From positions 62,001 through 126,000 of the forward strand of contig NZ_JAAGVY010000004.1 in NCBI RefSeq assembly GCF_010686655.1: DNA of 64,000 nucleotides. The letters are read 5' to 3'. Both the position numbers and the translations under genes were made by a program. Below are positions 1 to 64,000 of the stretch, one piece after another; the stretch's first letter is position 1, and each line of letters opens with the position of its first letter. Source of the DNA: Cryomorpha ignava. GTDB lineage: Bacteria; Bacteroidota; Bacteroidia; Flavobacteriales_D; Cryomorphaceae. The notes under the pieces were generated by a model. It was not told the DNA's origin. It searched no databases and saw only the letters and a list, made by a program, of their open reading frames with translations.

Positions 1-2
1 AC

Positions 3-380
3 GATTTACTAAGACATGAATATGGACATTATTTGCAAAGCCAAGAAGTAGGCCCGATTTATATTACGAAATTCGGAATCCCTAGTTTACTATCCATAGA
101 CGGATCTCATGATTATCATCCAGTAGAGCAAGATGCTAATATTCGTGGCTTGAAATATTTTCGCAAAAAAGATGGCAGTAATCCTTGGAATACTACGAGC
201 TATCCGATTCTTGGATTTGATGATACAACGCCATACAGTTCAGCCAACAACCAACAAGCCTTAAAAGCCGGTCGAATACGGACTACGGGGTGGGACTATT
301 TGCCAGGCTGGCGTTTTCTTCCTCAAACGATTTATTACACAATAAAGTATAGACAAGAACAAAAGGAAAATACACCATGA
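3..380 (+). CDS. C-terminal tail of an Rhs/YD-repeat-type protein (5' partial)
   Basis: The frame is open from the first bases of the window, so the start lies upstream. The first visible residues read DLLRHEYGHYLQSQEVGP and include an HEYGH sequence that fits the HExxH zinc-metallopeptidase pattern. About 125 residues are visible. Tails with this HEYGHYLQ signature are, as I recall, common at the variable C-termini of Rhs repeat proteins in Bacteroidota. The Rhs core fragment found at 832-1182 supports that context. The stop overlaps the start of the lipoprotein at 377 (ATGA), as expected for a co-translated pair. Toxin activity is an inference, because the core of the protein is not in view. 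Confidence 0.6.
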   Translation, partial: DLLRHEYGHYLQSQEVGPIYITKFGIPSLLSIDGSHDYHPVEQDANIRGLKYFRKKDGSNPWNTTSYPILGFDDTTPYSSANNQQALKAGRIRTTGWDYLPGWRFLPQTIYYTIKYRQEQKENTP

Positions 381-832
381 GAACCTATATAACTGCAGTA
401 CTTATATTTGGCTGGCTTTTATTCACAGCCAACTCTTGTAAAGAAGATGATAACGGTTGCCCTGCGTCATTTATCAATAAGCAAGACGATAGACTTCAAG
501 TGAGAAACAATCATGCTTTTGGAATTGTCCATCAATTTATTTTCCACTATCCTGATACCAATATTTATAATTCAGATGTTATTGCAGATGATTCCGATAA
601 TAACAAAACACTAGCGTCCGGTGAATCGGGTCGAATTTCGTACGGAAGATGTTGGGAAAATATTTTTTCACGAGAAATCGATTCAGATACCCTCCTAATT
701 TTTTCCTACAGTTTAGATACTCTCAATTTAAAAGGATGGGATTATATCGTTTCAAATTACGCTGTGTTAGATCGTAAAACCTATAGTTTGCAAGATTTAC
801 AGAACAATAATTGGCTGATCGAATTGCCGTGA
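377..832 (+). CDS. Small lipoprotein, candidate partner or immunity protein of the Rhs tail
   Basis: A 151-residue protein with an N-terminal hydrophobic segment (residues about 5-20) followed by a lipobox-like ANSC and an acidic KEDD stretch. This is a typical Bacteroidota lipoprotein export signal. The rest is soluble, with no family I recognise. Its ATG overlaps the stop of the preceding Rhs-type tail, so the two are likely translationally coupled. Small lipoproteins directly behind polymorphic toxin tails are often immunity or anchoring proteins, but nothing in the sequence proves that here. The gene ends exactly where a displaced Rhs core fragment begins (about 832), which suggests a recombination junction. 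Confidence 0.65.
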   Translation: MRTYITAVLIFGWLLFTANSCKEDDNGCPASFINKQDDRLQVRNNHAFGIVHQFIFHYPDTNIYNSDVIADDSDNNKTLASGESGRISYGRCWENIFSREIDSDTLLIFSYSLDTLNLKGWDYIVSNYAVLDRKTYSLQDLQNNNWLIELP

Positions 833-1302
833 CAACAGGATGGGAAGTGTTGGATCTTGACGCGCGGTTTTACGATCCGCAGTTAGGTAAATGGTTCACG
901 CCAGACCCGGCAGAGCAGTTTGCTAATCCGTATTTGGCTATGGGGAGGACGAAGCGTGAAGAATCGCTCCGGGGGAGCGATTTAGCTTCGGGCCAGCCTG
1001 CAAGGGAAGCGGTGATGTATGTAGACCCTGATGGGGAGTTTGTTCTTGGAATTGGCAGAGGGTTTCTTGATACAGTTTTTAGTGGGGGATTAGAATTTTG
1101 TAACGCTGACCAAGCCTATGTTGGGAAAGCTTGGCGGGAAGCTGTAGTTATCGCCACAAACTACAATTTTTTTCACCTTTGACGATACAAAAGTAACTAT
1201 CCTTCTTTTGTTGTCGAACCGGATGAATACAGAAAACCTCTAATCAAAGAAACAAATAAGGACGGACACCATATTTTAGTGGGCGCTCTAACTCGGTTTT
1301 GA
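832..1302 (+). pseudogene. Displaced Rhs core domain plus decayed C-terminal tip
   Basis: The frame beginning at the lipoprotein stop encodes an Rhs-associated core signature: ARFYDPQLGKWFTPDP, then NPYLAMG, then VMYVDPDGE. It has no start codon of its own (the only initiator is a TTG at 811, inside the lipoprotein gene in another frame) and no upstream YD repeats, so it is an orphan core/tip. The usual short link between YLAMG and VMYVDPDGE is replaced by about 22 residues encoded by a palindromic DNA insertion. The frame stops at 1180-1182. In the same frame 38 more coherent codons follow, to a TGA at 1300-1302, so the tip looks interrupted and degraded. Displaced tips behind active Rhs genes are known as silent toxin cassettes in other bacteria. 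Confidence 0.65.
943..1008 (+). repeat. In-frame palindromic insertion inside the Rhs core
   Basis: This stretch replaces the two or three residues normally found between YLAMG and VMYVDPDGE. It contains a strong hairpin: AATCGCTCC (962-970) and GGAGCGATT (974-982) around a GGG loop, flanked by CGAAGC (950-955) and GCTTCG (985-990). The insertion keeps the reading frame and adds about 20 charged residues. It resembles, in concept only, palindromic elements known to insert in-frame into genes, such as those of Rickettsia. Confidence 0.6.
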
Positions 1303-1465
1303 GTGCAGTCGCAAGGCAGCAAGGAAACATCGAGGGTTGATTCTTTGTCTCATAATTAAAGTAAACTAACAATGGGTAATTTTTATGTAATCCATCAAAT
1401 CATAGAAAGAAATTCCTTTTTCCCCTTTTTTCACAACGATATAAACCTCATAAGCCACCTAATCT

Positions 1466-2050
1466 CTACCCCCTCTCCTCCAAAACATCTTCTATTTCTT
1501 TAAGCTTAAATCCCTTTGCTTTCAGTAAAATTAAATAGTGATACAGCAAATCTGCCGCTTCATTTTTAAACAGTTCTGGATTGTTGTCTTTGGCTTCTAT
1601 CACCAATTCTACAGCTTCTTCGCCAACTTTCTGGGCTACTTTGTTGATTCCCCTTTTGTATAATTTGTTGGTATATGACGTTTCTACATCTTCATCAATC
1701 CGCTGGTGAATGGTTTGCTCTAGTTCGTATAAAAATGATCTGGAAGATTTTGTGTTAAAGCAGGAAACAGAGCCTGTGTGGCAGGTTGGGCCATCTGCTT
1801 TCGCCAATATCAACAATGAGTCATTATCGCAGTCTAAATGCACATCTTTTACATGCAGAAAATTACCCGAAGTCTCCCCTTTCGTCCATAAGCGATTTTT
1901 GCTTCTGCTGAAGAAAGTTACTTTTTTCTCTGCAAGCGTTTTGGAATACGCTTCTTCATTCATATATCCCAGCATTAGAACCTGCTGGCTGCTGCTGTCT
2001 TGTATTACAACCGGAATCAAACCGTTTGTCTTTGAAAAATCGGGAATCAT
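1466..2050 (-). CDS. hisI: Phosphoribosyl-AMP cyclohydrolase / phosphoribosyl-ATP pyrophosphatase (HisIE)
   Basis: A bifunctional enzyme of 194 residues that catalyses the second and third steps of histidine synthesis. The N-terminal cyclohydrolase half shows [18 protein letters not shown], a metal-binding LDCDND near residues 72-77, and GPTCHTG near 87-93. The C-terminal pyrophosphatase half shows [14 protein letters not shown] and a [10 protein letters not shown] helix, as in MazG-like PRA-PPH. Length matches other fused HisIE proteins. It is the last gene of the his operon, and its ATG overlaps the hisF stop by 4 bp. I see no clear terminator hairpin downstream. Confidence 0.95.
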
Positions 2051-2802
2051 AATCGGATTGGAATATTTTGTGTTTCTAAAAATTGTTTGAGTTCCGGAAT
2101 TGGGATTTCACCAAAATGGAATACACTGGCTGCAAGTGCTCCAGTAGCCTTAGTTTTGGTAAAAACTTCCGCAAAATGTGCTTTGCTTCCAGCGCCACCC
2201 GAAGCGATAACAGGAACTGAAACAGCTTCGGAAACCCGGCCGGTAATATCACAGGCAAACCCGTTTTTGGTTCCGTCGTTGTTCATAGAAGTCAATAAGA
2301 TTTCTCCGGCACCCAGCTCAGTTCCTATTTTCGCCCAATCCACAGCTTTTAATTCGGTTGCAATTCGGCCGCCGCTTCGGAACACCATCCACTCATTGTC
2401 TACAAACTTCGCGTCGATAGCCAATACCACGCATTGATTTCCAAATGTGTTGGCAATTTCTGATATCAGATCGGGCCGCAGAATGGCAGAAGAATTGATG
2501 CTGATTTTGTCGGCTCCTGACCCAATAATAGCTTTGGCATCTTCCAGACTGTTGATGCCGCCGCCCACCGTAAAGGGAATATTGATTTCAGCAGCTATCC
2601 TGTTAACCAACTTGGTGAGCGTTTTTCGCTTTTCCAACGTAGCCGTAATATCGAGAAAAACCAATTCATCAGCGCCTTCTTCCACGTAGCGTTGCGCCAG
2701 TTCTATAGGATCGCCGGCATCTCTGATGTTTTCAAAATTGATTCCTTTCACCGTCCTGTTGTTTTGAATATCCAGGCAGGGAATAATTCGTTTTTTTAGC
2801 AT
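2047..2802 (-). CDS. hisF: Imidazole glycerol phosphate synthase cyclase subunit HisF
   Basis: A 251-residue TIM barrel that, with HisH, converts PRFAR and ammonia into imidazole glycerol phosphate and AICAR. It begins [20 protein letters not shown], carrying the catalytic Asp in the first strand (D11). A second catalytic Asp is expected in VLAIDAKF near residue 130. Phosphate-binding loops VGGGI and ASGGAG are present. It overlaps hisA by 7 bp and hisI by 4 bp. The subunit partner, HisH, is two genes upstream in the same operon. Confidence 0.96.
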
Positions 2803-3515
2803 TTTAAATCGATTAGCTCTTTGAGATCAATCGTTCCTTCGTAAATCGCTTTTCCAATAATAGCGCCTTCGCAACCCAATTCTTTCAGTTGAACAACATC
2901 GGCAAGGGTTGTAATTCCACCACTCGCTATGAGCTTCGTTTTTTTGGTAGCCGAAAGAATTTCCTTATACAGATCGAAAGCGGGGCCCAAAAGCATTCCA
3001 TCCTTATCGATATCGGTTACGATCGCATATTTAGCGCCTGATTTTTCATATCCCTGAATAAATGAAACGACATCTTGCTCACTGCTTTTCAGCCAACCGT
3101 TCGTCGCAATTTTTCGATTCTTGCAGTCTGCGCCTAATATAATTTTGTCAGCGCCATATTTCTGCAACCATTTCAGCATCAAATAAGGATCTTGGGCAGC
3201 AATACTCCCAATGGTTATTTGCTTTGCACCCGAATTAAAAGCCAATTCAACATCTTCTTCCGTTTTTATTCCACCACCAAAATCGATAATAAGGCTGGTT
3301 TTAGAAGCCAAGGTTTCCAACGTTTTATAATTGACAATTTGATTGGCCTTTGCGCCATCCAGATCTACCAAATGCAGATAGTGGATACCCGAGTCTTCGA
3401 ACATTTGAGCAACTTCCAGCGGATTTTCACTGTATGTTTTTTGGGTTGCGTAATCGCCTTTCGAAAGCCTTACGCATTTTCCGTCTATGATGTCTATGGC
3501 TGGTATAATTCTCAT
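2796..3515 (-). CDS. hisA: ProFAR isomerase HisA
   Basis: A 239-residue half-barrel-duplicated TIM barrel that isomerises ProFAR to PRFAR. It starts [20 protein letters not shown], with the catalytic Asp in AIDIIDG, and has the second-half counterpart VTDIDKDGM. The phosphate loops IDFGGGI and ASGGIT are visible. It is a homologue of HisF, directly downstream. The start overlaps the hisH stop by 4 bp, consistent with coupled translation. Confidence 0.96.
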
Positions 3516-4090
3516 AATTTCAAAAAGTTTTTTAATAGCTGAATCCCAACATCTGCCGATTTCTCGGGGTGAAATTGGGTTGCATAAAAATTGTCTTTCT
3601 TCAAAGCGGCACTAAAAGGCAATATATAATCGGTTACCGCAATGGTTTCTTTACAAATTTCGGCATAGTAACTATGCACAAAATAGAAGTCGTTTCGCGC
3701 TTGAATGTTTTCAAAAAGCTTACTCTTCATAGAAGTAAAGTTGTTCCATCCTGTATGTGGCACCAGATCTTTAGGCGGAAATTGCTTTACTTGCGTTTCG
3801 AAAATGCCCAATCCAAGTGTATCGCCTTCTTCAGAATAAGTACACATCAATTGCATGCCCAGGCAGATTCCAAGCACGGGCTGCTTGAGCGCTTTTATCA
3901 CTTCATCGAGTCCTTTTTCTTTTAGATGCCGCATCGCAGAGCCGGCCTCTCCCACTCCCGGGAAAATCACCTTATCTGCCGACTCCAAGATTGAATTGTC
4001 GTCCGTAATCACAGTTGAATATCCCAGTTTATTTATGGCATTTTCTACCGAAGTCACATTGCCGGCATTGTATTTCAAGATGGCTATCAT
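3512..4090 (-). CDS. hisH: Imidazole glycerol phosphate synthase glutaminase subunit HisH
   Basis: A class I glutamine amidotransferase of 192 residues that feeds ammonia to HisF. The catalytic triad is visible: Cys76 in [10 protein letters not shown], and the His and Glu of TQFHPEKS near the C-terminus. The oxyanion strand [11 protein letters not shown] is also present. Length is normal for the family. It overlaps hisB upstream and hisA downstream by 4 bp each. Confidence 0.96.
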
Positions 4091-5178
4091 AATGTTCCTT
4101 TTGTACTTGGTATGTTGTATATCTCTGTTTTATTCACAGCCATTTTTACCGCTTTCGCGAATGCCTTAAAAATCGATTCAATTTTGTGGTGCTCATTTTC
4201 TCCTTCGGCTTTGATATTGAGATTACAGCGTGCCTGATCGCTAAAAGATTTGAAAAAATGGAAAAATAGTTCAGTCGGTACATCCCCTACTTTTTCTCTT
4301 TTGAAATCTGCTTCCCATACCAGCCACGGGCGTCCGCCAAAATCAATGGCTACTTGTGCCAGGCAGTCGTCCATTGGCAATAAAAATCCATAACGCTCTA
4401 TTGCTTTTTTGCTTCCCAACGCTTTTAAAAAGGAATCGCCCAGAGCAATAGCAGTATCTTCTATGGTGTGGTGCTCGTCAATCTCCAAATCGCCCTTTAC
4501 ATTTATCGCCAGATCGATATTTCCGTGTTTGGAAATCTGTTCAAGCATGTGGTCAAAAAAGGGCAATCCAGTTTCAATCGAAGATTTTCCACTGCCATCT
4601 AAGTTCACTTCAATTGAAATTTCTGTTTCAAGAGTTTTCCGAGTCACTTTCCCAATTCTCGGGATGGCTTTCAGATAGCGGTAAATTTCATTCCAATCTT
4701 GTGTGACTAATGTGGCGACTACAGAACTATTTTCCTGGATAAAGATTGACTTTGAACCCAAATTTTCAGCCAGTTGCACATCTGTTTTTCGATCTCCGAT
4801 TACGTAAGAGTTTACCAAATCGTAATCTCCGTACACGTATTTTCCAAGCATCCCCAATTGCGGTTTTCGAGTGGGCTTGTTTTCATGCTCAAAAGATGGA
4901 TCAACATAAACATCAGCGAAGTTTACCCCTTCGTTTTTTAATGTTTGAATAATGAAATTCTGAACCGGGTGGAAAGTGTTTTCCGGAAAAGAATCCGTTC
5001 CCAATCCATCCTGATTGGTGACCATAACAAATTCGTAGTTTAATTCTTTGGCAATTCGGGCCAGGCTGCTTATTGCATTCGGTAGAAACTCCAATTTTGC
5101 GAAACTGTCAATTTGCTCATCCTTGGGTTCCTTGATGATGGTTCCGTCTCTGTCTATAAATAAAACTTTCTTAGTCAT
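4087..5178 (-). CDS. hisB: Bifunctional histidinol-phosphatase / imidazoleglycerol-phosphate dehydratase HisB
   Basis: A 363-residue fusion. The N-terminal HAD phosphatase domain has the motif FIDRDGTII (nucleophile D9, acid/base D11) and a later [12 protein letters not shown] motif. It dephosphorylates histidinol phosphate. The C-terminal half, from about residue 175, is the dehydratase, with the metal-binding [14 protein letters not shown] and [14 protein letters not shown] stretches. This fused arrangement is known in enterobacteria and many Bacteroidota. It overlaps hisC upstream by 8 bp and hisH downstream by 4 bp. Confidence 0.96.
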
Positions 5179-6208
5179 TGCTTATCTTTTCTAATGCGAT
5201 TAGTAATTTTTGATTCTCATTTGCTGATCCAACTGTAATTCTCAAACAATTCTTCACAACCGAATTCCGATTTCTGATAATGACTTTTTGGTTTACCAAT
5301 TTGAAATACAAATCATCGGCATCATCAACTTCAACCAACAAAAAATTGGCATCAGATGGATATATTTTTCGAATGATTTTTAAAGACTGAAGGCTGGTAA
5401 TCAGTTTTTCCTTTTCGTCTAATATTTCTCTTAGATTTTTCCGGAAGCCAGCTTCATCATTCAATGTTTCCAAAGCGGCTTCCTGGTTCGCCGAGCTTAT
5501 ATTGTAAGGTGGTTTCACTTTCGTGAAAAACGACAAGATCTCTTCGCTCATAAAAGCAATCCCCAGTCGAATTCCTGCCAATCCCCAGGCTTTGCTCAAT
5601 GTTTGACTGATAATCAGATTTGGATAAGTGCTTAGTTTTTCGAGAAAGGAAGCCTGATCAGCAAAATCAATATACGCTTCGTCCAAAATGACAATCCCAT
5701 TGAAATTTGCCAGAATAAATTCGATATCGGCTGATTTCAAATGATTTCCAGTTGGATTGTTGGGCGAACAGAGAAAAATCAATTTCAAATGATCATCTTT
5801 AAAAAATGGCTGCAAGCTTTTTCTGTCAATTTGAAATTCACTGTTCAATGGCAGTTTTATAAGTTCTACCGCATTGATATTTGCCGATACTTCATACATG
5901 CCATAGGTTGGCGTAAAAGTCAAGGCCTTGTCCTGATTGGGTTCGCAGAATATTCTAAACGCAATGTCAATTACTTCATCGCTTCCATTTCCTAAAAAGA
6001 TTTTCTCGGGGCTGATTTTCTTCAATTCTGCCAGCCGCAGTTTCAACTTTGTCTGATTGGGATCGGGATAGCGGTTGTAAATTCCAAATGGATTTTCATT
6101 GGCATCTAAAAAGACGCCTTCGTTTCCGGTATATTCTTCTCTCGCACTTGAATAAGGCGCCAGAGTTCGGATGCTTTTTCTGACCAGCTCTTGGATACTA
6201 TTTTTCAT
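5171..6208 (-). CDS. hisC: Histidinol-phosphate aminotransferase HisC
   Basis: A PLP-dependent fold-type I aminotransferase of 345 residues that transfers an amino group from glutamate to imidazole-acetol phosphate. The N-terminal LDANENPFG signature, the CSPNNPTGN stretch, the [11 protein letters not shown] strand and the Schiff-base lysine in [12 protein letters not shown] are all visible. The start overlaps the end of hisD by 11 bp. Its position before hisB matches the hisGDCB order common in this phylum. Confidence 0.95.
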
Positions 6209-7490
6209 CTTCGATCTTTTTCAAACGGATAGAAACCGCATTTTTATGTCCAAATAGCTGTTCGGCTTCAGCCATAATTTCAACGGTCTTGCCAATGTTT
6301 TGCAAACCTTTCGCAGTAATTTTCTGAAAGGTGATTTTCTTTAGAAAGCTATCTAAAGAAACGCCGCTATAGCTCCGTGCATATCCGTTGGTAGGCAGGG
6401 TGTGATTGGTTCCGCTCGCATAATCTCCGGCACTTTCGCATGAGTAATTGCCCAGAAAAACAGAACCCGCATTTTGAATTTTATCTGCATAGCCTTCAGC
6501 ATCTTCTATTGCCAGAATCAAATGTTCAGGCGCATATACATTGCTGAAATCGATGCACTGCTCAATGAAATTAAACAGAATTGAAAAACTATTATCCAGG
6601 GCTTTTTTAGCCATTTCTGCTCTGGGCAGAACGCCAATCTGACTTTTTAATGCATCAGTGACCTTCGCAATTAAAGAAGAATCAGTTGTTACCAATACCA
6701 CTTGACTATCCGCTCCGTGCTCGGCTTGTGACAATAAGTCTGAAGCCACAAAATCAGCATCCGCGCTGGCATCTGCAATGACAAGCACTTCGCTGGGCCC
6801 GGCTGGCAAGTCGATTGCCACACCGCTTTGCTGCACCAACTCTTTGGATTTTGTTACATACTGATTTCCCGGTCCGTATATTTTATCCACTTTGGCAATG
6901 CTTTCGGTTCCATATGCCAATGCTGCAATGGCTTGTGCTCCGCCCACTTTGTACATTTCTGTTATGCCCAAAAAAGATGCAGTGTATAAAATAGCAGGAT
7001 TAATATCCCCATTTTTGTCAGTGGGTGTGCATAAAGCAATGTGCTTACAACCTGCAATTTGAGCTGGAACGGCAAGCATCAAAATGGTTGAAAAAAGTGG
7101 TGCAGTGCCTCCCGGAATATACAAGCCCACATTTTCAATCGCCACGTTTTTTCGCCAGCAGCTCACACCGGGCATCGTTTCTACAGGTACTTCGGCACTT
7201 TGCTGCGAAAGGTGAAAAGTTCGAATATTCTTCGCAGCAACCGAAATAGCTTCTTTTAATTCTGTAGGCACTTGGGTGGCTGCCAACTCAATTTCCGAAA
7301 TGCTCACTTTCAAATCTTCGATTTCTACCCGGTCAAACTGCAAAGCAAATTCTTTTAAAGCCTTATCACCATTAAGCTTTACGTCGTTGATAATCTTCCT
7401 GACTTGTTCTTCCAGATTTTCTGAAGCCATAATCGGCCTTTGACTAATCGAAGCCCATTCACTCAAGGGCGGATTTGTGTATGTTTTCAT
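6198..7490 (-). CDS. hisD: Histidinol dehydrogenase HisD
   Basis: NAD- and zinc-dependent enzyme of 430 residues that oxidises L-histidinol to histidine in two steps. Visible family signatures are PGGTAPLFST, GPGNQYVTKSK, LPAGPSEVLV, SQAEHGADSQ (metal-ligand His), YAPEHL (catalytic Glu/His) and SGTNHTLPT. The ATG at 7490 (MKTYTNPPL) is chosen because the open frame upstream of it is only a read-back into hisG and has unlikely composition. With this start there are 17 bp between hisG and hisD, the only real gap in the operon. Confidence 0.95.
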   Translation of the reverse strand: MKTYTNPPLSEWASISQRPIMASENLEEQVRKIINDVKLNGDKALKEFALQFDRVEIEDLKVSISEIELAATQVPTELKEAISVAAKNIRTFHLSQQSAEVPVETMPGVSCWRKNVAIENVGLYIPGGTAPLFSTILMLAVPAQIAGCKHIALCTPTDKNGDINPAILYTASFLGITEMYKVGGAQAIAALAYGTESIAKVDKIYGPGNQYVTKSKELVQQSGVAIDLPAGPSEVLVIADASADADFVASDLLSQAEHGADSQVVLVTTDSSLIAKVTDALKSQIGVLPRAEMAKKALDNSFSILFNFIEQCIDFSNVYAPEHLILAIEDAEGYADKIQNAGSVFLGNYSCESAGDYASGTNHTLPTNGYARSYSGVSLDSFLKKITFQKITAKGLQNIGKTVEIMAEAEQLFGHKNAVSIRLKKIEDEK

Positions 7491-7507
7491 CTTGTAGTTC
7501 TCTACTT

Positions 7508-8365
7508 TTAAACAATCATTTTTTCTATCGGCACCACCAGAATGCCTTCTGCTCCTGCATCTTTGAGTGCATCTATGACATCCCAAAACTTATCTTCACC
7601 AATGACAGAGTGCAGACTACTCCACCCCTCTTTGGCCAAAGGAAGAATGGTTGGACTGTTCATCCCCGGAAGGATTTTTACAATTTTATCCAGCTTCTCA
7701 TTGGGAGCATTCAGTAGAATATATTTGCTCTCTTTGGCCTTTTGAACAGCCCGAATACGGAATAACAACTTGTTTAAGATGGCCTGCTTTTCTGCTTCCA
7801 GATTTCCGGAAGTAACTAAAACAGCCTGACTGCTCATTACTTTTTCCACTTCTTTCAGTCCATTGGAAAGTAAGGTGCTTCCACTGCTTACAATGTCGCA
7901 GATCCCTGCTGCCAAGCCTATTCCGGGAGCGATCTCCACACTTCCCGAAATGAATTCGATGGTTGCGTTTATATCGTTCTGCTCAAAATAGTCTGATAAA
8001 ATGTTTGGATAGGAAGTAGCCACCTTCTTTCCATTGAAATACGCCAAATCGGGGTAGTCTATCTCTTTGGGAACAGCCAGGCTCAATCGGCAAGCAGAGA
8101 ATCCCAATTTTTCAACAATGGTAATGTTCTTCCGACTTTCTAAAAGTACATTTTCGCCAATAACACCAATGTCGGCAACACCTTGGTCAACATATTCCGG
8201 AATATCATCATCGCGCAGAAACAAAACTTCCACTGGGAAATTGGTGGATTCAGTAATCAGTTTACCACCGCCATTTGGAAGTTTAATACCACATTCTTCG
8301 ATAAGTTGAATGGATTTTTCGCTTAGTCTGCCACTCTTTTGAATGGCGATTTTCAATTTACTCAT
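7508..8365 (-). CDS. hisG: ATP phosphoribosyltransferase HisG (long form)
   Basis: First committed enzyme of histidine synthesis. It joins ATP and PRPP and is feedback-inhibited by histidine. The protein is 285 residues from the ATG at 8365 (MSKLKIAIQKSGRLSEKS); longer upstream reading would run into the attenuator. The PRPP-loop-like SSGSTLLSNGLKEV and the GVIGEN strand are present. The extra C-terminal region (KILPGMNSPTILPL onward) is the regulatory ACT-like domain of long-form HisG, so no HisZ partner is expected. It is the first structural gene of the operon and lies about 50 bp after the leader terminator. Confidence 0.95.
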   Translation of the reverse strand: MSKLKIAIQKSGRLSEKSIQLIEECGIKLPNGGGKLITESTNFPVEVLFLRDDDIPEYVDQGVADIGVIGENVLLESRKNITIVEKLGFSACRLSLAVPKEIDYPDLAYFNGKKVATSYPNILSDYFEQNDINATIEFISGSVEIAPGIGLAAGICDIVSSGSTLLSNGLKEVEKVMSSQAVLVTSGNLEAEKQAILNKLLFRIRAVQKAKESKYILLNAPNEKLDKIVKILPGMNSPTILPLAKEGWSSLHSVIGEDKFWDVIDALKDAGAEGILVVPIEKMIV

Positions 8366-8415
8366 TTTCTCTTTTTTAAAAATGTTTGAGTAAATCTGAA
8401 GCGGAAAAGTGCTGA

Positions 8416-8452
8416 AAAACAAAAATCCCGCCTGATTTACTCAAACGGGATT
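8416..8452 (-). terminator. Intrinsic terminator of the his attenuator
   Basis: Read on the minus strand, AATCCCGTTTGA pairs with TCAGGCGGGATT around a GTAAA loop. The 12-bp stem has two G-U pairs and is followed by TTTGTTTTT. It lies between the leader peptide stop (8480) and hisG (8365), where an attenuator terminator must be. A competing upstream pairing is possible: GATATT near 8482 with AATATC near 8455 would extend to the 5' arm of the terminator. Confidence 0.88.
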
Positions 8453-8479
8453 AGATATTTTAGTTACTGCATATCAATA

Positions 8480-8530
8480 TCACCTCGCTTGAGCGAAAAA
8501 ATGATGATGATGATGCAAGTTATTATACAT
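8480..8530 (-). CDS. hisL: His operon leader peptide with five consecutive His codons
   Basis: A 16-codon minus-strand frame starts with ATG at 8530 and ends with TGA at 8482-8480. The peptide is MYNNLHHHHHFFAQAR, with five CAT histidine codons in a row. It sits just downstream of a promoter and just upstream of a strong intrinsic terminator and hisG. This is the layout of histidine attenuation, where a ribosome stalled on His codons for lack of charged tRNA-His prevents terminator folding. The match in composition, position and following terminator makes chance unlikely. Confidence 0.88.
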   Translation of the reverse strand: MYNNLHHHHHFFAQAR

Positions 8531-8550
8531 TTTTTTGTTGTTTCGAAGGG

Positions 8551-8579
8551 CAAATGTAGGGAAATTTCTTCTTGTGCAA
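8551..8579 (-). promoter_or_regulatory. Promoter of the his operon (Bacteroidota type)
   Basis: On the minus strand TTG (8579-8577) is followed after 18 bases by TACATTTG (8558-8551). This matches the -33 TTG and -7 TAnnTTTG boxes of the phylum. Transcription would begin near 8544, about 14 bp before the leader ATG. Confidence 0.75.
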
Positions 8580-8589
8580 GTTTTTTTTC

Positions 8590-9081
8590 TTATTTCAATT
8601 CTATTCTGTCAATTACAAGTTTGAAGTCTTCGGCTTTTTTATTTCCTATCAGGAAGGCAATTTCTTCAATAGATTCATGCGAAAAATTGGGCTGGTCAAG
8701 TATCTGGCCCCTAAATCTGGGGTACATTTCTTTTAATGAAATTTCGATTTCCTGCCATTCCCCAGAAGTTAAAAATGGTGCGATGTACGAATAATCATCT
8801 GATGCTTTTGCCTTAATCCGAAGCTGATATTTTTTACCATCACCCCGCAGTTTTACTGAAATTTTGGTGTATTCTGATACAATTATCCTTTGAAATCGAG
8901 AACGTACCGACGAGAATCCACCATTGTTATCATGCGATATGCTGCCTGCGAAAACAACATAGCCATCTGCATTCAATTTAAAACTACCTGATGACTTCCC
9001 TCCCATCACAACATCATCTACAACAGTCCAGTTGCTCAGATCAGTCAGGCTTTTAAAATCAACAATTACTTTTGAATTCAT
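8590..9081 (-). CDS. CIA30-family protein
   Basis: A 163-residue soluble protein with the features of the complex I intermediate-associated protein 30 family: an N-terminal VIDF-like strand, NWTVVDDVVMGGKSSGSF, a GSISHDNNGGFSSVRS segment and the C-terminal VIDRIEL strand. Members have a galactose-binding-like jelly-roll fold. In bacteria their role is unknown and probably not tied to complex I. No signal peptide is visible. It lies upstream of the his promoter on the same strand but is separated from it, so it is probably its own unit. Family call is confident, function is not. Confidence 0.8.
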   Translation of the reverse strand: MNSKVIVDFKSLTDLSNWTVVDDVVMGGKSSGSFKLNADGYVVFAGSISHDNNGGFSSVRSRFQRIIVSEYTKISVKLRGDGKKYQLRIKAKASDDYSYIAPFLTSGEWQEIEISLKEMYPRFRGQILDQPNFSHESIEEIAFLIGNKKAEDFKLVIDRIELK

Positions 9082-9157
9082 AGATTAAGGTTATCGTTCA
9101 AACAGGTTTCTGGGTCAATTAAATCGATATCAGTTGTGTACTTCTCATTTAACTATA

Positions 9158-9434
9158 TTAGAAGTCATATTGTTTGAAAACTGCATCCGCAATTGCCCTT
9201 ACCTGATCAATCATAATTGCACTTTCGCTTTTCAGGCCACCCGTCCCTTTATTCAAATTAACTCTTAAGATGCTCACCCCATCCTTGATATCCATCGTAA
9301 TCGGACAGATAACTGAAGATGGATGCAACCGATTCAAAATGTCACTTTGATCAATCAGCACTGGTGTTGTTCTCCTGGTTTCTGTGCCGAATTTTGGATT
9401 GAGATCGGCCTACCATATTTTATACTGCTTAATT
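9158..9434 (-). pseudogene. Broken MazF/PemK-type toxin gene
   Basis: The open part (9158-9410) reads ADLNPKFGTETRRTTPVL, then HPSSVICPIT and SESAIMIDQVRAI, the core of MazF/PemK endoribonucleases. Upstream, homologues would continue as KQYKIWL. Here the codon before ADLN is TAG (9413-9411), where a Leu codon is expected, and the bases before it fit KQYK only after a one-base frameshift. No in-frame start remains, and an internal start at 9361 would remove the conserved N-terminal strand. The intact antitoxin-like gene at 9429-9659 sits directly upstream, as in a normal mazEF pair. Confidence 0.75.
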
Positions 9435-9659
9435 GCATTCTCCCAAAGCTTCAAATTCCTTCACTACATTCATAGAATCAGCTGCAACCAATTTGGACTC
9501 TTTTGTAAGCTGCTCTTCAATTCGTTTTCGCTTTTGATACTTATTGTAAAACTCCATAGCATCGTTGATATATTTGTTTCTGCTAATTTTTAAATGATCT
9601 AGTATTTTCTCTGTTTCCTTGAGAATTGGCTCATGCAATTTTACTGAAATACTTTTCAT
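9429..9659 (-). CDS. Ribbon-helix-helix-type antitoxin
   Basis: A 76-residue protein beginning MKSISVKLHEPILKETEKIL, a short strand followed by amphipathic helices as in ribbon-helix-helix DNA-binding antitoxins. A highly charged helical tail (YQKRKRIEEQLTKES) would embrace the toxin. It lies directly before the MazF-like remnant and ends where the toxin gene should begin, so the pair is a former toxin-antitoxin module. With the toxin broken it is an orphan antitoxin. Confidence 0.7.
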   Translation of the reverse strand: MKSISVKLHEPILKETEKILDHLKISRNKYINDAMEFYNKYQKRKRIEEQLTKESKLVAADSMNVVKEFEALGECN

Positions 9660-10046
9660 ATCGATCTATTATCCATAAAAGGTATATCAATTATTTATAT
9701 TATTCAAGAGATACTATCGGCTTTTATATTTTATTACAATAGTAGAGAAACAAGCGGTGCGTCATGTCAGAAATATCTATAAGCAGTTTAAGCGCATTTA
9801 TCAATTATTCGATTTCGGCGGTTACTTGATAGTTTCTTTAGACAAACATGAACTCAATTCTTAGCCAAAACTTGTCGACCGTAATTTCCGCCGCGAGAGA
9901 GCATTCCACCAACTTGTAATACTTCGGAATTTTATAGTCCAACTTCACAATGAAAACAAAAATAAGCTATAAACGACTAACACCCATTGCTTATTTTTCA
10001 TGCCTGCCTGTTTTTTAGGTATTCAAGAGAACGCTTCGCTAAGATG
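9660..10046. other. Intergenic stretch with the left flank of a duplicated segment
   Basis: No gene is visible. From about 9926 the sequence (GGAATTTTATAGTCCAACTT and then about 90 bp up to 10046) is nearly repeated at 11266-11440. The last 30 bp before the heptamer array (GGTATTCAAGAGAACGCTTCGCTAAGATG) are identical in both copies. Before 9926 I see nothing. Confidence 0.6.
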
Positions 10047-10140
10047 CCTATTGCATATTGCCCATTGCTTATTGCTCATTGCCTATTGCATATTGCCTAT
10101 TGCATATTGCCCATTGCTTATTGCCCATTGCCCATTGCCC
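10047..10140 (+). repeat. Heptanucleotide array, YATTG type, copy 1
   Basis: Thirteen consecutive 7-bp units of the form C-N-N-A-T-T-G (CCTATTG, CATATTG, CCCATTG, CTTATTG, CTCATTG) run without a break. The same units occur in the array at 11441. Translation gives meaningless [10 protein letters not shown]-like repeats in all frames. Confidence 0.95.
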
Positions 10141-10147
10141 AAAAAAC

Positions 10148-10206
10148 TCACCTAACCAACTTCCGCTTAACATCCAAATAAGACTTATAAATAGGCTGAC
10201 CCGCTT
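10148..10206 (-). pseudogene. Orphan 3' end of a second beta-helix lipoprotein gene
   Basis: On the minus strand this encodes [17 protein letters not shown] followed by TGA. The intact gene at 11671 ends [17 protein letters not shown]. The two ends differ at two residues and at four synonymous codons, so this looks like the end of a diverged paralogue and not a fresh copy. Upstream homology stops at about 10207. It is followed, like the intact gene, by the heptamer array. Confidence 0.75.
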
Positions 10207-10421
10207 CGCCGCGTCCGTACGGAGTCACTTCGATCCTGAGTCCGCATTGCTTAGTAACAATGCTGCGTAATCTCACCAAGACCCCTAATGCTTTAATATT
10301 AAAAAAAAACGATATAACTTCCATGGCAAGTAATCTTTCCCAGATCTCCAACCGCTCTAAATTCCGGGAAGTACAGCTATTTTAGCATTTATAACACTTG
10401 GAAATCAGGTGATTATATTCA

Positions 10422-10469
10422 GTGTACAGAAGTACTAAGTACACCGAACAGATAAAATTCGTATTTTTG
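10422..10469 (+). promoter_or_regulatory. Promoter and candidate operator of the toxin-antitoxin pair
   Basis: TATTTTTG at 10462-10469 fits the -7 consensus and lies 24 bp before the antitoxin ATG. Upstream is an inverted repeat, GTGTAC (10422-10427) and GTACAC (10439-10444), with AGTACT between them. Its place over the -33 region suits autorepression, which is typical of such modules. No separate -33 TTG is visible. Confidence 0.5.
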
Positions 10470-10492
10470 GAATGTTTATAAAAAGCTGCCTC

Positions 10493-10720
10493 ATGAATTT
10501 ACTGAACCGAATTACCATAGATCCTGAAATATGCCATGGAAAACCTTGTATACGTGGAATGCGATGGCCCATTGAGCTGGTAATTGATATGCTTGGGTCG
10601 GGTATGGATATGGGCGATATTCTTAGCGATCATCCGGAATTGGAAAAAGAAGATATTCTTGCTTGTTTGCAATATGCCAAGCTTTCACTCTCGGGAAAGA
10701 ATATTCAAAAAGTAGCTTAA
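10493..10720 (+). CDS. DUF433-family antitoxin
   Basis: A 75-residue protein, MNLLNRITIDPEICHGKPCI and onward, with the DUF433 signature CHGKPCIRGMRWPIELVIDML and the ILSDHPELEKEDILACLQYA helix pair. DUF433 proteins are small winged or helix-turn-helix-like antitoxins paired with PIN-like DUF5615 nucleases. The ATG at 10493 is chosen over the upstream one because the family begins just before the ITIDPE strand. Its stop overlaps the toxin start (TAATG at 10718-10722). The pair lies between two repeat segments, which suggests acquisition or local rearrangement. Confidence 0.85.
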   Translation: MNLLNRITIDPEICHGKPCIRGMRWPIELVIDMLGSGMDMGDILSDHPELEKEDILACLQYAKLSLSGKNIQKVA

Positions 10721-11082
10721 TGAAGTTTCTGTGTGATGTTCATATTTCATTCCGCATAGTGAGACATCTTGAATCTTTAGGCTATGAATCCTTTCATGTA
10801 AATGAAATTCTAAACAAGTGGAACACGAAGGATAAAGAAATTTGCATTTATGCAGATAAAAATGATTTAATTGTACTGACTAAAGATGCCGATTTCAGAA
10901 ATAGCTTTCTTATTGATGGCACTCCGAATAAATTAGTGAAAATTAATCTCGGTAATATATCTACAAATGCTTTAATTGAAGCTATTTCGGAAAATATTGA
11001 AGCGGTGAAGTTATTGGATTCTAAAGGCGCGTTCATGATTGAGATTGACCAAAATTCTGCTACATTCATTCTGAATTCGTAA
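10720..11082 (+). CDS. DUF5615 PIN-like toxin
   Basis: A 120-residue protein beginning MKFLCDVHISFRIVRHLESLGY, a close match to the start of DUF5615/Mut7-C-like PIN nucleases, in which the first Asp is catalytic. Further acidic residues sit in DKNDLIVLTKDADF, the second conserved motif. The ATG at 10720 overlaps the antitoxin stop, giving a classic two-gene module. The longer open frame upstream is a shadow of the antitoxin gene. Substrate is unknown; RNA cleavage is inferred from the fold. Confidence 0.85.
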   Translation: MKFLCDVHISFRIVRHLESLGYESFHVNEILNKWNTKDKEICIYADKNDLIVLTKDADFRNSFLIDGTPNKLVKINLGNISTNALIEAISENIEAVKLLDSKGAFMIEIDQNSATFILNS

Positions 11083-11440
11083 TGGACGCTCAACCGCGTT
11101 TATTCCGTTTGGTCATGCGAAAGTTTCTCTACGCCTCCCAAAGGTCGTAAGTAGCAATGCTGCGGAACTTTCTAAGATATTCCGCTCCGTCGTATTTACT
11201 TGCTTCGCCGCGTGAGAGCGTTCCACTACATACCCACTCCCAAAGGGTCGTAAGTTGCAATCTTGTGGAATTTTATAGTCCAACTTCGTAATGAAAACTA
11301 AAGTAAGTTTCAATGCCATGAAACCATCTTCTCAATTTTCATTATAAAAACGAAAATAGGCTATAAACAACTAACACCCATTGCATATTTTTCATGCCTG
11401 TCTGTTTTTTAGGTATTCAAGAGAACGCTTCGCTAAGATG
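11083..11440. other. Intergenic stretch with dispersed motifs and the left flank of repeat copy 2
   Basis: No gene is visible. It holds the motif ACTTGCTTCGCCGCGTGAGA (from about 11199), seen in related form at 14066-14098 on the other strand and near 9892. It also holds the copy of the segment that precedes array 1: GGAATTTTATAGTCCAACTT from 11266, and GCTATAAACAACTAACACCC onward to 11440. Confidence 0.6.
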
Positions 11441-11568
11441 CCTATTGCATATTGCCCATTGCTTATTGCCCATTGCATATTGCCCATTGCTCATTGCCTA
11501 TTGCCCATTGCTCATTGCCTATTGCTCATTGCCCATCGCCTATTGCATATTGCATATTGCCCATTGCC
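11441..11568 (+). repeat. Heptanucleotide array, YATTG type, copy 2
   Basis: Eighteen 7-bp units of the form C-N-N-A-T-T-G, one with a CG change (CCCATCG). The first four units match array 1 at 10047 in order; later units are shuffled. About five further degenerate units (ATTGCCT, ATCGCCT, ATCGTCT, ATTGCAC) appear at 11629-11663, after a short interruption with the motif TTGAGCGCAGTCGAAATG. The array ends next to the 3' end of the beta-helix gene. Confidence 0.95.
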
Positions 11569-11670
11569 AACTAGCCGAAGCGACCTCACGTGGTTATTGA
11601 GCGCAGTCGAAATGCAGCGCAGCAAGTAATTGCCTATCGCCTATCGTCTATTGCACATTCCCTAAAAAAT

Positions 11671-12837
11671 TCACCTAACAAGCTTCCTCTTAACATCTAA
11701 ATAAGGCTGATAAATAGGCTGCCCGGGCTTTTCCGCATTCACCCAGTTATTCTTAAAGTCGGCAAAGGATGCGCGGGTTTGCTCGATGACTACATAGGGG
11801 CTGTTACTCGATTTTACCCAAGCACCTTCCGGCCACCAGGGGATATTCTTAAACACATAATTACCATTGTTCATAATCCAGATACTTGGGCTGGTTTTGC
11901 TGCCCACCTGCAGGTAGAGGCCATCTACGGTTACTATGCTTCCATTGCTTCTAAAACAAAGTGCGCCATTTGTAGGCACATGCTCCAGATGAAAATTTTC
12001 AATAGAAAAGAGCTTTGCGGTGGTACACTTTTCGGCATCGAAAAATACGGCGTGCTCATTTGGCCAACCTTCAGAAATACAGTCGAGCAGGCGAACACCA
12101 GTACTTTGCAAAATTTTAAACGAGGTGCCGGTGCATTCCTTTTTGTTGTACACTCTACAGCTCTGAACCACCGTATGATTGCACTGCGAGTTGTTAAAGC
12201 TCGTACCTTTCCACTCGTGCTTTCCGGTTTGGCTGTCAACTGCAGAGCGCAGCACAATGCCGTCGTGGCCTACATTTGTTACCAAAATGTTTTCTACTGT
12301 GCTCATCAGGCAAAATACCAAATCAATAGCTGCCGTAGATTGACCAATAAATTCGATGTTGCGAATAACAGTATTGAAGCTGGAGCCGATAAATACGCCG
12401 CGGCTTCCGCCTTCTATCCGGCCAAAATCATGAATGAGGTAACGTGTTTTGTTCCAGATCATTGCCTGGCTTTGATCAGTTGGAATACTGCGAAAAATAT
12501 CAATAGCGCCTTTTGCTTTTAAATTAGCTCCTTGTCCGTTTACAATCACCAAGCTACCCGTTCTCGGTAGCTCCAGACTTTGAGATATGACATAATCGCC
12601 CGGTTCAAAGTTTATCTGTTTTACGGTTTTCATCAGCGCTATTTCGCGGAAACGCGCCCCTACATCATCGCCTGGTCGAATAGTAATCACTGATGCGCTA
12701 TTTTCTACAGCCGCACCTGCCCTTCTATGCGGTGCATCAGGCGTATTTTCCGCATCTTTGCGCACCACAGCGCCGGCGCAACCCATTAATACGATCAGCA
12801 ACAGCGTGGTATAAAGTATAACTTGTTTAAAGGTCAT
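11671..12837 (-). CDS. Lipoprotein with a right-handed beta-helix (pectate-lyase-like) domain
   Basis: A 388-residue exported protein. The N-terminus is a hydrophobic segment ending in a lipobox (VLMGC, Cys near residue 19). Then come short repeating turns of a parallel beta-helix: ITIRPGDDVGARFREIAL, FEPGDYVISQSLELP, VIRNIEFIGQST, TVENILVTNVGHDGI. This resembles pectate-lyase/polygalacturonase-like folds, but I see no catalytic set, so the substrate is unknown. The ATG at 12837 is preferred because it puts the lipobox at the right distance. It shares 2 bp of its start codon with the divergent CoA-transferase gene. Its last 17 codons are duplicated at 10148-10206. Confidence 0.75.
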   Translation of the reverse strand: MTFKQVILYTTLLLIVLMGCAGAVVRKDAENTPDAPHRRAGAAVENSASVITIRPGDDVGARFREIALMKTVKQINFEPGDYVISQSLELPRTGSLVIVNGQGANLKAKGAIDIFRSIPTDQSQAMIWNKTRYLIHDFGRIEGGSRGVFIGSSFNTVIRNIEFIGQSTAAIDLVFCLMSTVENILVTNVGHDGIVLRSAVDSQTGKHEWKGTSFNNSQCNHTVVQSCRVYNKKECTGTSFKILQSTGVRLLDCISEGWPNEHAVFFDAEKCTTAKLFSIENFHLEHVPTNGALCFRSNGSIVTVDGLYLQVGSKTSPSIWIMNNGNYVFKNIPWWPEGAWVKSSNSPYVVIEQTRASFADFKNNWVNAEKPGQPIYQPYLDVKRKLVR

Positions 12838-13900
12838 GAGCAATTTTTTTAAAGATTTAAAAGTCATAGAACTTGCGGGAGTTCTCGCCGGACCAGGTGT
12901 AGGGCTGTTTTTTGCCGAACTCGGTGCGCGGGTGCTAAAAGTAGAAAATAAAAATGTGGGAGGCGATGCCACCCGCACCTGGCGACTGAAAGGTGAAACC
13001 GAAAACGGACCTTCAGCTTATTTCTCTGCTGTGAATTACAAAAAGGAATACCTCTTTTTGGACTTGACCGATGCTAGAGAAAGGCATGACTTACTCCAGG
13101 AAATTGCAGATGCTGATATGGTCATTTCCAATTACTCAAGCCGTGTAGCTGAAAAATTGGGGATGGACTACCCTACTCTTTCTAAAATCAATAAAAAGCT
13201 TATTTACTTGCAGTTAGATGGCTTTGCAAATTCTGCCAGACCGGCGTATGATGTAGTATTGCAAGCCGAAACGGGGTGGATATCAATGACGGGCCATTCC
13301 GAAAATCCGTCAAAATTACCTGTAGCGTTGATCGACGTTCTGGCCGGACACCAACTAAAAGAAGGTGCCCTCTTGGCAATCATTCACCGCATGAAAACGG
13401 GAGAAGGATCGCTGGTGGAATGCAATCTGGAGCAGGCATCGCTGGCAGCATTGGCAAACCAGGCCACAAATTACCTAATGAACAATGCAGTGGCAGAGCC
13501 TATTGGAACCCTGCACCCTAATATTGCGCCATACGGCGACTGGTTTGCAACGGCCGATGGAAAGCGAATTGTGCTGGCCGTGGGAAGCGACAAACAATTT
13601 GAAAACTTAAATATGGTTCTGGGATTGCATCTGCATATCGACGAAAAATTTAAAACAAACCCCGATCGTTTAAGGTATAGATTTGATTTGCGGGCTGCAC
13701 TCGTTCCGGCTATTGCCAAATTTAATCTGGCTGACTTATCTCAAAAGCTTGATGGTGCCGGTGTGCCTTTCGGCGAAATAAAAAAACTGGACGCTGTATT
13801 AGAAAGCCCTGCTGCGCAGGAAATGGTGCGTACTGAAATGCAGGGAGGTAGAGAAACCAAACGATTGACTGGGAATGCTTTTAAGGCTGGGTTTTTATAG
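12836..13900 (+). CDS. CaiB/BaiF-family (class III) CoA-transferase
   Basis: A 354-residue protein starting MSNFFKDLKVIELAGVLAGP, the typical beginning of the family. It has a conserved catalytic-region DVVLQAETGWISMTG; the nucleophilic Asp of the family is expected in the YDVVLQAE segment. GEGSLVECNLEQASLAAL and the C-terminal LAQKLD/GVPFGEI-like stretches also match. It would move CoA between an acyl-CoA and a carboxylic acid; the substrates cannot be read from sequence. Slightly shorter than the usual 380-400 residues. Its ATG overlaps the start codon of the divergent lipoprotein gene, so its promoter must lie within that gene. Confidence 0.88.
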   Translation: MSNFFKDLKVIELAGVLAGPGVGLFFAELGARVLKVENKNVGGDATRTWRLKGETENGPSAYFSAVNYKKEYLFLDLTDARERHDLLQEIADADMVISNYSSRVAEKLGMDYPTLSKINKKLIYLQLDGFANSARPAYDVVLQAETGWISMTGHSENPSKLPVALIDVLAGHQLKEGALLAIIHRMKTGEGSLVECNLEQASLAALANQATNYLMNNAVAEPIGTLHPNIAPYGDWFATADGKRIVLAVGSDKQFENLNMVLGLHLHIDEKFKTNPDRLRYRFDLRAALVPAIAKFNLADLSQKLDGAGVPFGEIKKLDAVLESPAAQEMVRTEMQGGRETKRLTGNAFKAGFL

Positions 13901-13965
13901 AGATCGAATAGACAAGTCGCTCAAAGATGTCGGCGATTTTATATTCGTTAGTTCGAGTTGAGTAC

Positions 13966-14111
13966 TGACCTCAAAGGTCTTAAATACCTTTGGGGTCTTA
14001 TCGGAAATACCAACATAAATGAGCCCTCTTGCGATTAAGAAAGACCCCAAAGGTTGAAAAAAACTTAGCGTAGCGATCTCACGCAGCGAAGCAAGTAAAC
14101 CTTTGAGGTCA
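13966..14111. repeat. Nested inverted-repeat element
   Basis: Two perfect inverted repeats are nested. The outer pair is TGACCTCAAAGGT (13966-13978) with ACCTTTGAGGTCA (14099-14111). The inner pair is ACCTTTGGGGTCTT (13986-13999) with AAGACCCCAAAGGT (14041-14054). The right half also contains the CTTAGCGTAGCGATCTCACG motif seen in related form elsewhere in the window. An open frame on the minus strand here is only a read-through of the repeat. It looks like a small non-coding mobile or REP-like element. Confidence 0.7.
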
Positions 14112-14145
14112 GACGCGCAAAACTCAGTCTGTTTAAAAAAGTAGG

Positions 14146-14712
14146 TCAAACCACCGCCTTCCCAGCCTTCATTATCTCCTGATGAATCAAATGATAAACC
14201 CTATCCCGAACGGGTTCCGAAATCTGCATCGCAAATTTCACGTAAGTGCCGTGATAGTTAAAGCTCAACTTTTCGCCGCCGAGCACCCACCAACCATTTT
14301 CGTAATTGTAAACAATGGAGGTTTTTGTGAGGTCGATTCTTTGAAAATCGGTGATTTGATTGAGATTAAATGTTCTCGATTTACCGTAGGTATAAAAGCT
14401 CTTTTTCAGCGTAAGCACACCCCCCTCTATTTTAATAAGCTCATTGCCACCTCTGCGAAAGATAAATACGCGAAGCACCCGCCAGAGGTAGTACGCCCAG
14501 AAAACCAGGAATATAACGAATATCATTTTTAAATCGCGGTCATCAGTTTTGAGGTATTCACTGATTACCACACCGCCACAAAAAAACCATGCGAGCAGCC
14601 AGCCAAGCAGCAGCGACTCTTTCCACCGCTCTATTTTTCCCAAAATGAGAATTTGTAGCCTGCCCGGCTCGGACGAATAGCTTACCTTTTCGCTCAATAA
14701 CTTAATGGGCAT
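14146..14712 (-). CDS. Membrane protein with two transmembrane segments and a PH-like C-terminal domain
   Basis: A 188-residue protein. Two hydrophobic helices are visible near residues 34-50 and 63-85. They are followed by a soluble region of about 100 residues rich in beta strands (LIKIEGGVLTLKKSFYTYG, TFNLNQITDFQRIDL), which resembles the bacterial PH-like domains found behind two-helix membrane anchors. No catalytic motif is seen. Its ATG overlaps the bshA stop codon (TAATG), so it is the second gene of a bshA transcript. Function unknown. Confidence 0.7.
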   Translation of the reverse strand: MPIKLLSEKVSYSSEPGRLQILILGKIERWKESLLLGWLLAWFFCGGVVISEYLKTDDRDLKMIFVIFLVFWAYYLWRVLRVFIFRRGGNELIKIEGGVLTLKKSFYTYGKSRTFNLNQITDFQRIDLTKTSIVYNYENGWWVLGGEKLSFNYHGTYVKFAMQISEPVRDRVYHLIHQEIMKAGKAVV

Positions 14713-15854
14713 TAGGCTACAGGTTGTTTTTTACGCGCTAACACTCTATTATAAAGATCTATATACATTGGCAAAATACGGTCTATGCTAAATTCTGACG
14801 CTCTGGAGCGGGCATTGTCTCTAAACTGCTGCAGCGTAGCATCATCGCTAAGAATTTTAATGGCATTTGTAGCCATGTCATCCACATCGCCTACATTGCT
14901 CAAATAGCCGCTATAGCCATGGGTATTGAGCTCCGGCACGCCACCTGTATTGGTAGAAATTACGGGTACGCCCGATGCCATTGCCTCAAGCGCTGCCAGG
15001 CCAAAGCTTTCAGACTCGGATGGAAGTAGAAAAAGATCTGATATAGCCAGTACCTCTTCCGGTTTTTTGAGCTTTCCTATAATGCTGGTATGCTTGCATG
15101 TGCCCAGCTTGCGGCATAGCTGCTCTACGCGGTAACGCTCGGGACCATCGCCAACGAGAATAAGTTTTGAAGGAATCTCTTCCAGAATTTTCTGAAAAAT
15201 GCGAACAACATCTTCCACCCGTTTAACCGGCCTGAAATTGCTGATATGTGTTATAATCCGCTCGCCATTAGGAGCGTATTCAAGTCTGAAATCTTTTTCG
15301 GCTTTAAGCTGGTAATGCTCCGGGCAAATAAAATTTGGAATAACTTCAATTTCGCGGTGTACATCAAAATGCTCGTAAGTATCGGCTTTCAGACTTTCGG
15401 AAACCGCCGTTACTGCATCGCTTTTATTAATGGCAAAAGTTATGGCGGGAGCAAAAGACGGATCTCTTCCCACCAGCGTAATATCGGTACCGTGCAGGGT
15501 GGTAATAAAGGGAATGATGATGCCCTGATCAGCCAATATCTGCTGCGCCATATAAGCAGCCGAGGCGTGTGGTATGGCGTAATGTACGTGCAGCAAATCG
15601 AGTTTTTCAAACTTCACCACATCTACCAGCTTGCTGGCAAGAACAGTTTCATAAGGCGGATAATCGAATAGCGGATAATCTGAAACGTTTACCTCGTGGT
15701 AAAATAAATTTTTAGTAAACGAACCCAATCGAACAGGCTGATTATAGGTTACAAAATGGATTTCATGACCCAAGTCAGCCAGCGCTTTTCCCAATTCTGT
15801 AGCTACCACTCCGCTTCCGCCAAATGTAGGATACAGTACGATTCCTATTTTCAT
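14712..15854 (-). CDS. bshA: N-acetyl-alpha-D-glucosaminyl L-malate synthase BshA
   Basis: GT4-family glycosyltransferase of 380 residues that transfers GlcNAc from UDP-GlcNAc to L-malate, the first step of bacillithiol synthesis. The opening MKIGIVLYPTFGGSGVVATE, LLHVHYAIPHASAAYMA and the LHGTDITLVGRDPS motif are characteristic of BshA. The C-terminal SESFGLAALEAMASGVPVIS carries the E-x7-E nucleotide-sugar motif of GT4 enzymes. Bacillithiol is made by many Bacteroidota as well as Bacillota. A TATCTTTG promoter box lies 19 bp upstream. No bshB or bshC is in the window. Confidence 0.93.
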   Translation of the reverse strand: MKIGIVLYPTFGGSGVVATELGKALADLGHEIHFVTYNQPVRLGSFTKNLFYHEVNVSDYPLFDYPPYETVLASKLVDVVKFEKLDLLHVHYAIPHASAAYMAQQILADQGIIIPFITTLHGTDITLVGRDPSFAPAITFAINKSDAVTAVSESLKADTYEHFDVHREIEVIPNFICPEHYQLKAEKDFRLEYAPNGERIITHISNFRPVKRVEDVVRIFQKILEEIPSKLILVGDGPERYRVEQLCRKLGTCKHTSIIGKLKKPEEVLAISDLFLLPSESESFGLAALEAMASGVPVISTNTGGVPELNTHGYSGYLSNVGDVDDMATNAIKILSDDATLQQFRDNARSRASEFSIDRILPMYIDLYNRVLARKKQPVA

Positions 15855-15872
15855 ATTTTACTTTATAGGGTG

Positions 15873-15880
15873 CAAAGATA
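15873..15880 (-). promoter_or_regulatory. -7 promoter box of bshA
   Basis: TATCTTTG on the minus strand fits TAnnTTTG, 19 bp before the bshA ATG. The heptamer-type array begins within about 8 bp upstream, so the -33 region is made of repeat sequence. Confidence 0.55.
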
Positions 15881-15887
15881 GTTTTTT

Positions 15888-16024
15888 AGCTGCAAGCTTT
15901 AAGCTATAACCTTCAAGAGGGCTAGAAGCTTTAAGCTGTAAGCTTCAAGAGGGCTACAAGCTTTAAGCTGCAAGATGAGATACAAACTTAAGGAGAGCTA
16001 CAAGCTTTAGATGAGAATTTGATG
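15888..16024 (+). repeat. AAGCTT-type heptamer array with a 32-bp higher-order unit, copy 1
   Basis: Units such as AAGCTTT, AAGCTGT, AAGCTTC and AAGAGGG follow one another. The order AAGAGGG-CTA(G/C)-AAGCTTT-AAGCTGN repeats every 32 bp. The array ends with TGAGAATTTGATG, the same tail that follows the related array at 22167. It fills most of the gap between bshA and the terminator at 16095. Confidence 0.85.
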
Positions 16025-16094
16025 ATGTATAGATAATTTTTCAGATGCTATACTGTTTCGTGCCTTATGGGGTATAGCTGGGAGGATAACACGT

Positions 16095-16132
16095 AAAAAA
16101 GCGCACCGGATTTCACTCCGATGCGCTTTTTT
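16095..16132 (-). terminator. Terminator after the large beta-helix surface protein gene
   Basis: AAAAAAGCGCA (16095-16105) pairs with TGCGCTTTTTT (16122-16132), with an added CGGA/TCCG inner stem. It lies 27 bp past the stop at 16159 and is symmetric, so it could act on both strands. Confidence 0.85.
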
Positions 16133-16158
16133 AATGTAATATTGGTAACCGATGGTTT

Positions 16159-19100
16159 TTATTTCATCCTGATTATTTTACCGGTTTCAATTGCGGTATT
16201 GTTCATGTAGAGCATATAGATAACAAGTCCCGTTGGTAAATCTGCACTTTGCACAATAAGGTTCACCTGCTTTTCAGCAATAGGCGTTTCGAATACCTTT
16301 TTACCTAGAAGATCATAGAATTCTATACGGTTATTTTCACCTTCAAATTGATAAGCAGATAAATCGAATGTGGTATACGCTTTAAAGGGATTTGGTTGAA
16401 CCACCAATTTGTTTCCCGTGTTGTTTTCAACCAATTCTTTATTCGTTTTATTGCTTTTACCTTCAGCGTATATCATTGGTGGCAATAGATTATCAGGTAA
16501 AAAATTATAGTAAACACCACCGTTTTCATAATACCAATCATTTAACGCATCGGTATTTGCGGCTGATGCGAAAAAGTCTGATTCAAAATAAGATGGAATA
16601 CTTTCCGGTAGCGCATTGTTTATAAGGGCAGGAAGTTCAATATCAATGTCTGCAACAGCTTGGCTTATATCATCCGGTGCAATCCAGCCTTGTTCTGATT
16701 CTGAAAGAAGAACAGATGCAAAACGTTGCATTCCTTCTGGTTGAAATTCTATCATTAAAGATTCCATTTCATCTTTGAGGAGAGTTCCCACAGTGTCAGC
16801 CATGTATTGTCTTACTGCGTTTTTCCAGAGTGAATTATAAAGGACTTGAGCTGAGGCCAACTCGTTTTCAATAAGGCTCACATCATTTTGGGCTTCATCA
16901 ACTAATCCACTTATTTGTAGATCACCAGAAATTGATAATGCATTTTGGACTCTCAAAGATACATTTCCATTGGCTTCTGCAAGTAATGCTGAAATTTCAT
17001 CGAGAGAGCCACCACCATTAATTAAATTGATGAGTAAATCTGTATTACCTCCATCAATTTGAGCTTTCAATTCCGTAATTTGGTTCTGAAGAGTTATAGC
17101 ATTTTCCTGAATGCTTTGATAAGTCAAAAGTTGATTTTCAGAGTTGTTTTTTCCTAAACCGGGCGGATAACTAAGGCCGCCAGGAAGACCACTATGCTTT
17201 ACCTTACAGCTGCCACTATCATAGCCATATTGGTTACATGTTGCCGGAATATAATAATAGATAGGTGTGACCAAATCTTGTGAATAATTAAGAGGTTCAA
17301 CTCTTGGGTTTGTACCTGAAACAGTAACGTCATGGTGATAATATTTGATGGGATTTAAAGCTGATGGATATGAAAACAAATCAAAATGACTTGGAATGCT
17401 GTTACTCGTGTGACTAAACATGTTACCTGCCGGTTCAGTGTTACAGTCCCCTTGTTCATCGCTCATACTACCCGCCAACGCTATGTCAAAGTATGCAATG
17501 TTTGAATCAAAGGTATTGCAAATCCATTCTAAACCATTAGCATAACCGGATGGTCCATTAGACAAATCGGTATTAATACCAGCAACATATCCTCCAGCAG
17601 ATAAATCGGTAAAATAATTACGATAAATTTCATTAGCTGTTTCCCCTGAATTATATATCACAATCCCGTAGTTTCCAAAGTTGAAGCCACCGTTATGGGT
17701 TGAAAAATTATTGTTCTCTACCATGTAACCGGTACTGGCATTTAGAGATAAACCAATAGCACTTGCTCTTGGTCTTATGCTGAACTCATTGTCTAGTATC
17801 TCCGCAAAGTCTACACCAGATAACTGAACACCAAAGTAATCATTGATAAATTCATTGTAATGGCAATATAGCGTTCGAGTTACCTTATCGGTATTGGTTC
17901 CATAAATTCCAACATGAAGATCTTTAAATTGTGATCTCACAATATTCTGAGGCGGGCATGGAATAATATTGTTCGAACATGATGAGGTTATACTCACTCT
18001 TGAATCAGTAAACTGCACACCCATTCCTTGCTGAGTAAATGAGAATTGGGAAGGTATTTGATTTTCGTATAAATTTCCAAGCAATCTTATGCCACTTGAT
18101 TCGTTTATTGTCACAAAAGGTTTTACAGAGGGGCCGCCATACCAGTCGCTTGTAGTCATAAAATGGGTTTTAGAAATATAACCTCGATTATAACCTTCTA
18201 TCGAACCGGATTCGTAACGGGTATACGGATCAAAAATTACTCCGGCTAAATTATCTTTAATACGGCTATCTGTAATTTGAACTAAACCACCACCATAATT
18301 TAACGGCCCTCCAGCAAGTACAGCAATTTGGGCATATTCGATCATAGAATTATTTGTCATGTAAAATTGGCCTTGTTTACTTGTAGTACTGAGTGTTTGG
18401 GGCAATGCGTCGTTGCCTTGTACACGTACACCTTGCCAGAGTACCTTATCACAATTATCAGTAGTACCACAACTCGCAATAGAAGAAGTAGAACATCTAT
18501 TATCAGCGGTGAAAACAGTTCCATTGCTCAACCTTAAATAACCACCCGAAACGGAAGTTGTACCGCGTTCTATTACAACTTGTGCATCTTGGCCAAAATA
18601 GAAGTTCATGCCACTAATTATCACCTTTGCACCGGCTTTTATACGCAACTCATCACTTATGTAAACATCACCATTTACACTTCCAAATGGGTTGGTACCC
18701 GGTGACCATGTTACAAAACTTGTATTTGTCGCCTCATATTTGTCTGTTGCTGAGTTATATCTGCCACAACATGCACAACTCATTTCAGCAAGATTTGAGT
18801 AGGGCATATCTACCTGATCAGGGAGTAGGTAGCGAAAATCGAAATGCGTACTTGGTCCACCATAGGCATTTCCATAGCCGGATGGAATAGAAAGGAAAGT
18901 AGAATTGAAAGATAAACTACTTGGATTGCTAATATTAGATAACTGACCTATGTAAGAATCTGACGCCAAATACATTTTATCGCCGAAGCGCTCAATAAAT
19001 GATGGTCTATAGTTGTCAATACCGGTTAAAGTAGGAATCGCAACAAAACTTGAAGTATTAAGATCATACACATCAAGTGCATTTGGCAGACCAGCATTTG

Positions 19101-20115
19101 CTACATGAGTAATGTATAAATATCTACCCGTGGGGTCAAATTATGCGCCGTGAGGATATGCATCATTTCCATTATCCTCCAATGAAACCACTTGGACAGA
19201 ATTAGTTATAACATCGCCAGTAGAAGCGTCAATTTCGGTTATAACGAATCCAACATGTTCTCCTGAACCTCCGAACATTACAGGAGTAGCGATTCTATAA
19301 TTTCCATTAGAAAGTTTTATAAGTTCCATTTCACTTCTTAAAGCAGAACCAAAAGCGGCCAGATCAAGTTTAAATACGTAATTGTCATATTCTAGACCAT
19401 CGCTGGTAAGTTTGTACCTTATAATGTGCATACCGTCAAAAACGTAAACGTAATAAAAGCAGTTATCAATCAAATCAGTGGCTGTTATTTGAATATTGGA
19501 GCGATAAAACTGCTGTCCTGTGGAAGTATATTGGTAAATATTATACGTCCCTCCGGCTGGATATCCGTAGAGCAATGCGTCTCTTCTTGAAATATCTGTT
19601 ATAGTTGCGTATGAGTTTGGATTATAAACTTCCAGAGCGCCAGTAGCCATAGGGTTCGAAGTATTTACAGCATCTAAATCATATACAGCCATATACAAGC
19701 GTCGTCCATAAAGTTTAGATGAATATGCCTCATTTGAAGTTGGGGATGCAGGATAAATGATAGCGTATTTGCTACAATCATTTCCCATAGGCAGAATGAT
19801 CCGCTCATTATGTCCTTTTTTCGATTCATAATTTATTCGCATATCGTCAACAAGGTATCCATGCCGATCGTAAACCTCGTGATCGACTGTAAACAAAACA
19901 AGGTTTCCATTTTGGTCAGAATAAGAACTGTGCATGTTGTCGGCCGGTTGGCCGGCATACATCGCTCCGCCTCCTCCACTAGGTAACGAACTTATCCCGA
20001 AATTAGAACCTTCAAACTGGCTCGGTGGCAAAGTCCAAATCGGGTTTTGACCAATTAAATTGTAATTTGTTAAAAGGAATACTAGAGCGATTCCTAATTT
20101 AGTAAATTTGCTCAT
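16159..20115 (-). pseudogene. Large T9SS-sorted beta-helix surface protein, split by an in-frame TAA
   Basis: One continuous reading frame of about 1318 codons runs from the ATG at 20115 to 16159, broken only by TAA at 19143-19141 (codon 325). The first part has a signal peptide (LGIALVFLLTNYNLIGQ) and a beta-propeller-like region. The reading passes from PHGA, over the stop, into FDPTGRYLYITHVANAG, which is the common HG-x-EF-x-P-x-GRYLYI propeller motif, so the stop replaces an expected Glu (GAA to TAA). The second part has many right-handed beta-helix turns, a helical segment and a type A T9SS tail (VVQPNPFKAYTTFDLSAYQ to GKIIRMK). A sequencing error or readthrough are alternatives. If fixed, the second part has only a GTG at 19071 and no signal peptide. 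Confidence 0.8.
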
Positions 20116-20173
20116 AACTTATAGTTTTTAGTGATTAAGTGTTAAATGTGATAAAAAAAAAACGGAATATGAC

Positions 20174-20181
20174 TATATTTG
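20174..20181 (+). promoter_or_regulatory. -7 promoter box of the CHU_C protein gene
   Basis: TATATTTG fits TAnnTTTG and lies 40 bp before the TTG start at 20222, in the 106-bp gap between two divergent secreted-protein genes. I see no clear TTG at -33. Confidence 0.5.
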
Positions 20182-20221
20182 CTCGATTATTTTTTTCAAC
20201 AATTCATTTTAATTAACACTT

Positions 20222-22180
20222 TTGAAACAGTTTTTATTACTCGCAGTACTTCTATTTCAAATGATTACTTCCACAAATGGTTTTGGTCAAATCCTATTTA
20301 TGGAAGATTGTTTTAAAGGAGGAGTTACAACCGGGGGAATGGACAATATTTTCTCAGGGTTGAATAATACGTGCGAGATAAAATGGGAAGAGAATTACAC
20401 TTTACGTGCTGCGTATGCACTTACTTATAGATATGGTCGGCCTGAAGCCCATTCTATGATAGTGAACGGTGCTGAAATTAACTGGAATACTGGTAATCAA
20501 GCAGGTCCGGAACAAGTCGAACCCGAATCTCATACTAATTATTTCGCACCTCATGCGATCAATATTACAAATTCTGTGATCATCAATAACAATATTTTAT
20601 CTATAGATTTTCCCGTTCAAAACTTTTATGAAAACCATCTTAATTGGAGTTGGTGTGGTATTTATATTGTTATTCTGTATGAATCTCCCACAATTACTGA
20701 AAATGTGTGTACAAGAATATATATAGCTGATCAAAGTCAAGTAAATGCACAGCATTATTTAGTCGAAACTCCAAAGAATCATTTAGAGACTCCCGTACTC
20801 TTTGCTATTCACTCAAGTCGACTTTCAGAATTCGAAATTGATAAAAGTGGTATTACCCTCAATGATAATATTATAGGAACAATTAACGGCCCGGATTCCA
20901 TTAACCCTTTACCAGCTAGTGGTGTACAAGGTCATTTTTTTTACGAAAATGGTAATGCTTCTGGATTAAATGGTGACTCTACGAATAATAATATGAACGG
21001 CCAAGATGGAGTTTGTATTATAAATGAGTATTTGGACTACTCAATCTTGTTTCAAGGTTTAGATTTTTACCGAATACATTTTCAACCTGATGGCGGGTGG
21101 AATCCGCACCCCTCTTTCAACATCACTTACACCCCGACATGCCCTATTTCAACCGGAGAAATGCTGCGATCCTACTCTAAGTGCTTGCTGCAATCTCCCA
21201 CCCCCGGTCAACCTGATTATACAGAAGCCATAGAATTCAGCGCTATATCGGGCTACGACCACTACGTCTGGACTCCTGCCGCGGGGCTTAGCAATACTTC
21301 CATTTCCAATCCCATTTGCAATGCAGATAGTAGTGGCTGGTACCGCGTACGTATGTGGAATGATGATGAAGATGGTGCCTGTGCACAAACCATTCCCGTT
21401 TTTCTCACCGTTGGTAAAGTGCCGCGACCTCAAAATTTGGAAATTCTACCTAGCACCTGCCCTGCCAATACCGGCAAAATTATCTTTGGAGGCATGGATG
21501 GAAAAGCACCGTTTCAATACACCGTAAACGGAGAAACAAAAACCAATGCCACTTTTGAGAATCTCGCCCCCGGCGGCTATGAGCTTTCAGTGCAGGATGC
21601 CTTGGGCTGTAGTTGGGACAGTACGGTGGTGCTTGATTTAAGTCCGTTTCAAACGGCGGCCTTTACGGCAAATCCTGATTCCGGCTACTCGCCCCTGCAG
21701 ATTGTTTTTCAAAACCAAAGTACCAATGCTACAAGTTATGTCTGGCTTATAGATGGTGTGCCTTTTAGCACTTCTCCAAATTATACCGGCTATACCTTTG
21801 CAGATACCGGTACGTTTAACATCTCGCTTATAGCTTACCGCATTGATGAGACTTGTGCTGATACAGCCTTTGCCACCATTCGGGTAGCAGAAGGATTAAA
21901 AATGATTGTTCCAAATATCATCACGCCCAACAACGATGGCCGAAACGATGCACTCGTGGTGCAAACCGGTGGCGTAGCCATTATGCAGTGGGAAATACGC
22001 AACCGCTGGGGCAATCTCCTTCATAACGGCGAAGCTACAAACCCTCCACCGGCTCTAACCCTCTGGACCCCAGACGACCAATACCCCGACGGCATTTACA
22101 CCGTAATTATTACCGCCCGTGGCAATAGCGGAGAAGTGAAGGATTTTGGGGTGCAGGTTGTTGTTAGCCGCAAGCCGTAA
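20222..22180 (+). CDS. Secreted protein with a PKD-like domain and a gliding-motility/CHU_C sorting tail
   Basis: A 652-residue exported protein. It starts at TTG (20222), because a stop lies 10 bp upstream in frame and this gives a full signal peptide (FLLLAVLLFQMITSTNGFG). The middle is strand-rich with an ornithine-poor, Asn-rich composition. A PKD-like region spans roughly residues 475-555 (AAFTANPDSGYSPLQIVFQN). The last 90 residues, IVPNIITPNNDGRNDALVV to the end, form the CHU_C domain, a type B T9SS sorting signal. It is therefore probably secreted to the cell surface by the T9SS. Ligand and function are unknown. The heptamer array begins at its last codons. Confidence 0.82.
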   Translation: MKQFLLLAVLLFQMITSTNGFGQILFMEDCFKGGVTTGGMDNIFSGLNNTCEIKWEENYTLRAAYALTYRYGRPEAHSMIVNGAEINWNTGNQAGPEQVEPESHTNYFAPHAINITNSVIINNNILSIDFPVQNFYENHLNWSWCGIYIVILYESPTITENVCTRIYIADQSQVNAQHYLVETPKNHLETPVLFAIHSSRLSEFEIDKSGITLNDNIIGTINGPDSINPLPASGVQGHFFYENGNASGLNGDSTNNNMNGQDGVCIINEYLDYSILFQGLDFYRIHFQPDGGWNPHPSFNITYTPTCPISTGEMLRSYSKCLLQSPTPGQPDYTEAIEFSAISGYDHYVWTPAAGLSNTSISNPICNADSSGWYRVRMWNDDEDGACAQTIPVFLTVGKVPRPQNLEILPSTCPANTGKIIFGGMDGKAPFQYTVNGETKTNATFENLAPGGYELSVQDALGCSWDSTVVLDLSPFQTAAFTANPDSGYSPLQIVFQNQSTNATSYVWLIDGVPFSTSPNYTGYTFADTGTFNISLIAYRIDETCADTAFATIRVAEGLKMIVPNIITPNNDGRNDALVVQTGGVAIMQWEIRNRWGNLLHNGEATNPPPALTLWTPDDQYPDGIYTVIITARGNSGEVKDFGVQVVVSRKP

Positions 22181-22340
22181 GCCCTTAGCTGTAAGCTTCT
22201 AGAGGGCTACAAGCTTTAAGCTGCAAGCTTCAGGTGAGCCGCAAGCTTTAAGCTGTAAGCTTCAAGAGGGGTACAAGATTTAAGCTGCAAGCTGCAAGGA
22301 ATAATTGCGTGGGGAAATAGTCGCGAGTGAGAATTTGATG
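22167..22340 (+). repeat. AAGCTT-type heptamer array, copy 2
   Basis: The array begins inside the last codons of the upstream gene (AGCCGCAAGCCGTAAGCC) and runs through AAGCTTT, AAGCTGC, AAGCTTC and AAGAGGG units to about 22300. It has a 32-bp higher-order period like copy 1 at 15888. After a short unrelated stretch it ends with GTGAGAATTTGATGGG, shared with copy 1. Confidence 0.85.
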
Positions 22341-22356
22341 GGAAGAATCACATATC

Positions 22357-22560
22357 CTTATAGCTTATGGCTTATGCTTATGGCTTATGCTTATGGCTTA
22401 TAGCTTATAGCTTATAGCTTATGGCTTATAGCTTATGGCTTATAGCTTATGGCTTATAGCTTATGGCTTATGGCTTATAGCTTATGGCTTATAGCTTATG
22501 GCTTATAGCTTGCAGCTTATGGCTTATAGCCTATAGCTTATGGCTTATACCTTATGACTT
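22357..22560 (+). repeat. CTTATRG heptamer array
   Basis: About 29 units of CTTATAG and CTTATGG in tandem, with a few 6-bp slips near the left end (CTTATG). It follows directly behind the AAGCTT-type array and ends at the stop codon of a 24-codon minus-strand frame. Confidence 0.95.
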
Positions 22561-22633
22561 AAAGCCAAACTCCGTACATCTCCTCCACCAACCGCTCAAA
22601 CCGTTTTAAATCATTCAGTAACTTTTTGGCCAT
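22559..22633 (-). other. Short minus-strand frame of 24 codons, probably a gene remnant
   Basis: From an ATG at 22633 the frame reads MAKKLLNDLKRFERLVEEMY and then GVWL, ending in a TAA at 22561-22559 that lies at the edge of the CTTATRG array. The amphipathic helix-like composition looks like protein, but I do not recognise a family. It may be a truncated N-terminus whose remainder was replaced by the array. Confidence 0.25.
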
Positions 22634-22679
22634 GGTTACCGTCGTATTTTATACTTTTCCAAAAAATTAAACTTTCATT

Positions 22680-23561
22680 ATGGCCAGGCTTAGTATTCAA
22701 AACCTCTCAAAGACGTATCCAAACGGCGTAAAAGCATTAGACAATGTTTCGCTCGAAATTTCAAATGGCATGTTCGGCCTGCTTGGGCCTAACGGTGCCG
22801 GAAAATCAAGCCTGATGCGGACACTCGCTACTTTGCAGGAAGCAGATAGTGGGTCGGCATTTTTAAATGATCTGGATATTTTGAATAATCCTACAGATTT
22901 GAGAAAGGTTTTGGGATATCTTCCGCAGGAGTTTGGAGTATATCCGCGTATTACGGCCGCACAGCTTTTAGATCACGTAGCGATTCTAAAAGGTGTTTCA
23001 AATAAAAAAGAACGGAAAGATCTTGTTGATTTTTTGCTACAAAAAGTAAATCTCTACGACAAGCGCAATAAGAGTGTAAAAGGTTTTTCGGGCGGTATGA
23101 AGCAACGCGTGGGTATTGCTCAGGCATTGATCGGAAATCCGCAACTGATTATTGTAGATGAACCTACCGCCGGTCTCGACCCGGGCGAGCGCAACCGCTT
23201 CCACAATCTGCTTGCCGATGTGGGCGAAAATGTTGTAGTCATTCTATCAACGCATATAGTGGACGATGTGCGCGAGCTCTGCTCAAATATGGCCATTATG
23301 AACCACGGAGAAATTGTTTACGCCGGCACTCCTGTAGCTGTGCTCGATGAGTTAAAAGGAAAAGTTTGGGTTAAAACGATCACACGCGATGAAGTGGAAG
23401 TGTACAAAACGCAGCACCATGTTATTTCTGATAAGATGGTGGCCGGTCAGCCCCAAATTCACATTCTTAGCGATAATCACCCCGGCGATGGATTTAACCC
23501 CGTAGAGCCAAATCTCGAAGACGTTTTCTTCACCAAAATCAACCCTGCTGTTAAAGCCTAA
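22680..23561 (+). CDS. ABC transporter ATP-binding protein
   Basis: A 293-residue ATPase. The Walker A motif GLLGPNGAGKSSLMRTLATL begins near residue 33. The signature GFSGGMKQRVGIAQAL and Walker B LIIVDEPTAGLDP follow, then the switch His in LSTHIVDDV. The first 220 residues are the nucleotide-binding domain; the remaining 70 are a family-specific tail (EVYKTQHHVISD and LEDVFF). Eleven bases separate it from the permease/peptidase gene, so the two form one transporter. The subgroup is like ABC-2/CcmA-type exporters. Confidence 0.93.
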   Translation: MARLSIQNLSKTYPNGVKALDNVSLEISNGMFGLLGPNGAGKSSLMRTLATLQEADSGSAFLNDLDILNNPTDLRKVLGYLPQEFGVYPRITAAQLLDHVAILKGVSNKKERKDLVDFLLQKVNLYDKRNKSVKGFSGGMKQRVGIAQALIGNPQLIIVDEPTAGLDPGERNRFHNLLADVGENVVVILSTHIVDDVRELCSNMAIMNHGEIVYAGTPVAVLDELKGKVWVKTITRDEVEVYKTQHHVISDKMVAGQPQIHILSDNHPGDGFNPVEPNLEDVFFTKINPAVKA

Positions 23562-23572
23562 TCTCCAACCGT

Positions 23573-26500
23573 ATGTTTTTTGAATTCTTAAAACTTGAGT
23601 TGCGATCGGCCTTTCGCAGTCCCATGCTCTATATTTTCTTCTTTCTTATTACGCTTATGGCCTTTGGTGCGGTAGCAAGCGACAATGTTACCATAGGTGG
23701 CTCAATTGGAAATGTGTATCGAAATGCACCTTATACGCTCACCAATTTTGTACTTATTCTTGGCCTTTTCGCAGTTCTTTTTGCGGCGGCGTTCTTTAAT
23801 AATGCAGCCCTTCGCGATCACAACAGTCAGTTTAACGAAATTATGTTTCACCTGCCTATTGGCAAAGGCGGCTATTTCTGGGGACGATTTATTGGCGCAC
23901 TTATTCTATCCACAATTCCATTGCTCGGTATTTTTGCCGGTGCCTGGCTGGGTGCAGTAATAGCACCTTTGGCAGGATGGATTGACCCCGAAAGAATAGG
24001 GCCATTCTACTTCGAAACGCTGGTAAACAACTACTTTATTTTCATCCTGCCCAATATGTTTTTTGCAGGATCTATTATTTTCTTCCTCGCCCAAAAATTC
24101 AAGAGTACCATTATCTCATTTGTAGGTGCTTTGGCGATATTTGTGGCCTATTTTGTTTCGGGAACTTTGCTCTCTGATATTGATAATGAAAGTATTGCAG
24201 CTTTAACAGATGTTTTTGGAATAGGTACTTTCGATGTGTATTCGAGGTATTTTACACCCATTGAGAAAAACACGCTAAGTCCGCAGTTTGAGGGTCTTTT
24301 ACTTCAAAATCGGTTAATCTGGCTTAGCGTAGGAATTGTTATTTCAATCATTTCTTACTTCAGCTTTTCATTTAAAGAAAAACTTAGATTCAGAAAGCGA
24401 CGCAGAAAAGAAGTACGAGAAGAATACACTCCGATAACACATATTCCGGCAGTTTCTCAAAATTTTGGCGAAGGCATTGGCTGGAAACAGTTTAAGAGTT
24501 TCTATCACGCCAATCTCCTAAGCATCACCAAAAGTGTGGTCTTTAAAATTGTGGCCATTTTTGGAATCCTTCTTCTCTTTGCATCCCTTGTAGGCGGATA
24601 CGAATATTTTGGATTGCAATCTTACCCGGTTACTTACAGGGTAATTAGTGATATAGCAAGCTCTACTGGTCTTTTTATGACCATTGTTATCGTATTTTTC
24701 AGCGGCGAGCTGGTTTGGCGCGATCGCATCAGCAATATTCAGGAAGTAATCAATTCCACGCCGCATAATTCGCATGTTTCGGCTTTCGCCAAAGTTGCTT
24801 CACTCGTGTCGGTGGCGGTTTTACTTCAATTTGTGTTTATCGCTATGGGTGTTCTCTCACAGCTTTTTAGAGGCTATACCCATATTGAGCTCGATGTATA
24901 TCTTGTCGACTTTTTTGTTGATTCGCTTCCCGGTTACATCGTCTTTGCTGCCATCTTTGTTTTCGTTCAAACCCTTGTTGGCAATCCCTATGTGGGCTAC
25001 TTTGTAGGTATTCTTGTCATTTTTGCCTGGAGCATTGTTTTAAGCGTATTAGAATGGTCGTCAAATATGCTCGCCCCGGGAGCATCGCCGGGAATATTTT
25101 ATTCAGATATGAGCGGATTCGGCCCCGGAATGGTCGGCACTCTCTGGTTTGATCTTTACTGGATTCTTACGTCTGTCATTCTCATTTATTTTGCAGGCCT
25201 ATTTTGGCCGAGAAGTGTGGTAAGCGGCTTCCGCGAAAAGTTGGGTATTGCACGTGCCAACTTTACGGGGAAAACCCGTAATGCTTTTGCCTTTCTCGCA
25301 GTAGCGTGGTTGCTCGTGGCAGGCTTTATTTTTTACAATACCCAGATGCTAAATGATTATCCAAATCAGGATACGCAAGAGCAAATGTCTATAAAATATG
25401 AGGAAACATATAAGAAATACGAGAATCAGCTCCTTCCGGTATTAACCGACATCAACTACTTTATCGATATTTTTCCGTCAAAACGGGATGTATACGTAAA
25501 AGCCGAAGCGCGATTTATAAACAAGGGTGATGCACCCATCGACTCGCTATTCTTTAATTTAGATCCCGACTGGAATCCAAGACTCACCATTCCCAATAGC
25601 GAACTGGTTCTTGATGATACCGAATTAGATTTTCAAATCTACAAGCTCAAAAATCCACTTCATCCAGGCGAGTCAATCGATCTAAAAATTGAAACATCTT
25701 ACATTACAAAAGGGTTTACAAATGGAATTGGCAATACCAATATCTTGAGCAATGGAACATTTCTAAACAATATGGAAATATTGCCATCTATGGGTTATTC
25801 GGAAAGCGTTGAGATCAGCGATAAAAACGATCGCAAGAAGTTTGGATTGCCTATTAAAAGCCGCATGCCTGAACTGGAAGCCAATTGTACCAATAAATGC
25901 ATGAAAAATTACCTATCAAACGGATTGTCGGACTGGGTTAATGTAGAGACAACCATTTCTACTTCAGATGATCAAACGGCTGTTGCGCCAGGTTCGCTGA
26001 TAAAAGAATGGACAGAGGGCGACCGCAAATATTTTCAGTACAAAGTAGATCATCCATCACAGAATTTCTACAGCTTCATGTCGGCAAGGTATGAAGTAGC
26101 CAGAGAGAAACACAACGATATTGATATTGAGATATATTACGATACCAAGCACGGTGTAAACATTCCAAAAATGGTTGACGCGGTGCGTAAATCGCTCACC
26201 TATTACGAAGAAAATTTTGGTCCCTACTATCACAAACAAGCCCGCATTCTCGAATTCCCAAGGTATAGCAATTTTGCACAGGCTTTTCCCGGCACGATGC
26301 CCTATGCAGAAAGCTTTGGATTTATAACCAATTTAGAGGATGAAACCGACAACAATGTGGTAGAAGCTGTAATTGCGCACGAAATGGCGCATCAATGGTG
26401 GGCGCACCAAGAAATTCCGGCCTTAATGCAAGGTGCCACCATGCTTACCGAAAGCTTTTCTGAATACTCCAGCCTTATGGTAATGAAGCAGGAAAGCAAT

Positions 26501-27160
26501 GGCGATGATATGAAAATGAAGAATTTTTTAAAATACGATTACAACCGGTATCTCCGTGGCCGCTCGTCTGAAGCAGAAAAGGAATTACCGCTCTACAAAG
26601 TTGAAAACCAGCAATATATTCATTACGGAAAAGGAAGCGTTATACTTTATGCCTTGCAAGATTATATTGGCGAAGACAGTGTTAACGCGGCACTAGAGAG
26701 TTTCTTGAAAGAATACGCTTACGCCGAACCGCCCTACCCTACTACGCTCAATTTTCTAGATTATCTGGAGCCACGTGTGCCTGATAGTTTACAATACTTG
26801 ATAAAAGACTGGTTTAAAGAAATCACGCTCTACGATTTTAGATTGAAGAGCGCTTCCGCGAAAAAACGTTCGGATGGAAAATATGATATTTCATTTGATA
26901 TTGAAGCGCATAAAATGTACGCCGACACCATTGGTAATGAAACTCCACAACCCTTAAACGAATGGGTTGATCTCGGTTTCTATTCAGATAGCGACGCTGA
27001 AAAACTGCAAAACTGGAAACGGGTAAATATTACTGATGAGCAATCTACTTTTACACTTATTGCAGATAGCCTTCCGGCAAAAGCCGCTATAGACCCACGA
27101 CGCATGTTTATAGAGCGGGTAATAGATGATAATGTGAAATCAATAGATCTGGAAGAATAA
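23573..27160 (+). CDS. ABC-2-type permease fused to an M1-family aminopeptidase domain
   Basis: A 1195-residue protein. The N-terminal half (about 1-590) has two sets of hydrophobic helices separated by a charged loop (SFKEKLRFRKRRRKEVREEY), as in duplicated ABC-2 permeases. The C-terminal half is soluble and holds the gluzincin motif HEMAHQWW, with zinc-ligand His936 and His940 and catalytic Glu937, and a Glu ligand about 20 residues on in ATMLTESFSEYSS. The architecture, permease plus M1 peptidase, is known in annotated Bacteroidota and related genomes, but its substrate is not. The partner ATPase is directly upstream. The gene ends one base before the convergent hydrolase gene. Confidence 0.9.
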   Translation: MFFEFLKLELRSAFRSPMLYIFFFLITLMAFGAVASDNVTIGGSIGNVYRNAPYTLTNFVLILGLFAVLFAAAFFNNAALRDHNSQFNEIMFHLPIGKGGYFWGRFIGALILSTIPLLGIFAGAWLGAVIAPLAGWIDPERIGPFYFETLVNNYFIFILPNMFFAGSIIFFLAQKFKSTIISFVGALAIFVAYFVSGTLLSDIDNESIAALTDVFGIGTFDVYSRYFTPIEKNTLSPQFEGLLLQNRLIWLSVGIVISIISYFSFSFKEKLRFRKRRRKEVREEYTPITHIPAVSQNFGEGIGWKQFKSFYHANLLSITKSVVFKIVAIFGILLLFASLVGGYEYFGLQSYPVTYRVISDIASSTGLFMTIVIVFFSGELVWRDRISNIQEVINSTPHNSHVSAFAKVASLVSVAVLLQFVFIAMGVLSQLFRGYTHIELDVYLVDFFVDSLPGYIVFAAIFVFVQTLVGNPYVGYFVGILVIFAWSIVLSVLEWSSNMLAPGASPGIFYSDMSGFGPGMVGTLWFDLYWILTSVILIYFAGLFWPRSVVSGFREKLGIARANFTGKTRNAFAFLAVAWLLVAGFIFYNTQMLNDYPNQDTQEQMSIKYEETYKKYENQLLPVLTDINYFIDIFPSKRDVYVKAEARFINKGDAPIDSLFFNLDPDWNPRLTIPNSELVLDDTELDFQIYKLKNPLHPGESIDLKIETSYITKGFTNGIGNTNILSNGTFLNNMEILPSMGYSESVEISDKNDRKKFGLPIKSRMPELEANCTNKCMKNYLSNGLSDWVNVETTISTSDDQTAVAPGSLIKEWTEGDRKYFQYKVDHPSQNFYSFMSARYEVAREKHNDIDIEIYYDTKHGVNIPKMVDAVRKSLTYYEENFGPYYHKQARILEFPRYSNFAQAFPGTMPYAESFGFITNLEDETDNNVVEAVIAHEMAHQWWAHQEIPALMQGATMLTESFSEYSSLMVMKQESNGDDMKMKNFLKYDYNRYLRGRSSEAEKELPLYKVENQQYIHYGKGSVILYALQDYIGEDSVNAALESFLKEYAYAEPPYPTTLNFLDYLEPRVPDSLQYLIKDWFKEITLYDFRLKSASAKKRSDGKYDISFDIEAHKMYADTIGNETPQPLNEWVDLGFYSDSDAEKLQNWKRVNITDEQSTFTLIADSLPAKAAIDPRRMFIERVIDDNVKSIDLEE

Positions 27161-27161
27161 A

Positions 27162-27980
27162 TTACCTGGGGAAATGCTTGTCGAAAAAACGATTAAGGGT
27201 ATCGCGAAATACCGGAAAACCATTTAGATTTCCGTGATTTCCGCCGGGTATTGTGAGCATTTCGGCTTGTGCATGATCCTTGAGCGATTTATAGAGCCGC
27301 AAACCTGATTTGTATTTTACGACATTATCTTTTGTGCCGTGCGCAATCAAAACCGGCGATTTTGCCTGCTTGAGATGTAAATCATTTCTGAACGTATAAC
27401 GCAGGAATAACTTTACAGGGATAATCTTTGAGTGGTGCATACCCACTTCTATCATATTATTAAAAGGTGTTTCGAGCACTACAGCACCCGGGTGGGTATA
27501 TGCAGAAAGCCACGACGCCATGGCTGTACCGAGCGATCTGCCATAAATACAAATTTGCTTTTCTGGATATAATTCCTGCACCTTTTTATAGCAGAGTAAT
27601 GCATCGCTATACAGCGTTTCTTCCGTTCTGGATCCGCGGCTCTTACCATACCCCCGATAATCGGGAAGGAAAATATCAAAGCCAAACGAGGTAAGCTCCT
27701 CGGCAATAGCTCCCCATCGATCCATGCTGCCCGTATTTCCATGGAAATAAATGATAATTCCGCGTGGAGTCCTAACTTTAATATGGATGGCGTGGATGCG
27801 CCCATTATAAGCACCATCAAGAAAATACTCCGTAAATTCGGAGCCTAATAAAATAGGGGCATCACTGCGCTTTTTTCCCCAAGGCACAAAAATAAAACGC
27901 TCCTGAAAAATAAAGTAAAAAGCGCATATCGCTATATAAACGACTACAATTATTAGTGCTATATTAATGATATTATTCAT
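27162..27980 (-). CDS. Membrane-anchored alpha/beta hydrolase
   Basis: A 272-residue protein with an N-terminal hydrophobic helix (about residues 3-24) and a serine-hydrolase domain. Visible signatures are IIYFHGNTGSMDRWG (oxyanion region), DYRGYGKSRG, the nucleophile elbow YGRSLGTAMASW (GxSxG), AHGTKDNVVKY (acid) and PGGNHGN (catalytic His). It belongs to the BEM46/Abhd13-like group. The ATG at 27980 is preferred, since the longer frame starts with a TTG and adds no recognisable sequence. It converges with the ABC/M1 gene with a 1-bp gap. Confidence 0.85.
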   Translation of the reverse strand: MNNIINIALIIVVVYIAICAFYFIFQERFIFVPWGKKRSDAPILLGSEFTEYFLDGAYNGRIHAIHIKVRTPRGIIIYFHGNTGSMDRWGAIAEELTSFGFDIFLPDYRGYGKSRGSRTEETLYSDALLCYKKVQELYPEKQICIYGRSLGTAMASWLSAYTHPGAVVLETPFNNMIEVGMHHSKIIPVKLFLRYTFRNDLHLKQAKSPVLIAHGTKDNVVKYKSGLRLYKSLKDHAQAEMLTIPGGNHGNLNGFPVFRDTLNRFFDKHFPR

Positions 27981-28040
27981 CCACTTGAATCTGGTGTGAA
28001 TGTAAAACGAATAAACGCACAATAAAAGAAAAACAAACTT

Positions 28041-28664
28041 ATGAAAACTACGAATTTAAATGCAATTGCAAATTCTATAAGTTACGGTACTTATATTGAA
28101 CTGGTTGGGAAATTAGTAGAGACAAACGCTACCACCGGGCCTGACCAAAGTGAAGTACTTGTAAATTTCACAAAACTGAACTACAAGCGAATGACTCGTT
28201 TAAATAAAACAGTTCATGTATCAGATCAGCTGATAGAAACTGTTTCTAGTTTGCCTTTTAATATGAAATGGGTAGTCGTTGCAGAGGCCTGGTGTGGTGA
28301 TGCCGCGCAAAACATTCCTTACATCGCATTGCTTGCAAAGGCCTGCGCCAATGTAGAAATACGTATTGTATTGCGAGACGAAAACCTTGATTTTATGGAT
28401 AATCACTTGACCAAAGGCGCTCGCTCTATTCCAAAAGCTGTTATTTTTAAAGCTGACGATTTAAAAGAAATTGCTTCCTGGGGGCCGCGCCCAGCCATTA
28501 TTCAAGAGCAGGTTATGGCATTTAAAAAAGATGCCCCTATAGATTTGTCATACGAAAAATTTGCAGAATCAATGCATGGCTGGTACGCGAAAGACAAAAA
28601 TAAATCTCTGGAAACAGAACTTTTTACTATCTTTCATTCCATAAAAGAAACTACCCCTGTTTAA
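28041..28664 (+). CDS. Thioredoxin-fold protein with a WCGDA active-site region
   Basis: A 207-residue cytoplasmic protein without a signal peptide. The centre reads KWVVVAEAWCGDAAQNIPYI, the thioredoxin-family position but with only one cysteine (CGDA in place of CxxC). A cis-Pro-like SIPKAVIF follows. Single-Cys thioredoxin-like proteins of this type are widespread in Bacillota and Bacteroidota and their role is unclear; classical disulfide exchange is unlikely. It is 15 bp before the next gene and may be co-transcribed with it. Confidence 0.8.
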   Translation: MKTTNLNAIANSISYGTYIELVGKLVETNATTGPDQSEVLVNFTKLNYKRMTRLNKTVHVSDQLIETVSSLPFNMKWVVVAEAWCGDAAQNIPYIALLAKACANVEIRIVLRDENLDFMDNHLTKGARSIPKAVIFKADDLKEIASWGPRPAIIQEQVMAFKKDAPIDLSYEKFAESMHGWYAKDKNKSLETELFTIFHSIKETTPV

Positions 28665-28678
28665 CCTAAATCTACCAC

Positions 28679-29602
28679 ATGAAAACACTAAGCTTATTTT
28701 TCGCCCTTATTTTAACCTTAGGCGTTTACGGTCAAGACACACCGGATCCCGCTGTACTTAAAAGCGAGATAAAAGGATTGGAAAAAGTAGTAAAAGAACA
28801 AGAAAAAGACATTGCCAAGTTAGAAAAAGATCTGGCAAAAATACGACCTGATTCCGAGCAGGCGATGCGCGATGCCAAAAACATTACCGACATGCGCGAT
28901 AGGAAAAAGGCAGAGTTTGAATCTTTTGAGTTTGACAAGAAAAAAGCAGAGCTGAAAGCACTGAAGAAAGAATCGAAAACCACAGCAAAAGATTTGTCTA
29001 AAACCACAAAAGCGAAAGAAAAGCTGAAGTCCAAAATCAATGAACTGGATCGCGAAAGCGAAGTTTTAACAAAATCTGTAAGTACCAAAGAAGCCACAGT
29101 ATCTGATTTAAACAGTAAAGTATCTGCGTACGACACAGATGAGCAAAAACGAATGCGTACGGCACAAAAAAGCAAAGAACCGCAAGACTCTTTGCTTTTG
29201 GCTAATGCCTCAAGGTTTGATTCTCATAAGGCGCAACTTAATGATTCGCAGAAGGACTTATCAAAAGAAACCAAGTCTTTGACAAAAATAGATTCAAATT
29301 TGAGGGATGCTAAAACAGATCTGGCTCAACACGAAGACAGGGAAATACTCCTTTCAAATGCATCGGAAAAGTTAAAAACAGACGTGGCAGAAAAGTCGGC
29401 AATTCTCGATTCCATGAATTCAAAAGCCGTTGAGAAAGAACTAACCGATTTGCAAAAGAAAGCATCTGCCGCCCAGACTACCTACGAAAATCTAAACAAT
29501 ACGCTTGAGCAGCAACAAAAGGTAATCAATGAAAAACATGATGTGCTGGAGGCTAAAAAGCAGGAGATCAGAGAAAAACAAAGTGTATTAGACAAACTTT
29601 AA
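28679..29602 (+). CDS. Exported coiled-coil protein
   Basis: A 307-residue protein with a signal peptide (MKTLSLFFALILTLGVYGQ). Almost the whole mature protein is a long heptad-patterned, Lys/Glu-rich coiled coil: GLEKVVKEQEKDIAKLEKDL, then KKAELKALKKESKTTAKDL and LTDLQKKASAAQTTYENLN. No catalytic motif is seen. A periplasmic scaffolding or spacer role is only a guess. A strong terminator follows at 29653. Confidence 0.75.
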   Translation: MKTLSLFFALILTLGVYGQDTPDPAVLKSEIKGLEKVVKEQEKDIAKLEKDLAKIRPDSEQAMRDAKNITDMRDRKKAEFESFEFDKKKAELKALKKESKTTAKDLSKTTKAKEKLKSKINELDRESEVLTKSVSTKEATVSDLNSKVSAYDTDEQKRMRTAQKSKEPQDSLLLANASRFDSHKAQLNDSQKDLSKETKSLTKIDSNLRDAKTDLAQHEDREILLSNASEKLKTDVAEKSAILDSMNSKAVEKELTDLQKKASAAQTTYENLNNTLEQQQKVINEKHDVLEAKKQEIREKQSVLDKL

Positions 29603-29652
29603 TAGGTCTATCCAGACAGTTTACCTGCGCTGAAAAAACCCTCTTAAAAACG

Positions 29653-29676
29653 AAAATCCCCGAAAGGGGATTTTTT
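29653..29676 (+). terminator. Terminator after the coiled-coil gene
   Basis: AAAATCCCC, GAAA loop, GGGGATTTT, then more T. It lies 51 bp after the stop at 29602 on the plus strand. Confidence 0.9.
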
Positions 29677-29810
29677 ATATAATAGTGGTATGAATGTCAA
29701 AAGAAGCAAAACACCACCATCCGGTCGAGAGGCGGTTGACCTATTGAGATGATGCTTGCTGGTTACAAAGTTACTTTAGTATTTAGATGCCGCAAAGATT
29801 TTAGCGAAAT

Positions 29811-30458
29811 TTAATCTATTGCCACAATATAGTTTTCTATAAACTCGCGAATACATCCCTCTCCACCTCTGTTTTGAAGCACTATTTTAGCAGCTATTTT
29901 CGCCTGCATCACAGCATCTGCCGGTGCTGCGCTTACACCAACTCGTTCCAGAATAGCTACATCATTTATATCGTCGCCGATATACGCCACGTTTTCAAAT
30001 CCAAAACCAAATTTGTACAACCACGACTCAAGCACTTCGATTTTTGGCTGCCCGCCAACATATACATGCTGAATACCGAGAATTTTTGCTCTTATCTTTA
30101 CGACTTCCGACCGTGAAGCCGCGCTGATAATCCCAAATTCAACTCCCTTTGCAATAGCGCGTGTAATGGCCATTCCGTCCTTCACATTAAATTTCTTAAT
30201 CTCCTGACCATCGGAAGAATAAAACATTCCACCATCGGTAAACACGCCATCTACATCGAGCACTACGAGTTTAATTTCACGTTCTTTTAGCGCCTTTCTG
30301 CTCTCAGCGAGATTTACTGTATTGAGCAATTCAAAAGGTACGCCAAGCTGGCTTACCAGTTCCCACAAATGATCGGGGTCTAAAGCTAAAAATCCTTCTC
30401 CCGAAAGGGGCTGTGCGCCCTTTTCGCGGAGAAGGAAATTAATATTCTCAAAAAGCAT
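29811..30458 (-). CDS. kdsC: KDO-8-phosphate phosphatase-like HAD hydrolase with an N-terminal extension
   Basis: A 215-residue protein. The HAD core begins near residue 62 with VVLDVDGVFTDGGM (nucleophile Asp68, Asp70), and contains IISAASR, VGGQPKIEVLE and the metal-binding GDDINDVAIL. These match the tetrameric KdsC/YrbI subgroup that dephosphorylates KDO-8-P for lipid A/LPS core synthesis; family length is about 170. The first 60 residues are an extra helical region (LFENINFLLREKG), not part of the usual domain. Its start is 2 bp after the FKBP gene. Substrate is inferred from the family. Confidence 0.82.
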   Translation of the reverse strand: MLFENINFLLREKGAQPLSGEGFLALDPDHLWELVSQLGVPFELLNTVNLAESRKALKEREIKLVVLDVDGVFTDGGMFYSSDGQEIKKFNVKDGMAITRAIAKGVEFGIISAASRSEVVKIRAKILGIQHVYVGGQPKIEVLESWLYKFGFGFENVAYIGDDINDVAILERVGVSAAPADAVMQAKIAAKIVLQNRGGEGCIREFIENYIVAID

Positions 30459-30460
30459 AC

Positions 30461-31186
30461 TTACTTTTTCTCTGCCGGAGGAAGAATCTCAAGCAATTCA
30501 ATTTTGAAAATCAAAACCTCATTTGGCCCTATGTTTGGCGGACTTCCGCGCTCACCATATGCCAAAGCCGGTGGAATTGTAGCAATCCAGGTGCTACCTA
30601 CCGGCATCTGTTGAAGAATTTCAGTCCATCCTGGAATAACCCGATTAAGTGGAAACTCAGCAGGCTGACCGCGCTCATAGCTGCTGTCAAAGATGGTTCC
30701 TTCAGTAGTTTTTCCTTCGTAATGAACTTTTACTTTATCAGTGGCAGCTGGTTTTGGACCTTCGCCCATCGTTACCACCTCATACAAAATTCCACTTTCG
30801 GTTGACTGCAATTTGCCATCAGCACCAGCTTTCTGCATGTACTCATTGGCATTACCTTTCGACTCTTCAGCTTGTTTCTTTTGGAAATCGGCCATAAAAG
30901 CTTGAAGTACTTTGTTGCCCTCATCGGCAGTAACTTTCATAGTAGAGTCGCCTTCCAACGCATCTTCTATACCGGCCATTAATAGGTCAATTTCCACACC
31001 TTCAATTCCGGTTGTGCGGATATTAGAGCCCATTGTGGCGCCCAGCGCATAAGACACAGAGTCCATTTGGGTTTTCATTTCACTGCCATTTCGGCCTTTT
31101 TTCGATCCTTTCTGCGCACAAGCAGCAGATGCCATAAGACAAAGCACACCGGCAAAAAGAGCAAACGATTTTAAATTAATTCTCAT
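30461..31186 (-). CDS. FKBP-type peptidyl-prolyl isomerase, exported
   Basis: A 241-residue protein from the ATG at 31186. The longer reading (start at 31234) reads back into yaaA. The N-terminus is a lipoprotein-like signal (FALFAGVLCLMASAACAQ). An FkpA-like N-terminal dimerisation region (VSYALGATMGSNIR, then LMAGIEDALEG) is followed by an FKBP catalytic domain near residues 130-230 (VKVHYEGKTTEGTIFDSSY, VIPGWTEIL, YGERGSPPNIGPNEVLIFKIEL). It folds proline-containing proteins in the envelope. It lies between yaaA and kdsC on the same strand. Confidence 0.9.
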   Translation of the reverse strand: MRINLKSFALFAGVLCLMASAACAQKGSKKGRNGSEMKTQMDSVSYALGATMGSNIRTTGIEGVEIDLLMAGIEDALEGDSTMKVTADEGNKVLQAFMADFQKKQAEESKGNANEYMQKAGADGKLQSTESGILYEVVTMGEGPKPAATDKVKVHYEGKTTEGTIFDSSYERGQPAEFPLNRVIPGWTEILQQMPVGSTWIATIPPALAYGERGSPPNIGPNEVLIFKIELLEILPPAEKK

Positions 31187-31193
31187 AGATTGA

Positions 31194-31976
31194 TTATGTT
31201 GATTTGCGGGTAAAAACCCATTTATCCTTTCCAATATCAGAAAGGCGTTCGTTAAATGTATATCCCTCGGAATCGAACCCTTTTAGGTCTTCCAATTCGC
31301 TAATTTTATTTTTCACAATATAAGCGGCCATCATTCCGCGGGCTTTTTTGGCAAAGAAGCTTATCATCTGAAATTTATCGCCGCGCTCTTCTTTAAATTC
31401 GGGAGCAATAACGGGGATTTCAATTTGCTTAAAATCAATAGCCTTTGCGTATTCCTGCGATGCAAGATTAAGAAGAAATTTAGAATCTGTTGCAGCTATA
31501 GCACCCTTAATTTCAGTAGTCAACGCTTTTTTCCAATATTTATATAGCGAGGTGGTCTTTGGAGTAATGACCCATTTTGTTCCCATTTCAAGCCGGTACG
31601 GCTGCATTAAGTCAAGGGGTCTTAGCACTCCATATAAACCAGACAAAATACGCAAATGATCCTGAGCATAATTCATGACGGTTTTAGAGAAATTTTCGGC
31701 TTCCATTCCCAAATACACATCACCTTGAAAGGCATAAACTGCTTGTTTGGCATTTTTGGAATTAAACGGAAGCGACCAATCCTGATACCTCTTGGCATTG
31801 AGTTGGGCGAGATCTTCGCTAATATCCATCATAGATTTTAGCTTCCGCGCCGACATTTTCTTTAGCTTGCCTGACAAATATTCTGCCTTTTCGGGAAATA
31901 AAAGCTCTGAATACTCTTCCATCGGGCTCTTCGATTCAAAATCGAGCGTTTTTGCCGGTGAGAGAAGTATCATCAT
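31194..31976 (-). CDS. yaaA: Peroxide stress protein YaaA
   Basis: A 260-residue DUF328/YaaA protein. The opening MILLSPAKTLDFESKSP is diagnostic; LYGVLRPLDLMQPYRLEMG and the C-terminal GYTFNERLSDIGKDKWVF also match. In E. coli YaaA limits free iron damage under hydrogen peroxide and binds DNA. The gene has its own promoter (32016-32046) and leads the yaaA-FKBP-kdsC transcript. Length is normal. Confidence 0.93.
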   Translation of the reverse strand: MMILLSPAKTLDFESKSPMEEYSELLFPEKAEYLSGKLKKMSARKLKSMMDISEDLAQLNAKRYQDWSLPFNSKNAKQAVYAFQGDVYLGMEAENFSKTVMNYAQDHLRILSGLYGVLRPLDLMQPYRLEMGTKWVITPKTTSLYKYWKKALTTEIKGAIAATDSKFLLNLASQEYAKAIDFKQIEIPVIAPEFKEERGDKFQMISFFAKKARGMMAAYIVKNKISELEDLKGFDSEGYTFNERLSDIGKDKWVFTRKST

Positions 31977-32015
31977 ATCAGTTAATTAGCTATTTTTTTT
32001 CAACAATTAAGAGCG

Positions 32016-32046
32016 CAAAGTTAATATCCATCGCTCGCCTTACCAA
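32016..32046 (-). promoter_or_regulatory. Promoter of yaaA
   Basis: On the minus strand TTG (32046-32044) is followed after 20 bases by TAACTTTG (32023-32016). This is a good match to the -33/-7 promoter of the phylum, about 40 bp before the yaaA ATG. Confidence 0.7.
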
Positions 32047-32096
32047 TTTTAAGGGTGATTTATTATACCTTCGGCAAAAGAAAATAGATAATTTAC

Positions 32097-33404
32097 GTGA
32101 AGTTTGAATCATTCGGCTTAAATCCTAAACTACTTGAAGGATTGGAAGCAATGGGCTTTTTTGAAGCCACACCCATACAGGAGCAAGCGCTCCCAATTAT
32201 TTTAGATAAAAAAGACCTGATAGCCTGTGCACAAACGGGCACTGGAAAGACTGCTGCATTTTTGCTGCCTGTTATCCATCAGATTATGCAAAATAACAAT
32301 CCATCTAATTCTATAAAGGTATTGGTGGTTGTTCCTACGCGGGAGCTGGCTCTACAGATAGATCGCTCGCTCGAAGGTCTCTCCTATTTTACAGATATGA
32401 GCTCGTGCTCGCTTTATGGCGGTGGCGATGGATCTGAATTTGCGCAGCAAAAAACGGCACTTACAACAGGTACCGATTTTGTCATTGCCACGCCCGGTAA
32501 GCTCATTTCTCACTTAAGTCTGGGATACGTAAATACGAAGGATCTTACGCACCTCATTCTCGATGAGGCAGATAGAATGCTGGATATGGGTTTTTATGAA
32601 GACCTGATGCGGATCGTTTCGTTTTTGCCAAAAGAACGCCAAACGCTGATGTTTTCTGCTACCATGCCTTCAAAAATCAGGCAATTGGCACAAACCATTC
32701 TCAAAGACCCCGAGCAAATTAGTCTCTCTATGTCAAAACCCGCTGCCGGTGTAATGCAGGTAGCGTATTTGGTTCACGACAAAGATAAAACAGCGCTTAT
32801 TACCAAACTTCTTAATAAAGAAGGATTGCATGGTGTAATCGTTTTTTCGCGTACCAAACGAAATGTGAAAGAAATAGCCAAAAAACTGAAGAAAACAGGT
32901 CTTCAGGTTGAAGAAATGCACTCTGACCTTACACAAGATGCACGTGAGGAAGTAATGCGTCAATTCAGAAATAAAAATATTAACATCTTGGTTGCCACCG
33001 ATATTCTGGCGCGCGGAATCGATATAAAAGAACTTCAGCTTGTACTAAATTTTGATGTGCCTGATGAAGCCGAAGATTATGTACACCGCGTAGGCCGAAC
33101 AGCTCGTGCAGATCAAACGGGTATGGCGATTACATTTATTACACCGTCTGAACAACGCAAATTTGCCCAGATAGAAAAATTGATTGAAACCAATGTTTTG
33201 AAACAACCCGTTCCACCTGACATTGGCGAAAGCTTTGTTTATGATCCAAATTCTAAAGAACGTAGTCCCAATCGCGGCGGTGGAAATCGCGGTGGTGGAA
33301 ACCGCAGCGGAGGAAGAAGTGGCGGCAATCGAAGTGGTGGATTTAAACGAAAAGGTGATTCAAAAGGTAAGCCGCGTGAAGGTGGAAAAACGAATCGATC
33401 TTAA
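32097..33404 (+). CDS. DEAD-box RNA helicase, RhlE-like, with a Gly/Arg-rich tail
   Basis: A 435-residue ATP-dependent RNA helicase with the motif series Q (PIQEQALP), I (AQTGTGKT), Ia (PTRELALQ), II (LDEAD), III (SATMP), V (ATDILARGID) and VI (HRVGRTAR). The last 45 residues are a Gly/Arg/Ser-rich RGG-like tail (NRGGGNRGGGNRSGGRSGGN) that should bind RNA. The start codon is GTG. It is one of three DEAD-box helicases in the window, possibly for ribosome assembly or mRNA decay. Confidence 0.93.
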   Translation: MKFESFGLNPKLLEGLEAMGFFEATPIQEQALPIILDKKDLIACAQTGTGKTAAFLLPVIHQIMQNNNPSNSIKVLVVVPTRELALQIDRSLEGLSYFTDMSSCSLYGGGDGSEFAQQKTALTTGTDFVIATPGKLISHLSLGYVNTKDLTHLILDEADRMLDMGFYEDLMRIVSFLPKERQTLMFSATMPSKIRQLAQTILKDPEQISLSMSKPAAGVMQVAYLVHDKDKTALITKLLNKEGLHGVIVFSRTKRNVKEIAKKLKKTGLQVEEMHSDLTQDAREEVMRQFRNKNINILVATDILARGIDIKELQLVLNFDVPDEAEDYVHRVGRTARADQTGMAITFITPSEQRKFAQIEKLIETNVLKQPVPPDIGESFVYDPNSKERSPNRGGGNRGGGNRSGGRSGGNRSGGFKRKGDSKGKPREGGKTNRS

Positions 33405-33419
33405 ATTTTAGTATGAAGT

Positions 33420-33452
33420 AGTGAGTATTGAGGATTGAGTATTGAGCAGTTA
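33420..33452 (+). repeat. Short ATTGAG heptamer run
   Basis: GTGAGTATTGAGGATTGAGT and on: ATTGAGG, ATTGAGT and ATTGAGC are three contiguous 7-bp units with a partial unit on each side. It lies just behind the helicase stop. Confidence 0.7.
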
Positions 33453-33570
33453 TCGAAGTTAGGTCGACATGGAATTGTTTATTGATCTGAAATGAATCCA
33501 ATTTCTAAATTCTTCTTTCGCGTAAGCTTAATCTTTATTGTTCAAAAACAGTAAAAGAGCTACATTCAAA

Positions 33571-34149
33571 TCATATTAAAAATGGAATCAGCATTTTTAC
33601 TCTTTCGCGGTAGTCGATATACGGCCGACCGTATTTATTGATCAACTTTCGCTCTTCGAGCAAAGCACCAATAATAATATACAAAAATGTGATAACTGCA
33701 AAAATCAGGTTTTTCCACTTTGGCAGCACCAGCACCAATGCAATAAGCGCCAGAATAACAGCAAAATAGAGCGGATGGCGTACAAGGCTGTTTAAGCCGG
33801 ATGTTACCAACTCGTTTTGAGACTCTCCGGTATTGGTTACCCAAAATCGCCAGTCGTATTGAGCCATCGCGAGCATAAAAATTATTAAGGCACCTGTTCC
33901 AAATACACCTCCAATAATCTGAAATGATAAACTGCTTGTAAACAGTGCATTTGAAGGAGTGATGGAGTGAAACCAAAAGAGAAGTGCAAAATTAATTCCG
34001 GCAAATAGTGAATAAAGCAGTCGATACCAGCCCGAAACCAGTGGCACTTTATCGGCGAAGAATCGCTTTAAGCGATCTGTGGCAAGCGCCGAATGGATGG
34101 CATAATAAAAAAGCCAGAATACACCGAGGTAAATTGCATTGACGGGCAT
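33571..34149 (-). CDS. Membrane protein of the isoprenylcysteine/phospholipid methyltransferase-like family
   Basis: A 192-residue integral membrane protein with five or more hydrophobic helices. The conserved C-terminal part LVTSGLNSLVRHPLYFAVIL, followed by EERKLINKYGRPYIDYRERV, is the SAM-binding signature of the ICMT/PEMT-like (NnrU-related) methyltransferase family. Substrate is unknown. A TAAATTTG promoter box lies at 34190-34197 on the minus strand, about 41 bp upstream. It diverges from the CpcT-like gene. Confidence 0.85.
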   Translation of the reverse strand: MPVNAIYLGVFWLFYYAIHSALATDRLKRFFADKVPLVSGWYRLLYSLFAGINFALLFWFHSITPSNALFTSSLSFQIIGGVFGTGALIIFMLAMAQYDWRFWVTNTGESQNELVTSGLNSLVRHPLYFAVILALIALVLVLPKWKNLIFAVITFLYIIIGALLEERKLINKYGRPYIDYRERVKMLIPFLI

Positions 34150-34203
34150 AATTATTTAGGGTATCTGCATTAGATTGGTAATTTAGCGGCAAATTTAATA
34201 CCA

Positions 34204-34821
34204 ATGAAGAAAATTATCAGCCTTAACGTATTCTTATTCTCGCTTTTCTTTCAGTATAATTTGTCGGCGCAGGAGACCTCTGCCGATTTCGATCAAATGG
34301 TTGAATGGATGACGGGCGAGTTTAACTCTGCAGAGCAAGCAAAAAACGATACCTCGTATAAAAACTTTACGCTAAAGATGACGCAAATATGGCCCGATGC
34401 TCCAAACGGCGCATGGATTTATGTAGAGCAAGCCCTCGCTTCCACCCCAGCGAAACCATATAGCCAGCGCATCTATTTCTTATCTGAAATTAATGACTCT
34501 CAATTTAGCAGCGACGTGTATGCAATACCCGGAGAAGAAAAATTTGTGGGAGCGTGGAAAAGTCCGGAAAAATTTGAAGGCATGACCGCATTTGACTTAA
34601 AGTACCAAAATGGTTGTACCGCGTTTTTAGATTATGATGGTTTTCAGTATGCCGGCGTAACCAATGAAGGCACTTGCAAAAGCAATTTAAACGGTTCTGA
34701 CTATAGTACCTCTCAAATTATGTTGCTGCCAAACGAAATAAGGATCTGGGAAAAAGGATTTGATACAGATGGAAACCAGATTTGGGGTTCTACAGAAGCA
34801 CCTTATTCATTTAAAAAGTAA
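34204..34821 (+). CDS. CpcT/CpeT-like (DUF1001) exported protein
   Basis: A 205-residue protein with a signal peptide (IISLNVFLFSLFFQYNLSAQ). The mature part (VEWMTGEFNSAEQAKNDTSY, IWVEQA-like WIYVEQALASTPAKPYSQRI, NGCTAFLDYDGFQYAG, GSDYSTSQIML) follows the CpcT/CpeT family, which in cyanobacteria attaches bilins to phycobiliproteins. Nothing else here suggests bilins or photosynthesis, so in this organism it is likely a lipocalin-like small-molecule binder or an unknown. The gene stands alone. Confidence 0.78.
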   Translation: MKKIISLNVFLFSLFFQYNLSAQETSADFDQMVEWMTGEFNSAEQAKNDTSYKNFTLKMTQIWPDAPNGAWIYVEQALASTPAKPYSQRIYFLSEINDSQFSSDVYAIPGEEKFVGAWKSPEKFEGMTAFDLKYQNGCTAFLDYDGFQYAGVTNEGTCKSNLNGSDYSTSQIMLLPNEIRIWEKGFDTDGNQIWGSTEAPYSFKK

Positions 34822-34907
34822 GTTAATCAATTAAATTTTGTATTATTAACGTTCGGATTCCAAACATTATGAAGGAATTTCCGTTATTTACATTAAACAA
34901 CATTACG

Positions 34908-35063
34908 ATGGGAAGACCTAGAACAAGAAAGAGTAGTAAGGTAAAAGAATTAAAGCCAAAATTTAAAGTGAGGCTTGACGCTAAAACCGTTATTACCATC
35001 AGAGATATGGGTAAGCTGGAATTCTGGAAAGAAAAATTTCCAGATGCAATGGTTATTGAATAA
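34908..35063 (+). CDS. Small basic protein of unknown function
   Basis: A 51-residue protein from the ATG at 34908 (MGRPRTRKSSKVKELKPKFK, then VRLDAKTVITIRDMGKLEFW). It begins with a basic, nucleic-acid-binding-like stretch and continues with a strand-rich part. The upstream ATG at 34869 adds 13 residues of ordinary composition; I prefer the second start because of the basic N-terminus typical of such small proteins. An intrinsic terminator follows directly, which supports a real gene. I do not recognise a family. Confidence 0.55.
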   Translation: MGRPRTRKSSKVKELKPKFKVRLDAKTVITIRDMGKLEFWKEKFPDAMVIE

Positions 35064-35066
35064 AAT

Positions 35067-35096
35067 AAACCCGGTTTTTTATAACCGGGTTTTTTT
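35067..35096 (+). terminator. Terminator after the small basic protein gene
   Basis: AAACCCGGTT (35067-35076) and AACCGGGTTT (35083-35092) with a 6-base loop, followed by more T. Confidence 0.9.
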
Positions 35097-35140
35097 ATGT
35101 CTTATTTTTAAAATTGTATTCTTCATGTAGAATACCGTGA

Positions 35141-35680
35141 TTACCTCGTTAGTATTTCTTCTATTTGATCAAAATACTTTTGCTTAAATCCTCCTGAAGC
35201 AGTCCAGACTATAGTTCCTGATTTATCTAACAAGTAGAAATAGGGTTCTGATCTATCGTCTATTCCTATTGCCGTAAATGGCTCACGATTTCCGGCATAC
35301 ACATATACATTGTCTATAACCAAGGCTTCGTTATTCTCTTGTATTTTTTCAATAACCTTATCCTTAGCCAATTGTGAAGCACCGGTAAACAATGGCAGAA
35401 AGCACAATTCCACATTAAACATATCGTCCATTAATCCTGTTTTGGCCACAAATTTTTGATAAAGCGGGTTTTGCCAGGTTTGCAGTTGATCCTCTGCCTT
35501 TTTGCTTGTTCCCACACCTATTAAGATAAACTTTCCGGCAAACGCAGATGGAATTTCTACAATTTCTCCCGTTACTTTTTCGGTTTCAACAGTCGGAAAT
35601 TTTTCATTTATCTGGCCAAAAGCCGGGAAAATGACGAAGAGAAGTAATATAAATGAGATTAAATTAAACAGGGTTTTCAT
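35141..35680 (-). CDS. Exported thioredoxin-fold-like protein without a CxxC
   Basis: A 179-residue protein starting at the ATG at 35680 (MKTLFNLISFILLLFVIFPA), which begins a clear signal peptide. The longer frame upstream covers the terminator region of another gene and is not used. The mature part has a strand-helix pattern like redox-fold proteins (GKFILIGVGTSKKAEDQLQT, then VYVYAGNREPFTAIGIDDR and YFYLLDKSGTIVWTASGGF), close to the fold of TlpA or Atp10-like proteins but with no redox cysteine pair. Role unknown. Confidence 0.55.
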   Translation of the reverse strand: MKTLFNLISFILLLFVIFPAFGQINEKFPTVETEKVTGEIVEIPSAFAGKFILIGVGTSKKAEDQLQTWQNPLYQKFVAKTGLMDDMFNVELCFLPLFTGASQLAKDKVIEKIQENNEALVIDNVYVYAGNREPFTAIGIDDRSEPYFYLLDKSGTIVWTASGGFKQKYFDQIEEILTR

Positions 35681-35763
35681 AATGAAATCAAATATGTTCT
35701 TAGGATTATTTTGGTTAAGCATCTCACGTATTACACGATATGCATTTCTGCTCAATTCCTTAA

Positions 35764-35804
35764 ACAAAAAAGTCTCCAATTCATTGTAGTAAATTGGAGA
35801 CTTT
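35764..35804 (-). terminator. Terminator after the cyclophilin gene
   Basis: On the minus strand AAAGTCTCCAATT and AATTGGAGACTTT form a 13-bp stem around a 10-base loop, followed by TTTGTTTA. It lies 26 bp after the cyclophilin stop. Confidence 0.88.
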
Positions 35805-35829
35805 AATGAAAAATATCTCTTCGAAAGAA

Positions 35830-36468
35830 TTACTTCTCTTCCTTTCGAATAGTTTTAATCGTAACTGCCTCTACCGGCCAGTCTTGTTGCCCCATATAGC
35901 TTCGGGTTTCTACCTGTCTTATTTCGTTTACCACATCCATTCCCGATGAAACCTTACCAAAAACAGCGTAACCGGGATTACCTGGTTTGTAGTTCAAAAA
36001 GTCATTTTGCGAAACATTAATAAAAAATTGAGCCGTGGCACTGTTTGGTGCATTTGTGCGAGCCATTGCTATAGTTCCCACATCGTTTGAAAGACTATTC
36101 TGACTTTCCAATTCAATCGGCGACTGGGTTGGTTTCTGTGTTCCGTCAGCTGTAAAGCCACCACCCTGAATCATAAAATTAGAAATGACACGGTGAAAAA
36201 CAGTATTGTCGTAATGACCCGCATCTACATAACTCAAAAAATTTGCTACCGTGACCGGTGCTTTGTTCGGATCTAATTCTAGCGTTATATCGCCTTTATT
36301 GGTTTCAATTACTACGTATTCCATTGGTTTTAATTCTTCTTTAATTTGATTTGTTTGTATTTCTTCTTTCGTATCGCTGCTGCTTTCATAAACTTCGTCA
36401 GGCGCTTGTGAACTTCCGCATGCCGACAGCATTAATGCAATAAAGCCGGTAAGATAAATTGTTTTCAT
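35830..36468 (-). CDS. Cyclophilin-type peptidyl-prolyl isomerase, lipoprotein
   Basis: A 212-residue lipoprotein with lipobox LSAC (Cys17), an acidic linker, and a cyclophilin domain from about residue 50: VVIETNKGDITLELDPNKAP, FHRVISNFMIQGGG, AMARTNAPNSATAQFFIN and GYAVFGKV. The catalytic Arg of FHRV is conserved. The usual C-terminal variations are minor. It ends the phoH-cyclophilin run on the minus strand (6 bp after phoH's end) and has its own terminator. Confidence 0.92.
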   Translation of the reverse strand: MKTIYLTGFIALMLSACGSSQAPDEVYESSSDTKEEIQTNQIKEELKPMEYVVIETNKGDITLELDPNKAPVTVANFLSYVDAGHYDNTVFHRVISNFMIQGGGFTADGTQKPTQSPIELESQNSLSNDVGTIAMARTNAPNSATAQFFINVSQNDFLNYKPGNPGYAVFGKVSSGMDVVNEIRQVETRSYMGQQDWPVEAVTIKTIRKEEK

Positions 36469-36474
36469 GGTTTT

Positions 36475-37884
36475 TTATAAGTATTCGTTTGCAATATTTG
36501 CCAATTCGCTCCTTTCTCCTTTCTCAAGTGTGATATGAGCAGCAATAGCATGATCTTTCACTCTGTCTATCACAAAAGTTAACCCATTACTCTGGCTATC
36601 GAGATAAGGTGTATCAATCTGGTGAATGTCTCCTGTAAGTACAATTTTTGTATCATCGCCGGCACGCGAAATTATGGTTTTTACTTCGTGTGGTGTAAGA
36701 TTTTGCGCCTCATCGATTATAAAAAATATTCGAACCAAACTCCTGCCGCGAATATAGGCGAGCGGAGAGATGGCTATTTTCTCATTTTCTACCATTGTTT
36801 CGATGCGCTTGTGATTCTTGTCAGTAACCTGAAACTGGCTTTTTATAAAACCCAGATTATCCCAAAGCGACTGCATGTATGGATCTAATTTTGATTTAAC
36901 ATCTCCCGGAAGGTAGCCCAAATCTTTATTGCTAAGGGGTACTACCGGTCTGGAAACAAATATCTGACGGTAAGCGGTGCGCTGCTCAATTGCTGCTGCG
37001 ATAGCGAGCAAAGTTTTTCCGGTACCGGCCATTCCCTGTATGGTCACTAATTTTATGGAAGGGTCAAGCAAGGCATGAAGCGCAAAGTTTTGCTCTGCAT
37101 TCAGCCCTTTTATTCCAAAGGCTTCCACATCGTGAACACGCTCCAACTTATCTTCTGCTTTATTATAACGAGCGAGAACCGACTTCTTTTTATTCTGTAA
37201 GATAAAATACTGATTTGCAGAAACTTTATCCAACTTTAAGAGATTTTTATCGCCTATACCGGTTTTGTATAATGTGTCAATAAGCTTTTCATCCACCCCT
37301 TCCATCAAAACCTGTCCCTGATGCAAGGTTTGCACATCTTTCACCTTTCCGGTTTCGTAATCTTCGGCGAGGATATTCAATGCCTTTGCTTTCAGCCTAA
37401 GGCAAATGTCTTTCGAAACGAGAATAACACTTTTATCCTTGTGGTCTTCCTGCAATTGTATGGCACAGTTCAGTATTTTATTGTCGTACTTGCTGTCGCC
37501 AAAAACGCGTTCTGAATTTATTCCGGTAGATTGTGAGTGAAGCACCACCTTGAATTTTCCAGTAGTATTGCCGTTTAGCGGAATCCAATTGCTTATCAGC
37601 TTTTCTTTCGAGATTGAATCTACAAACCTTATAAATGCCCGGGCTTCAAAATTCACGGTTTCATTCCCTTTTTTAAACTCATCGAGTTCTTCCAATACTT
37701 GAATAGGGATAGCAACATCGTGCTCTTCAAAATTCTTGATTGCGTTGCTGTCGTAGAGAATTACAGAAGTGTCAATTACAAAAATCTTAGGGTTCGTCAC
37801 TTTCTTTGGCTTTACGATTTTTTTCTGATTCACTTTCTTTTTTGCCTTTACGTCTTTCTTTTCTGTTAATGCTTTCTTGGCCAT
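36475..37884 (-). CDS. PIN-PhoH family protein
   Basis: A 469-residue cytoplasmic protein. After a Lys-rich N-terminus (KKDVKAKKKVNQKKIVKPKK), a PIN domain begins at IFVIDTSVILYDSNAI (catalytic Asp) and continues through SKYDNKILNCAIQL. The C-terminal PhoH ATPase domain has Walker A GMAGTGKTLLA near residue 280, RPVVPLSNKDLGYLPGD, and Walker B FFIIDEAQNLTPHEVK near 390, then TGDIHQID. In mycobacterial PhoH2 this architecture is an RNA helicase/RNase. Length is normal for Bacteroidota. It is 6 bp before the cyclophilin gene. Confidence 0.92.
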   Translation of the reverse strand: MAKKALTEKKDVKAKKKVNQKKIVKPKKVTNPKIFVIDTSVILYDSNAIKNFEEHDVAIPIQVLEELDEFKKGNETVNFEARAFIRFVDSISKEKLISNWIPLNGNTTGKFKVVLHSQSTGINSERVFGDSKYDNKILNCAIQLQEDHKDKSVILVSKDICLRLKAKALNILAEDYETGKVKDVQTLHQGQVLMEGVDEKLIDTLYKTGIGDKNLLKLDKVSANQYFILQNKKKSVLARYNKAEDKLERVHDVEAFGIKGLNAEQNFALHALLDPSIKLVTIQGMAGTGKTLLAIAAAIEQRTAYRQIFVSRPVVPLSNKDLGYLPGDVKSKLDPYMQSLWDNLGFIKSQFQVTDKNHKRIETMVENEKIAISPLAYIRGRSLVRIFFIIDEAQNLTPHEVKTIISRAGDDTKIVLTGDIHQIDTPYLDSQSNGLTFVIDRVKDHAIAAHITLEKGERSELANIANEYL

Positions 37885-37963
37885 ACTAGAATTTCTTGTA
37901 AGCTCTAAATGTAAAAGGGTTTACAGTAGTATTAAGAATATACTAATTCAGTTATTCACATTA

Positions 37964-38986
37964 TCAGGTTAACGAAGTCGTGATAGCTTCGTCTTCACCA
38001 TAAATTAGATGAATCAGTTCGGCGGCCGGAATATCGCCAAAATACAAATTCATATCCAGATCTTTAAGCGTATTGTGGATAGTATCAAAATCGTATTTCT
38101 TACCAAGAAGCACCTTTTCAATATTTTCTACCGGCTCACGGCCAAAGAAGTCACCGTAAATTTTCATATCTACAATTTCTCCCTTTTTCACCATCAGCCG
38201 TATATCGATTTCACCAATTGGAAAACGTTTCGTTCGGTGTATATTAAAGTCAGGCGATCGCCCAAAATTCCAATCCCAGCTATTGTATTTTTCTTTGCGA
38301 AGCGCGTAAACTGCTTCCCACTCATCTTTTGTAAGCTTGTAAGTTTCAAAATTTGTTTTCTCTTCGTAAAGTCCGGTCAATATTGTTTCTCTAAAGTCTT
38401 CGATGGTCATTTTTTCAGTGAGAAACTCGCTGATATTGGCCACGCGACTCCGCACCGATTTATGACCCTTTGATTCTATTTTGCTCATCTTCACATTTAG
38501 AGCATTTGTTACTTCTCCCAAATCGCTGTCAAAAAGCAAAGTGCCGTGGCTAAACATTCTTCTACCTGTAGAGAATTGCGCATTGCCCGAAATCTTTTTA
38601 TCATTGGCCACTACATCATTCCGTCCTTTCATCTCTGCCGGAACGCCCATTTTATTCAATATCTTAATAACCGGCTCTGCAAACTTCCTGAAATTATTCA
38701 GATTTTTGACATCGTAATCAGTCATAAAGCTAAAGTTTAGATTACCAAAATCGTGGTAAACCGCTCCCCCACCTGAAATGCGGCGTATAACGTGGATTTC
38801 CTTATCTTCGGTATATTTTAAATTTATCTCTTCGAGTGTATTTTGGTATCGACCAATAATAATGGATGGCTCATTGATATAAAAAAGCAGATAATCCTGA
38901 TGTGGTTTGAAATTCCGCAATGCATACTCCTCGAGTGCGAGATTAATTGAGGGATCTGTAATTCCTTCGTTATCGATAAAAATCAT
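37964..38986 (-). CDS. lplA: Lipoate-protein ligase
   Basis: A 340-residue enzyme that activates lipoate with ATP and attaches it to lysines of E2 and GcvH proteins. The signatures RRISGGGAVYHDFGNLNFSF, SGNAQFSTGRRMFSHGTLLF (lysine and Gly/Asn loop), SKGHKSVRSRVANI and the C-terminal accessory domain (WNFGRSPDFNIHRTKRFPIG, IYGDFF) match LplA. The MIFIDNEGITDPSINLALEEY start is typical. A TACCTTTG box lies at 39014-39021 upstream. The substrate could also include octanoate. Confidence 0.92.
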   Translation of the reverse strand: MIFIDNEGITDPSINLALEEYALRNFKPHQDYLLFYINEPSIIIGRYQNTLEEINLKYTEDKEIHVIRRISGGGAVYHDFGNLNFSFMTDYDVKNLNNFRKFAEPVIKILNKMGVPAEMKGRNDVVANDKKISGNAQFSTGRRMFSHGTLLFDSDLGEVTNALNVKMSKIESKGHKSVRSRVANISEFLTEKMTIEDFRETILTGLYEEKTNFETYKLTKDEWEAVYALRKEKYNSWDWNFGRSPDFNIHRTKRFPIGEIDIRLMVKKGEIVDMKIYGDFFGREPVENIEKVLLGKKYDFDTIHNTLKDLDMNLYFGDIPAAELIHLIYGEDEAITTSLT

Positions 38987-39013
38987 ATGTAGTTTTAATC
39001 ACTTTTGAACTTA

Positions 39014-39021
39014 CAAAGGTA
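39014..39021 (-). promoter_or_regulatory. -7 promoter box of lplA
   Basis: TACCTTTG on the minus strand, 28 bp before the ATG at 38986. No clear -33 TTG at the usual distance. Confidence 0.45.
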
Positions 39022-39029
39022 AGCAATGC

Positions 39030-39243
39030 ATTGTGACTCGACCTGCTTGCGTTGAAAAGTATAGCAGAGATGCAGCTTAGCAAAGGATACCCTTACCAGA
39101 GGTATATAAAAACAGTAAGGCGGAGTAAATCATACGATTTATCCGCCCAATTACCCTACACCGTGGTGTTCGGTAAATGTCAAAATACAGTTTTCAGATT
39201 TCGCTTTTACCCGAAGGCTCCGCTTTAACTTGTCACCATCAGC
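39030..39243. other. Intergenic stretch with one hairpin
   Basis: No gene is visible. GGCGGAGTAAAT (39120-39131) and ATTTATCCGCC (39138-39148) form a hairpin with no T-run after it, so it is not a clear terminator. Confidence 0.4.
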
Positions 39244-39603
39244 TCAACTTTTCCTCAAAAAAGAAATTTGCATTTCAATTTCAAATTCGGTACTGTATGA
39301 CTCAAGGATGTTTCGAAAAACAAACTTGTACAAAACCGTTTTCAAAGTCAATCTACACTCACCGTATCCTTCACAGGTTTGCGGTTGTATCCTTATCGTT
39401 TTTGTGAACTTAATCATTTCAACAGCAAAATAAATTTCACTGTCATTCGCGCTAAAGATTGCGTATTTGCGTTTAGCGGAATACCGCCTTTCAATTAAGA
39501 AAACGCTTGATTGAGATAAGTCATGTCTCGATTGACAATTCTGATATCTCTCTTTTAACTGTGCTAAATTTACGGCAGCACTTGGGATTAAAAAAGAAAA
39601 CAA
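39244..39603 (-). other. Possible coding remnant
   Basis: A minus-strand frame of 119 codons with codon use like the neighbours, reading LFSFLIPSAAVNLAQLKERY at its start and YAIFSANDSEIYFAVEMIKF in the middle. The only initiator is a TTG just after a stop. No family is recognised and there is no promoter box in view. It could be a small gene or the remnant of one. The stretch behind it to the terminator at 39700 is empty. Confidence 0.3.
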
Positions 39604-39699
39604 GTCGGTAGTTTTTCACAACGCACTAACAAGAGTTTTCAACAGGTGTTCATAACGCTACAGGTATTCTTGCAAAGTGGCGAATGCCTGGAATTAATC

Positions 39700-39724
39700 A
39701 AAAAAAAGGGAAGCGAAGCTTCCC
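39700..39724 (-). terminator. Terminator after the winged-helix-like gene
   Basis: Minus strand GGGAAGC, TTC loop, GCTTCCC, then a run of eight T. It lies 29 bp past the stop at 39753. Confidence 0.9.
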
Positions 39725-39752
39725 CTTAGGTTATTAGGCACAATAATAATAA

Positions 39753-40016
39753 TTAATTTTCTTGCGCAAGAACAGAGAGCTGAGCTCTCCCTTTGCGTGT
39801 GAGGCCATATCCGTCTTTATTTTCGATAAGCCCGTTAACGTAGAGTTTAGTAATTCTTTCTCCTACTCTTCCCTGACCGATAGTCAGTTCTCCATTGGTT
39901 TCAATTTCTTCCCAAAATGTTTTTTCGAGTTTTCGCAAATGTATTTTTTTGCGCTCTGGGCTCTCTAATTTATGCGTTTGGATAATTTCCAAAATCAGAC
40001 TATCATATCTATCCAT
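39753..40016 (-). CDS. Small winged-helix-like protein
   Basis: An 87-residue soluble protein: MDRYDSLILEIIQTHKLESP, then two helices, GRVGERITKLYVNGLIENKD and GYGLTRKGRAQLSVL. The pattern helix-helix-recognition helix, then a beta wing (ENKDGYGLTRKG), is that of small winged-helix DNA-binding proteins. Without an effector domain its target is unknown. It stands alone with its own terminator and gaps on both sides. Confidence 0.6.
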   Translation of the reverse strand: MDRYDSLILEIIQTHKLESPERKKIHLRKLEKTFWEEIETNGELTIGQGRVGERITKLYVNGLIENKDGYGLTRKGRAQLSVLAQEN

Positions 40017-40251
40017 GCCTATCAGGTTTTGGGGTATTTTATATAAATGAATAAAAAGAAATAAAATAAAAGATCAAACTCAACTTCAATGAGCCATAAT
40101 ATGAAAGAAAATTTTGATCAGCGTTTAAAACTAAGCAATCTTAACGATATAATAATGCCCTGTTGATAAATAATAGAATGTGGATAAGTTTATTACACGG
40201 CAAACTTCATATATAAGATAGTGTGAATAAGTCCTTAGCGTCGTTTTTACA

Positions 40252-40812
40252 CTAAGAATAACCCGCCTTTTTCGGATATTTAGAAACTATTTTTCCAAAG
40301 AACTTGTGCATCTTAATAAAGTCACTTTCTATATCTCCGGAAGGGAAAAATGGCTCTGAAGAAATGATCCATTTCTTTTGATAATCAAAGCCGCACATCA
40401 CAATGGGCACTTCAGCCTTTAAAGCAATATGATAAAATCCGGTTTTCCATGTGTTTACCTTACTTCGGGTACCTTCGGGAGCTACAGTAATAGCAAAATC
40501 ATTGATGTTTTCAAAATTCTTAGCCATTTGATCCACCAGGCTGCCTTTAATAGACCTATCTACCGGAAATCCGCCGAGGTTAAGTATTAACCCTTTTATT
40601 GGAAATGAAAATAGTTCTTTTTTGGCGATGAACTTCACGTTAAGCTTCATCACCTTTCTCGCTGCCACGCCAACAAAAAAATCAATATTACTGGTATGTG
40701 GCGCAACTACCAAAACATATTGTCGTAAACTTTGAGGAATGGGTTTAGAAATATGCCAGCCAGTAAATCGAAACCAGCGAACGCATAACCAGATAAACAA
40801 TTTGCTAATCAT
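40252..40812 (-). CDS. 1-acylglycerol-3-phosphate acyltransferase-like protein (PlsC family)
   Basis: A 186-residue acyltransferase with the catalytic block VVAPHTSNIDFFVG (H-x4-D), FIAKKELFSFPIKG, GGFPVDRS and the substrate-binding VAPEGTRSK. This matches the PlsC/LPLAT family that acylates lysophosphatidate or ornithine lipid precursors at the inner membrane. It is shorter than the usual 240 residues. The gene is alone, 60 bp from the divergent exonuclease gene. Confidence 0.85.
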   Translation of the reverse strand: MISKLFIWLCVRWFRFTGWHISKPIPQSLRQYVLVVAPHTSNIDFFVGVAARKVMKLNVKFIAKKELFSFPIKGLILNLGGFPVDRSIKGSLVDQMAKNFENINDFAITVAPEGTRSKVNTWKTGFYHIALKAEVPIVMCGFDYQKKWIISSEPFFPSGDIESDFIKMHKFFGKIVSKYPKKAGYS

Positions 40813-40867
40813 TGCCGCAAAATAAGTGAAATTTTACCAGAATAGTCCGATGCACTTTAAGAATAGG

Positions 40868-40875
40868 TACTTTTG
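40868..40875 (+). promoter_or_regulatory. -7 promoter box 10 bp before the exonuclease ATG
   Basis: TACTTTTG fits TAnnTTTG exactly. The ATG at 40885 begins nine bases after its end, so the transcript would have almost no 5' leader. Confidence 0.55.
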
Positions 40876-40884
40876 CAAAACCTT

Positions 40885-42201
40885 ATGTACACAATAATAG
40901 ATATTGAAACCACCGGCGGCAACAACAAGTCGGGCAGAATCACCGAGATAGCGGCCTTTCTTCACGACGGGCACAAGATGATAGACAAGTTCACTTCGCT
41001 TATCAATCCCGGTATTCCGATTCCCCCATTTATCAAAAACCTGACCGGAATATCAGACGAGATGGTTGCTGATGCGCCAACATTTGAAGAAATAGCCAGC
41101 GAACTGGACCGCTTTACAGCCAACGCCATTTTTGTTGCTCACAACGTGAATTTTGATTACAGCTTTATAAAAGAAGAATTTCGCCGTATTGGCCGGGATT
41201 TTAAGCGAAAGACGCTTTGCACTGTTCAGTTAAGCCGCGCGAGCTTTCCGGGACTCGCATCATACAGCCTCGGAAAAATAACACGCGAACTCAATATCAT
41301 TCTCGAAAATGCGCACCGGGCAGAGGCCGACGCCTGGGCGACTGTAAAGCTTTTTGAAAAAATAATCCTTAATGAAAGTAATGCGGGTCTCTTTGATGCG
41401 CATATCGGACTCCCAAAACCCGAAATCATCAACTCACCGTTCATTACAACAGAGTTCTTAGAAAGCATTCCTGACGAATGTGGGGTGGTACGTTTTTACG
41501 ATAAGGACGATACACTTATATACATCAAGCGGAGTCCGCAAATTCTAACTGCAATTAGCACCAAACTGCGTCCAAATGAATCAAAAGATTACCAGCAGTT
41601 TATCACCGATGTACACCGGATAGATTTTGATGTAACCGGCAGTGCACTTACCGCCCAGCTTATTGAAGCAAACGAAATGCTTAAACATAAGCCCAAATTT
41701 AATCATGGTCGATTCTCGATGAAAACACATTTCGCAATTTTCAGTGAAAAAAGCGATGAATACGGAGAAGTTCTGGTGCTGAAACGAAAAAAAGAAGGAA
41801 AAAATCCTTTAATGACCTTTGGGAATTTTTATGAGGGACTCGATTTTATTAAAGAATTAGGCCAACAGCAAGATTTTGAATTCCGGCCATCACTTTTCCA
41901 AAACAGAAAATCACCTTTCCTAAAACCTGTAAATGGTGCTGCGCATAATCTCAAAAAAGCACTCCTGTCATCAGATTCTTATCTGATAATAGACGAAGCA
42001 TCAACTGTAAACGAGCGGATGTTGATAATGGTAACAGATGGAATACCGACAGGTTATGGGGTTATTGACGCCCATGCCCCGATTTCAGCTTCTCCCGAAG
42101 ATATGGTTCAGTACGCTTTCGCGGATTTTCCTGAAATGGAAATGATCGTAAGGTCTTATTTGGGCAAGAATCTCTATGAAAAGGTTATTCCGTTGACATA
42201 G
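40885..42201 (+). CDS. DnaQ-like 3'-5' exonuclease fused to a degenerate GIY-YIG-like domain
   Basis: A 438-residue protein. The N-terminal DEDDh exonuclease has MYTIIDIETTGGNN (Asp6, Glu8), the second Asp in VAHNVNFDYSFI, and HRAEADAWAT with the final His and Asp. The region near residues 195-290 looks like the UvrC-type GIY-YIG fold: CGVVRFYDKDDTLIYIKRSP, then DFDVTGSALTAQLIEANEML and KPKFN. But the usual GVYxF and YIGKS are changed (GVVRF, YIKRS), so this nuclease site may be dead. The ATG at 40885 fits the domain start; an upstream TTG lies inside the promoter box. Related fusions are annotated as exonuclease domain proteins. Confidence 0.82.
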   Translation: MYTIIDIETTGGNNKSGRITEIAAFLHDGHKMIDKFTSLINPGIPIPPFIKNLTGISDEMVADAPTFEEIASELDRFTANAIFVAHNVNFDYSFIKEEFRRIGRDFKRKTLCTVQLSRASFPGLASYSLGKITRELNIILENAHRAEADAWATVKLFEKIILNESNAGLFDAHIGLPKPEIINSPFITTEFLESIPDECGVVRFYDKDDTLIYIKRSPQILTAISTKLRPNESKDYQQFITDVHRIDFDVTGSALTAQLIEANEMLKHKPKFNHGRFSMKTHFAIFSEKSDEYGEVLVLKRKKEGKNPLMTFGNFYEGLDFIKELGQQQDFEFRPSLFQNRKSPFLKPVNGAAHNLKKALLSSDSYLIIDEASTVNERMLIMVTDGIPTGYGVIDAHAPISASPEDMVQYAFADFPEMEMIVRSYLGKNLYEKVIPLT

Positions 42202-42462
42202 TTTCTGATCTGATTACAGTTTTCGAATTGAGAATAAGTGAGCCAATTGACGTATGGTAACTTATGGATTTCGCAGCAGCAATTATATGTAACGTCGGTT
42301 TAATAGATTGAAATATAAACGTTTAAATTTTCGTTCAATTACTGTAGTACCTGCAGCACTTTTAAAATCTATCGCGATTACTTCCTTGGCTTGAACTAAG
42401 CGCAGTGGACTAATTGCCAACGTTAATCCGGCTTCGTGAATTTATTACTGTTAAATAGCGAT

Positions 42463-42600
42463 GCAGTGCTGTAGGCACGACAGTTATTTTAACCACGGGT
42501 TTACGCCCTTCGGTTGTGGAGAACGCTTTGCTAAGTTTAACCCGTGGATTAAAAGAACAAATCACAAAAGTGCCATCGGCACGACAGTTATTACTCATTT
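42463..42600 (+). repeat. REP-like palindromic element, forward copy and partial copy
   Basis: GCTGTAGGCACGACAGTTAT, then TTTAACCACGGGTTTACGCC, a short insert, and TTTAACCCGTGGATTAAA form a hairpin-capable unit (CCACGGGTT with AACCCGTGG). A partial copy (GTGCCATCGGCACGACAGTT) follows at 42571-42590. Confidence 0.7.
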
Positions 42601-42749
42601 CGTCAATCACAAGGCAAAGGAAAACCCCTGTATCCCGATCGCATTAGGTGAGGATTATGTTTAAAACCAAAACTTGTGTAGCGTAAAAACTCTCGTACCT
42701 ACGATTGAAATGAGACCGTATGGTCGGCACTTTTAAAATCACTCACGCT

Positions 42750-42808
42750 TTAATCCTTGGGTTAAAACCCAAGGCTAAAATAACTGTCGTCCTTACAGGA
42801 CTGCAAAA
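42750..42808 (-). repeat. REP-like palindromic element, inverted copy
   Basis: Read on the minus strand: CAGTCCTGTAAGGACGACAG, then TTATTTTAGCCTTGGGTTTT and AACCCAAGGATTAAAG. It matches the unit at 42463 in order and sequence but with CCTTGGGTT/AACCCAAGG in place of CCACGGGTT/AACCCGTGG. The two lie in opposite orientation about 200 bp apart. Confidence 0.75.
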
Positions 42809-42983
42809 ATATCCGAATTAGTTTTTGGATTCAATGTTTTCACAACAATCCACATTCTGCATGGCGCATTGTTCCGAATTGCGTATCGTTACCTACAGAA
42901 ATCAATCGCTTTTCCGCGATAAGGTGAATGCTGCGGAGCGAATGTAGTGAAGCAAAGATCATTGTCCTCATCCAAAATCTCCT

Positions 42984-43033
42984 AAAAATAAAAAAGCGCA
43001 AAGATTGCCCACTAATGTGAACAATCTTTGCGC
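42984..43033 (-). terminator. Terminator after the secreted endonuclease gene
   Basis: GCGCAAAGATTG (42996-43007) pairs with CAATCTTTGCGC (43022-43033) around a 14-base loop. On the minus strand it is followed by TTTTTATTTTTA. It lies 26 bp after the stop. Confidence 0.9.
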
Positions 43034-43058
43034 CTCTAAGCACTTCGTAAAGCAGAAC

Positions 43059-44723
43059 TTATTGCTTCACCACTTTTCGTGTAAACATATCGCCATTCAG
43101 CATTGTAACTACCATTTGGTAAATACCTGCATTTAGCTGATTTACAGAAAAAGAGTTCAAATTTCCATCTTGTATAAAACAAATTCTACCTGATATATCA
43201 AACATTTTAATCTGCGAAACGGGCTGATCAAGATTGCTTAAAGTGATGTTACTGGAAAATGGATTTGGATAAACGACAATTTCAGCGTAAGCATCAGCAT
43301 GCGCAAGTCCTGTAGCAAAATCAGCTGTAACAGGTATAGAATAGCTCGCACCGTTTACAGCATTTGAGGTAAAGTTTAGCATAGCTTCAAGGTCTTCAGA
43401 ATTGCTTGTAGCACTACACGATACCGGTAATGAAACACTCTCACCAGGATTGATAACAAGGTTTCCGGGTGCACCATCCACAAAGTCAAAACTAGCTGTA
43501 GAATTGTCAGCCAATTCTAAATTAGTTATGGTGATAAAACGCTCACCGTAATTGGTCATTACAACGTTATAAACTTCATCGCCTGTAGCCGCTACATCAC
43601 CAAAATAAACCGCTTCGGTAGAAAGGGCTATATAACCAACATTTGGACGGTTTTCTACCAATCGCAAATTGTAAATTCGGTCTATAAACTGGGGATAATC
43701 CACAAATGGATTTCTATTATTTTGCAAGGCAAAAATGTCGTTATTCCGATTTACATCCACTTCATCAGGCGGAAACAAGGCGCACCATTCGCGAAGATCT
43801 TGCTCTTGTGTAGCAGTTAAAAACCCGCCGTAATTTTGGTAGCGCAGTAAAAAATACAATATCGCCCGGGCTGATTTACCTTTCTGTGCATCGCGTGGTT
43901 CAAAAACAGTAATTCCATTTTCGTCAGTACCCAGTTTACTTCCACCCATTTGCCAAGTAATGTTATTCACCGCATTTCCGAAGGCATAGCTGCCGCGTGT
44001 AGCATTGGCATCAACATCAGTAACATATAAATGGTGCATATCCGATACCATTGGCGAAGCACTATTGAAATTGCCTTGCGGAAAGGTGTGTTCGGTATTT
44101 AAATTGAATGAGCTTTGGGCATTCTGTCTACTTGTATATCCCACGGCATCGGTGCCCAAATATACGCGTGTAATTCTATTTTCGGCGCTACCCTGCCCAT
44201 TAACTCTTTGGTTATCATACTCCATAAACATTTTATCGCGTGCACCGCTATAGCCAAAATCCTGGTAATTATCATCCAAAAATTCATGAAAAGCAGTTTC
44301 CAGATTCTCATCCAATAAATTGTGGGTAGCACCGTAATATGTGCCCGGATAAACACAATCGCCCAGCAAATCTAGTGACACAGCTCCGCGATTACCACTT
44401 GTGCTTATCACCATTTCACTATTGTGAACAATATTGTGAATCGGTTTAAAAACAAGGAAAAACGAAGCGGTTTCGTTTGCTGCTAAAGTTGCAGGGTATA
44501 TATTTACATAAAATGGTGACGAATTGTAAACATCAAAAAACTGTGGTTCATAAACGTCAACCTCCTCATTCGTGAGATTTGTAATTTGAACTATTACGCT
44601 GTCCATATCGCCATAAGTAATAGTACCAAATGAAATTTGGTCAGAGTCAAGCTCTACTGATTGTGCACTTGCAACAAGTCCACAAAAGAGCATTAATCCA
44701 ATAAAAAAGTAAATTTTTTTCAT
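43059..44723 (-). CDS. Secreted endonuclease I family protein with a T9SS type A tail
   Basis: A 554-residue exported protein. A signal peptide (MKKIYFFIGLMLFCGLVASA) is followed by an ASPM/HYDIN-like beta-sandwich (SVELDSDQISFGTITYGDMD) and an endonuclease I (EndA/NucM) domain near residues 120-350. That domain holds the beta-beta-alpha-metal core LNTEHTFPQG, MVSDMHHLYVTD and the closing RNPFVDYPQFIDRIYN. A second sandwich and the type A sorting tail VYPNPFSSNITLSNL to FTRKVVKQ complete it. It probably degrades extracellular DNA (or RNA) after T9SS export. Confidence 0.9.
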   Translation of the reverse strand: MKKIYFFIGLMLFCGLVASAQSVELDSDQISFGTITYGDMDSVIVQITNLTNEEVDVYEPQFFDVYNSSPFYVNIYPATLAANETASFFLVFKPIHNIVHNSEMVISTSGNRGAVSLDLLGDCVYPGTYYGATHNLLDENLETAFHEFLDDNYQDFGYSGARDKMFMEYDNQRVNGQGSAENRITRVYLGTDAVGYTSRQNAQSSFNLNTEHTFPQGNFNSASPMVSDMHHLYVTDVDANATRGSYAFGNAVNNITWQMGGSKLGTDENGITVFEPRDAQKGKSARAILYFLLRYQNYGGFLTATQEQDLREWCALFPPDEVDVNRNNDIFALQNNRNPFVDYPQFIDRIYNLRLVENRPNVGYIALSTEAVYFGDVAATGDEVYNVVMTNYGERFITITNLELADNSTASFDFVDGAPGNLVINPGESVSLPVSCSATSNSEDLEAMLNFTSNAVNGASYSIPVTADFATGLAHADAYAEIVVYPNPFSSNITLSNLDQPVSQIKMFDISGRICFIQDGNLNSFSVNQLNAGIYQMVVTMLNGDMFTRKVVKQ

Positions 44724-44753
44724 TCTTCTATTTTTTGTAAAAATATTAAATTA

Positions 44754-45350
44754 TTATGCCCGCTGGCTAATAGCATCGTGAATGCGCAATACCTGGGGAA
44801 TAATCAACGTTTTTCCATCATTGTCAATTTGATAATCTGATAGTTTTAGCTTATCTCCGTCTGACCATTGCGCTGCCATGCGATCGAGTACTTGATTTTC
44901 AGTTACGCCATCGCGTTTCATCACCCTGCTTATTCGCACATCCTTAGGTGCAGTAACCAGAATTACACCGTCGAGCGATTTATACAAACCTGTCTCAAAA
45001 GTTATAGCAGCCTCTTTAAGTACGTAAGGCATTGACTCGCTTTTAGAAATCCAAAGATCAAAAGCATCGGCGACAGCCGGATGAACGATAGCGTTTAACT
45101 TTTCGCGTAAAGCCTCATCTTTAAAAACCCTGACGGCAAGAAATGGGCGATTTGCCTGTGACCCCGAATAGGCAGATTCACCAAAAGCATCAATTATCTG
45201 CTTTCGAACCTCTGCACTGGAATTTAAAATCTCTCTGCCCTCCAGATCGGCATTGAAAACGGGCACTCCAAGCGACTCAAAAATTTTAGCTACCAGCGAC
45301 TTACCAGCACCAATACCGCCGGTAAGGCCAATAACCAATGGTTTAGACAT
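44754..45350 (-). CDS. coaE: Dephospho-CoA kinase CoaE
   Basis: A 198-residue kinase for the last step of coenzyme A synthesis. The P-loop LVIGLTGGIGAGKSLVAKIF lies at the N-terminus. VFNADLEGREI, FLAVRVFKDEALREKLNAIV and RVMKRDGVTENQVLDRMAAQ follow. The ATG at 45350 (MSKPLVIGLTGG) is chosen, since the longer frame reads back into yajC. It starts 1 bp after the yajC stop, in the same unit as yajC and DUF1573. Confidence 0.94.
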   Translation of the reverse strand: MSKPLVIGLTGGIGAGKSLVAKIFESLGVPVFNADLEGREILNSSAEVRKQIIDAFGESAYSGSQANRPFLAVRVFKDEALREKLNAIVHPAVADAFDLWISKSESMPYVLKEAAITFETGLYKSLDGVILVTAPKDVRISRVMKRDGVTENQVLDRMAAQWSDGDKLKLSDYQIDNDGKTLIIPQVLRIHDAISQRA

Positions 45351-45351
45351 T

Positions 45352-45642
45352 TTATTTTCGAACGAGTTCTTGCTCATTTGCCACACCACTTGGCGAAATA
45401 GCAGATTTTTCAATTTTGAGCTTCGAAGAACCTGTGTCTATGATTACTACCGTATCTAATACTTCGGTCACTTTTCCATGTATTCCGCCAATGGTTACTA
45501 TTTGTGTGCCCTTGCCTAATGCTTCGCGAAATTTCTTTGCTTCTTTGGCTTTTTTAGCCTGTGGTCTGATCATAAAAAAATAGAAGATTGCAATAATAGC
45601 AACCCAAAATAAGAGACTCATGTAAGATGTACCTTCACCCAT
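45352..45642 (-). CDS. yajC: Preprotein translocase subunit YajC
   Basis: A 96-residue membrane protein with one hydrophobic helix ([20 protein letters not shown]) followed by the family's basic [30 protein letters not shown] and a strand-rich end. YajC is an accessory of the SecDF-YidC translocase. Length and layout are typical. It lies 31 bp after DUF1573 and 1 bp before coaE. Confidence 0.93.
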
Positions 45643-45673
45643 AGTTATATATTTATTTGTTTAGTTTAATTGA

Positions 45674-46156
45674 TTAATTATTCATTTTCATATTGTCGGG
45701 AACGACAATATTTGATTTGATATACAGCATCGTTGCTGCCGGCATGGCATTGGTTGCCACCGAAATTGTAATCGTCTGCTCGCCCCACTTATTGTCGCTA
45801 TTAAACTCTACATCAATTTCGCCACCTTCTCCCGGCATAATCTTACCTGTAGGATAGCTACGCGGAATGGTGCAACCACAAGAACCTGTTACAGCGCTTA
45901 TCACCAGAGGAGCATCACCGGTATTCTCAAATTTGTAAATATAGTTTAACACCTCGCCCTGTGTAATTTTTCCGGAGTTATATTCGGTTTCCTCAAACTC
46001 GATTTTCGGCATCTTTGTTTTCTTTCCATTAAGCGTCGCTGGATTGTCTATAACGTCGGTGCCAATAGATCGGTCGGTCGTTTTTGTATCACAAGCAACT
46101 AAAACAAAAGTGGCAAAGAGAAATAAGAAAATGTACTTTTTAGTTGATAAGCCCAC
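45674..46156 (-). CDS. DUF1573 lipoprotein
   Basis: A 160-residue protein with lipobox LVAC (Cys22) and a DUF1573 beta-sandwich: FEETEYNSGKITQGEVLNYI, FENTGDAPLVISAVTGSCGC, IMPGEGGEIDVEFNS and QTITISVATNA. The GSCGCT motif is diagnostic. Its role is unknown; the fold is an immunoglobulin/ASPM-like one. Its start overlaps the nusB end by 17 bp and it precedes yajC. Confidence 0.9.
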   Translation of the reverse strand: MGLSTKKYIFLFLFATFVLVACDTKTTDRSIGTDVIDNPATLNGKKTKMPKIEFEETEYNSGKITQGEVLNYIYKFENTGDAPLVISAVTGSCGCTIPRSYPTGKIMPGEGGEIDVEFNSDNKWGEQTITISVATNAMPAATMLYIKSNIVVPDNMKMNN

Positions 46157-47087
46157 GTCCTATTTTTTTTATTGTTCCTTCTTCGGTCATTTCTGAAAAG
46201 AGCTTGTCGAGAATACCGTTTATAAAGGTATTGCTCTTAGGCGTACTGTAGTATTTCGAAATTTCGATGTACTCATTAAGCGTTACCTTCATGGGTATCT
46301 GCTTAAACTCACGTGCTTCGCTGAGTGCCATTTTCATTAAAATAACGTCCATTAAAGCAATACGTTCTATTTCCCAATTGTCTGTAGCCGCCTTTATTAA
46401 GGCCATGTGCTCATCGTTCTGAACCAGTGTTTTTCTAAAAAGTGCTTTCACAAATGCCTTTTCATCTTCGGGTTCTTTCCACAGCGGCAATAAGGGAGTA
46501 AACTCGTCAGACTCCTTTGTAAACGATTTAAACGTTTTAATCGCCATAGAGGCAACAATGTCTAAGTCGTCTATCCAAAAAATACTTTTTTCTTCAAAGA
46601 AATATTGAAGTGATTCGTGGTTTATAAGGTGGCGCTTAAACAAGCGAATTATTATCTCTTTATCTGCCTCGTAATCATTTTCTTCGGCAGCCATATACTC
46701 TTTGTACTCTTCGGTTTCTATCAGCGCGCGATAGATTCTACGGATCAGCTCTCCTTCGCCCATCCAATTTACTTTGGACTTTTCGGCCACAGTCTGCAAA
46801 GCTTTGTTTTCATCTAATTGCTTGAGCAATTTATTGTCTACAAAGCGCATGTTTGGGTTAATATCCTCTTCTGTGGCAAGTCTTTTTTTCTTGCCTTCTT
46901 CTATTTTAGCTTCCGCTACGCCTCGTACTTCCATCATAATAAGCATAAGAAAAAGATACATATCGTACATTTTCTGAATGCTGTGAAAGAGTTCTTTTTC
47001 AGCTCGAGAAATATTATTGTCTTTAGACTGCTCGTAGGCGTAGATTGCCTGCAAAATTTTAATTCTCAAATGACGGCGATTCAACAT
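46140..47087 (-). CDS. nusB: Transcription antitermination protein NusB (long form)
   Basis: A 315-residue protein, about twice the size of the E. coli NusB. It starts MLNRRHLRIKILQAIYAYEQ, the RNA-binding opening of the family. The C-terminal half (NWEIERIALMDVILMKMALS, KVTLNEYIEISKYYSTPKSN and FINGILDKL) is the canonical NusB helix bundle. The extra central region (about 35-190) is typical of Bacteroidota NusB. It binds boxA RNA in rRNA transcription. The 3' end overlaps DUF1573 by 17 bp. Confidence 0.93.
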   Translation of the reverse strand: MLNRRHLRIKILQAIYAYEQSKDNNISRAEKELFHSIQKMYDMYLFLMLIMMEVRGVAEAKIEEGKKKRLATEEDINPNMRFVDNKLLKQLDENKALQTVAEKSKVNWMGEGELIRRIYRALIETEEYKEYMAAEENDYEADKEIIIRLFKRHLINHESLQYFFEEKSIFWIDDLDIVASMAIKTFKSFTKESDEFTPLLPLWKEPEDEKAFVKALFRKTLVQNDEHMALIKAATDNWEIERIALMDVILMKMALSEAREFKQIPMKVTLNEYIEISKYYSTPKSNTFINGILDKLFSEMTEEGTIKKIGRGLIN

Positions 47088-47127
47088 GCCAGTGGGGGGA
47101 TCGGGATTAGGTTAAAATTATAAAAGC

Positions 47128-48231
47128 TTATCGTTTGGCTCTAACTGTTTGCATGGCGTTAATACGTGCCTGCGCCATTTTTATTGCCACAGCATTGGCC
47201 GGTTCGTTGTTGCTACGCGATTCTTCGAGCACTGCTCTGGTAACTTCGTAAATATGTTCTGTTTTTCGATAGGCGTCTTCGCGATTATAGCCAATTACTT
47301 CAGAGTAGCAGTTTATGATACCTCCTGCATTAATCAAAAAGTCAGGTGCATAAACTATTCCTCTATCCATAATCATGGCTGCGTGTCGATTTTCATCTTC
47401 TAACTGATTATTTGCCGCTCCGGCTATAACATTGCATTTTAATCTGGATAGTGAGTCATCGTTTAGCGTTGCACCAAGTGCGCAAGGAGCATAAATGTCC
47501 ATATTCTGATCATAAACGCTATCGGGATTCACTACCTCAACATTAAACTCTTCAGATACCGCTTTTAATCTGGCTTCGTAAATATCACTCACCGCAATGA
47601 TGGCACGCTCTTCGTAAAGCAATTTAATAAGGTTATAGCCAACATTTCCTACACCCTGCACCATTATTTGCTTGCCTTCTAGGCTATCGCTACCAAAAGC
47701 AAATTTTGCGGCAGCCTTCATTCCCATGTAAACACCGTAAGCAGTAACCGGCGATGGATCTCCACCTCCACCTCTGCTTTCGGGCAAACCGGAAACATAT
47801 TCGGTTTCTTCGGCTACGTATTCTATATCGCGTGTAGTTATTCCCACATCTTCGGCGGTAATATATTTGCCGTTAAGGCTCTCAACAAACTGGCCAAAAC
47901 GGCGCATCAATGCCTCACTCTTATCTTTATGCGGGTCGCCAATTATTACAGCTTTACCCCCACCCAGATTCAAACCAGAAATGGCCGATTTAAAAGTCAT
48001 ACCACGAGAAAGGCGCAAAACATCTTTCAAAGCCTCGGCTTCATTTTTATACGCCCACATACGGGTTCCACCCAAGCTGGGGCCTAAAACCGTATTGTGA
48101 ACAGCAATAATAGCTTTCAAGCCAGTGTCGGGATCGTTACAAAACAAAACCTGCTCGTGATCCATAGTTGCCATTTGCTCAAGCGGACCAGCTACCTGAG
48201 TAGCATTTTTAACTTCATTAGTTTCAAACAT
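47128..48231 (-). CDS. Glu/Leu/Phe/Val-family amino acid dehydrogenase
   Basis: A 367-residue NAD-dependent dehydrogenase. It has a substrate-binding GGTRMWAYKNEAEALKDVLR, the catalytic-lysine stretch SGLNLGGGKAVIIGDP, the ITAEDVGITTRDIEYV loop and a Rossmann GVGNVGYNLIKLLYEERAII. The profile is that of leucine/valine/phenylalanine dehydrogenases of Bacteroidota and Bacillota. It would interconvert branched-chain or aromatic amino acids and 2-oxo acids. The ATG at 48231 (MFETNEV) fits; a TACTTTTG box lies at 48303-48310, some 70 bp upstream. Confidence 0.9.
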   Translation of the reverse strand: MFETNEVKNATQVAGPLEQMATMDHEQVLFCNDPDTGLKAIIAVHNTVLGPSLGGTRMWAYKNEAEALKDVLRLSRGMTFKSAISGLNLGGGKAVIIGDPHKDKSEALMRRFGQFVESLNGKYITAEDVGITTRDIEYVAEETEYVSGLPESRGGGGDPSPVTAYGVYMGMKAAAKFAFGSDSLEGKQIMVQGVGNVGYNLIKLLYEERAIIAVSDIYEARLKAVSEEFNVEVVNPDSVYDQNMDIYAPCALGATLNDDSLSRLKCNVIAGAANNQLEDENRHAAMIMDRGIVYAPDFLINAGGIINCYSEVIGYNREDAYRKTEHIYEVTRAVLEESRSNNEPANAVAIKMAQARINAMQTVRAKR

Positions 48232-48302
48232 TGGCTTAAAAATGATGTTAGATAAAGAAATAATTAAATGTAGATTTGCAATCTCTTCTGGTAAATTCTG
48301 CA

Positions 48303-48310
48303 CAAAAGTA
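48303..48310 (-). promoter_or_regulatory. -7 promoter box of the amino acid dehydrogenase gene
   Basis: TACTTTTG on the minus strand, fitting TAnnTTTG, 72 bp before the chosen ATG. The same octamer occurs at 40868, 53356 (minus) and 53414. Confidence 0.5.
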
Positions 48311-48358
48311 CATTTTTTTAATGACCACGAGGGGTGGTATAAAAGCAAATTATCTTAA

Positions 48359-50239
48359 ATGAGAGCACTCGCTCATCTCAATAAATATCTTTGGCATTAT
48401 AAATGGCAAATTATTTTGGGTACGGTATTCATTATCGCCTCAAACCTGTTTGCTATTTATGCGCCCCGAATGATTCGTGAGGCTTTTGATCTGATTACCG
48501 AATCGCTGGATACGTATAATACTGGCAATGTGTCTGATTTTGCGCTAAAGCTTCCATATAGCGTATCGTTTATATTCGATTTATTCAATATTAGCACAAC
48601 ACGATTTACTGATATTAACTCTGTTTCCGGCCTTACAAAAGCCATTACCAGCCTCTCTATTTTATTGGCCATTTTATATCTTGTAGCCTCCTTATTTAAA
48701 GGTATTTTTTTATTTTTTACCCGTCAGACTATTATTATCATGTCGCGATTGATAGAGTTTGACCTCAAAAATGAAATTTTTGATCAATACCAACGCTTGA
48801 ACCTTGCATTTTATCGCCGCAACAAAACCGGAGATTTAATGAACCGGATAAGTGAAGATGTAAGCCAGGTGCGCATGTATCTAGGGCCGGCTATAATGTA
48901 CACGCTCAACCTGGTCGTGCTTAGTGTTTTGGCCATATGGGCTATGCTTAGCGTAAATGTTGAGCTTACCTTATACGTACTTCTTCCACTACCCGTTTTA
49001 TCGGTTTCTATTTATTACGTAAGTACTTTAATAAATAAGCGAAGTGAAAAAGTACAGCGTCAGCAATCGCATTTAAGCACCTTGGTGCAAGAGGCTTTTT
49101 CGGGTATCCGTGTTTTAAAGGCATTTAACCGCCAAAAGTCAACCCAGGAAAACTTTGCCAAAGAATGCAATACATATAAGGTAGATTCTCTTCGGCTTGT
49201 TAAAGTAGATGCACTGTTTATGCCTGCCATCATATTGCTTATTGGTATGAGTACCATCATTACCATTTACGTGGGTGGCCTTAAGGCGATAAATGGAGAA
49301 ATTACCATTGGGAATATTGCCGAATTTGTAATTTATGTAAACATGCTTACCTGGCCTTTCGCTTCTGTGGGCTGGGTTACATCGCTTGTGCAGCGCGCTG
49401 CGGCATCGCAAAAGCGGATTAATGAATTTTTGCATATTGAGCCCGAAATTAGAAACCCGAAAGAGGCAGCTGATGAAATTAAAGGAAAAATCGCTTTTGA
49501 AGATGTAAGTTTTGTGTATCCCGATAGCGGAATTAAGGCTTTGCGAAATGTGAGCTTTGAAATAAATAGCGGCGAAACGCTTGCTATTATTGGAAGAACA
49601 GGATCTGGAAAAAGCACCATCGCCAATTTAATTTGTAGAAATTTTGATGTTACATCGGGTAGGTTGCTTATTGACAACGAGCCAATTGAGAAAATAAACC
49701 TCAACAGCCTCCGCAGCAACATTGGCTATGTACCACAAGATGTTTTTCTTTTCAGCGATACCATTGCAAATAATATTGCATTTGGACTTAGCAGCGACGA
49801 AAACGTGAGGCAGATGGTAGAGATGGCGGCCGAAAACGCTTATGTGAAACACAATATTGAAGAGTTTCCGAAGAAATTTGAAACGATGCTCGGTGAGAGA
49901 GGAATAAATCTCTCGGGCGGACAAAAGCAAAGGGTAAGCATTGCGCGGGCAATAGCCGGTAAGCCACAAATTTTGATTTTCGACGATTGCTTGTCGGCAG
50001 TTGACACTGAAACAGAAGAAATTATCCTAAGCAATCTCAAGAAAATCATGGTCAATAAAACGACTGTGCTAATAAGTCACAGGGTTTCTACGGTTAAAAT
50101 GGCCGATAAAATTTTGGTTTTAGATGAAGGTGCAATCATAGAATCAGGTACACACGATGAGCTTCTTTCCAAAAAAGGAACCTATGCCGAGCTTCATCTA
50201 AAACAGCTTAGCGAAGAGCGAAAAGTAGAGCAGGATTAG
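48359..50239 (+). CDS. ABC exporter with fused transmembrane and ATPase domains
   Basis: A 626-residue half transporter. About six transmembrane helices occupy residues 15-325, with the KTGDLMNRISEDVSQVRMYL coupling region. The nucleotide-binding domain has Walker A IGRTGSGKST (Gly412 onward), Q-loop YVPQDVFLFSDT, signature LSGGQKQRVSIARAI and Walker B ILIFDDCLSAVD, then switch His in ISHRVSTV. In Walker B the second acidic residue is Asp543, not the usual Glu, as in one half of heterodimeric exporters. No second half-transporter is in the window. Substrate unknown. Confidence 0.93.
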   Translation: MRALAHLNKYLWHYKWQIILGTVFIIASNLFAIYAPRMIREAFDLITESLDTYNTGNVSDFALKLPYSVSFIFDLFNISTTRFTDINSVSGLTKAITSLSILLAILYLVASLFKGIFLFFTRQTIIIMSRLIEFDLKNEIFDQYQRLNLAFYRRNKTGDLMNRISEDVSQVRMYLGPAIMYTLNLVVLSVLAIWAMLSVNVELTLYVLLPLPVLSVSIYYVSTLINKRSEKVQRQQSHLSTLVQEAFSGIRVLKAFNRQKSTQENFAKECNTYKVDSLRLVKVDALFMPAIILLIGMSTIITIYVGGLKAINGEITIGNIAEFVIYVNMLTWPFASVGWVTSLVQRAAASQKRINEFLHIEPEIRNPKEAADEIKGKIAFEDVSFVYPDSGIKALRNVSFEINSGETLAIIGRTGSGKSTIANLICRNFDVTSGRLLIDNEPIEKINLNSLRSNIGYVPQDVFLFSDTIANNIAFGLSSDENVRQMVEMAAENAYVKHNIEEFPKKFETMLGERGINLSGGQKQRVSIARAIAGKPQILIFDDCLSAVDTETEEIILSNLKKIMVNKTTVLISHRVSTVKMADKILVLDEGAIIESGTHDELLSKKGTYAELHLKQLSEERKVEQD

Positions 50240-50300
50240 GTAAAACCAGAACTAATTTTCTGTTTTTCACGCCTTTTCAGCCGTTATTTACAAGTAATTG

Positions 50301-50308
50301 TATATTTG
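50301..50308 (+). promoter_or_regulatory. -7 promoter box of the DUF3276 gene
   Basis: TATATTTG fits TAnnTTTG, 44 bp before the ATG at 50352. Confidence 0.5.
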
Positions 50309-50351
50309 CCGTAGTTCTATTTAACAAAAACTATAATTTAAAGATTAAGGG

Positions 50352-50726
50352 ATGTCAACAGAAAATGAAAATTCAGGCAGAGACGATGTGTATTCAAAAG
50401 CGGTAAGAGCAGGTAAGAGAACCTACTTTTTTGATGTTAAATCTACCCGTGGCAAAGACCTCTACCTAACTATTACCGAGAGCAAACGCCAGTTTAGCGA
50501 AGATGGAAAACAATCTTATGAAAAGCATAAACTGTTTTTGTACAAGGAAGATTTCGACAAATTTGCTGATGGATTTGAAGAGGCTTTAGAAAAAATAAGA
50601 GCATTGCAAGAAGCCGATAATGAATACATCGATCCTGCAAATCAAAGTGATAACTACAATGACGATGAGATGGTAGAATCTGAAGAATTCACGAATGTTG
50701 ATTTTGACGATTTAGAGCGCGAATAA
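50352..50726 (+). CDS. DUF3276 PUR-alpha-like nucleic-acid-binding protein
   Basis: A 124-residue protein: VYSKAVRAGKRTYFFDVKST, DLYLTITESKRQFSEDGKQS and KHKLFLYKEDFDKFADGFEE are the strands and helix of the bacterial PUR-alpha fold (DUF3276). It binds single-stranded DNA or RNA. It is nearly universal in Bacteroidota; the exact role is unknown. The acidic C-terminus (YNDDEMVESEEFTNVDFDDL) is typical. It is a single-gene unit. Confidence 0.92.
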   Translation: MSTENENSGRDDVYSKAVRAGKRTYFFDVKSTRGKDLYLTITESKRQFSEDGKQSYEKHKLFLYKEDFDKFADGFEEALEKIRALQEADNEYIDPANQSDNYNDDEMVESEEFTNVDFDDLERE

Positions 50727-50914
50727 GCGCTCCACTTCCTCCTCCATAAAATGCAGTGCGATCGTGAGACAATTGCACTTCATGCTGCCAATTATAAGCC
50801 AGATTAAAATCCTTCCCTTGCACTTTAAAGGTGCAAGATGGCATATCTATTTTAAAAATTTTGAAGAAACAGTATCTGGAGTCGAGCTATTTACTATCAA
50901 GCATTTCGATTATC

Positions 50915-52159
50915 TCAATATCTTTTACTTTTTCCGCGGTTTTTATTCTGGCCTTGAGGTTTATTGCCTTGAGGGCGCGCGCTTCGACCCCTGTTTTGCG
51001 ATGCTCCTTTTGTAGGTTCCTGATTTGGCCCCGGCTCATATCCTTCCACAATCTCGGCAGGCATACGCTCACCGATTAGTTTTTCGATACTTCGCAAAAA
51101 TTCTACCTCATCAAAATTTACCAGCGATATGGCATCGCCACCTGCTCCCGCTCTGCCTGTACGACCTATGCGGTGCACATAATCTTCGGGCACATTGGGC
51201 ATTTCGTAGTTGATAACATGCGGTAAAAGTGGAATGTCAAGACCTCGTGCTGCAATATCGGTAGCTACCAATACGCGAATTTCTCCTGCTTTAAAACCAG
51301 CCAGCGCCTTGGTGCGGGCGTTTTGGCTTTTATTTCCATGAATAGCTGCGGAAGAGATGTCGGCTTTGTCTAACTTCTCGCTAAGCCGGTTTGCGCCGTG
51401 CTTGGTACGCGTAAATATCAATACTTGCTGCCAGTTACCATCTTTAATCAGTTCAATGGTGAAATCTGTTTTCTTGGCTTTATCAATCCGATAAACTTTT
51501 TGGTTGATTATCTCTACCGTTGTATTTTCGGGGGTGGCTTCTACTAATACGGGGTGATGCAAAAAAGTATTGGCCAGTTTTTTAATGTCCTTTGAAAAAG
51601 TTGCAGAAAAAAGCAGATTTTGACGTCGTTCAGGCAGCAGTTTCAGAATGCGCTGAATATCGCGCAAAAACCCCATATCGAGCATTCTGTCAGCCTCGTC
51701 AAGAACAAGTATTTCTACTTTCGCAAGACTCAAAAGACCTTGATTTTGAAGATCTAACAACCTACCGGGTGTGGCCACAAGGATATCAATTCCGGCGCGC
51801 AGCCTGTTTGCTTGCGGGTTTTGATTCACTCCTCCGAAAATCACGGTTGACCGGATGTCGCTTTGCTTGCTATAGTTCACAATATCATCTTGCACCTGAG
51901 CAGCAAGCTCGCGTGTAGGTGTAAGAATGAGTGCGCGAATTGGCCGGTTGCGCATCGTTTGTCCGCGTTCCAGAATTTGGATCATCGGTAGCGCAAAGCC
52001 GGCCGTTTTTCCAGTTCCTGTTTGGGCCGAAGCCAAAATATCTTTGCGCTCCAGTACCAGTGGTATAGCCTTAACCTGAATTGGTGATGGTTCGGTATAG
52101 CCGATATCAGAGACGGCTTTTATTAAATTATCTGTTAATCCTAATGATTTAAATGTCAT
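50915..52159 (-). CDS. DEAD-box RNA helicase, RhlE-type, second copy
   Basis: A 414-residue helicase from the ATG at 52159 ([20 protein letters not shown]). Motifs: [58 protein letters not shown] basic Gly/Gln/Lys tail ([20 protein letters not shown]) follows and should bind RNA. It lies tail-to-head after the helicase at 52222, so two DEAD-box genes stand next to each other on the same strand, 62 bp apart. They are not near-identical and differ in their C-termini. Confidence 0.93.
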
Positions 52160-52221
52160 ATTTTTATTTGAGTAATAGTTGATATTTGGCAAAAATGCCA
52201 AATGAAATTTACAAGGCTGGT

Positions 52222-53337
52222 TTAGCTTCGTATTTGGTTAAACCCGATATTCAGCTTTTTTTCAAAGTATCTGAGTTGTTTTACCTCGGGCGAAGTAACA
52301 ATGGCAAGTGAGATTCCTTTTTTACCCGCTCTGGCTGTCCTTCCGCTTCGGTGGGTGTAATATTCTGGGCTTTCGGGAAGCTGAAAATGCACTACGTAAG
52401 ACAAGCCTTCTACATCTATTCCGCGGGCAGCGAGATCAGTAGCAACGAGTATTTGCAGAGATTCATTCTTAAAGGCACGCATTACCTTGTCGCGCTCTTT
52501 TTGCAATAAATCGCCCTGAATAGCGCCGGCCGGAATATTTCGTGCTATTAATTGCTTTTCTAATTTGCTTACGGCTGCTTTGGTTTTGCAAAAAACCACA
52601 CCACGATCTCCTTTCTGGGCTTTTAAGAACTGAATGAGGATTGGTAGTTTTTCAAATTCGTCGCAAATCAAAAACTGATGCTCAATATTTTTATTCACCA
52701 CATCGCCCGAGCTCACTTCTATTTTATGTGCGTCGGCTGATAAGTGTTGATTTACAATTTGCTTTATACCATCTGGCATTGTAGCCGAAAAAAGCCATTT
52801 ATTCTTTGCGTTTTTCGAAAAATCAAGAATTTGGTCAAGCTCCTTCTTAAAACCCATGCTAAGCATTTCGTCTGCCTCATCAAGCACAACAGTGCGCACA
52901 TAAGATAGATCTACTGCATTCCGGTTTACTAAATCAATTAACCTTCCCGGAGTGGCCACGATTATATGCGTTGGCCTCTTTAAGGCTTCTATTTGCAGAT
53001 CAATCTTTGCTCCTCCATACACGGACTCCGTAAAAATCTTATCGGTATATTTCGTAAATTTAAAAAATTGCTTTGCAACCTGCTGGCTTAATTCGCGCGT
53101 AGGACACAGCACGAGAGCCTGCACTTTACTTTTAGAAGGATCTATATTTTGCAATAGCGGCAAACCATAGGCAGCGGTTTTTCCGGTACCTGTTTGCGCT
53201 TGACCAACAAGATCAGTTTCACCACCTAATAACAATGGAATTACTTGCTCTTGAATGGGGGTTGGCGAAGTAATTTTCATTTCGGTAAGCCCTTTCGCCA
53301 ATTGAGGGTTTACACCGAGGGTAATAAAATCTGTCAA
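52222..53337 (-). CDS. DEAD-box RNA helicase, short form
   Basis: A 371-residue helicase core without a C-terminal RNA-binding tail. Motifs: [68 protein letters not shown]. The TACTTTTG box at 53363-53356 places transcription near 53349, so the open-frame start at 53358 cannot be used. I use the TTG at 53337 (LTDFITLG), which matches the usual beginning of this helicase type. A TTG at 53346 is an alternative. The mRNA leader would be only about 10 bases. Confidence 0.88.
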
Positions 53338-53355
53338 TACATGCAATTTAGCGTA

Positions 53356-53363
53356 CAAAAGTA
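53356..53363 (-). promoter_or_regulatory. -7 promoter box of the short DEAD-box helicase gene
   Basis: TACTTTTG on the minus strand. It constrains the helicase start to downstream of about 53349. Confidence 0.5.
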
Positions 53364-53394
53364 GCTTTTTTAAAGCAAGACAGCTAAAAAATCT

Positions 53395-53421
53395 TTGATC
53401 CGTTCAATTGACGTACTTTTG
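53395..53421 (+). promoter_or_regulatory. Promoter of the PLP decarboxylase gene
   Basis: TTG (53395-53397) and, 16 bases on, TACTTTTG (53414-53421). The ATG follows at 53478. Confidence 0.5.
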
Positions 53422-53477
53422 CAAAAAATTTCAGGTTGGCCTTTCGGCGAATATTGAAACGATAAGAGTAAGAAACA

Positions 53478-54719
53478 ATGAGCACGCTTTGGCAAAAAAT
53501 GACCCAGGAAGAAATCAAGAAGAAAATCTTTGGGGCACTTGATAATAATGTAGATTATGTAAAAGAGACCATTCTTGGTTTGCCGGCCTCCTATCTCGAC
53601 GATAAAGTATTTAATCAGGATGCCTCTTTCTTAAAGAATTCGCCTTTTATGTCAACGCTTGTTCATAACCCAAACCATATTGGCTGTCACACACTTGGCA
53701 AATCAGAACATTTCTTTGCGGGCACACATGTTATTGAGCGTGAGGTCATTGAAATGTGCGCCGTGGATATTTTAAAAGGTGAGCCCAACCAGCAGGATGG
53801 ATATATAGCTTCTGGAGGTACCGAGAGCAATATGCAAGCGGTTTGGATTTTTAGAAATTACTTTATGCAAAAGCATGGCGCAAAAAGAGAAGAAGTAGCC
53901 ATTCTTTGTAGCGAAGACAGCCACTACTCATTCGATAAGGCTGCAAATATTCTTGCCGTTGGCATTCAAAAAATTAAGGTTGATACAGATACTCGCAAAA
54001 TAAGCGAGGAAACTGTTCTTGAAGCAATTAAAGAAGCTCAAGCCAAAGAATTTAAGTATTTTATCGTGATCGGAAATATGATGACGACCATGTTCGGCTC
54101 GGTTGACAATATTGACACTTACATATCAGCCTTCGAAAAAACCGGCTTGCCTCACAAAATTCACATTGACGGGGCTTACGGTGGATTTTACTATCCCTTT
54201 ACAGAAAACACCGGTCGACTGACTTTTGAAAATGAGCATATAACTTCATTTACATTAGATGCACATAAAATGGCGCAGGCTCCCTACGGAACCGGAATTT
54301 TCCTGATTCGGAAAGATTATATTCAGTACGCCAATACCAGTTCTGCGAGTTATGTAGAGGGCGAGGACTTCACAATGATCGGAAGCCGCTCCGGAGCCAA
54401 TGCCATTGCTGTGTGGATGATTCTTATGAAAAACGGTCCGTTTGGCTGGCAGGAGAAGGTTTATATCCTTCAAAAGCGAACCCGCTGGATGTGCAAAGAA
54501 CTCAAAGCCCTTGGGATTGAATTTTACAGTCATCCACAATCAAATATTATCACTATTAAAAGTGGAAGTCTGAGCGCAGAGATTGCTACAGAATTTGGCT
54601 TGGTACCAGATAATCACCGGAACCCGAAATGGTTTAAAATTGTGATTATGGATCACGTGACGATTGAGAAGTTAATGCCGCTGATATCCCGAATTAAAGA
54701 GTCTCAAAAGACTGTATAA
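53478..54719 (+). CDS. Group II PLP-dependent decarboxylase
   Basis: A 413-residue fold-type I enzyme. GYIASGGTESNMQAVWIFRN binds the cofactor phosphate. IHIDGAYGGFYYPF carries the aspartate for the pyridine nitrogen. Lys264 in TLDAHKMAQAPYGTG is the Schiff-base lysine. The N-terminal STLVHNPNHIGCHT matches glutamate/tyrosine/histidine-type decarboxylases of group II. Substrate is not certain; glutamate, aspartate, or an aromatic amino acid are possible. It stands alone between the helicase and LytTR genes. Confidence 0.85.
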   Translation: MSTLWQKMTQEEIKKKIFGALDNNVDYVKETILGLPASYLDDKVFNQDASFLKNSPFMSTLVHNPNHIGCHTLGKSEHFFAGTHVIEREVIEMCAVDILKGEPNQQDGYIASGGTESNMQAVWIFRNYFMQKHGAKREEVAILCSEDSHYSFDKAANILAVGIQKIKVDTDTRKISEETVLEAIKEAQAKEFKYFIVIGNMMTTMFGSVDNIDTYISAFEKTGLPHKIHIDGAYGGFYYPFTENTGRLTFENEHITSFTLDAHKMAQAPYGTGIFLIRKDYIQYANTSSASYVEGEDFTMIGSRSGANAIAVWMILMKNGPFGWQEKVYILQKRTRWMCKELKALGIEFYSHPQSNIITIKSGSLSAEIATEFGLVPDNHRNPKWFKIVIMDHVTIEKLMPLISRIKESQKTV

Positions 54720-54800
54720 CTGATTATTAGCAACTTCTACCTACAGTCTTTCTTTAATTTAAAGAGCTAAAAACCAGGTTTCTGACTATTGTTAGCAATG

Positions 54801-55562
54801 CTATCGGTCAATCCATTCTTTAAACAGGCGGGTTTTTTCGCGACTCAAAACAATATCGGCGTTATCGCAGTGCTTTAACCATATTTTCAATCGGCTGTTT
54901 GAATAGCTTACCATCTTCTCTATTCCTTCAAAACGCGAGATGTACTGACGGTTTAGCCTAAAGAACATTTCCGGATCGAGCAAATTCTCAAGTTGCTCCA
55001 GACTAAAATCAACCAAAAAATTCTTGCCATCCTCATTTTTTAAATAGGTGGCTCTATTTTCAGAATAAGCAAACACGATATCTTCAGTGTTAACAGCAAC
55101 AATTTTATCGCCTATTTTTGAAATAAAACGCTGCTTGTATTTGTTTTCATAGTCGGTTTTAGTCGTAATATAGCGCTGATTGCTGCCTTCAGGCCATTTT
55201 GGTTTCGAGAAATGGGTTTCATACTTCTTTAAGGCCTTTTCAAGCTCTTCCTTTTCAATAGGCTTTAAGAGATAATCTACACTGTTTAACTTAAATGCTC
55301 TTAGTGCATATTGATCGTAAGCAGTGGTGAAAATCACAGGTGAGCTTACTTCAATTTTTGTAAAAATCTCAAAACTAAGACCATCAGCGAGATGGATATC
55401 CATAAATATTAAATCCGGATTTGGATTATCCTTTATCCATTCTACCGCATCTTCCACCGATTCAAGCGCACCATGCATAAAGGCATTAGGAAGTAAATCC
55501 TTTAGAATTCGGCGCAATTTCTTGGCAGCCTGCTCTTCGTCTTCTATAATTAATAGATTCAT
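54801..55562 (-). CDS. LytTR-family response regulator
   Basis: A 253-residue two-component regulator. The receiver domain has the acidic pocket IIEDEEQAAKKL, phospho-acceptor Asp55 in LIFMDIHLADG, TTAYDQYALRAF and the conserved lysine in VDYLLKPIEKEE. A LytTR DNA-binding domain follows from about residue 140 (RFISKIGDKIVAVNTEDIVF, LDPEMFFRLNRQYI). Its ATG overlaps the kinase stop by 4 bp. Such pairs often control nearby transport or surface genes; the TonB receptor is 1.1 kb upstream on the same strand. Confidence 0.93.
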   Translation of the reverse strand: MNLLIIEDEEQAAKKLRRILKDLLPNAFMHGALESVEDAVEWIKDNPNPDLIFMDIHLADGLSFEIFTKIEVSSPVIFTTAYDQYALRAFKLNSVDYLLKPIEKEELEKALKKYETHFSKPKWPEGSNQRYITTKTDYENKYKQRFISKIGDKIVAVNTEDIVFAYSENRATYLKNEDGKNFLVDFSLEQLENLLDPEMFFRLNRQYISRFEGIEKMVSYSNSRLKIWLKHCDNADIVLSREKTRLFKEWIDR

Positions 55563-56605
55563 TCGCTATTGAGTAAGGGGATTGAAACACTAAAATACCC
55601 GTCTTTTTCGCTTATCTCAACTTCTTCATCGGTAAAGAAACGGTATCGTTCAGTAATATTATTTAAGCCAATTCCAGAGACTTCACCAGGGAAATCGCGC
55701 TTTTGAAGGTTGTTTCTAACCATTAGCCTATTGTCCGATTTTACAACCTCAATCAACAATGGACTTTTGGCAGTAGCCGTATTGTGCTTTACTGCATTCT
55801 CTAAAAGCAGCTGCAGCGAAAGTGGTGGAATTAATAAATTCACCGAAGTATCCACTTCAATTTCATACCGCAATTTATCACCAAAGCGGATTTTCTGTAG
55901 CTCCAGGTAATTCTTAGCAAACTTTAATTCATCATTTAAACTAACTATTCTTTCATCTTGAACATCAAGAACATATCTGTATATTCCCGAAAGCTTTTCA
56001 ATGAATGCATTGGACTTATCGGCATCTTCATACACCAAATTGCTAAGCACATTAAGTGAGTTGAAAAGAAAGTGTGGATTGAGCTGATCTTTCAAACTTT
56101 GATATTGCCCTGCAAGCCGTTCAGTTTTCATTTTCTCCGATTCTATTGCCGCCTGCCTCCACTCAAAAAAGAAAGCTCGGCTTGTAAAGAAAAAAGTAAA
56201 GCCCAGCGCTATCAATATGGGCAATCTGGTGCTTCGTACCAATCCTCCCCAATTCATACTGTCAATAGTGAGATACTTCCACACAAATAGCGCAAAAATG
56301 GTTGAGAGAATAAAACTGACCACAAAAGAGTAAGTAACTACTAAGGTGAGGTCGAGAACCAGCCGTTTAAACGGAGCTTCCAGCCAAGAGAATTGACGAC
56401 CCGAAAATTCAATTAGCAAATTTATACCTCCGCTGAGCAATGCCGCCACAAGAAAAGAGTAGAGAAAATAATCGAGCAAAAAGGTTTTAATCCAAATAGT
56501 TGTCGCTTCAAAACCAGGACTAAAATAAAGACAGATTACAAGCGCAAGAAGCACATTTGTCAACAAGAACCTGGCGAATCTGCGATAACTGTAAACTTGT
56601 TTCAT
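55559..56605 (-). CDS. LytS/YehU-like sensor histidine kinase
   Basis: A 348-residue kinase with four hydrophobic helices in the first 155 residues (LLTNVLLALVICLYFSPGFE, YSFLVAALLSGGINLLIEFS and two more). The His_kinase domain has the phospho-acceptor LKDQLNPHFLFNSLNVLSNL (His near residue 178). The ATP-binding part has LQLLLENAVKHN and GIGLNNITERYRFF. There is no clear extracellular sensor domain, so it may sense membrane state or a small ligand in the bilayer. It is the partner of the downstream regulator (4-bp overlap). Confidence 0.92.
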   Translation of the reverse strand: MKQVYSYRRFARFLLTNVLLALVICLYFSPGFEATTIWIKTFLLDYFLYSFLVAALLSGGINLLIEFSGRQFSWLEAPFKRLVLDLTLVVTYSFVVSFILSTIFALFVWKYLTIDSMNWGGLVRSTRLPILIALGFTFFFTSRAFFFEWRQAAIESEKMKTERLAGQYQSLKDQLNPHFLFNSLNVLSNLVYEDADKSNAFIEKLSGIYRYVLDVQDERIVSLNDELKFAKNYLELQKIRFGDKLRYEIEVDTSVNLLIPPLSLQLLLENAVKHNTATAKSPLLIEVVKSDNRLMVRNNLQKRDFPGEVSGIGLNNITERYRFFTDEEVEISEKDGYFSVSIPLLNSE

Positions 56606-56651
56606 TTGACTTACGAATGTAGTTTATAAAACGATTGAACGCTTGAAGAAA

Positions 56652-56682
56652 TTTAAAAAGGGTGCGGCGTTGCGCACCCTTT
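56652..56682 (-). terminator. Terminator after the small TonB-partner gene
   Basis: AAAGGGTGCG (56657-56666) pairs with CGCACCCTTT (56673-56682). On the minus strand it is followed by TTAAATTT. It lies 8 bp after the stop at 56690 and separates this unit from the kinase gene. Confidence 0.85.
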
Positions 56683-56689
56683 GTTTATT

Positions 56690-57325
56690 TCAATTGCAGG
56701 CTGCTGCCACTTCCATCGCTACATCTTTACCCCAGCGTGGCTCAAAACCATCTGGAGTTTCATTTTCAAATAGCTCAAGACTCCTCCCTGCCAGCGCGCA
56801 TGCTTTGGTAGGCTCAGACCCAAAAAACTGCGCCACTCCCAATTCGTTTCGCGCCATCATTGCAGCTGCACGCGGATTTTGGGGATCCATCTGCATAGCC
56901 TTGCCATAATGCTGGGCTATCATTGGACTATATTTTTGTCCGCGCGTGGACGGATCAACCACCATTTTTGCTGTTAGCGCATATCCACGCAGCACCTCCA
57001 ACTCAACGTTTTTCGGGCTTATTCTCTCAGCTGCATCAATATGCTCCATAGCCTTATCGGCAAGCTGGTCGCGCTCTGCGCTATCTTTTACACGAAAGCT
57101 CTGATTAATAAGCGATAGCGCGGCGTAATAATCGGGTAAATACTCCCCATCGCCTGCTGCGGCTATTCTGGTAAAAGTATTGGCCGTTGCGGTAAAATCG
57201 GCGGCGGTTTGCGCTTCTGCGAATGCGGTCATTGCCTGCCCCATCGCTTTTTGATAAGTTGGGCTTTGCGCCGAAAGGGTTAGTGTGAAAAAGAATAATA
57301 CGAGTACTGATAATTGATTTTTCAT
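56690..57325 (-). CDS. Exported TPR-like protein next to the TonB receptor
   Basis: A 211-residue protein with a signal peptide (MKNQLSVLVLFFFTLTLSAQ). The mature part is helical with a tandem pattern suggestive of tetratricopeptide-like repeats (AMGQAMTAFAEAQTAADFTA, ADKAMEHIDAAERISPKNVE, HYGKAMQMDPQNPRAAAMMA). It is 27 bp behind the TonB receptor gene and ends in a terminator, so the two form one unit. A periplasmic helper of the receptor is inferred from position only. Confidence 0.7.
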   Translation of the reverse strand: MKNQLSVLVLFFFTLTLSAQSPTYQKAMGQAMTAFAEAQTAADFTATANTFTRIAAAGDGEYLPDYYAALSLINQSFRVKDSAERDQLADKAMEHIDAAERISPKNVELEVLRGYALTAKMVVDPSTRGQKYSPMIAQHYGKAMQMDPQNPRAAAMMARNELGVAQFFGSEPTKACALAGRSLELFENETPDGFEPRWGKDVAMEVAAACN

Positions 57326-57352
57326 AATTGATAAGTGTTTGATTTTTAATTG

Positions 57353-59482
57353 TTATAGATTATTTAATTGATTTGCTTCTTTATGCTTTGAAATTGTCCA
57401 GAAAACACCCACAAAAAGGAATCTGGCTGCTGGCTGCCCTTGCGCCATACTTTGAAACTTTCCGTTTTCATCGGGCTGATTTGCGTAGGTGTATCCAAAA
57501 ATATTCTCACGACCCAGCACATTATTGCACGCCACATGTACTATCAGGTTTTGTTTCCACAAATAGCTCCAGTTTACCGAAAGGGAGGCATAACAAGGAG
57601 ATACCGACTCCATTTCGCCTATTAGGTTTTGATCGTCGTAAGTGTATCCGCTATTCCATGAAAATGTAGCCCCGGGCAGCGACTTCCAATCGGCTATCCA
57701 ATATTTCCCAACGACAGATAGGTTGTGCTTTGGCGCGAATGATGGCTGCACCTCAGTTTGGAAGCCTTCGTATTGCCGACGACTATCAACGAAACTATAA
57801 GTAACCCAAAAATCGGTGTTTTTGAAAGTTGTTCTATCTCTATAAAACAGATCAAATCCATTGGCATAACCCTGACCCTGTGCCCGGTAGCCATTTTCGG
57901 TTTTTACCGCGAGTTGGGAATAAGATTTTAGATAACCCTCTATTCTAAAAATGCGATCATCTGATCCGTGCTGAAAACTCAGTTGAAGATGTCCGGCTTC
58001 TTGATCTGCAATATTTCCCGAAAGGAGCTGAATATTTTCATTCTGATTCTGGCTAAAAATTCCGGCAGCCACAGAAATTATACCCTGCTTGTAAGGTCTG
58101 AAAGCTGCTGCAACACGTGGCTCGAGTTTAAATTCATTATTAAGAGAACCATAATTTCCCCGCAAGCCACCGCGAATTGATAATGACGTGGAGGCAAACC
58201 ACTCAACTTCTGCAAAAAGAGCCGATCTGATATCTTCGAAATCATTCGATAAATCCAGAACTTTGTCGGCAGATTTATAATCGCGCACCATTACTTCCGC
58301 TCCACTTTTTAGCTTTAAAGCATCTGTAAAATAGTGGGTTAGCTTTTGCTTAACATGAAAAAGACGGTTATCTGTCTGATATTTATTAGAGTCTATTTCC
58401 AGATTATCGGTATTGAGGCTAAGCGACATACCGCCTTCAGAAATCCACTTTTCAGCTATAATTTTCTTATAAGAAGCATTTCCAAACCCAAAAGTATTGT
58501 TGATGGCAATGCGCTGTCCTCTGCCTTCTTCGCCGGGCTGTGGTTGCCAAATAATGAGTTGACTTCCCGACATCTGCAAAAACCCCTTCACCATTCCCTC
58601 ATTACCCAATTTATGTCTGTAAAGAGCCTGGCCCTGTAGCGTACGTGGAGCCAGTTCAAAATCAAAATTTTGCCTAATAAGCTCCTGGTAAGGATTTAAG
58701 TCCGTATAAGCCAGTTCAGCCGAAATTGATTGTTTTTCACCTACCAAAGTACTTGCAGCCGATAAACCTACTGACATAAACGACAAATCTGTTTGGTTTC
58801 GAACCGGTTCATCAATCGTTTCGAGCGCCAACACTGATGATAGCGCTCCACCATACTCGGCCGAATAGCCACCTGTGCTGAAAAAAGTTCCTTTAAAAAG
58901 TGCGGCATTGAATCGATTTCTGGTAGGCAACCCCGATGTTGTTGAGCCGTATGCGTTGCCAACGCGCAGGCCATCAAAGAAAATGGCCGTTTCTGACGCA
59001 TCACCGCCTCGGACAAATAGCCTTCCATCATTCGCTACGGTGGCAGTACCAGGTAAGGTATTCAGCGCACCTGTAATATCGGCCAGCGCACCGGCTGTCG
59101 TAACCACATCAAGTGGTTTCATAACCATTGATGAAGCTTTGTCGCTAACATCAATGGTACCTGCAGTGATGGATACCGCGCTAAGTTCATTGACTTTTTC
59201 AGTTAAACGAAACACTATTTTTTGAGAAGGATCTGTAACAAACTGCTCTTTCGGCTCAAAACCAATGCATGTAGCAACTACAATCAGGCTATCTGTTTGA
59301 GCGCTTTTAAATGAAAATAGTCCATTGGCTCCTGTAGTTCCCCCATCGTAAGTACCTTTTAAATAAACATTTACGCCGGGAAGCGGATTACCTTGTTTTG
59401 AACTTACATTTCCCGAAAGGGTAACTTGCGCATAGTTGGTGGCGGCAGCAAAAAGGAAGAAAAACAGTGTTAAAAGGCGCAT
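57353..59482 (-). CDS. TonB-dependent outer-membrane receptor with a carboxypeptidase-regulatory-like N-terminal domain
   Basis: A 709-residue receptor. A signal peptide (MRLLTLFFFLFAAATNYAQ) precedes a CarboxypepD_reg-like domain (VTLSGNVSSKQGNPLPGVNV to about residue 95). Next comes the plug (AGALADITGALNTLPGTATV, DGRLFVRGGDASETAIFFDG), and a C-terminal beta-barrel of about 500 residues. It ends without a clear TonB C-terminal Phe motif beyond RFLFVGVFWTIS. It takes up an unknown substrate; no SusD partner is present, so it is not a SusCD polysaccharide system. It leads the unit with the TPR-like protein. Confidence 0.88.
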   Translation of the reverse strand: MRLLTLFFFLFAAATNYAQVTLSGNVSSKQGNPLPGVNVYLKGTYDGGTTGANGLFSFKSAQTDSLIVVATCIGFEPKEQFVTDPSQKIVFRLTEKVNELSAVSITAGTIDVSDKASSMVMKPLDVVTTAGALADITGALNTLPGTATVANDGRLFVRGGDASETAIFFDGLRVGNAYGSTTSGLPTRNRFNAALFKGTFFSTGGYSAEYGGALSSVLALETIDEPVRNQTDLSFMSVGLSAASTLVGEKQSISAELAYTDLNPYQELIRQNFDFELAPRTLQGQALYRHKLGNEGMVKGFLQMSGSQLIIWQPQPGEEGRGQRIAINNTFGFGNASYKKIIAEKWISEGGMSLSLNTDNLEIDSNKYQTDNRLFHVKQKLTHYFTDALKLKSGAEVMVRDYKSADKVLDLSNDFEDIRSALFAEVEWFASTSLSIRGGLRGNYGSLNNEFKLEPRVAAAFRPYKQGIISVAAGIFSQNQNENIQLLSGNIADQEAGHLQLSFQHGSDDRIFRIEGYLKSYSQLAVKTENGYRAQGQGYANGFDLFYRDRTTFKNTDFWVTYSFVDSRRQYEGFQTEVQPSFAPKHNLSVVGKYWIADWKSLPGATFSWNSGYTYDDQNLIGEMESVSPCYASLSVNWSYLWKQNLIVHVACNNVLGRENIFGYTYANQPDENGKFQSMAQGQPAARFLFVGVFWTISKHKEANQLNNL

Positions 59483-59680
59483 ATAATTTGATTTGACGAT
59501 TCAAATATGCCCTGCTTCTCCGCGGTTTAAAAAATAAATTTACTGAATGTACTTATTTTATGACTGAATCAACAAAATAGGAGTTTCGGCTGTTGGTGAA
59601 ATAATCATTATATCTGGGACGAATGTAAAGAAAGTGCTAACTATGTGCCCTGAATTAATGCTTTATATTAAATTGAGATT

Positions 59681-61222
59681 ATGAGAGAAGCAATCCGCTT
59701 TACGCTTTTTGTTGTTATCATTTTTGCCCTTATTTCTGCAACTTTAAAGTGGCCGCTCTACGGATTTATCGGAATATTTGTGGTTATTCTGGCCATAGGT
59801 CTTTACGACATCAATCAAAAAAGTCATACCATTCTACGCAATTTCCCTGTTATTGGCCACATGCGCTATCTACTGGAAATGATTAGCCCCGAGATTCATC
59901 AATACTTTATTGAAAGCGATACCGATGGTAAACCAATAGACAGAAATCACCGAACATATATTTACTCTCGTGCAAAGCTCGAAAGAGACACCCATCCATT
60001 TGGCACACAGCTAAATGTGAATGAAGATAATTACAAATGGATGCAACACAGTATTTACCCTGCCGCTCGCTTAAGCTCACCACCGCGCATAAGAGTAGGT
60101 GGCTCAAAGTGCACCCAACCATATTCGTCGAGTATTTTCAATATATCGGCAATGAGCTATGGGTCATTGAGCAAAAATGCCATTGAGGCTCTAAACAAAG
60201 GCGCTAAAGCAGGAAGTTTTTTTCACAATACGGGCGAAGGAGGAATTTCTGCATTTCACCTTAGTGGGGGCGATCTGGTTTGGGAAATCGGAACAGGCTA
60301 CTTTGGCTGCCGCACGGAAGACGGGCATTTTAACCCCGAAAGGTTTGAGAAAAACGCAAACAGACCGGAAGTGAAAATGATTGAAATCAAAATTTCGCAA
60401 GGCGCCAAACCCGGACATGGCGGAGTACTGCCGGCTGCAAAAAACAATGAAGAAATCGCGGAAATCCGTGGTTTGAAACCGCATACAGATGTACTATCGC
60501 CTCCAGGTCACTCGGCATTTAGTGATGCATATGGACTTTTGCAATTCGTGCAGCAACTTCGAGAATTATCAAATGGGAAGCCCATTGGCTTTAAACTTTG
60601 CATAGGAAGCAAAGATGAGTTTGATGACATATGCAAAAAGATGGTGGAAACTGGAGTAAAACCCGACTTTATCACCATAGATGGATCAGAAGGTGGTACC
60701 GGTGCCGCACCGATTGACTTTTCCAATTACGTGGGTATGCCGTGGGAACAAGGTTTGATTTATGCCGTAGATACCCTGCGTGGCTATGATTTAAAGAAAG
60801 ATATTCGCGTATTGACAGCCACCAAGATTATTACCGCATTCGATGTTTTTAAAGCGCTTTGTATTGGCGCTGATATTTGCGCCGCAGCTCGCGCAATGAT
60901 GATGGCTGTAGGCTGTATTCAGGCGCTAAAATGCGATACAAACACCTGCCCTACCGGTGTAGCCACACAAGATCCCAGACTTGTACGCGGACTGGTAGTG
61001 GAAGATAAGTGGAAACGTGTGCGAAACTATCAGGGAGCTACTATTCACGATTTTCTAGAACTCTTTATGGCGGCAGGCTGCAACCACCTCGAACAATTAG
61101 ACAGAAAGCTGATTTACAAGCAAGTAAACGATAAAACAATGTCGTACGCCACACTTTATCCCGAAGTAAAACCAGGCAGCTACCTGCAACACGTTAATGC
61201 AAAAGCTGCACTCGCAGAGTAG
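59681..61222 (+). CDS. FMN-binding glutamate synthase-family protein
   Basis: A 513-residue membrane-anchored protein. Two hydrophobic helices occupy residues 5-42 (FTLFVVIIFALISATLKWPL, YGFIGIFVVILAIGLYDINQ). The rest is a glutamate-synthase alpha-like TIM barrel: ISAMSYGSLSKNAIEALNKG, ISQGAKPGHGGVLPA, TIDGSEGGTGAAPIDFSNYV for FMN and phosphate, and the 3Fe-4S cysteines C412, C418 and C423. It lacks the glutaminase domain, so it cannot be a complete glutamate synthase. These proteins are called GltB2-like and their reaction is unclear. Confidence 0.87.
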   Translation: MREAIRFTLFVVIIFALISATLKWPLYGFIGIFVVILAIGLYDINQKSHTILRNFPVIGHMRYLLEMISPEIHQYFIESDTDGKPIDRNHRTYIYSRAKLERDTHPFGTQLNVNEDNYKWMQHSIYPAARLSSPPRIRVGGSKCTQPYSSSIFNISAMSYGSLSKNAIEALNKGAKAGSFFHNTGEGGISAFHLSGGDLVWEIGTGYFGCRTEDGHFNPERFEKNANRPEVKMIEIKISQGAKPGHGGVLPAAKNNEEIAEIRGLKPHTDVLSPPGHSAFSDAYGLLQFVQQLRELSNGKPIGFKLCIGSKDEFDDICKKMVETGVKPDFITIDGSEGGTGAAPIDFSNYVGMPWEQGLIYAVDTLRGYDLKKDIRVLTATKIITAFDVFKALCIGADICAAARAMMMAVGCIQALKCDTNTCPTGVATQDPRLVRGLVVEDKWKRVRNYQGATIHDFLELFMAAGCNHLEQLDRKLIYKQVNDKTMSYATLYPEVKPGSYLQHVNAKAALAE

Positions 61223-61312
61223 CAAACCCGAAGTAATTTTCTAAATATTTGAGGACTTAAACAAGGTTAAAGCTTTGGTTGTTGTCTACCAATAACCATA
61301 AAACCAAAGATT

Positions 61313-61552
61313 ATGCCTGGCAAGAAAATGAATAGTATCAGGAACGAAGATCAGTACGAGACCCTGAAAGACAAAGGAATGAACAAAGAAAAGGCTGCGC
61401 GTATCGCAAATACAAAACACCCCGATCACGACTCACGACCTTACGAAGAACGCTCAAGAGATGACCTTTATAAAAAAGCAAAAGAGATAGGTATTGACGG
61501 CAGAAGCAAAATGGATAAAGAGCAACTTATTAAAGCGCTTAGAAACAATTGA
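61313..61552 (+). CDS. Small Rho-N-like / DUF7218-type protein
   Basis: A 79-residue soluble protein. The N-terminal part (MPGKKMNSIRNEDQYETLKD, KGMNKEKAARIANT) is a small helical module often seen in stress or plasmid-type short proteins. The C-terminal part (RDDLYKKAKEIGIDGRSKMD, KEQLIKALRNN) has the Rho-N/SAP-like helix-extended-helix signature, implying nucleic-acid binding. A terminator follows directly. It is probably transcribed alone. Confidence 0.75.
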   Translation: MPGKKMNSIRNEDQYETLKDKGMNKEKAARIANTKHPDHDSRPYEERSRDDLYKKAKEIGIDGRSKMDKEQLIKALRNN

Positions 61553-61575
61553 CGCGCTGGATGCTCATTTTTTTT

Positions 61576-61622
61576 AAAGAAACTCTCATTGGAATATTAC
61601 TCCAATCAGGGTTTCTTTTTTA
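61576..61622 (+). terminator. Terminator after the Rho-N-like gene
   Basis: AAAGAAAC (61576-61583) and GTTTCTTT (61111 offset aside, at 61611-61618) with an inner ATTGGA/TCCAAT stem, followed by T-rich sequence. Confidence 0.8.
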
Positions 61623-61919
61623 TTATGTTTTGAAAATTTGATTGGATAGGTAAGTCTGGATCGAGTCGAAATCAATGCCATTGGGCGGTCATTCTCTAAA
61701 ACTGCAAACCTTAAATATTTTAATTAAATAACACACCTTAAAATCACACTATAAGACACTTATAATTTACATAAGAAATCTCTATATGCCGCTTCAAATG
61801 GTCATTAGTATTTAAAAAGGGGTGATTAGAATTAAAATGATACGAATTTCAAATAGATATATACAAAAGCTAGACGCCATTCCTATTGTATACATCTTTA
61901 GACATTCCAGATTTGAAAA
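61623..61919. other. AT-rich intergenic stretch
   Basis: I see no gene, repeat or clear promoter in these 297 bp. Confidence 0.5.
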
Positions 61920-61925
61920 GTGAAA

Positions 61926-62219
61926 ATGAAACGAACCTATACAATTCCTTTAATAGCGACTGGCACATTTCTTTTGGGGCTAGTTTGTTTGTTTTTACCA
62001 TTTCTTCCGTTTGGTTGGTTTTTGTTGTTTATAACCGCACTCCTACTTACCCCCTATTTTAAACCAATCAAAAAGCTATTATTGTGGGCAATTAAACGCG
62101 ATAAATCGGGCATATTTGAAAAGGCTCGTAAAAAAGTTTCTGAACTTTACCATTGGGCAGGCGATAAAAAACGTGCTCATGAAATGGATAATTTTCATAA
62201 AACAAATCACGAAGATTAG
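61926..62219 (+). CDS. Small membrane protein with a hydrophobic hairpin
   Basis: A 97-residue protein from the ATG at 61926 (MKRTYTIPLIATGTFLLGLV). Two closely spaced hydrophobic segments cover residues 5-45 (CLFLPFLPFGWFLLFITALL). A basic, helical cytoplasmic tail follows (FEKARKKVSELYHWAGDKKR). It resembles PGPGW/DUF454-type small membrane proteins in outline, but I am not sure of the family. A GTG two codons upstream is an alternative start. It converges with the glycosyltransferase-like gene. Confidence 0.6.
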   Translation: MKRTYTIPLIATGTFLLGLVCLFLPFLPFGWFLLFITALLLTPYFKPIKKLLLWAIKRDKSGIFEKARKKVSELYHWAGDKKRAHEMDNFHKTNHED

Positions 62220-62260
62220 GCCTTCACCAATTACATTGACATTGGTTTAAAGTAGCTTTT

Positions 62261-64000
62261 CTACTCGAAAACAGAGACCTCCATCGAAATATTATCCAAA
62301 TAAAATGCTTTTTTGGGTTTGTTCCAGATATATACCGAAAGCTTATCTGTTTTTTTCCGGATGGGCAATACGAGCGAATAGACAAATTGCTGCCAATTAT
62401 TGGACTTAAAGAGAGGAACATCTTTTAGCGGAGTTGCAATATAATAATACGGATTACCAATAGAATCGCGTAAATCGAAAACTATCAAGGCTTGCTCGTT
62501 GAGCGGCATCGGCTGCAATTCGAGTAGGTGGAGTTCTAATTTCAGGAATGCATCGCGACCATTAACGTACGACGAGTCAATCGGAATTTCTGCAAGCACG
62601 TTAAACTCATACTCCCGATAATCAGCTACTATTGAGTTGCTTAAGCTATCGTAAATTGATTTTGAAAACCTAAAGAGAGATTCTTTGTTTTCGAAATCCG
62701 TCAAGGCTTTTAAGATAATTGTTTCCTTCCGGTGATAAGGCTTCATATCTGACGCTCCTCCCAGCACATTCTCGTATTGCGCATCTGTTGTACCAAAAAC
62801 ATATCGGTACTTTGACCAATTCATATCGCTCTGAGAGAGAATTCCCGCTTTAAACTGATAAGACTGTAGCAAATTCAGTAGTACACAAGCAGTTGCAATA
62901 AGCATAAAGCCATATTTGGAAAAGCGATTTTGAAGCGATTGAATCAAAAATGCGAGAGGAATAAAAAGCAGCGGATAGAAATCGATAAAAACCCGATGGC
63001 CAAACGATGGCCCGTAGTACCAAATCCACCAGGAGCTTATGAAATACACAATTAATACACTAAACACCAGATAGCTACAAAATCGATATCGATTCTTTTT
63101 AAATAATGGTGCTAATCCAAATATTGTCACAAGCAAAATCGGTGTATAGATAAAAAGGCCTTTTCGAAAGCTGAATAAAACATTCATTATCTGTGGTTTA
63201 TCAAAATAAAAGCCCTCATTGCTGTAGCCATATAGAACGAAATGGCCGGTTTGTACAAACCATAAGATCTGCTGTATGCCGAAAATACCAACAACTAGCA
63301 CGACGCATAGAAACAGACGAAAAGGGCGCTTTATCAACGCTTTAATAGCTTTCGCAAATTCTGACCAATTACTCGCCAAAAAAGGAAAAGCAAAAATGAT
63401 GAGACCATTAAACGGTCTGATGAGCAAGGTGAGCCCCAGAAAAATGGAAGCCAGAATAAAGTGTTTGGTCTTATGTGAGGCTATAAAACGCTTTGCAAAA
63501 AGCAAGAGAAAGGAAATGGAGAAAAACGAATAGACATGCGAGAAGGCCGGAGCATTTACGGTATAAAACAGCAAATTACTTCCCACTGCCAAAAGTGCAA
63601 CTACAATAGCAATCGTTTGACTTCTAAAATGAATGCTCCGCAATACCAGGCTAAAAGCGTAAAGGCCGAGCAGGAAATAAAATAGAGCGGCGAAGTTTGC
63701 CATCTTTTGAAAACCTGATTCGTAGCCACTATATGTCAAACCGCTTATCTCATAATAGGTACATGCTGCGGCAAAAAAAGGCGCTATTAGAATCGGAGTT
63801 CCGGCATTGTAGCGATTTATCACTCCATTGGGGGTTTCGAGCAAGTAGCGGTAGTCAGCAGGCTCATCACCAAAATCTCCACTTATAAAGATGGAAGGCA
63901 GATACATATAGTATCCTTTTCCATCGCCATCAATCGTTCGAATTATATTTTGAGAATCATCCGGTTTCCAGATTACCGATACGATAATGATCAAAAAGAA
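62261..64000 (-). CDS. Polytopic membrane glycosyltransferase-like protein (5' partial)
   Basis: The frame runs off the right edge of the window with no credible start (only a TTG near the edge), so the N-terminus is missing. About 579 residues are visible. The region near the start (IRTIDGDGKGYYMYLPSIFI) is the GDG/E loop after the first helix seen in GT-C-type enzymes. Around ten hydrophobic helices follow to about residue 400 (FYFLLGLYAFSLVLRSIHFR, LILASIFLGLTLLIRPFNGL-like segments). A soluble C-terminal beta-sandwich (about 430-577, LKLELHLLELQPMPLNEQAL) ends it. I infer a lipid-linked sugar transferase; substrate unknown. Confidence 0.7.
   Translation of the reverse strand, partial: FFLIIIVSVIWKPDDSQNIIRTIDGDGKGYYMYLPSIFISGDFGDEPADYRYLLETPNGVINRYNAGTPILIAPFFAAACTYYEISGLTYSGYESGFQKMANFAALFYFLLGLYAFSLVLRSIHFRSQTIAIVVALLAVGSNLLFYTVNAPAFSHVYSFFSISFLLLFAKRFIASHKTKHFILASIFLGLTLLIRPFNGLIIFAFPFLASNWSEFAKAIKALIKRPFRLFLCVVLVVGIFGIQQILWFVQTGHFVLYGYSNEGFYFDKPQIMNVLFSFRKGLFIYTPILLVTIFGLAPLFKKNRYRFCSYLVFSVLIVYFISSWWIWYYGPSFGHRVFIDFYPLLFIPLAFLIQSLQNRFSKYGFMLIATACVLLNLLQSYQFKAGILSQSDMNWSKYRYVFGTTDAQYENVLGGASDMKPYHRKETIILKALTDFENKESLFRFSKSIYDSLSNSIVADYREYEFNVLAEIPIDSSYVNGRDAFLKLELHLLELQPMPLNEQALIVFDLRDSIGNPYYYIATPLKDVPLFKSNNWQQFVYSLVLPIRKKTDKLSVYIWNKPKKAFYLDNISMEVSVFE

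Follow-up and report, generated by a model that had tools for sequence, protein, structure and literature searches.

We suggest a model in which the his operon of Cryomorpha ignava is regulated by a leader RNA that would act at two layers. In the first layer, the position of a ribosome on a short His-rich leader frame would determine whether a terminator forms upstream of hisG and, based on comparative evidence and on folds with a modelled ribosome, we are highly confident that the hisGDC(NB)HAF(IE) operon has a histidine attenuator of the ribosome-mediated kind. In the second layer, an additional arm between the terminator and hisG, referred to as segment 5, could act as a translational second lock on hisG; we give this layer an even chance of operating precisely as described below, while we consider it probable that the attenuator is combined with some translational role of segment 5. 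The parts lie on the minus strand of the window, i.e. the 64,000-nt stretch of contig NZ_JAAGVY010000004.1 that was analysed here, and are listed in the order of transcription. In this region, the initial annotation had recognised the parts of an attenuator, while it had overlooked the strong core of the antiterminator, the arm further downstream and the fact that the operon is of horizontal origin.

8551..8579, minus strand: putative Bacteroidota-type promoter, with TTG at 8579-8577, 18 nt, and TACATTTG at 8558-8551 (direct reading)
8480..8530, minus strand: leader peptide frame MYNNLHHHHHFFAQAR, 16 codons, from ATG at 8530 to TGA at 8480 (direct reading, homologues)
8466..8520, minus strand: predicted protector or pause hairpin (segments 1:2), His codons with GATATTGATATGC (minimum-energy fold)
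8486..8493, minus strand: segment 2, CTCAAGCG, in the last codons of the leader; 5' arm of the antiterminator (fold with masked 5' part)
8441..8452, minus strand: segment 3, terminator 5' arm; CGTTTGAG (8447-8440) doubles as the antiterminator 3' arm
8434..8446, minus strand: segment 3L, GTTTGAGTAAATC, comprising the upper 5' arm, the loop and 2 nt of the 3' arm; resembles the hisG start
8424..8435, minus strand: segment 4, terminator 3' arm TCAGGCGGGATT (covariation)
8415..8423, minus strand: U-rich terminator tail (direct reading, terminator scan)
8384..8396, minus strand: segment 5, GATTTACTCAAAC, complementary to 3L (13 nt) and to the hisG start (9 nt)
8356..8364, minus strand: segment 6, UGAGUAAAU at the start of hisG, with U and G of the AUG

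The histidine leader and its conservation

The arrangement originally described, with a TTG-N18-TACATTTG promoter, a 16-codon MYNNLHHHHHFFAQAR frame and a 12-bp terminator followed by hisG, is borne out in all its parts by direct reading of the minus strand. The five CAT codons of the leader are at 8515-8501, and CAYCAYCAYCAY, which covers this run, occurs once in the window with 0.08 matches expected by chance. The leader RNA as a whole folds much better than shuffled sequences (z -5.2). Among 86 relatives, TAnnTTTG is present 5' of the leader start in 71, as opposed to 9 of 86 on the reverse complement, and is mostly separated from the start codon by 22-28 nt; the strict pattern TTG-N17-21-TAnnTTTG was found in 51 of these loci versus 3 in the control.

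We compared 97 regions upstream of hisG, 80 of them from named GTDB loci and 17 from a set of 60 genomes of the same order, and scored a leader as His-rich if a short frame contained at least 4 His within 7 residues. Absence of the His run or of the terminator in relatives had been named beforehand as the observation that would speak against an attenuator; a His-rich leader is present 5' of hisG in 88 of the 97 loci, and 86 of these 88 also have a terminator hairpin. At the same threshold, the opposite-strand control gave 0/97, counted before the loci were reoriented. After strand orientation, genomes of the window's own family also carry the His leader and, in a sample of 395 genomes of the phylum, a His-rich frame precedes hisG at 23 of 30 hisG loci. 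Three loci on contigs labelled Pyrinomonadaceae/Acidobacteria (L038, L046 and L066) also have His-rich frames before hisG, and two of the three show a hairpin and a U-run as well.

At least two sequence types can be told apart among the leader RNAs. The window belongs to type 1, with CCCGTCTGAGTAAATCAGACGGG terminators, and other types have, for instance, GGCTTACC terminators in Chitinophagales. In the phylum scan, a covariance model built on type 1 has matches in 64 of the 395 genomes, and the strong matches for which a hisG position is listed lie upstream of hisG at a distance of no more than a few hundred bases (e.g. in genomes G290 and G396 and in the window genome, G000). Two further matches, on contig 33 of the window's own genome, lack a His leader; they are CCCCGTCTGAAATCAGACGGGG terminators of the ordinary kind and were set aside.

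Pause hairpin, antiterminator and terminator

The terminator (8452-8424, minus strand) has 12 pairs including two G-U pairs, a 5-nt loop and then TTTGTTTTT, and it is the strongest of the 10 terminators found in positions 1-12000, the remaining nine having at most 7 pairs. In 43 type-1 leaders, its helix is kept in 95.5% of cells and covaries (0.266 versus 0.139 in shuffles, 0/500). The antiterminator core pairs 8493-8486 with 8447-8440; the corresponding alignment columns (44-51/109-116) are kept in nearly all of the 43 relatives, and one pair shows 10 double changes from G-C to A-U. The initial annotation had proposed a pairing of GATATT with AATATC as the antiterminator; this pairing is present in the window but is only a poorly conserved extension (37.6% of cells) of the helix, the core of which is CTCAAGCG/CGTTTGAG. 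As is required in his-type attenuators, the antiterminator overlaps both the 5' arm of the terminator and the end of the leader frame. In the relatives, 82% of cells keep the protector helix (columns 22-36/54-67), and compensatory changes are scarce; we have moderate confidence in this predicted hairpin, which would include the regulatory codons. Across 86 loci, which include other leader types with unrelated sequence, the leader tail pairs with its own terminator arm at a mean of -12.8 kcal/mol, with the arms of other loci at -9.9 and with shuffles at -7.7.

When the full read-through RNA is folded at equilibrium, the states of the ribosome are not separated and the 3:4 terminator always forms, with P(3:4) of 0.93-0.98. 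In attenuators in general, the choice of fold is kinetic; here, too, both layers would have to be decided kinetically because the equilibrium fold is always 3:4. Since equilibrium folding is blind to the state of the ribosome, we used transcripts ending before segment 4, in which the ribosome was modelled on the His codons, at the stop codon or absent, together with constrained folds. Sequestration of the terminator 5' arm is predicted to be higher with the ribosome on the His codons than at the stop codon in 86 of 86 loci. The arm is sequestered to 0.70 with the ribosome on the His codons, to 0.13 with the ribosome at the stop codon and to 36% without a ribosome; the values for the window are 0.81, 0.21 and 0.39, respectively. 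This uniform response suggests that the leader works like a classical ribosome-mediated His attenuator. Together with the leaders and terminators of the relatives, these modelled folds support the earlier proposal that ribosome stalling may operate here as in enterobacterial his operons.

In the first layer of the model, plentiful His-tRNA would allow the ribosome to run to the leader stop codon and to cover segment 2, in which case the 3:4 terminator would form and halt transcription. By contrast, if His-tRNA is scarce, the ribosome would stall on the CAT run and segment 2 would take segment 3 (CTCAAGCG/CGTTTGAG), letting the polymerase read through. While the 2:3 and 3:4 helices are conserved and covary in sequence, the stalling of the ribosome and the resulting antitermination are what we infer from them. 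An attenuator of this kind, kept across Bacteroidota, would imply that, in this phylum, the leading ribosome stays near enough to RNA polymerase for attenuation by a leader peptide to work; this question is usually argued from E. coli and B. subtilis.

An additional arm between the terminator and hisG

Segment 5 lies outside the interval of the initial annotation and, in the window, 18 nt before the hisG ATG. Its sequence GATTTACTCAAAC (8396-8384) is the reverse complement of GTTTGAGTAAATC (8446-8434). With segment 5 windows selected by the best match to 3L, the arm is found at p<=0.01 in 45 of 50 type-1 loci versus 1 of 35 other loci, and in 25 of 37 further loci from the phylum scan. About 20 of 83 type-1 loci are without a clear segment 5, and it is therefore not essential. 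In one locus from a Bacteroidia MAG (L059), the gap between terminator and hisG contains a palindromic insertion of roughly 80 nt in place of the segment 5 region.

For 3L:5, 94.1% of cells keep the pairing and 42 cells have double changes (12.2 in shuffles), the compared sequences being related and their kinship not being removed by the shuffle controls. Its covariation score is 0.320 and falls to at most 0.07 when the register is slid, collapsing already at one base. Among the mismatches in the first 12 pairs, G-U outnumbers A-C by 45:2, which argues for pairing in RNA and not for a DNA palindrome. Moreover, segment 5 is 13-20 nt away from the hisG ATG in most loci but lies at widely varying distances from the terminator, and this difference ties segment 5 to the translation of hisG.

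Segment 5 can also pair with the start of hisG. UGAGUAAAU (8364-8356) is complementary to AUUUACUCA within segment 5; thus, the terminator loop imitates the start of the gene. In the read-through mRNA, segment 5 is predicted to cover the start region of the first gene, and this 5:6 pairing covaries: 90.9% of cells keep it, double changes occur in 23 cells versus 9.9 in shuffles, and the covariation score is 0.200. Complementarity at p<=0.05 is present in 62 of 70 loci with segment 5 versus 4 of 40 without it. Matched changes are found in L179, L180 and L182, where the loop is GAGTACAT, segment 5 has GTACTC and hisG has ATGAGTACATTA, and in L054 and L065, where a segment 5 with TTTGTTC occurs with starts of GGACAAA or GAACAAA. 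In L054, L065 and L171, the hisG start is a variant one and pairs better with the segment 5 of its own locus than with the common segment 5. Because most hisG starts are alike (own pairs 8.7/10 versus swapped pairs 8.1/10), 5:6 is less well supported than 3L:5; since the start, encoding MSKLK, is strongly conserved, the covariation of 5:6 depends on few variants.

In constrained folds, the hisG start is more open with 3L:5 than with 3:4 (unpaired 0.72 versus 0.42), with an increase in 62 of 63 loci and a change from 0.21 (3:4) to 0.71 (3L:5) in the window. The 3L:5 helix is more stable than 2:3 in 65 of 70 loci and more stable than 5:6 in 68 of 70, while just 31 of 70 loci follow the strict stability order 3:4 > 3L:5 > 2:3. 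That 3L:5 frees the hisG start in these folds and is stronger than 2:3 and 5:6 in most loci is the basis for assigning to segment 5 a possible role in locking and releasing this start.

In the second layer of the model, segment 5, which is transcribed only upon read-through, would have two alternative partners. If read-through is leaky in a histidine-replete cell, the terminator hairpin would be intact and segment 5 would pair with the hisG start and block it. Where the weaker 2:3 helix alone holds segment 3, segment 5 could capture segment 3 via the free TAAATC toehold, leaving the hisG start open. Here, the order of the strand exchange and the effect on hisG translation are what we infer from the two pairings. 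Generalised to many Bacteroidota, segment 5 would be a relay arm that reads the chosen hairpin, with the 5' arm and loop of the terminator imitating the hisG start, and in our estimate the arguments for and against this generalisation are evenly balanced. Such a relay arm would explain the conservation of the terminator loop GAGTAAATC. If the model is correct, termination and translation are both set by one decision of the ribosome, with no need for a Shine-Dalgarno sequence, and the relay arm represents a compact way of silencing leaky read-through where Shine-Dalgarno sequences are little used, in that the start region itself is covered.

The same data can be read without translational control. 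The attenuator might be a plain classical one, in which 3L:5 serves the stability or processing of the read-through mRNA, e.g. as a protective 5' hairpin, and hisG translation is not affected. This is somewhat unlikely in our judgement, but it would account for 3L:5 being longer and better supported than 5:6 and for loci such as L186, in which segment 5 matches 3L and not the start, and the conservation of the hisG start could reflect constraints on the protein or codon usage. It fits less well with the near-constant spacing between segment 5 and the hisG ATG next to a widely variable spacing to the terminator, with the restriction of 5:6 to loci with segment 5, and with the variant starts that suit their own segment 5 better than the common one. 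Because trp leader RNA acting in trans is known from other bacteria, and because the complementarity would work in trans as in cis, we also considered that the terminated leader RNA is a small RNA in which loop 3L pairs with segment 5 of the hisG mRNA and alters its translation or decay. This is improbable: the same mRNA has its own 3L nearby, so that cis pairing should win, and 3L would be mostly locked in the 12-bp stem and 5-nt loop of the released RNA.

Two further explanations dispense with the downstream arm as RNA or with the attenuator altogether. In the first of these, 3L and segment 5 would be half-sites of a DNA operator for a repressor, and indeed they form a 13-bp inverted repeat in the window that is perfect in some loci. 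However, the spacing of the half-sites ranges from about 14 to 56 nt, the two sides change in step as the sequence drifts, and symmetry in DNA predicts equal numbers of G-U and A-C mismatches, in conflict with the ratio observed; based on the variable spacing and this ratio, we rejected the operator, which we hold to be very improbable. The other explanation, that the CAT run is a chance low-complexity repeat and the terminator part of the upstream CIA30 gene, takes its appeal from the end of that gene at 8590 on the same strand as the leader. Yet a promoter lies between CIA30 and the leader, and His runs and terminators occur at hisG throughout the phylum with different codons and RNA sequences; this cross-phylum comparison refutes the explanation, the likelihood of which we regard as negligible. 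We favour the attenuator with a translational role for segment 5.

Known systems and the origin of the operon

The attenuator in the window has in common with enterobacterial hisL (RF00514) a leader frame with His codons, a predicted protector hairpin, an antiterminator and a Rho-independent terminator before hisG of a full operon. It differs from hisL in the Bacteroidota promoter, in having no Shine-Dalgarno-like sequence before the leader, in the sequence of the RNA, and in the extra segment 5 with its pairing to the terminator arm and the hisG start. RF00514 (His_leader) gives 22.2 bits against a gathering score of 49 and is below threshold. Matches to SpF14 and ncr1575 in Rfam, also below threshold, were dropped as chance terminator matches.

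In the trp leader of B. subtilis, the terminator decision by TRAP is backed by a hairpin that blocks the Shine-Dalgarno sequence of trpE on read-through transcripts; there, by contrast to the window, the sensor is a protein and there is no leader peptide. Dual attenuation of transcription and translation is also described for tlrB (yxjB) of B. subtilis (PMC6851288), in which, as predicted for the window, a terminator and a structure further downstream are both under the control of a leader peptide, the latter structure blocking translation of the read-through mRNA. However, tlrB senses tylosin and involves sequestration of a Shine-Dalgarno sequence and NusG pausing, whereas in the window the start codon region would be covered and a terminator arm would imitate that region. 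In another phylum, the Firmicutes, His-leader attenuators with a His-rich leader and a terminator/antiterminator precede his genes, and the parts of the reports considered here mention no downstream arm (PMC9413887, PMC2965389). Position and phylum are shared by the structured 5' element of hisG in Flavobacterium psychrophilum: the sections considered of a transcriptome study of this species (PMC9723704) give clues to leader-peptide attenuation upstream of amino acid operons and note that the hisG element is conserved in Flavobacteriaceae and has no Rfam match, and, as far as these sections of its main text go, no His leader peptide, antiterminator or downstream arm is described for it. As this element had already been flagged there, only the extra arm looks new: the attenuator itself is of a known type with a published hint, and we did not find the relay arm described in the literature searched. 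A comparative study by Lopatovskaya, Seliverstov and Lyubetsky (2010) may already list his leaders of Bacteroidota.

The his genes downstream of the leader are all on the same strand and several overlap.

7508..8365, minus strand: hisG (Pfam HisG, HisG_C; start at 8365)
6198..7490, minus strand: hisD (Pfam Histidinol_dh; start at MKTYT)
5171..6208, minus strand: hisC (Pfam Aminotran_1_2, operon position)
4087..5178, minus strand: hisNB, fusion of phosphatase and IGPD (Pfam IGPD, PNK3P/HAD)
3512..4090, minus strand: hisH (Pfam GATase, operon position)
2796..3515, minus strand: hisA (Pfam His_biosynth, operon position)
2047..2802, minus strand: hisF (Pfam His_biosynth, operon position)
1466..2050, minus strand: hisIE (Pfam PRA-CH, PRA-PH)

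Sequence comparisons indicate that the whole his operon was acquired horizontally together with its attenuator as one unit. By RpoB, the window genome groups with genomes G003, G004 and G006 (89-91% identity) and is 76% identical to F. antarcticum, while its HisG is 81% identical to that of F. antarcticum and about 64-66% identical to those of G003, G004 and G006. Placement of HisG within its own family is rejected (AU p 0.0003), and HisD (76%), HisF (81%) and HisNB (83%) agree with the signal from HisG. Similarly, the leader DNA is closest to those of Empedobacter, Paenimyroides and F. antarcticum, with members of its own family ranking 64th, 79th and 81st of 87. Regulation would thus have travelled with the operon in one piece.

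No hisG was found in 43 of the 60 relatives of the same order. In the window genome, neither ilvD (PF00920) nor prephenate dehydratase (PF00800) gave a match, and his, trp and homoserine dehydrogenase genes are present. From this pattern, amino acid prototrophy seems to be patchy, and transfer would have restored the his operon.

A second leader-peptide attenuator in the window genome lies upstream of trpE (contig C35, L125); it consists of a Trp leader MRINSQNTAWWWLSKSRFGFG and then a GCCCACCGATTCCGGTGGGC terminator and has no obvious segment 5. Within the window, the only Rfam match at gathering level is an Acido-Lenti-1 RNA (RF01687) at 42755-42802 on the plus strand, with 41.2 bits. Finally, two small overlapping genes at 10472-11082 on the plus strand, which by eye resemble a pair of DUF433-type and PIN/DUF5615-like genes, possibly form a toxin-antitoxin module.
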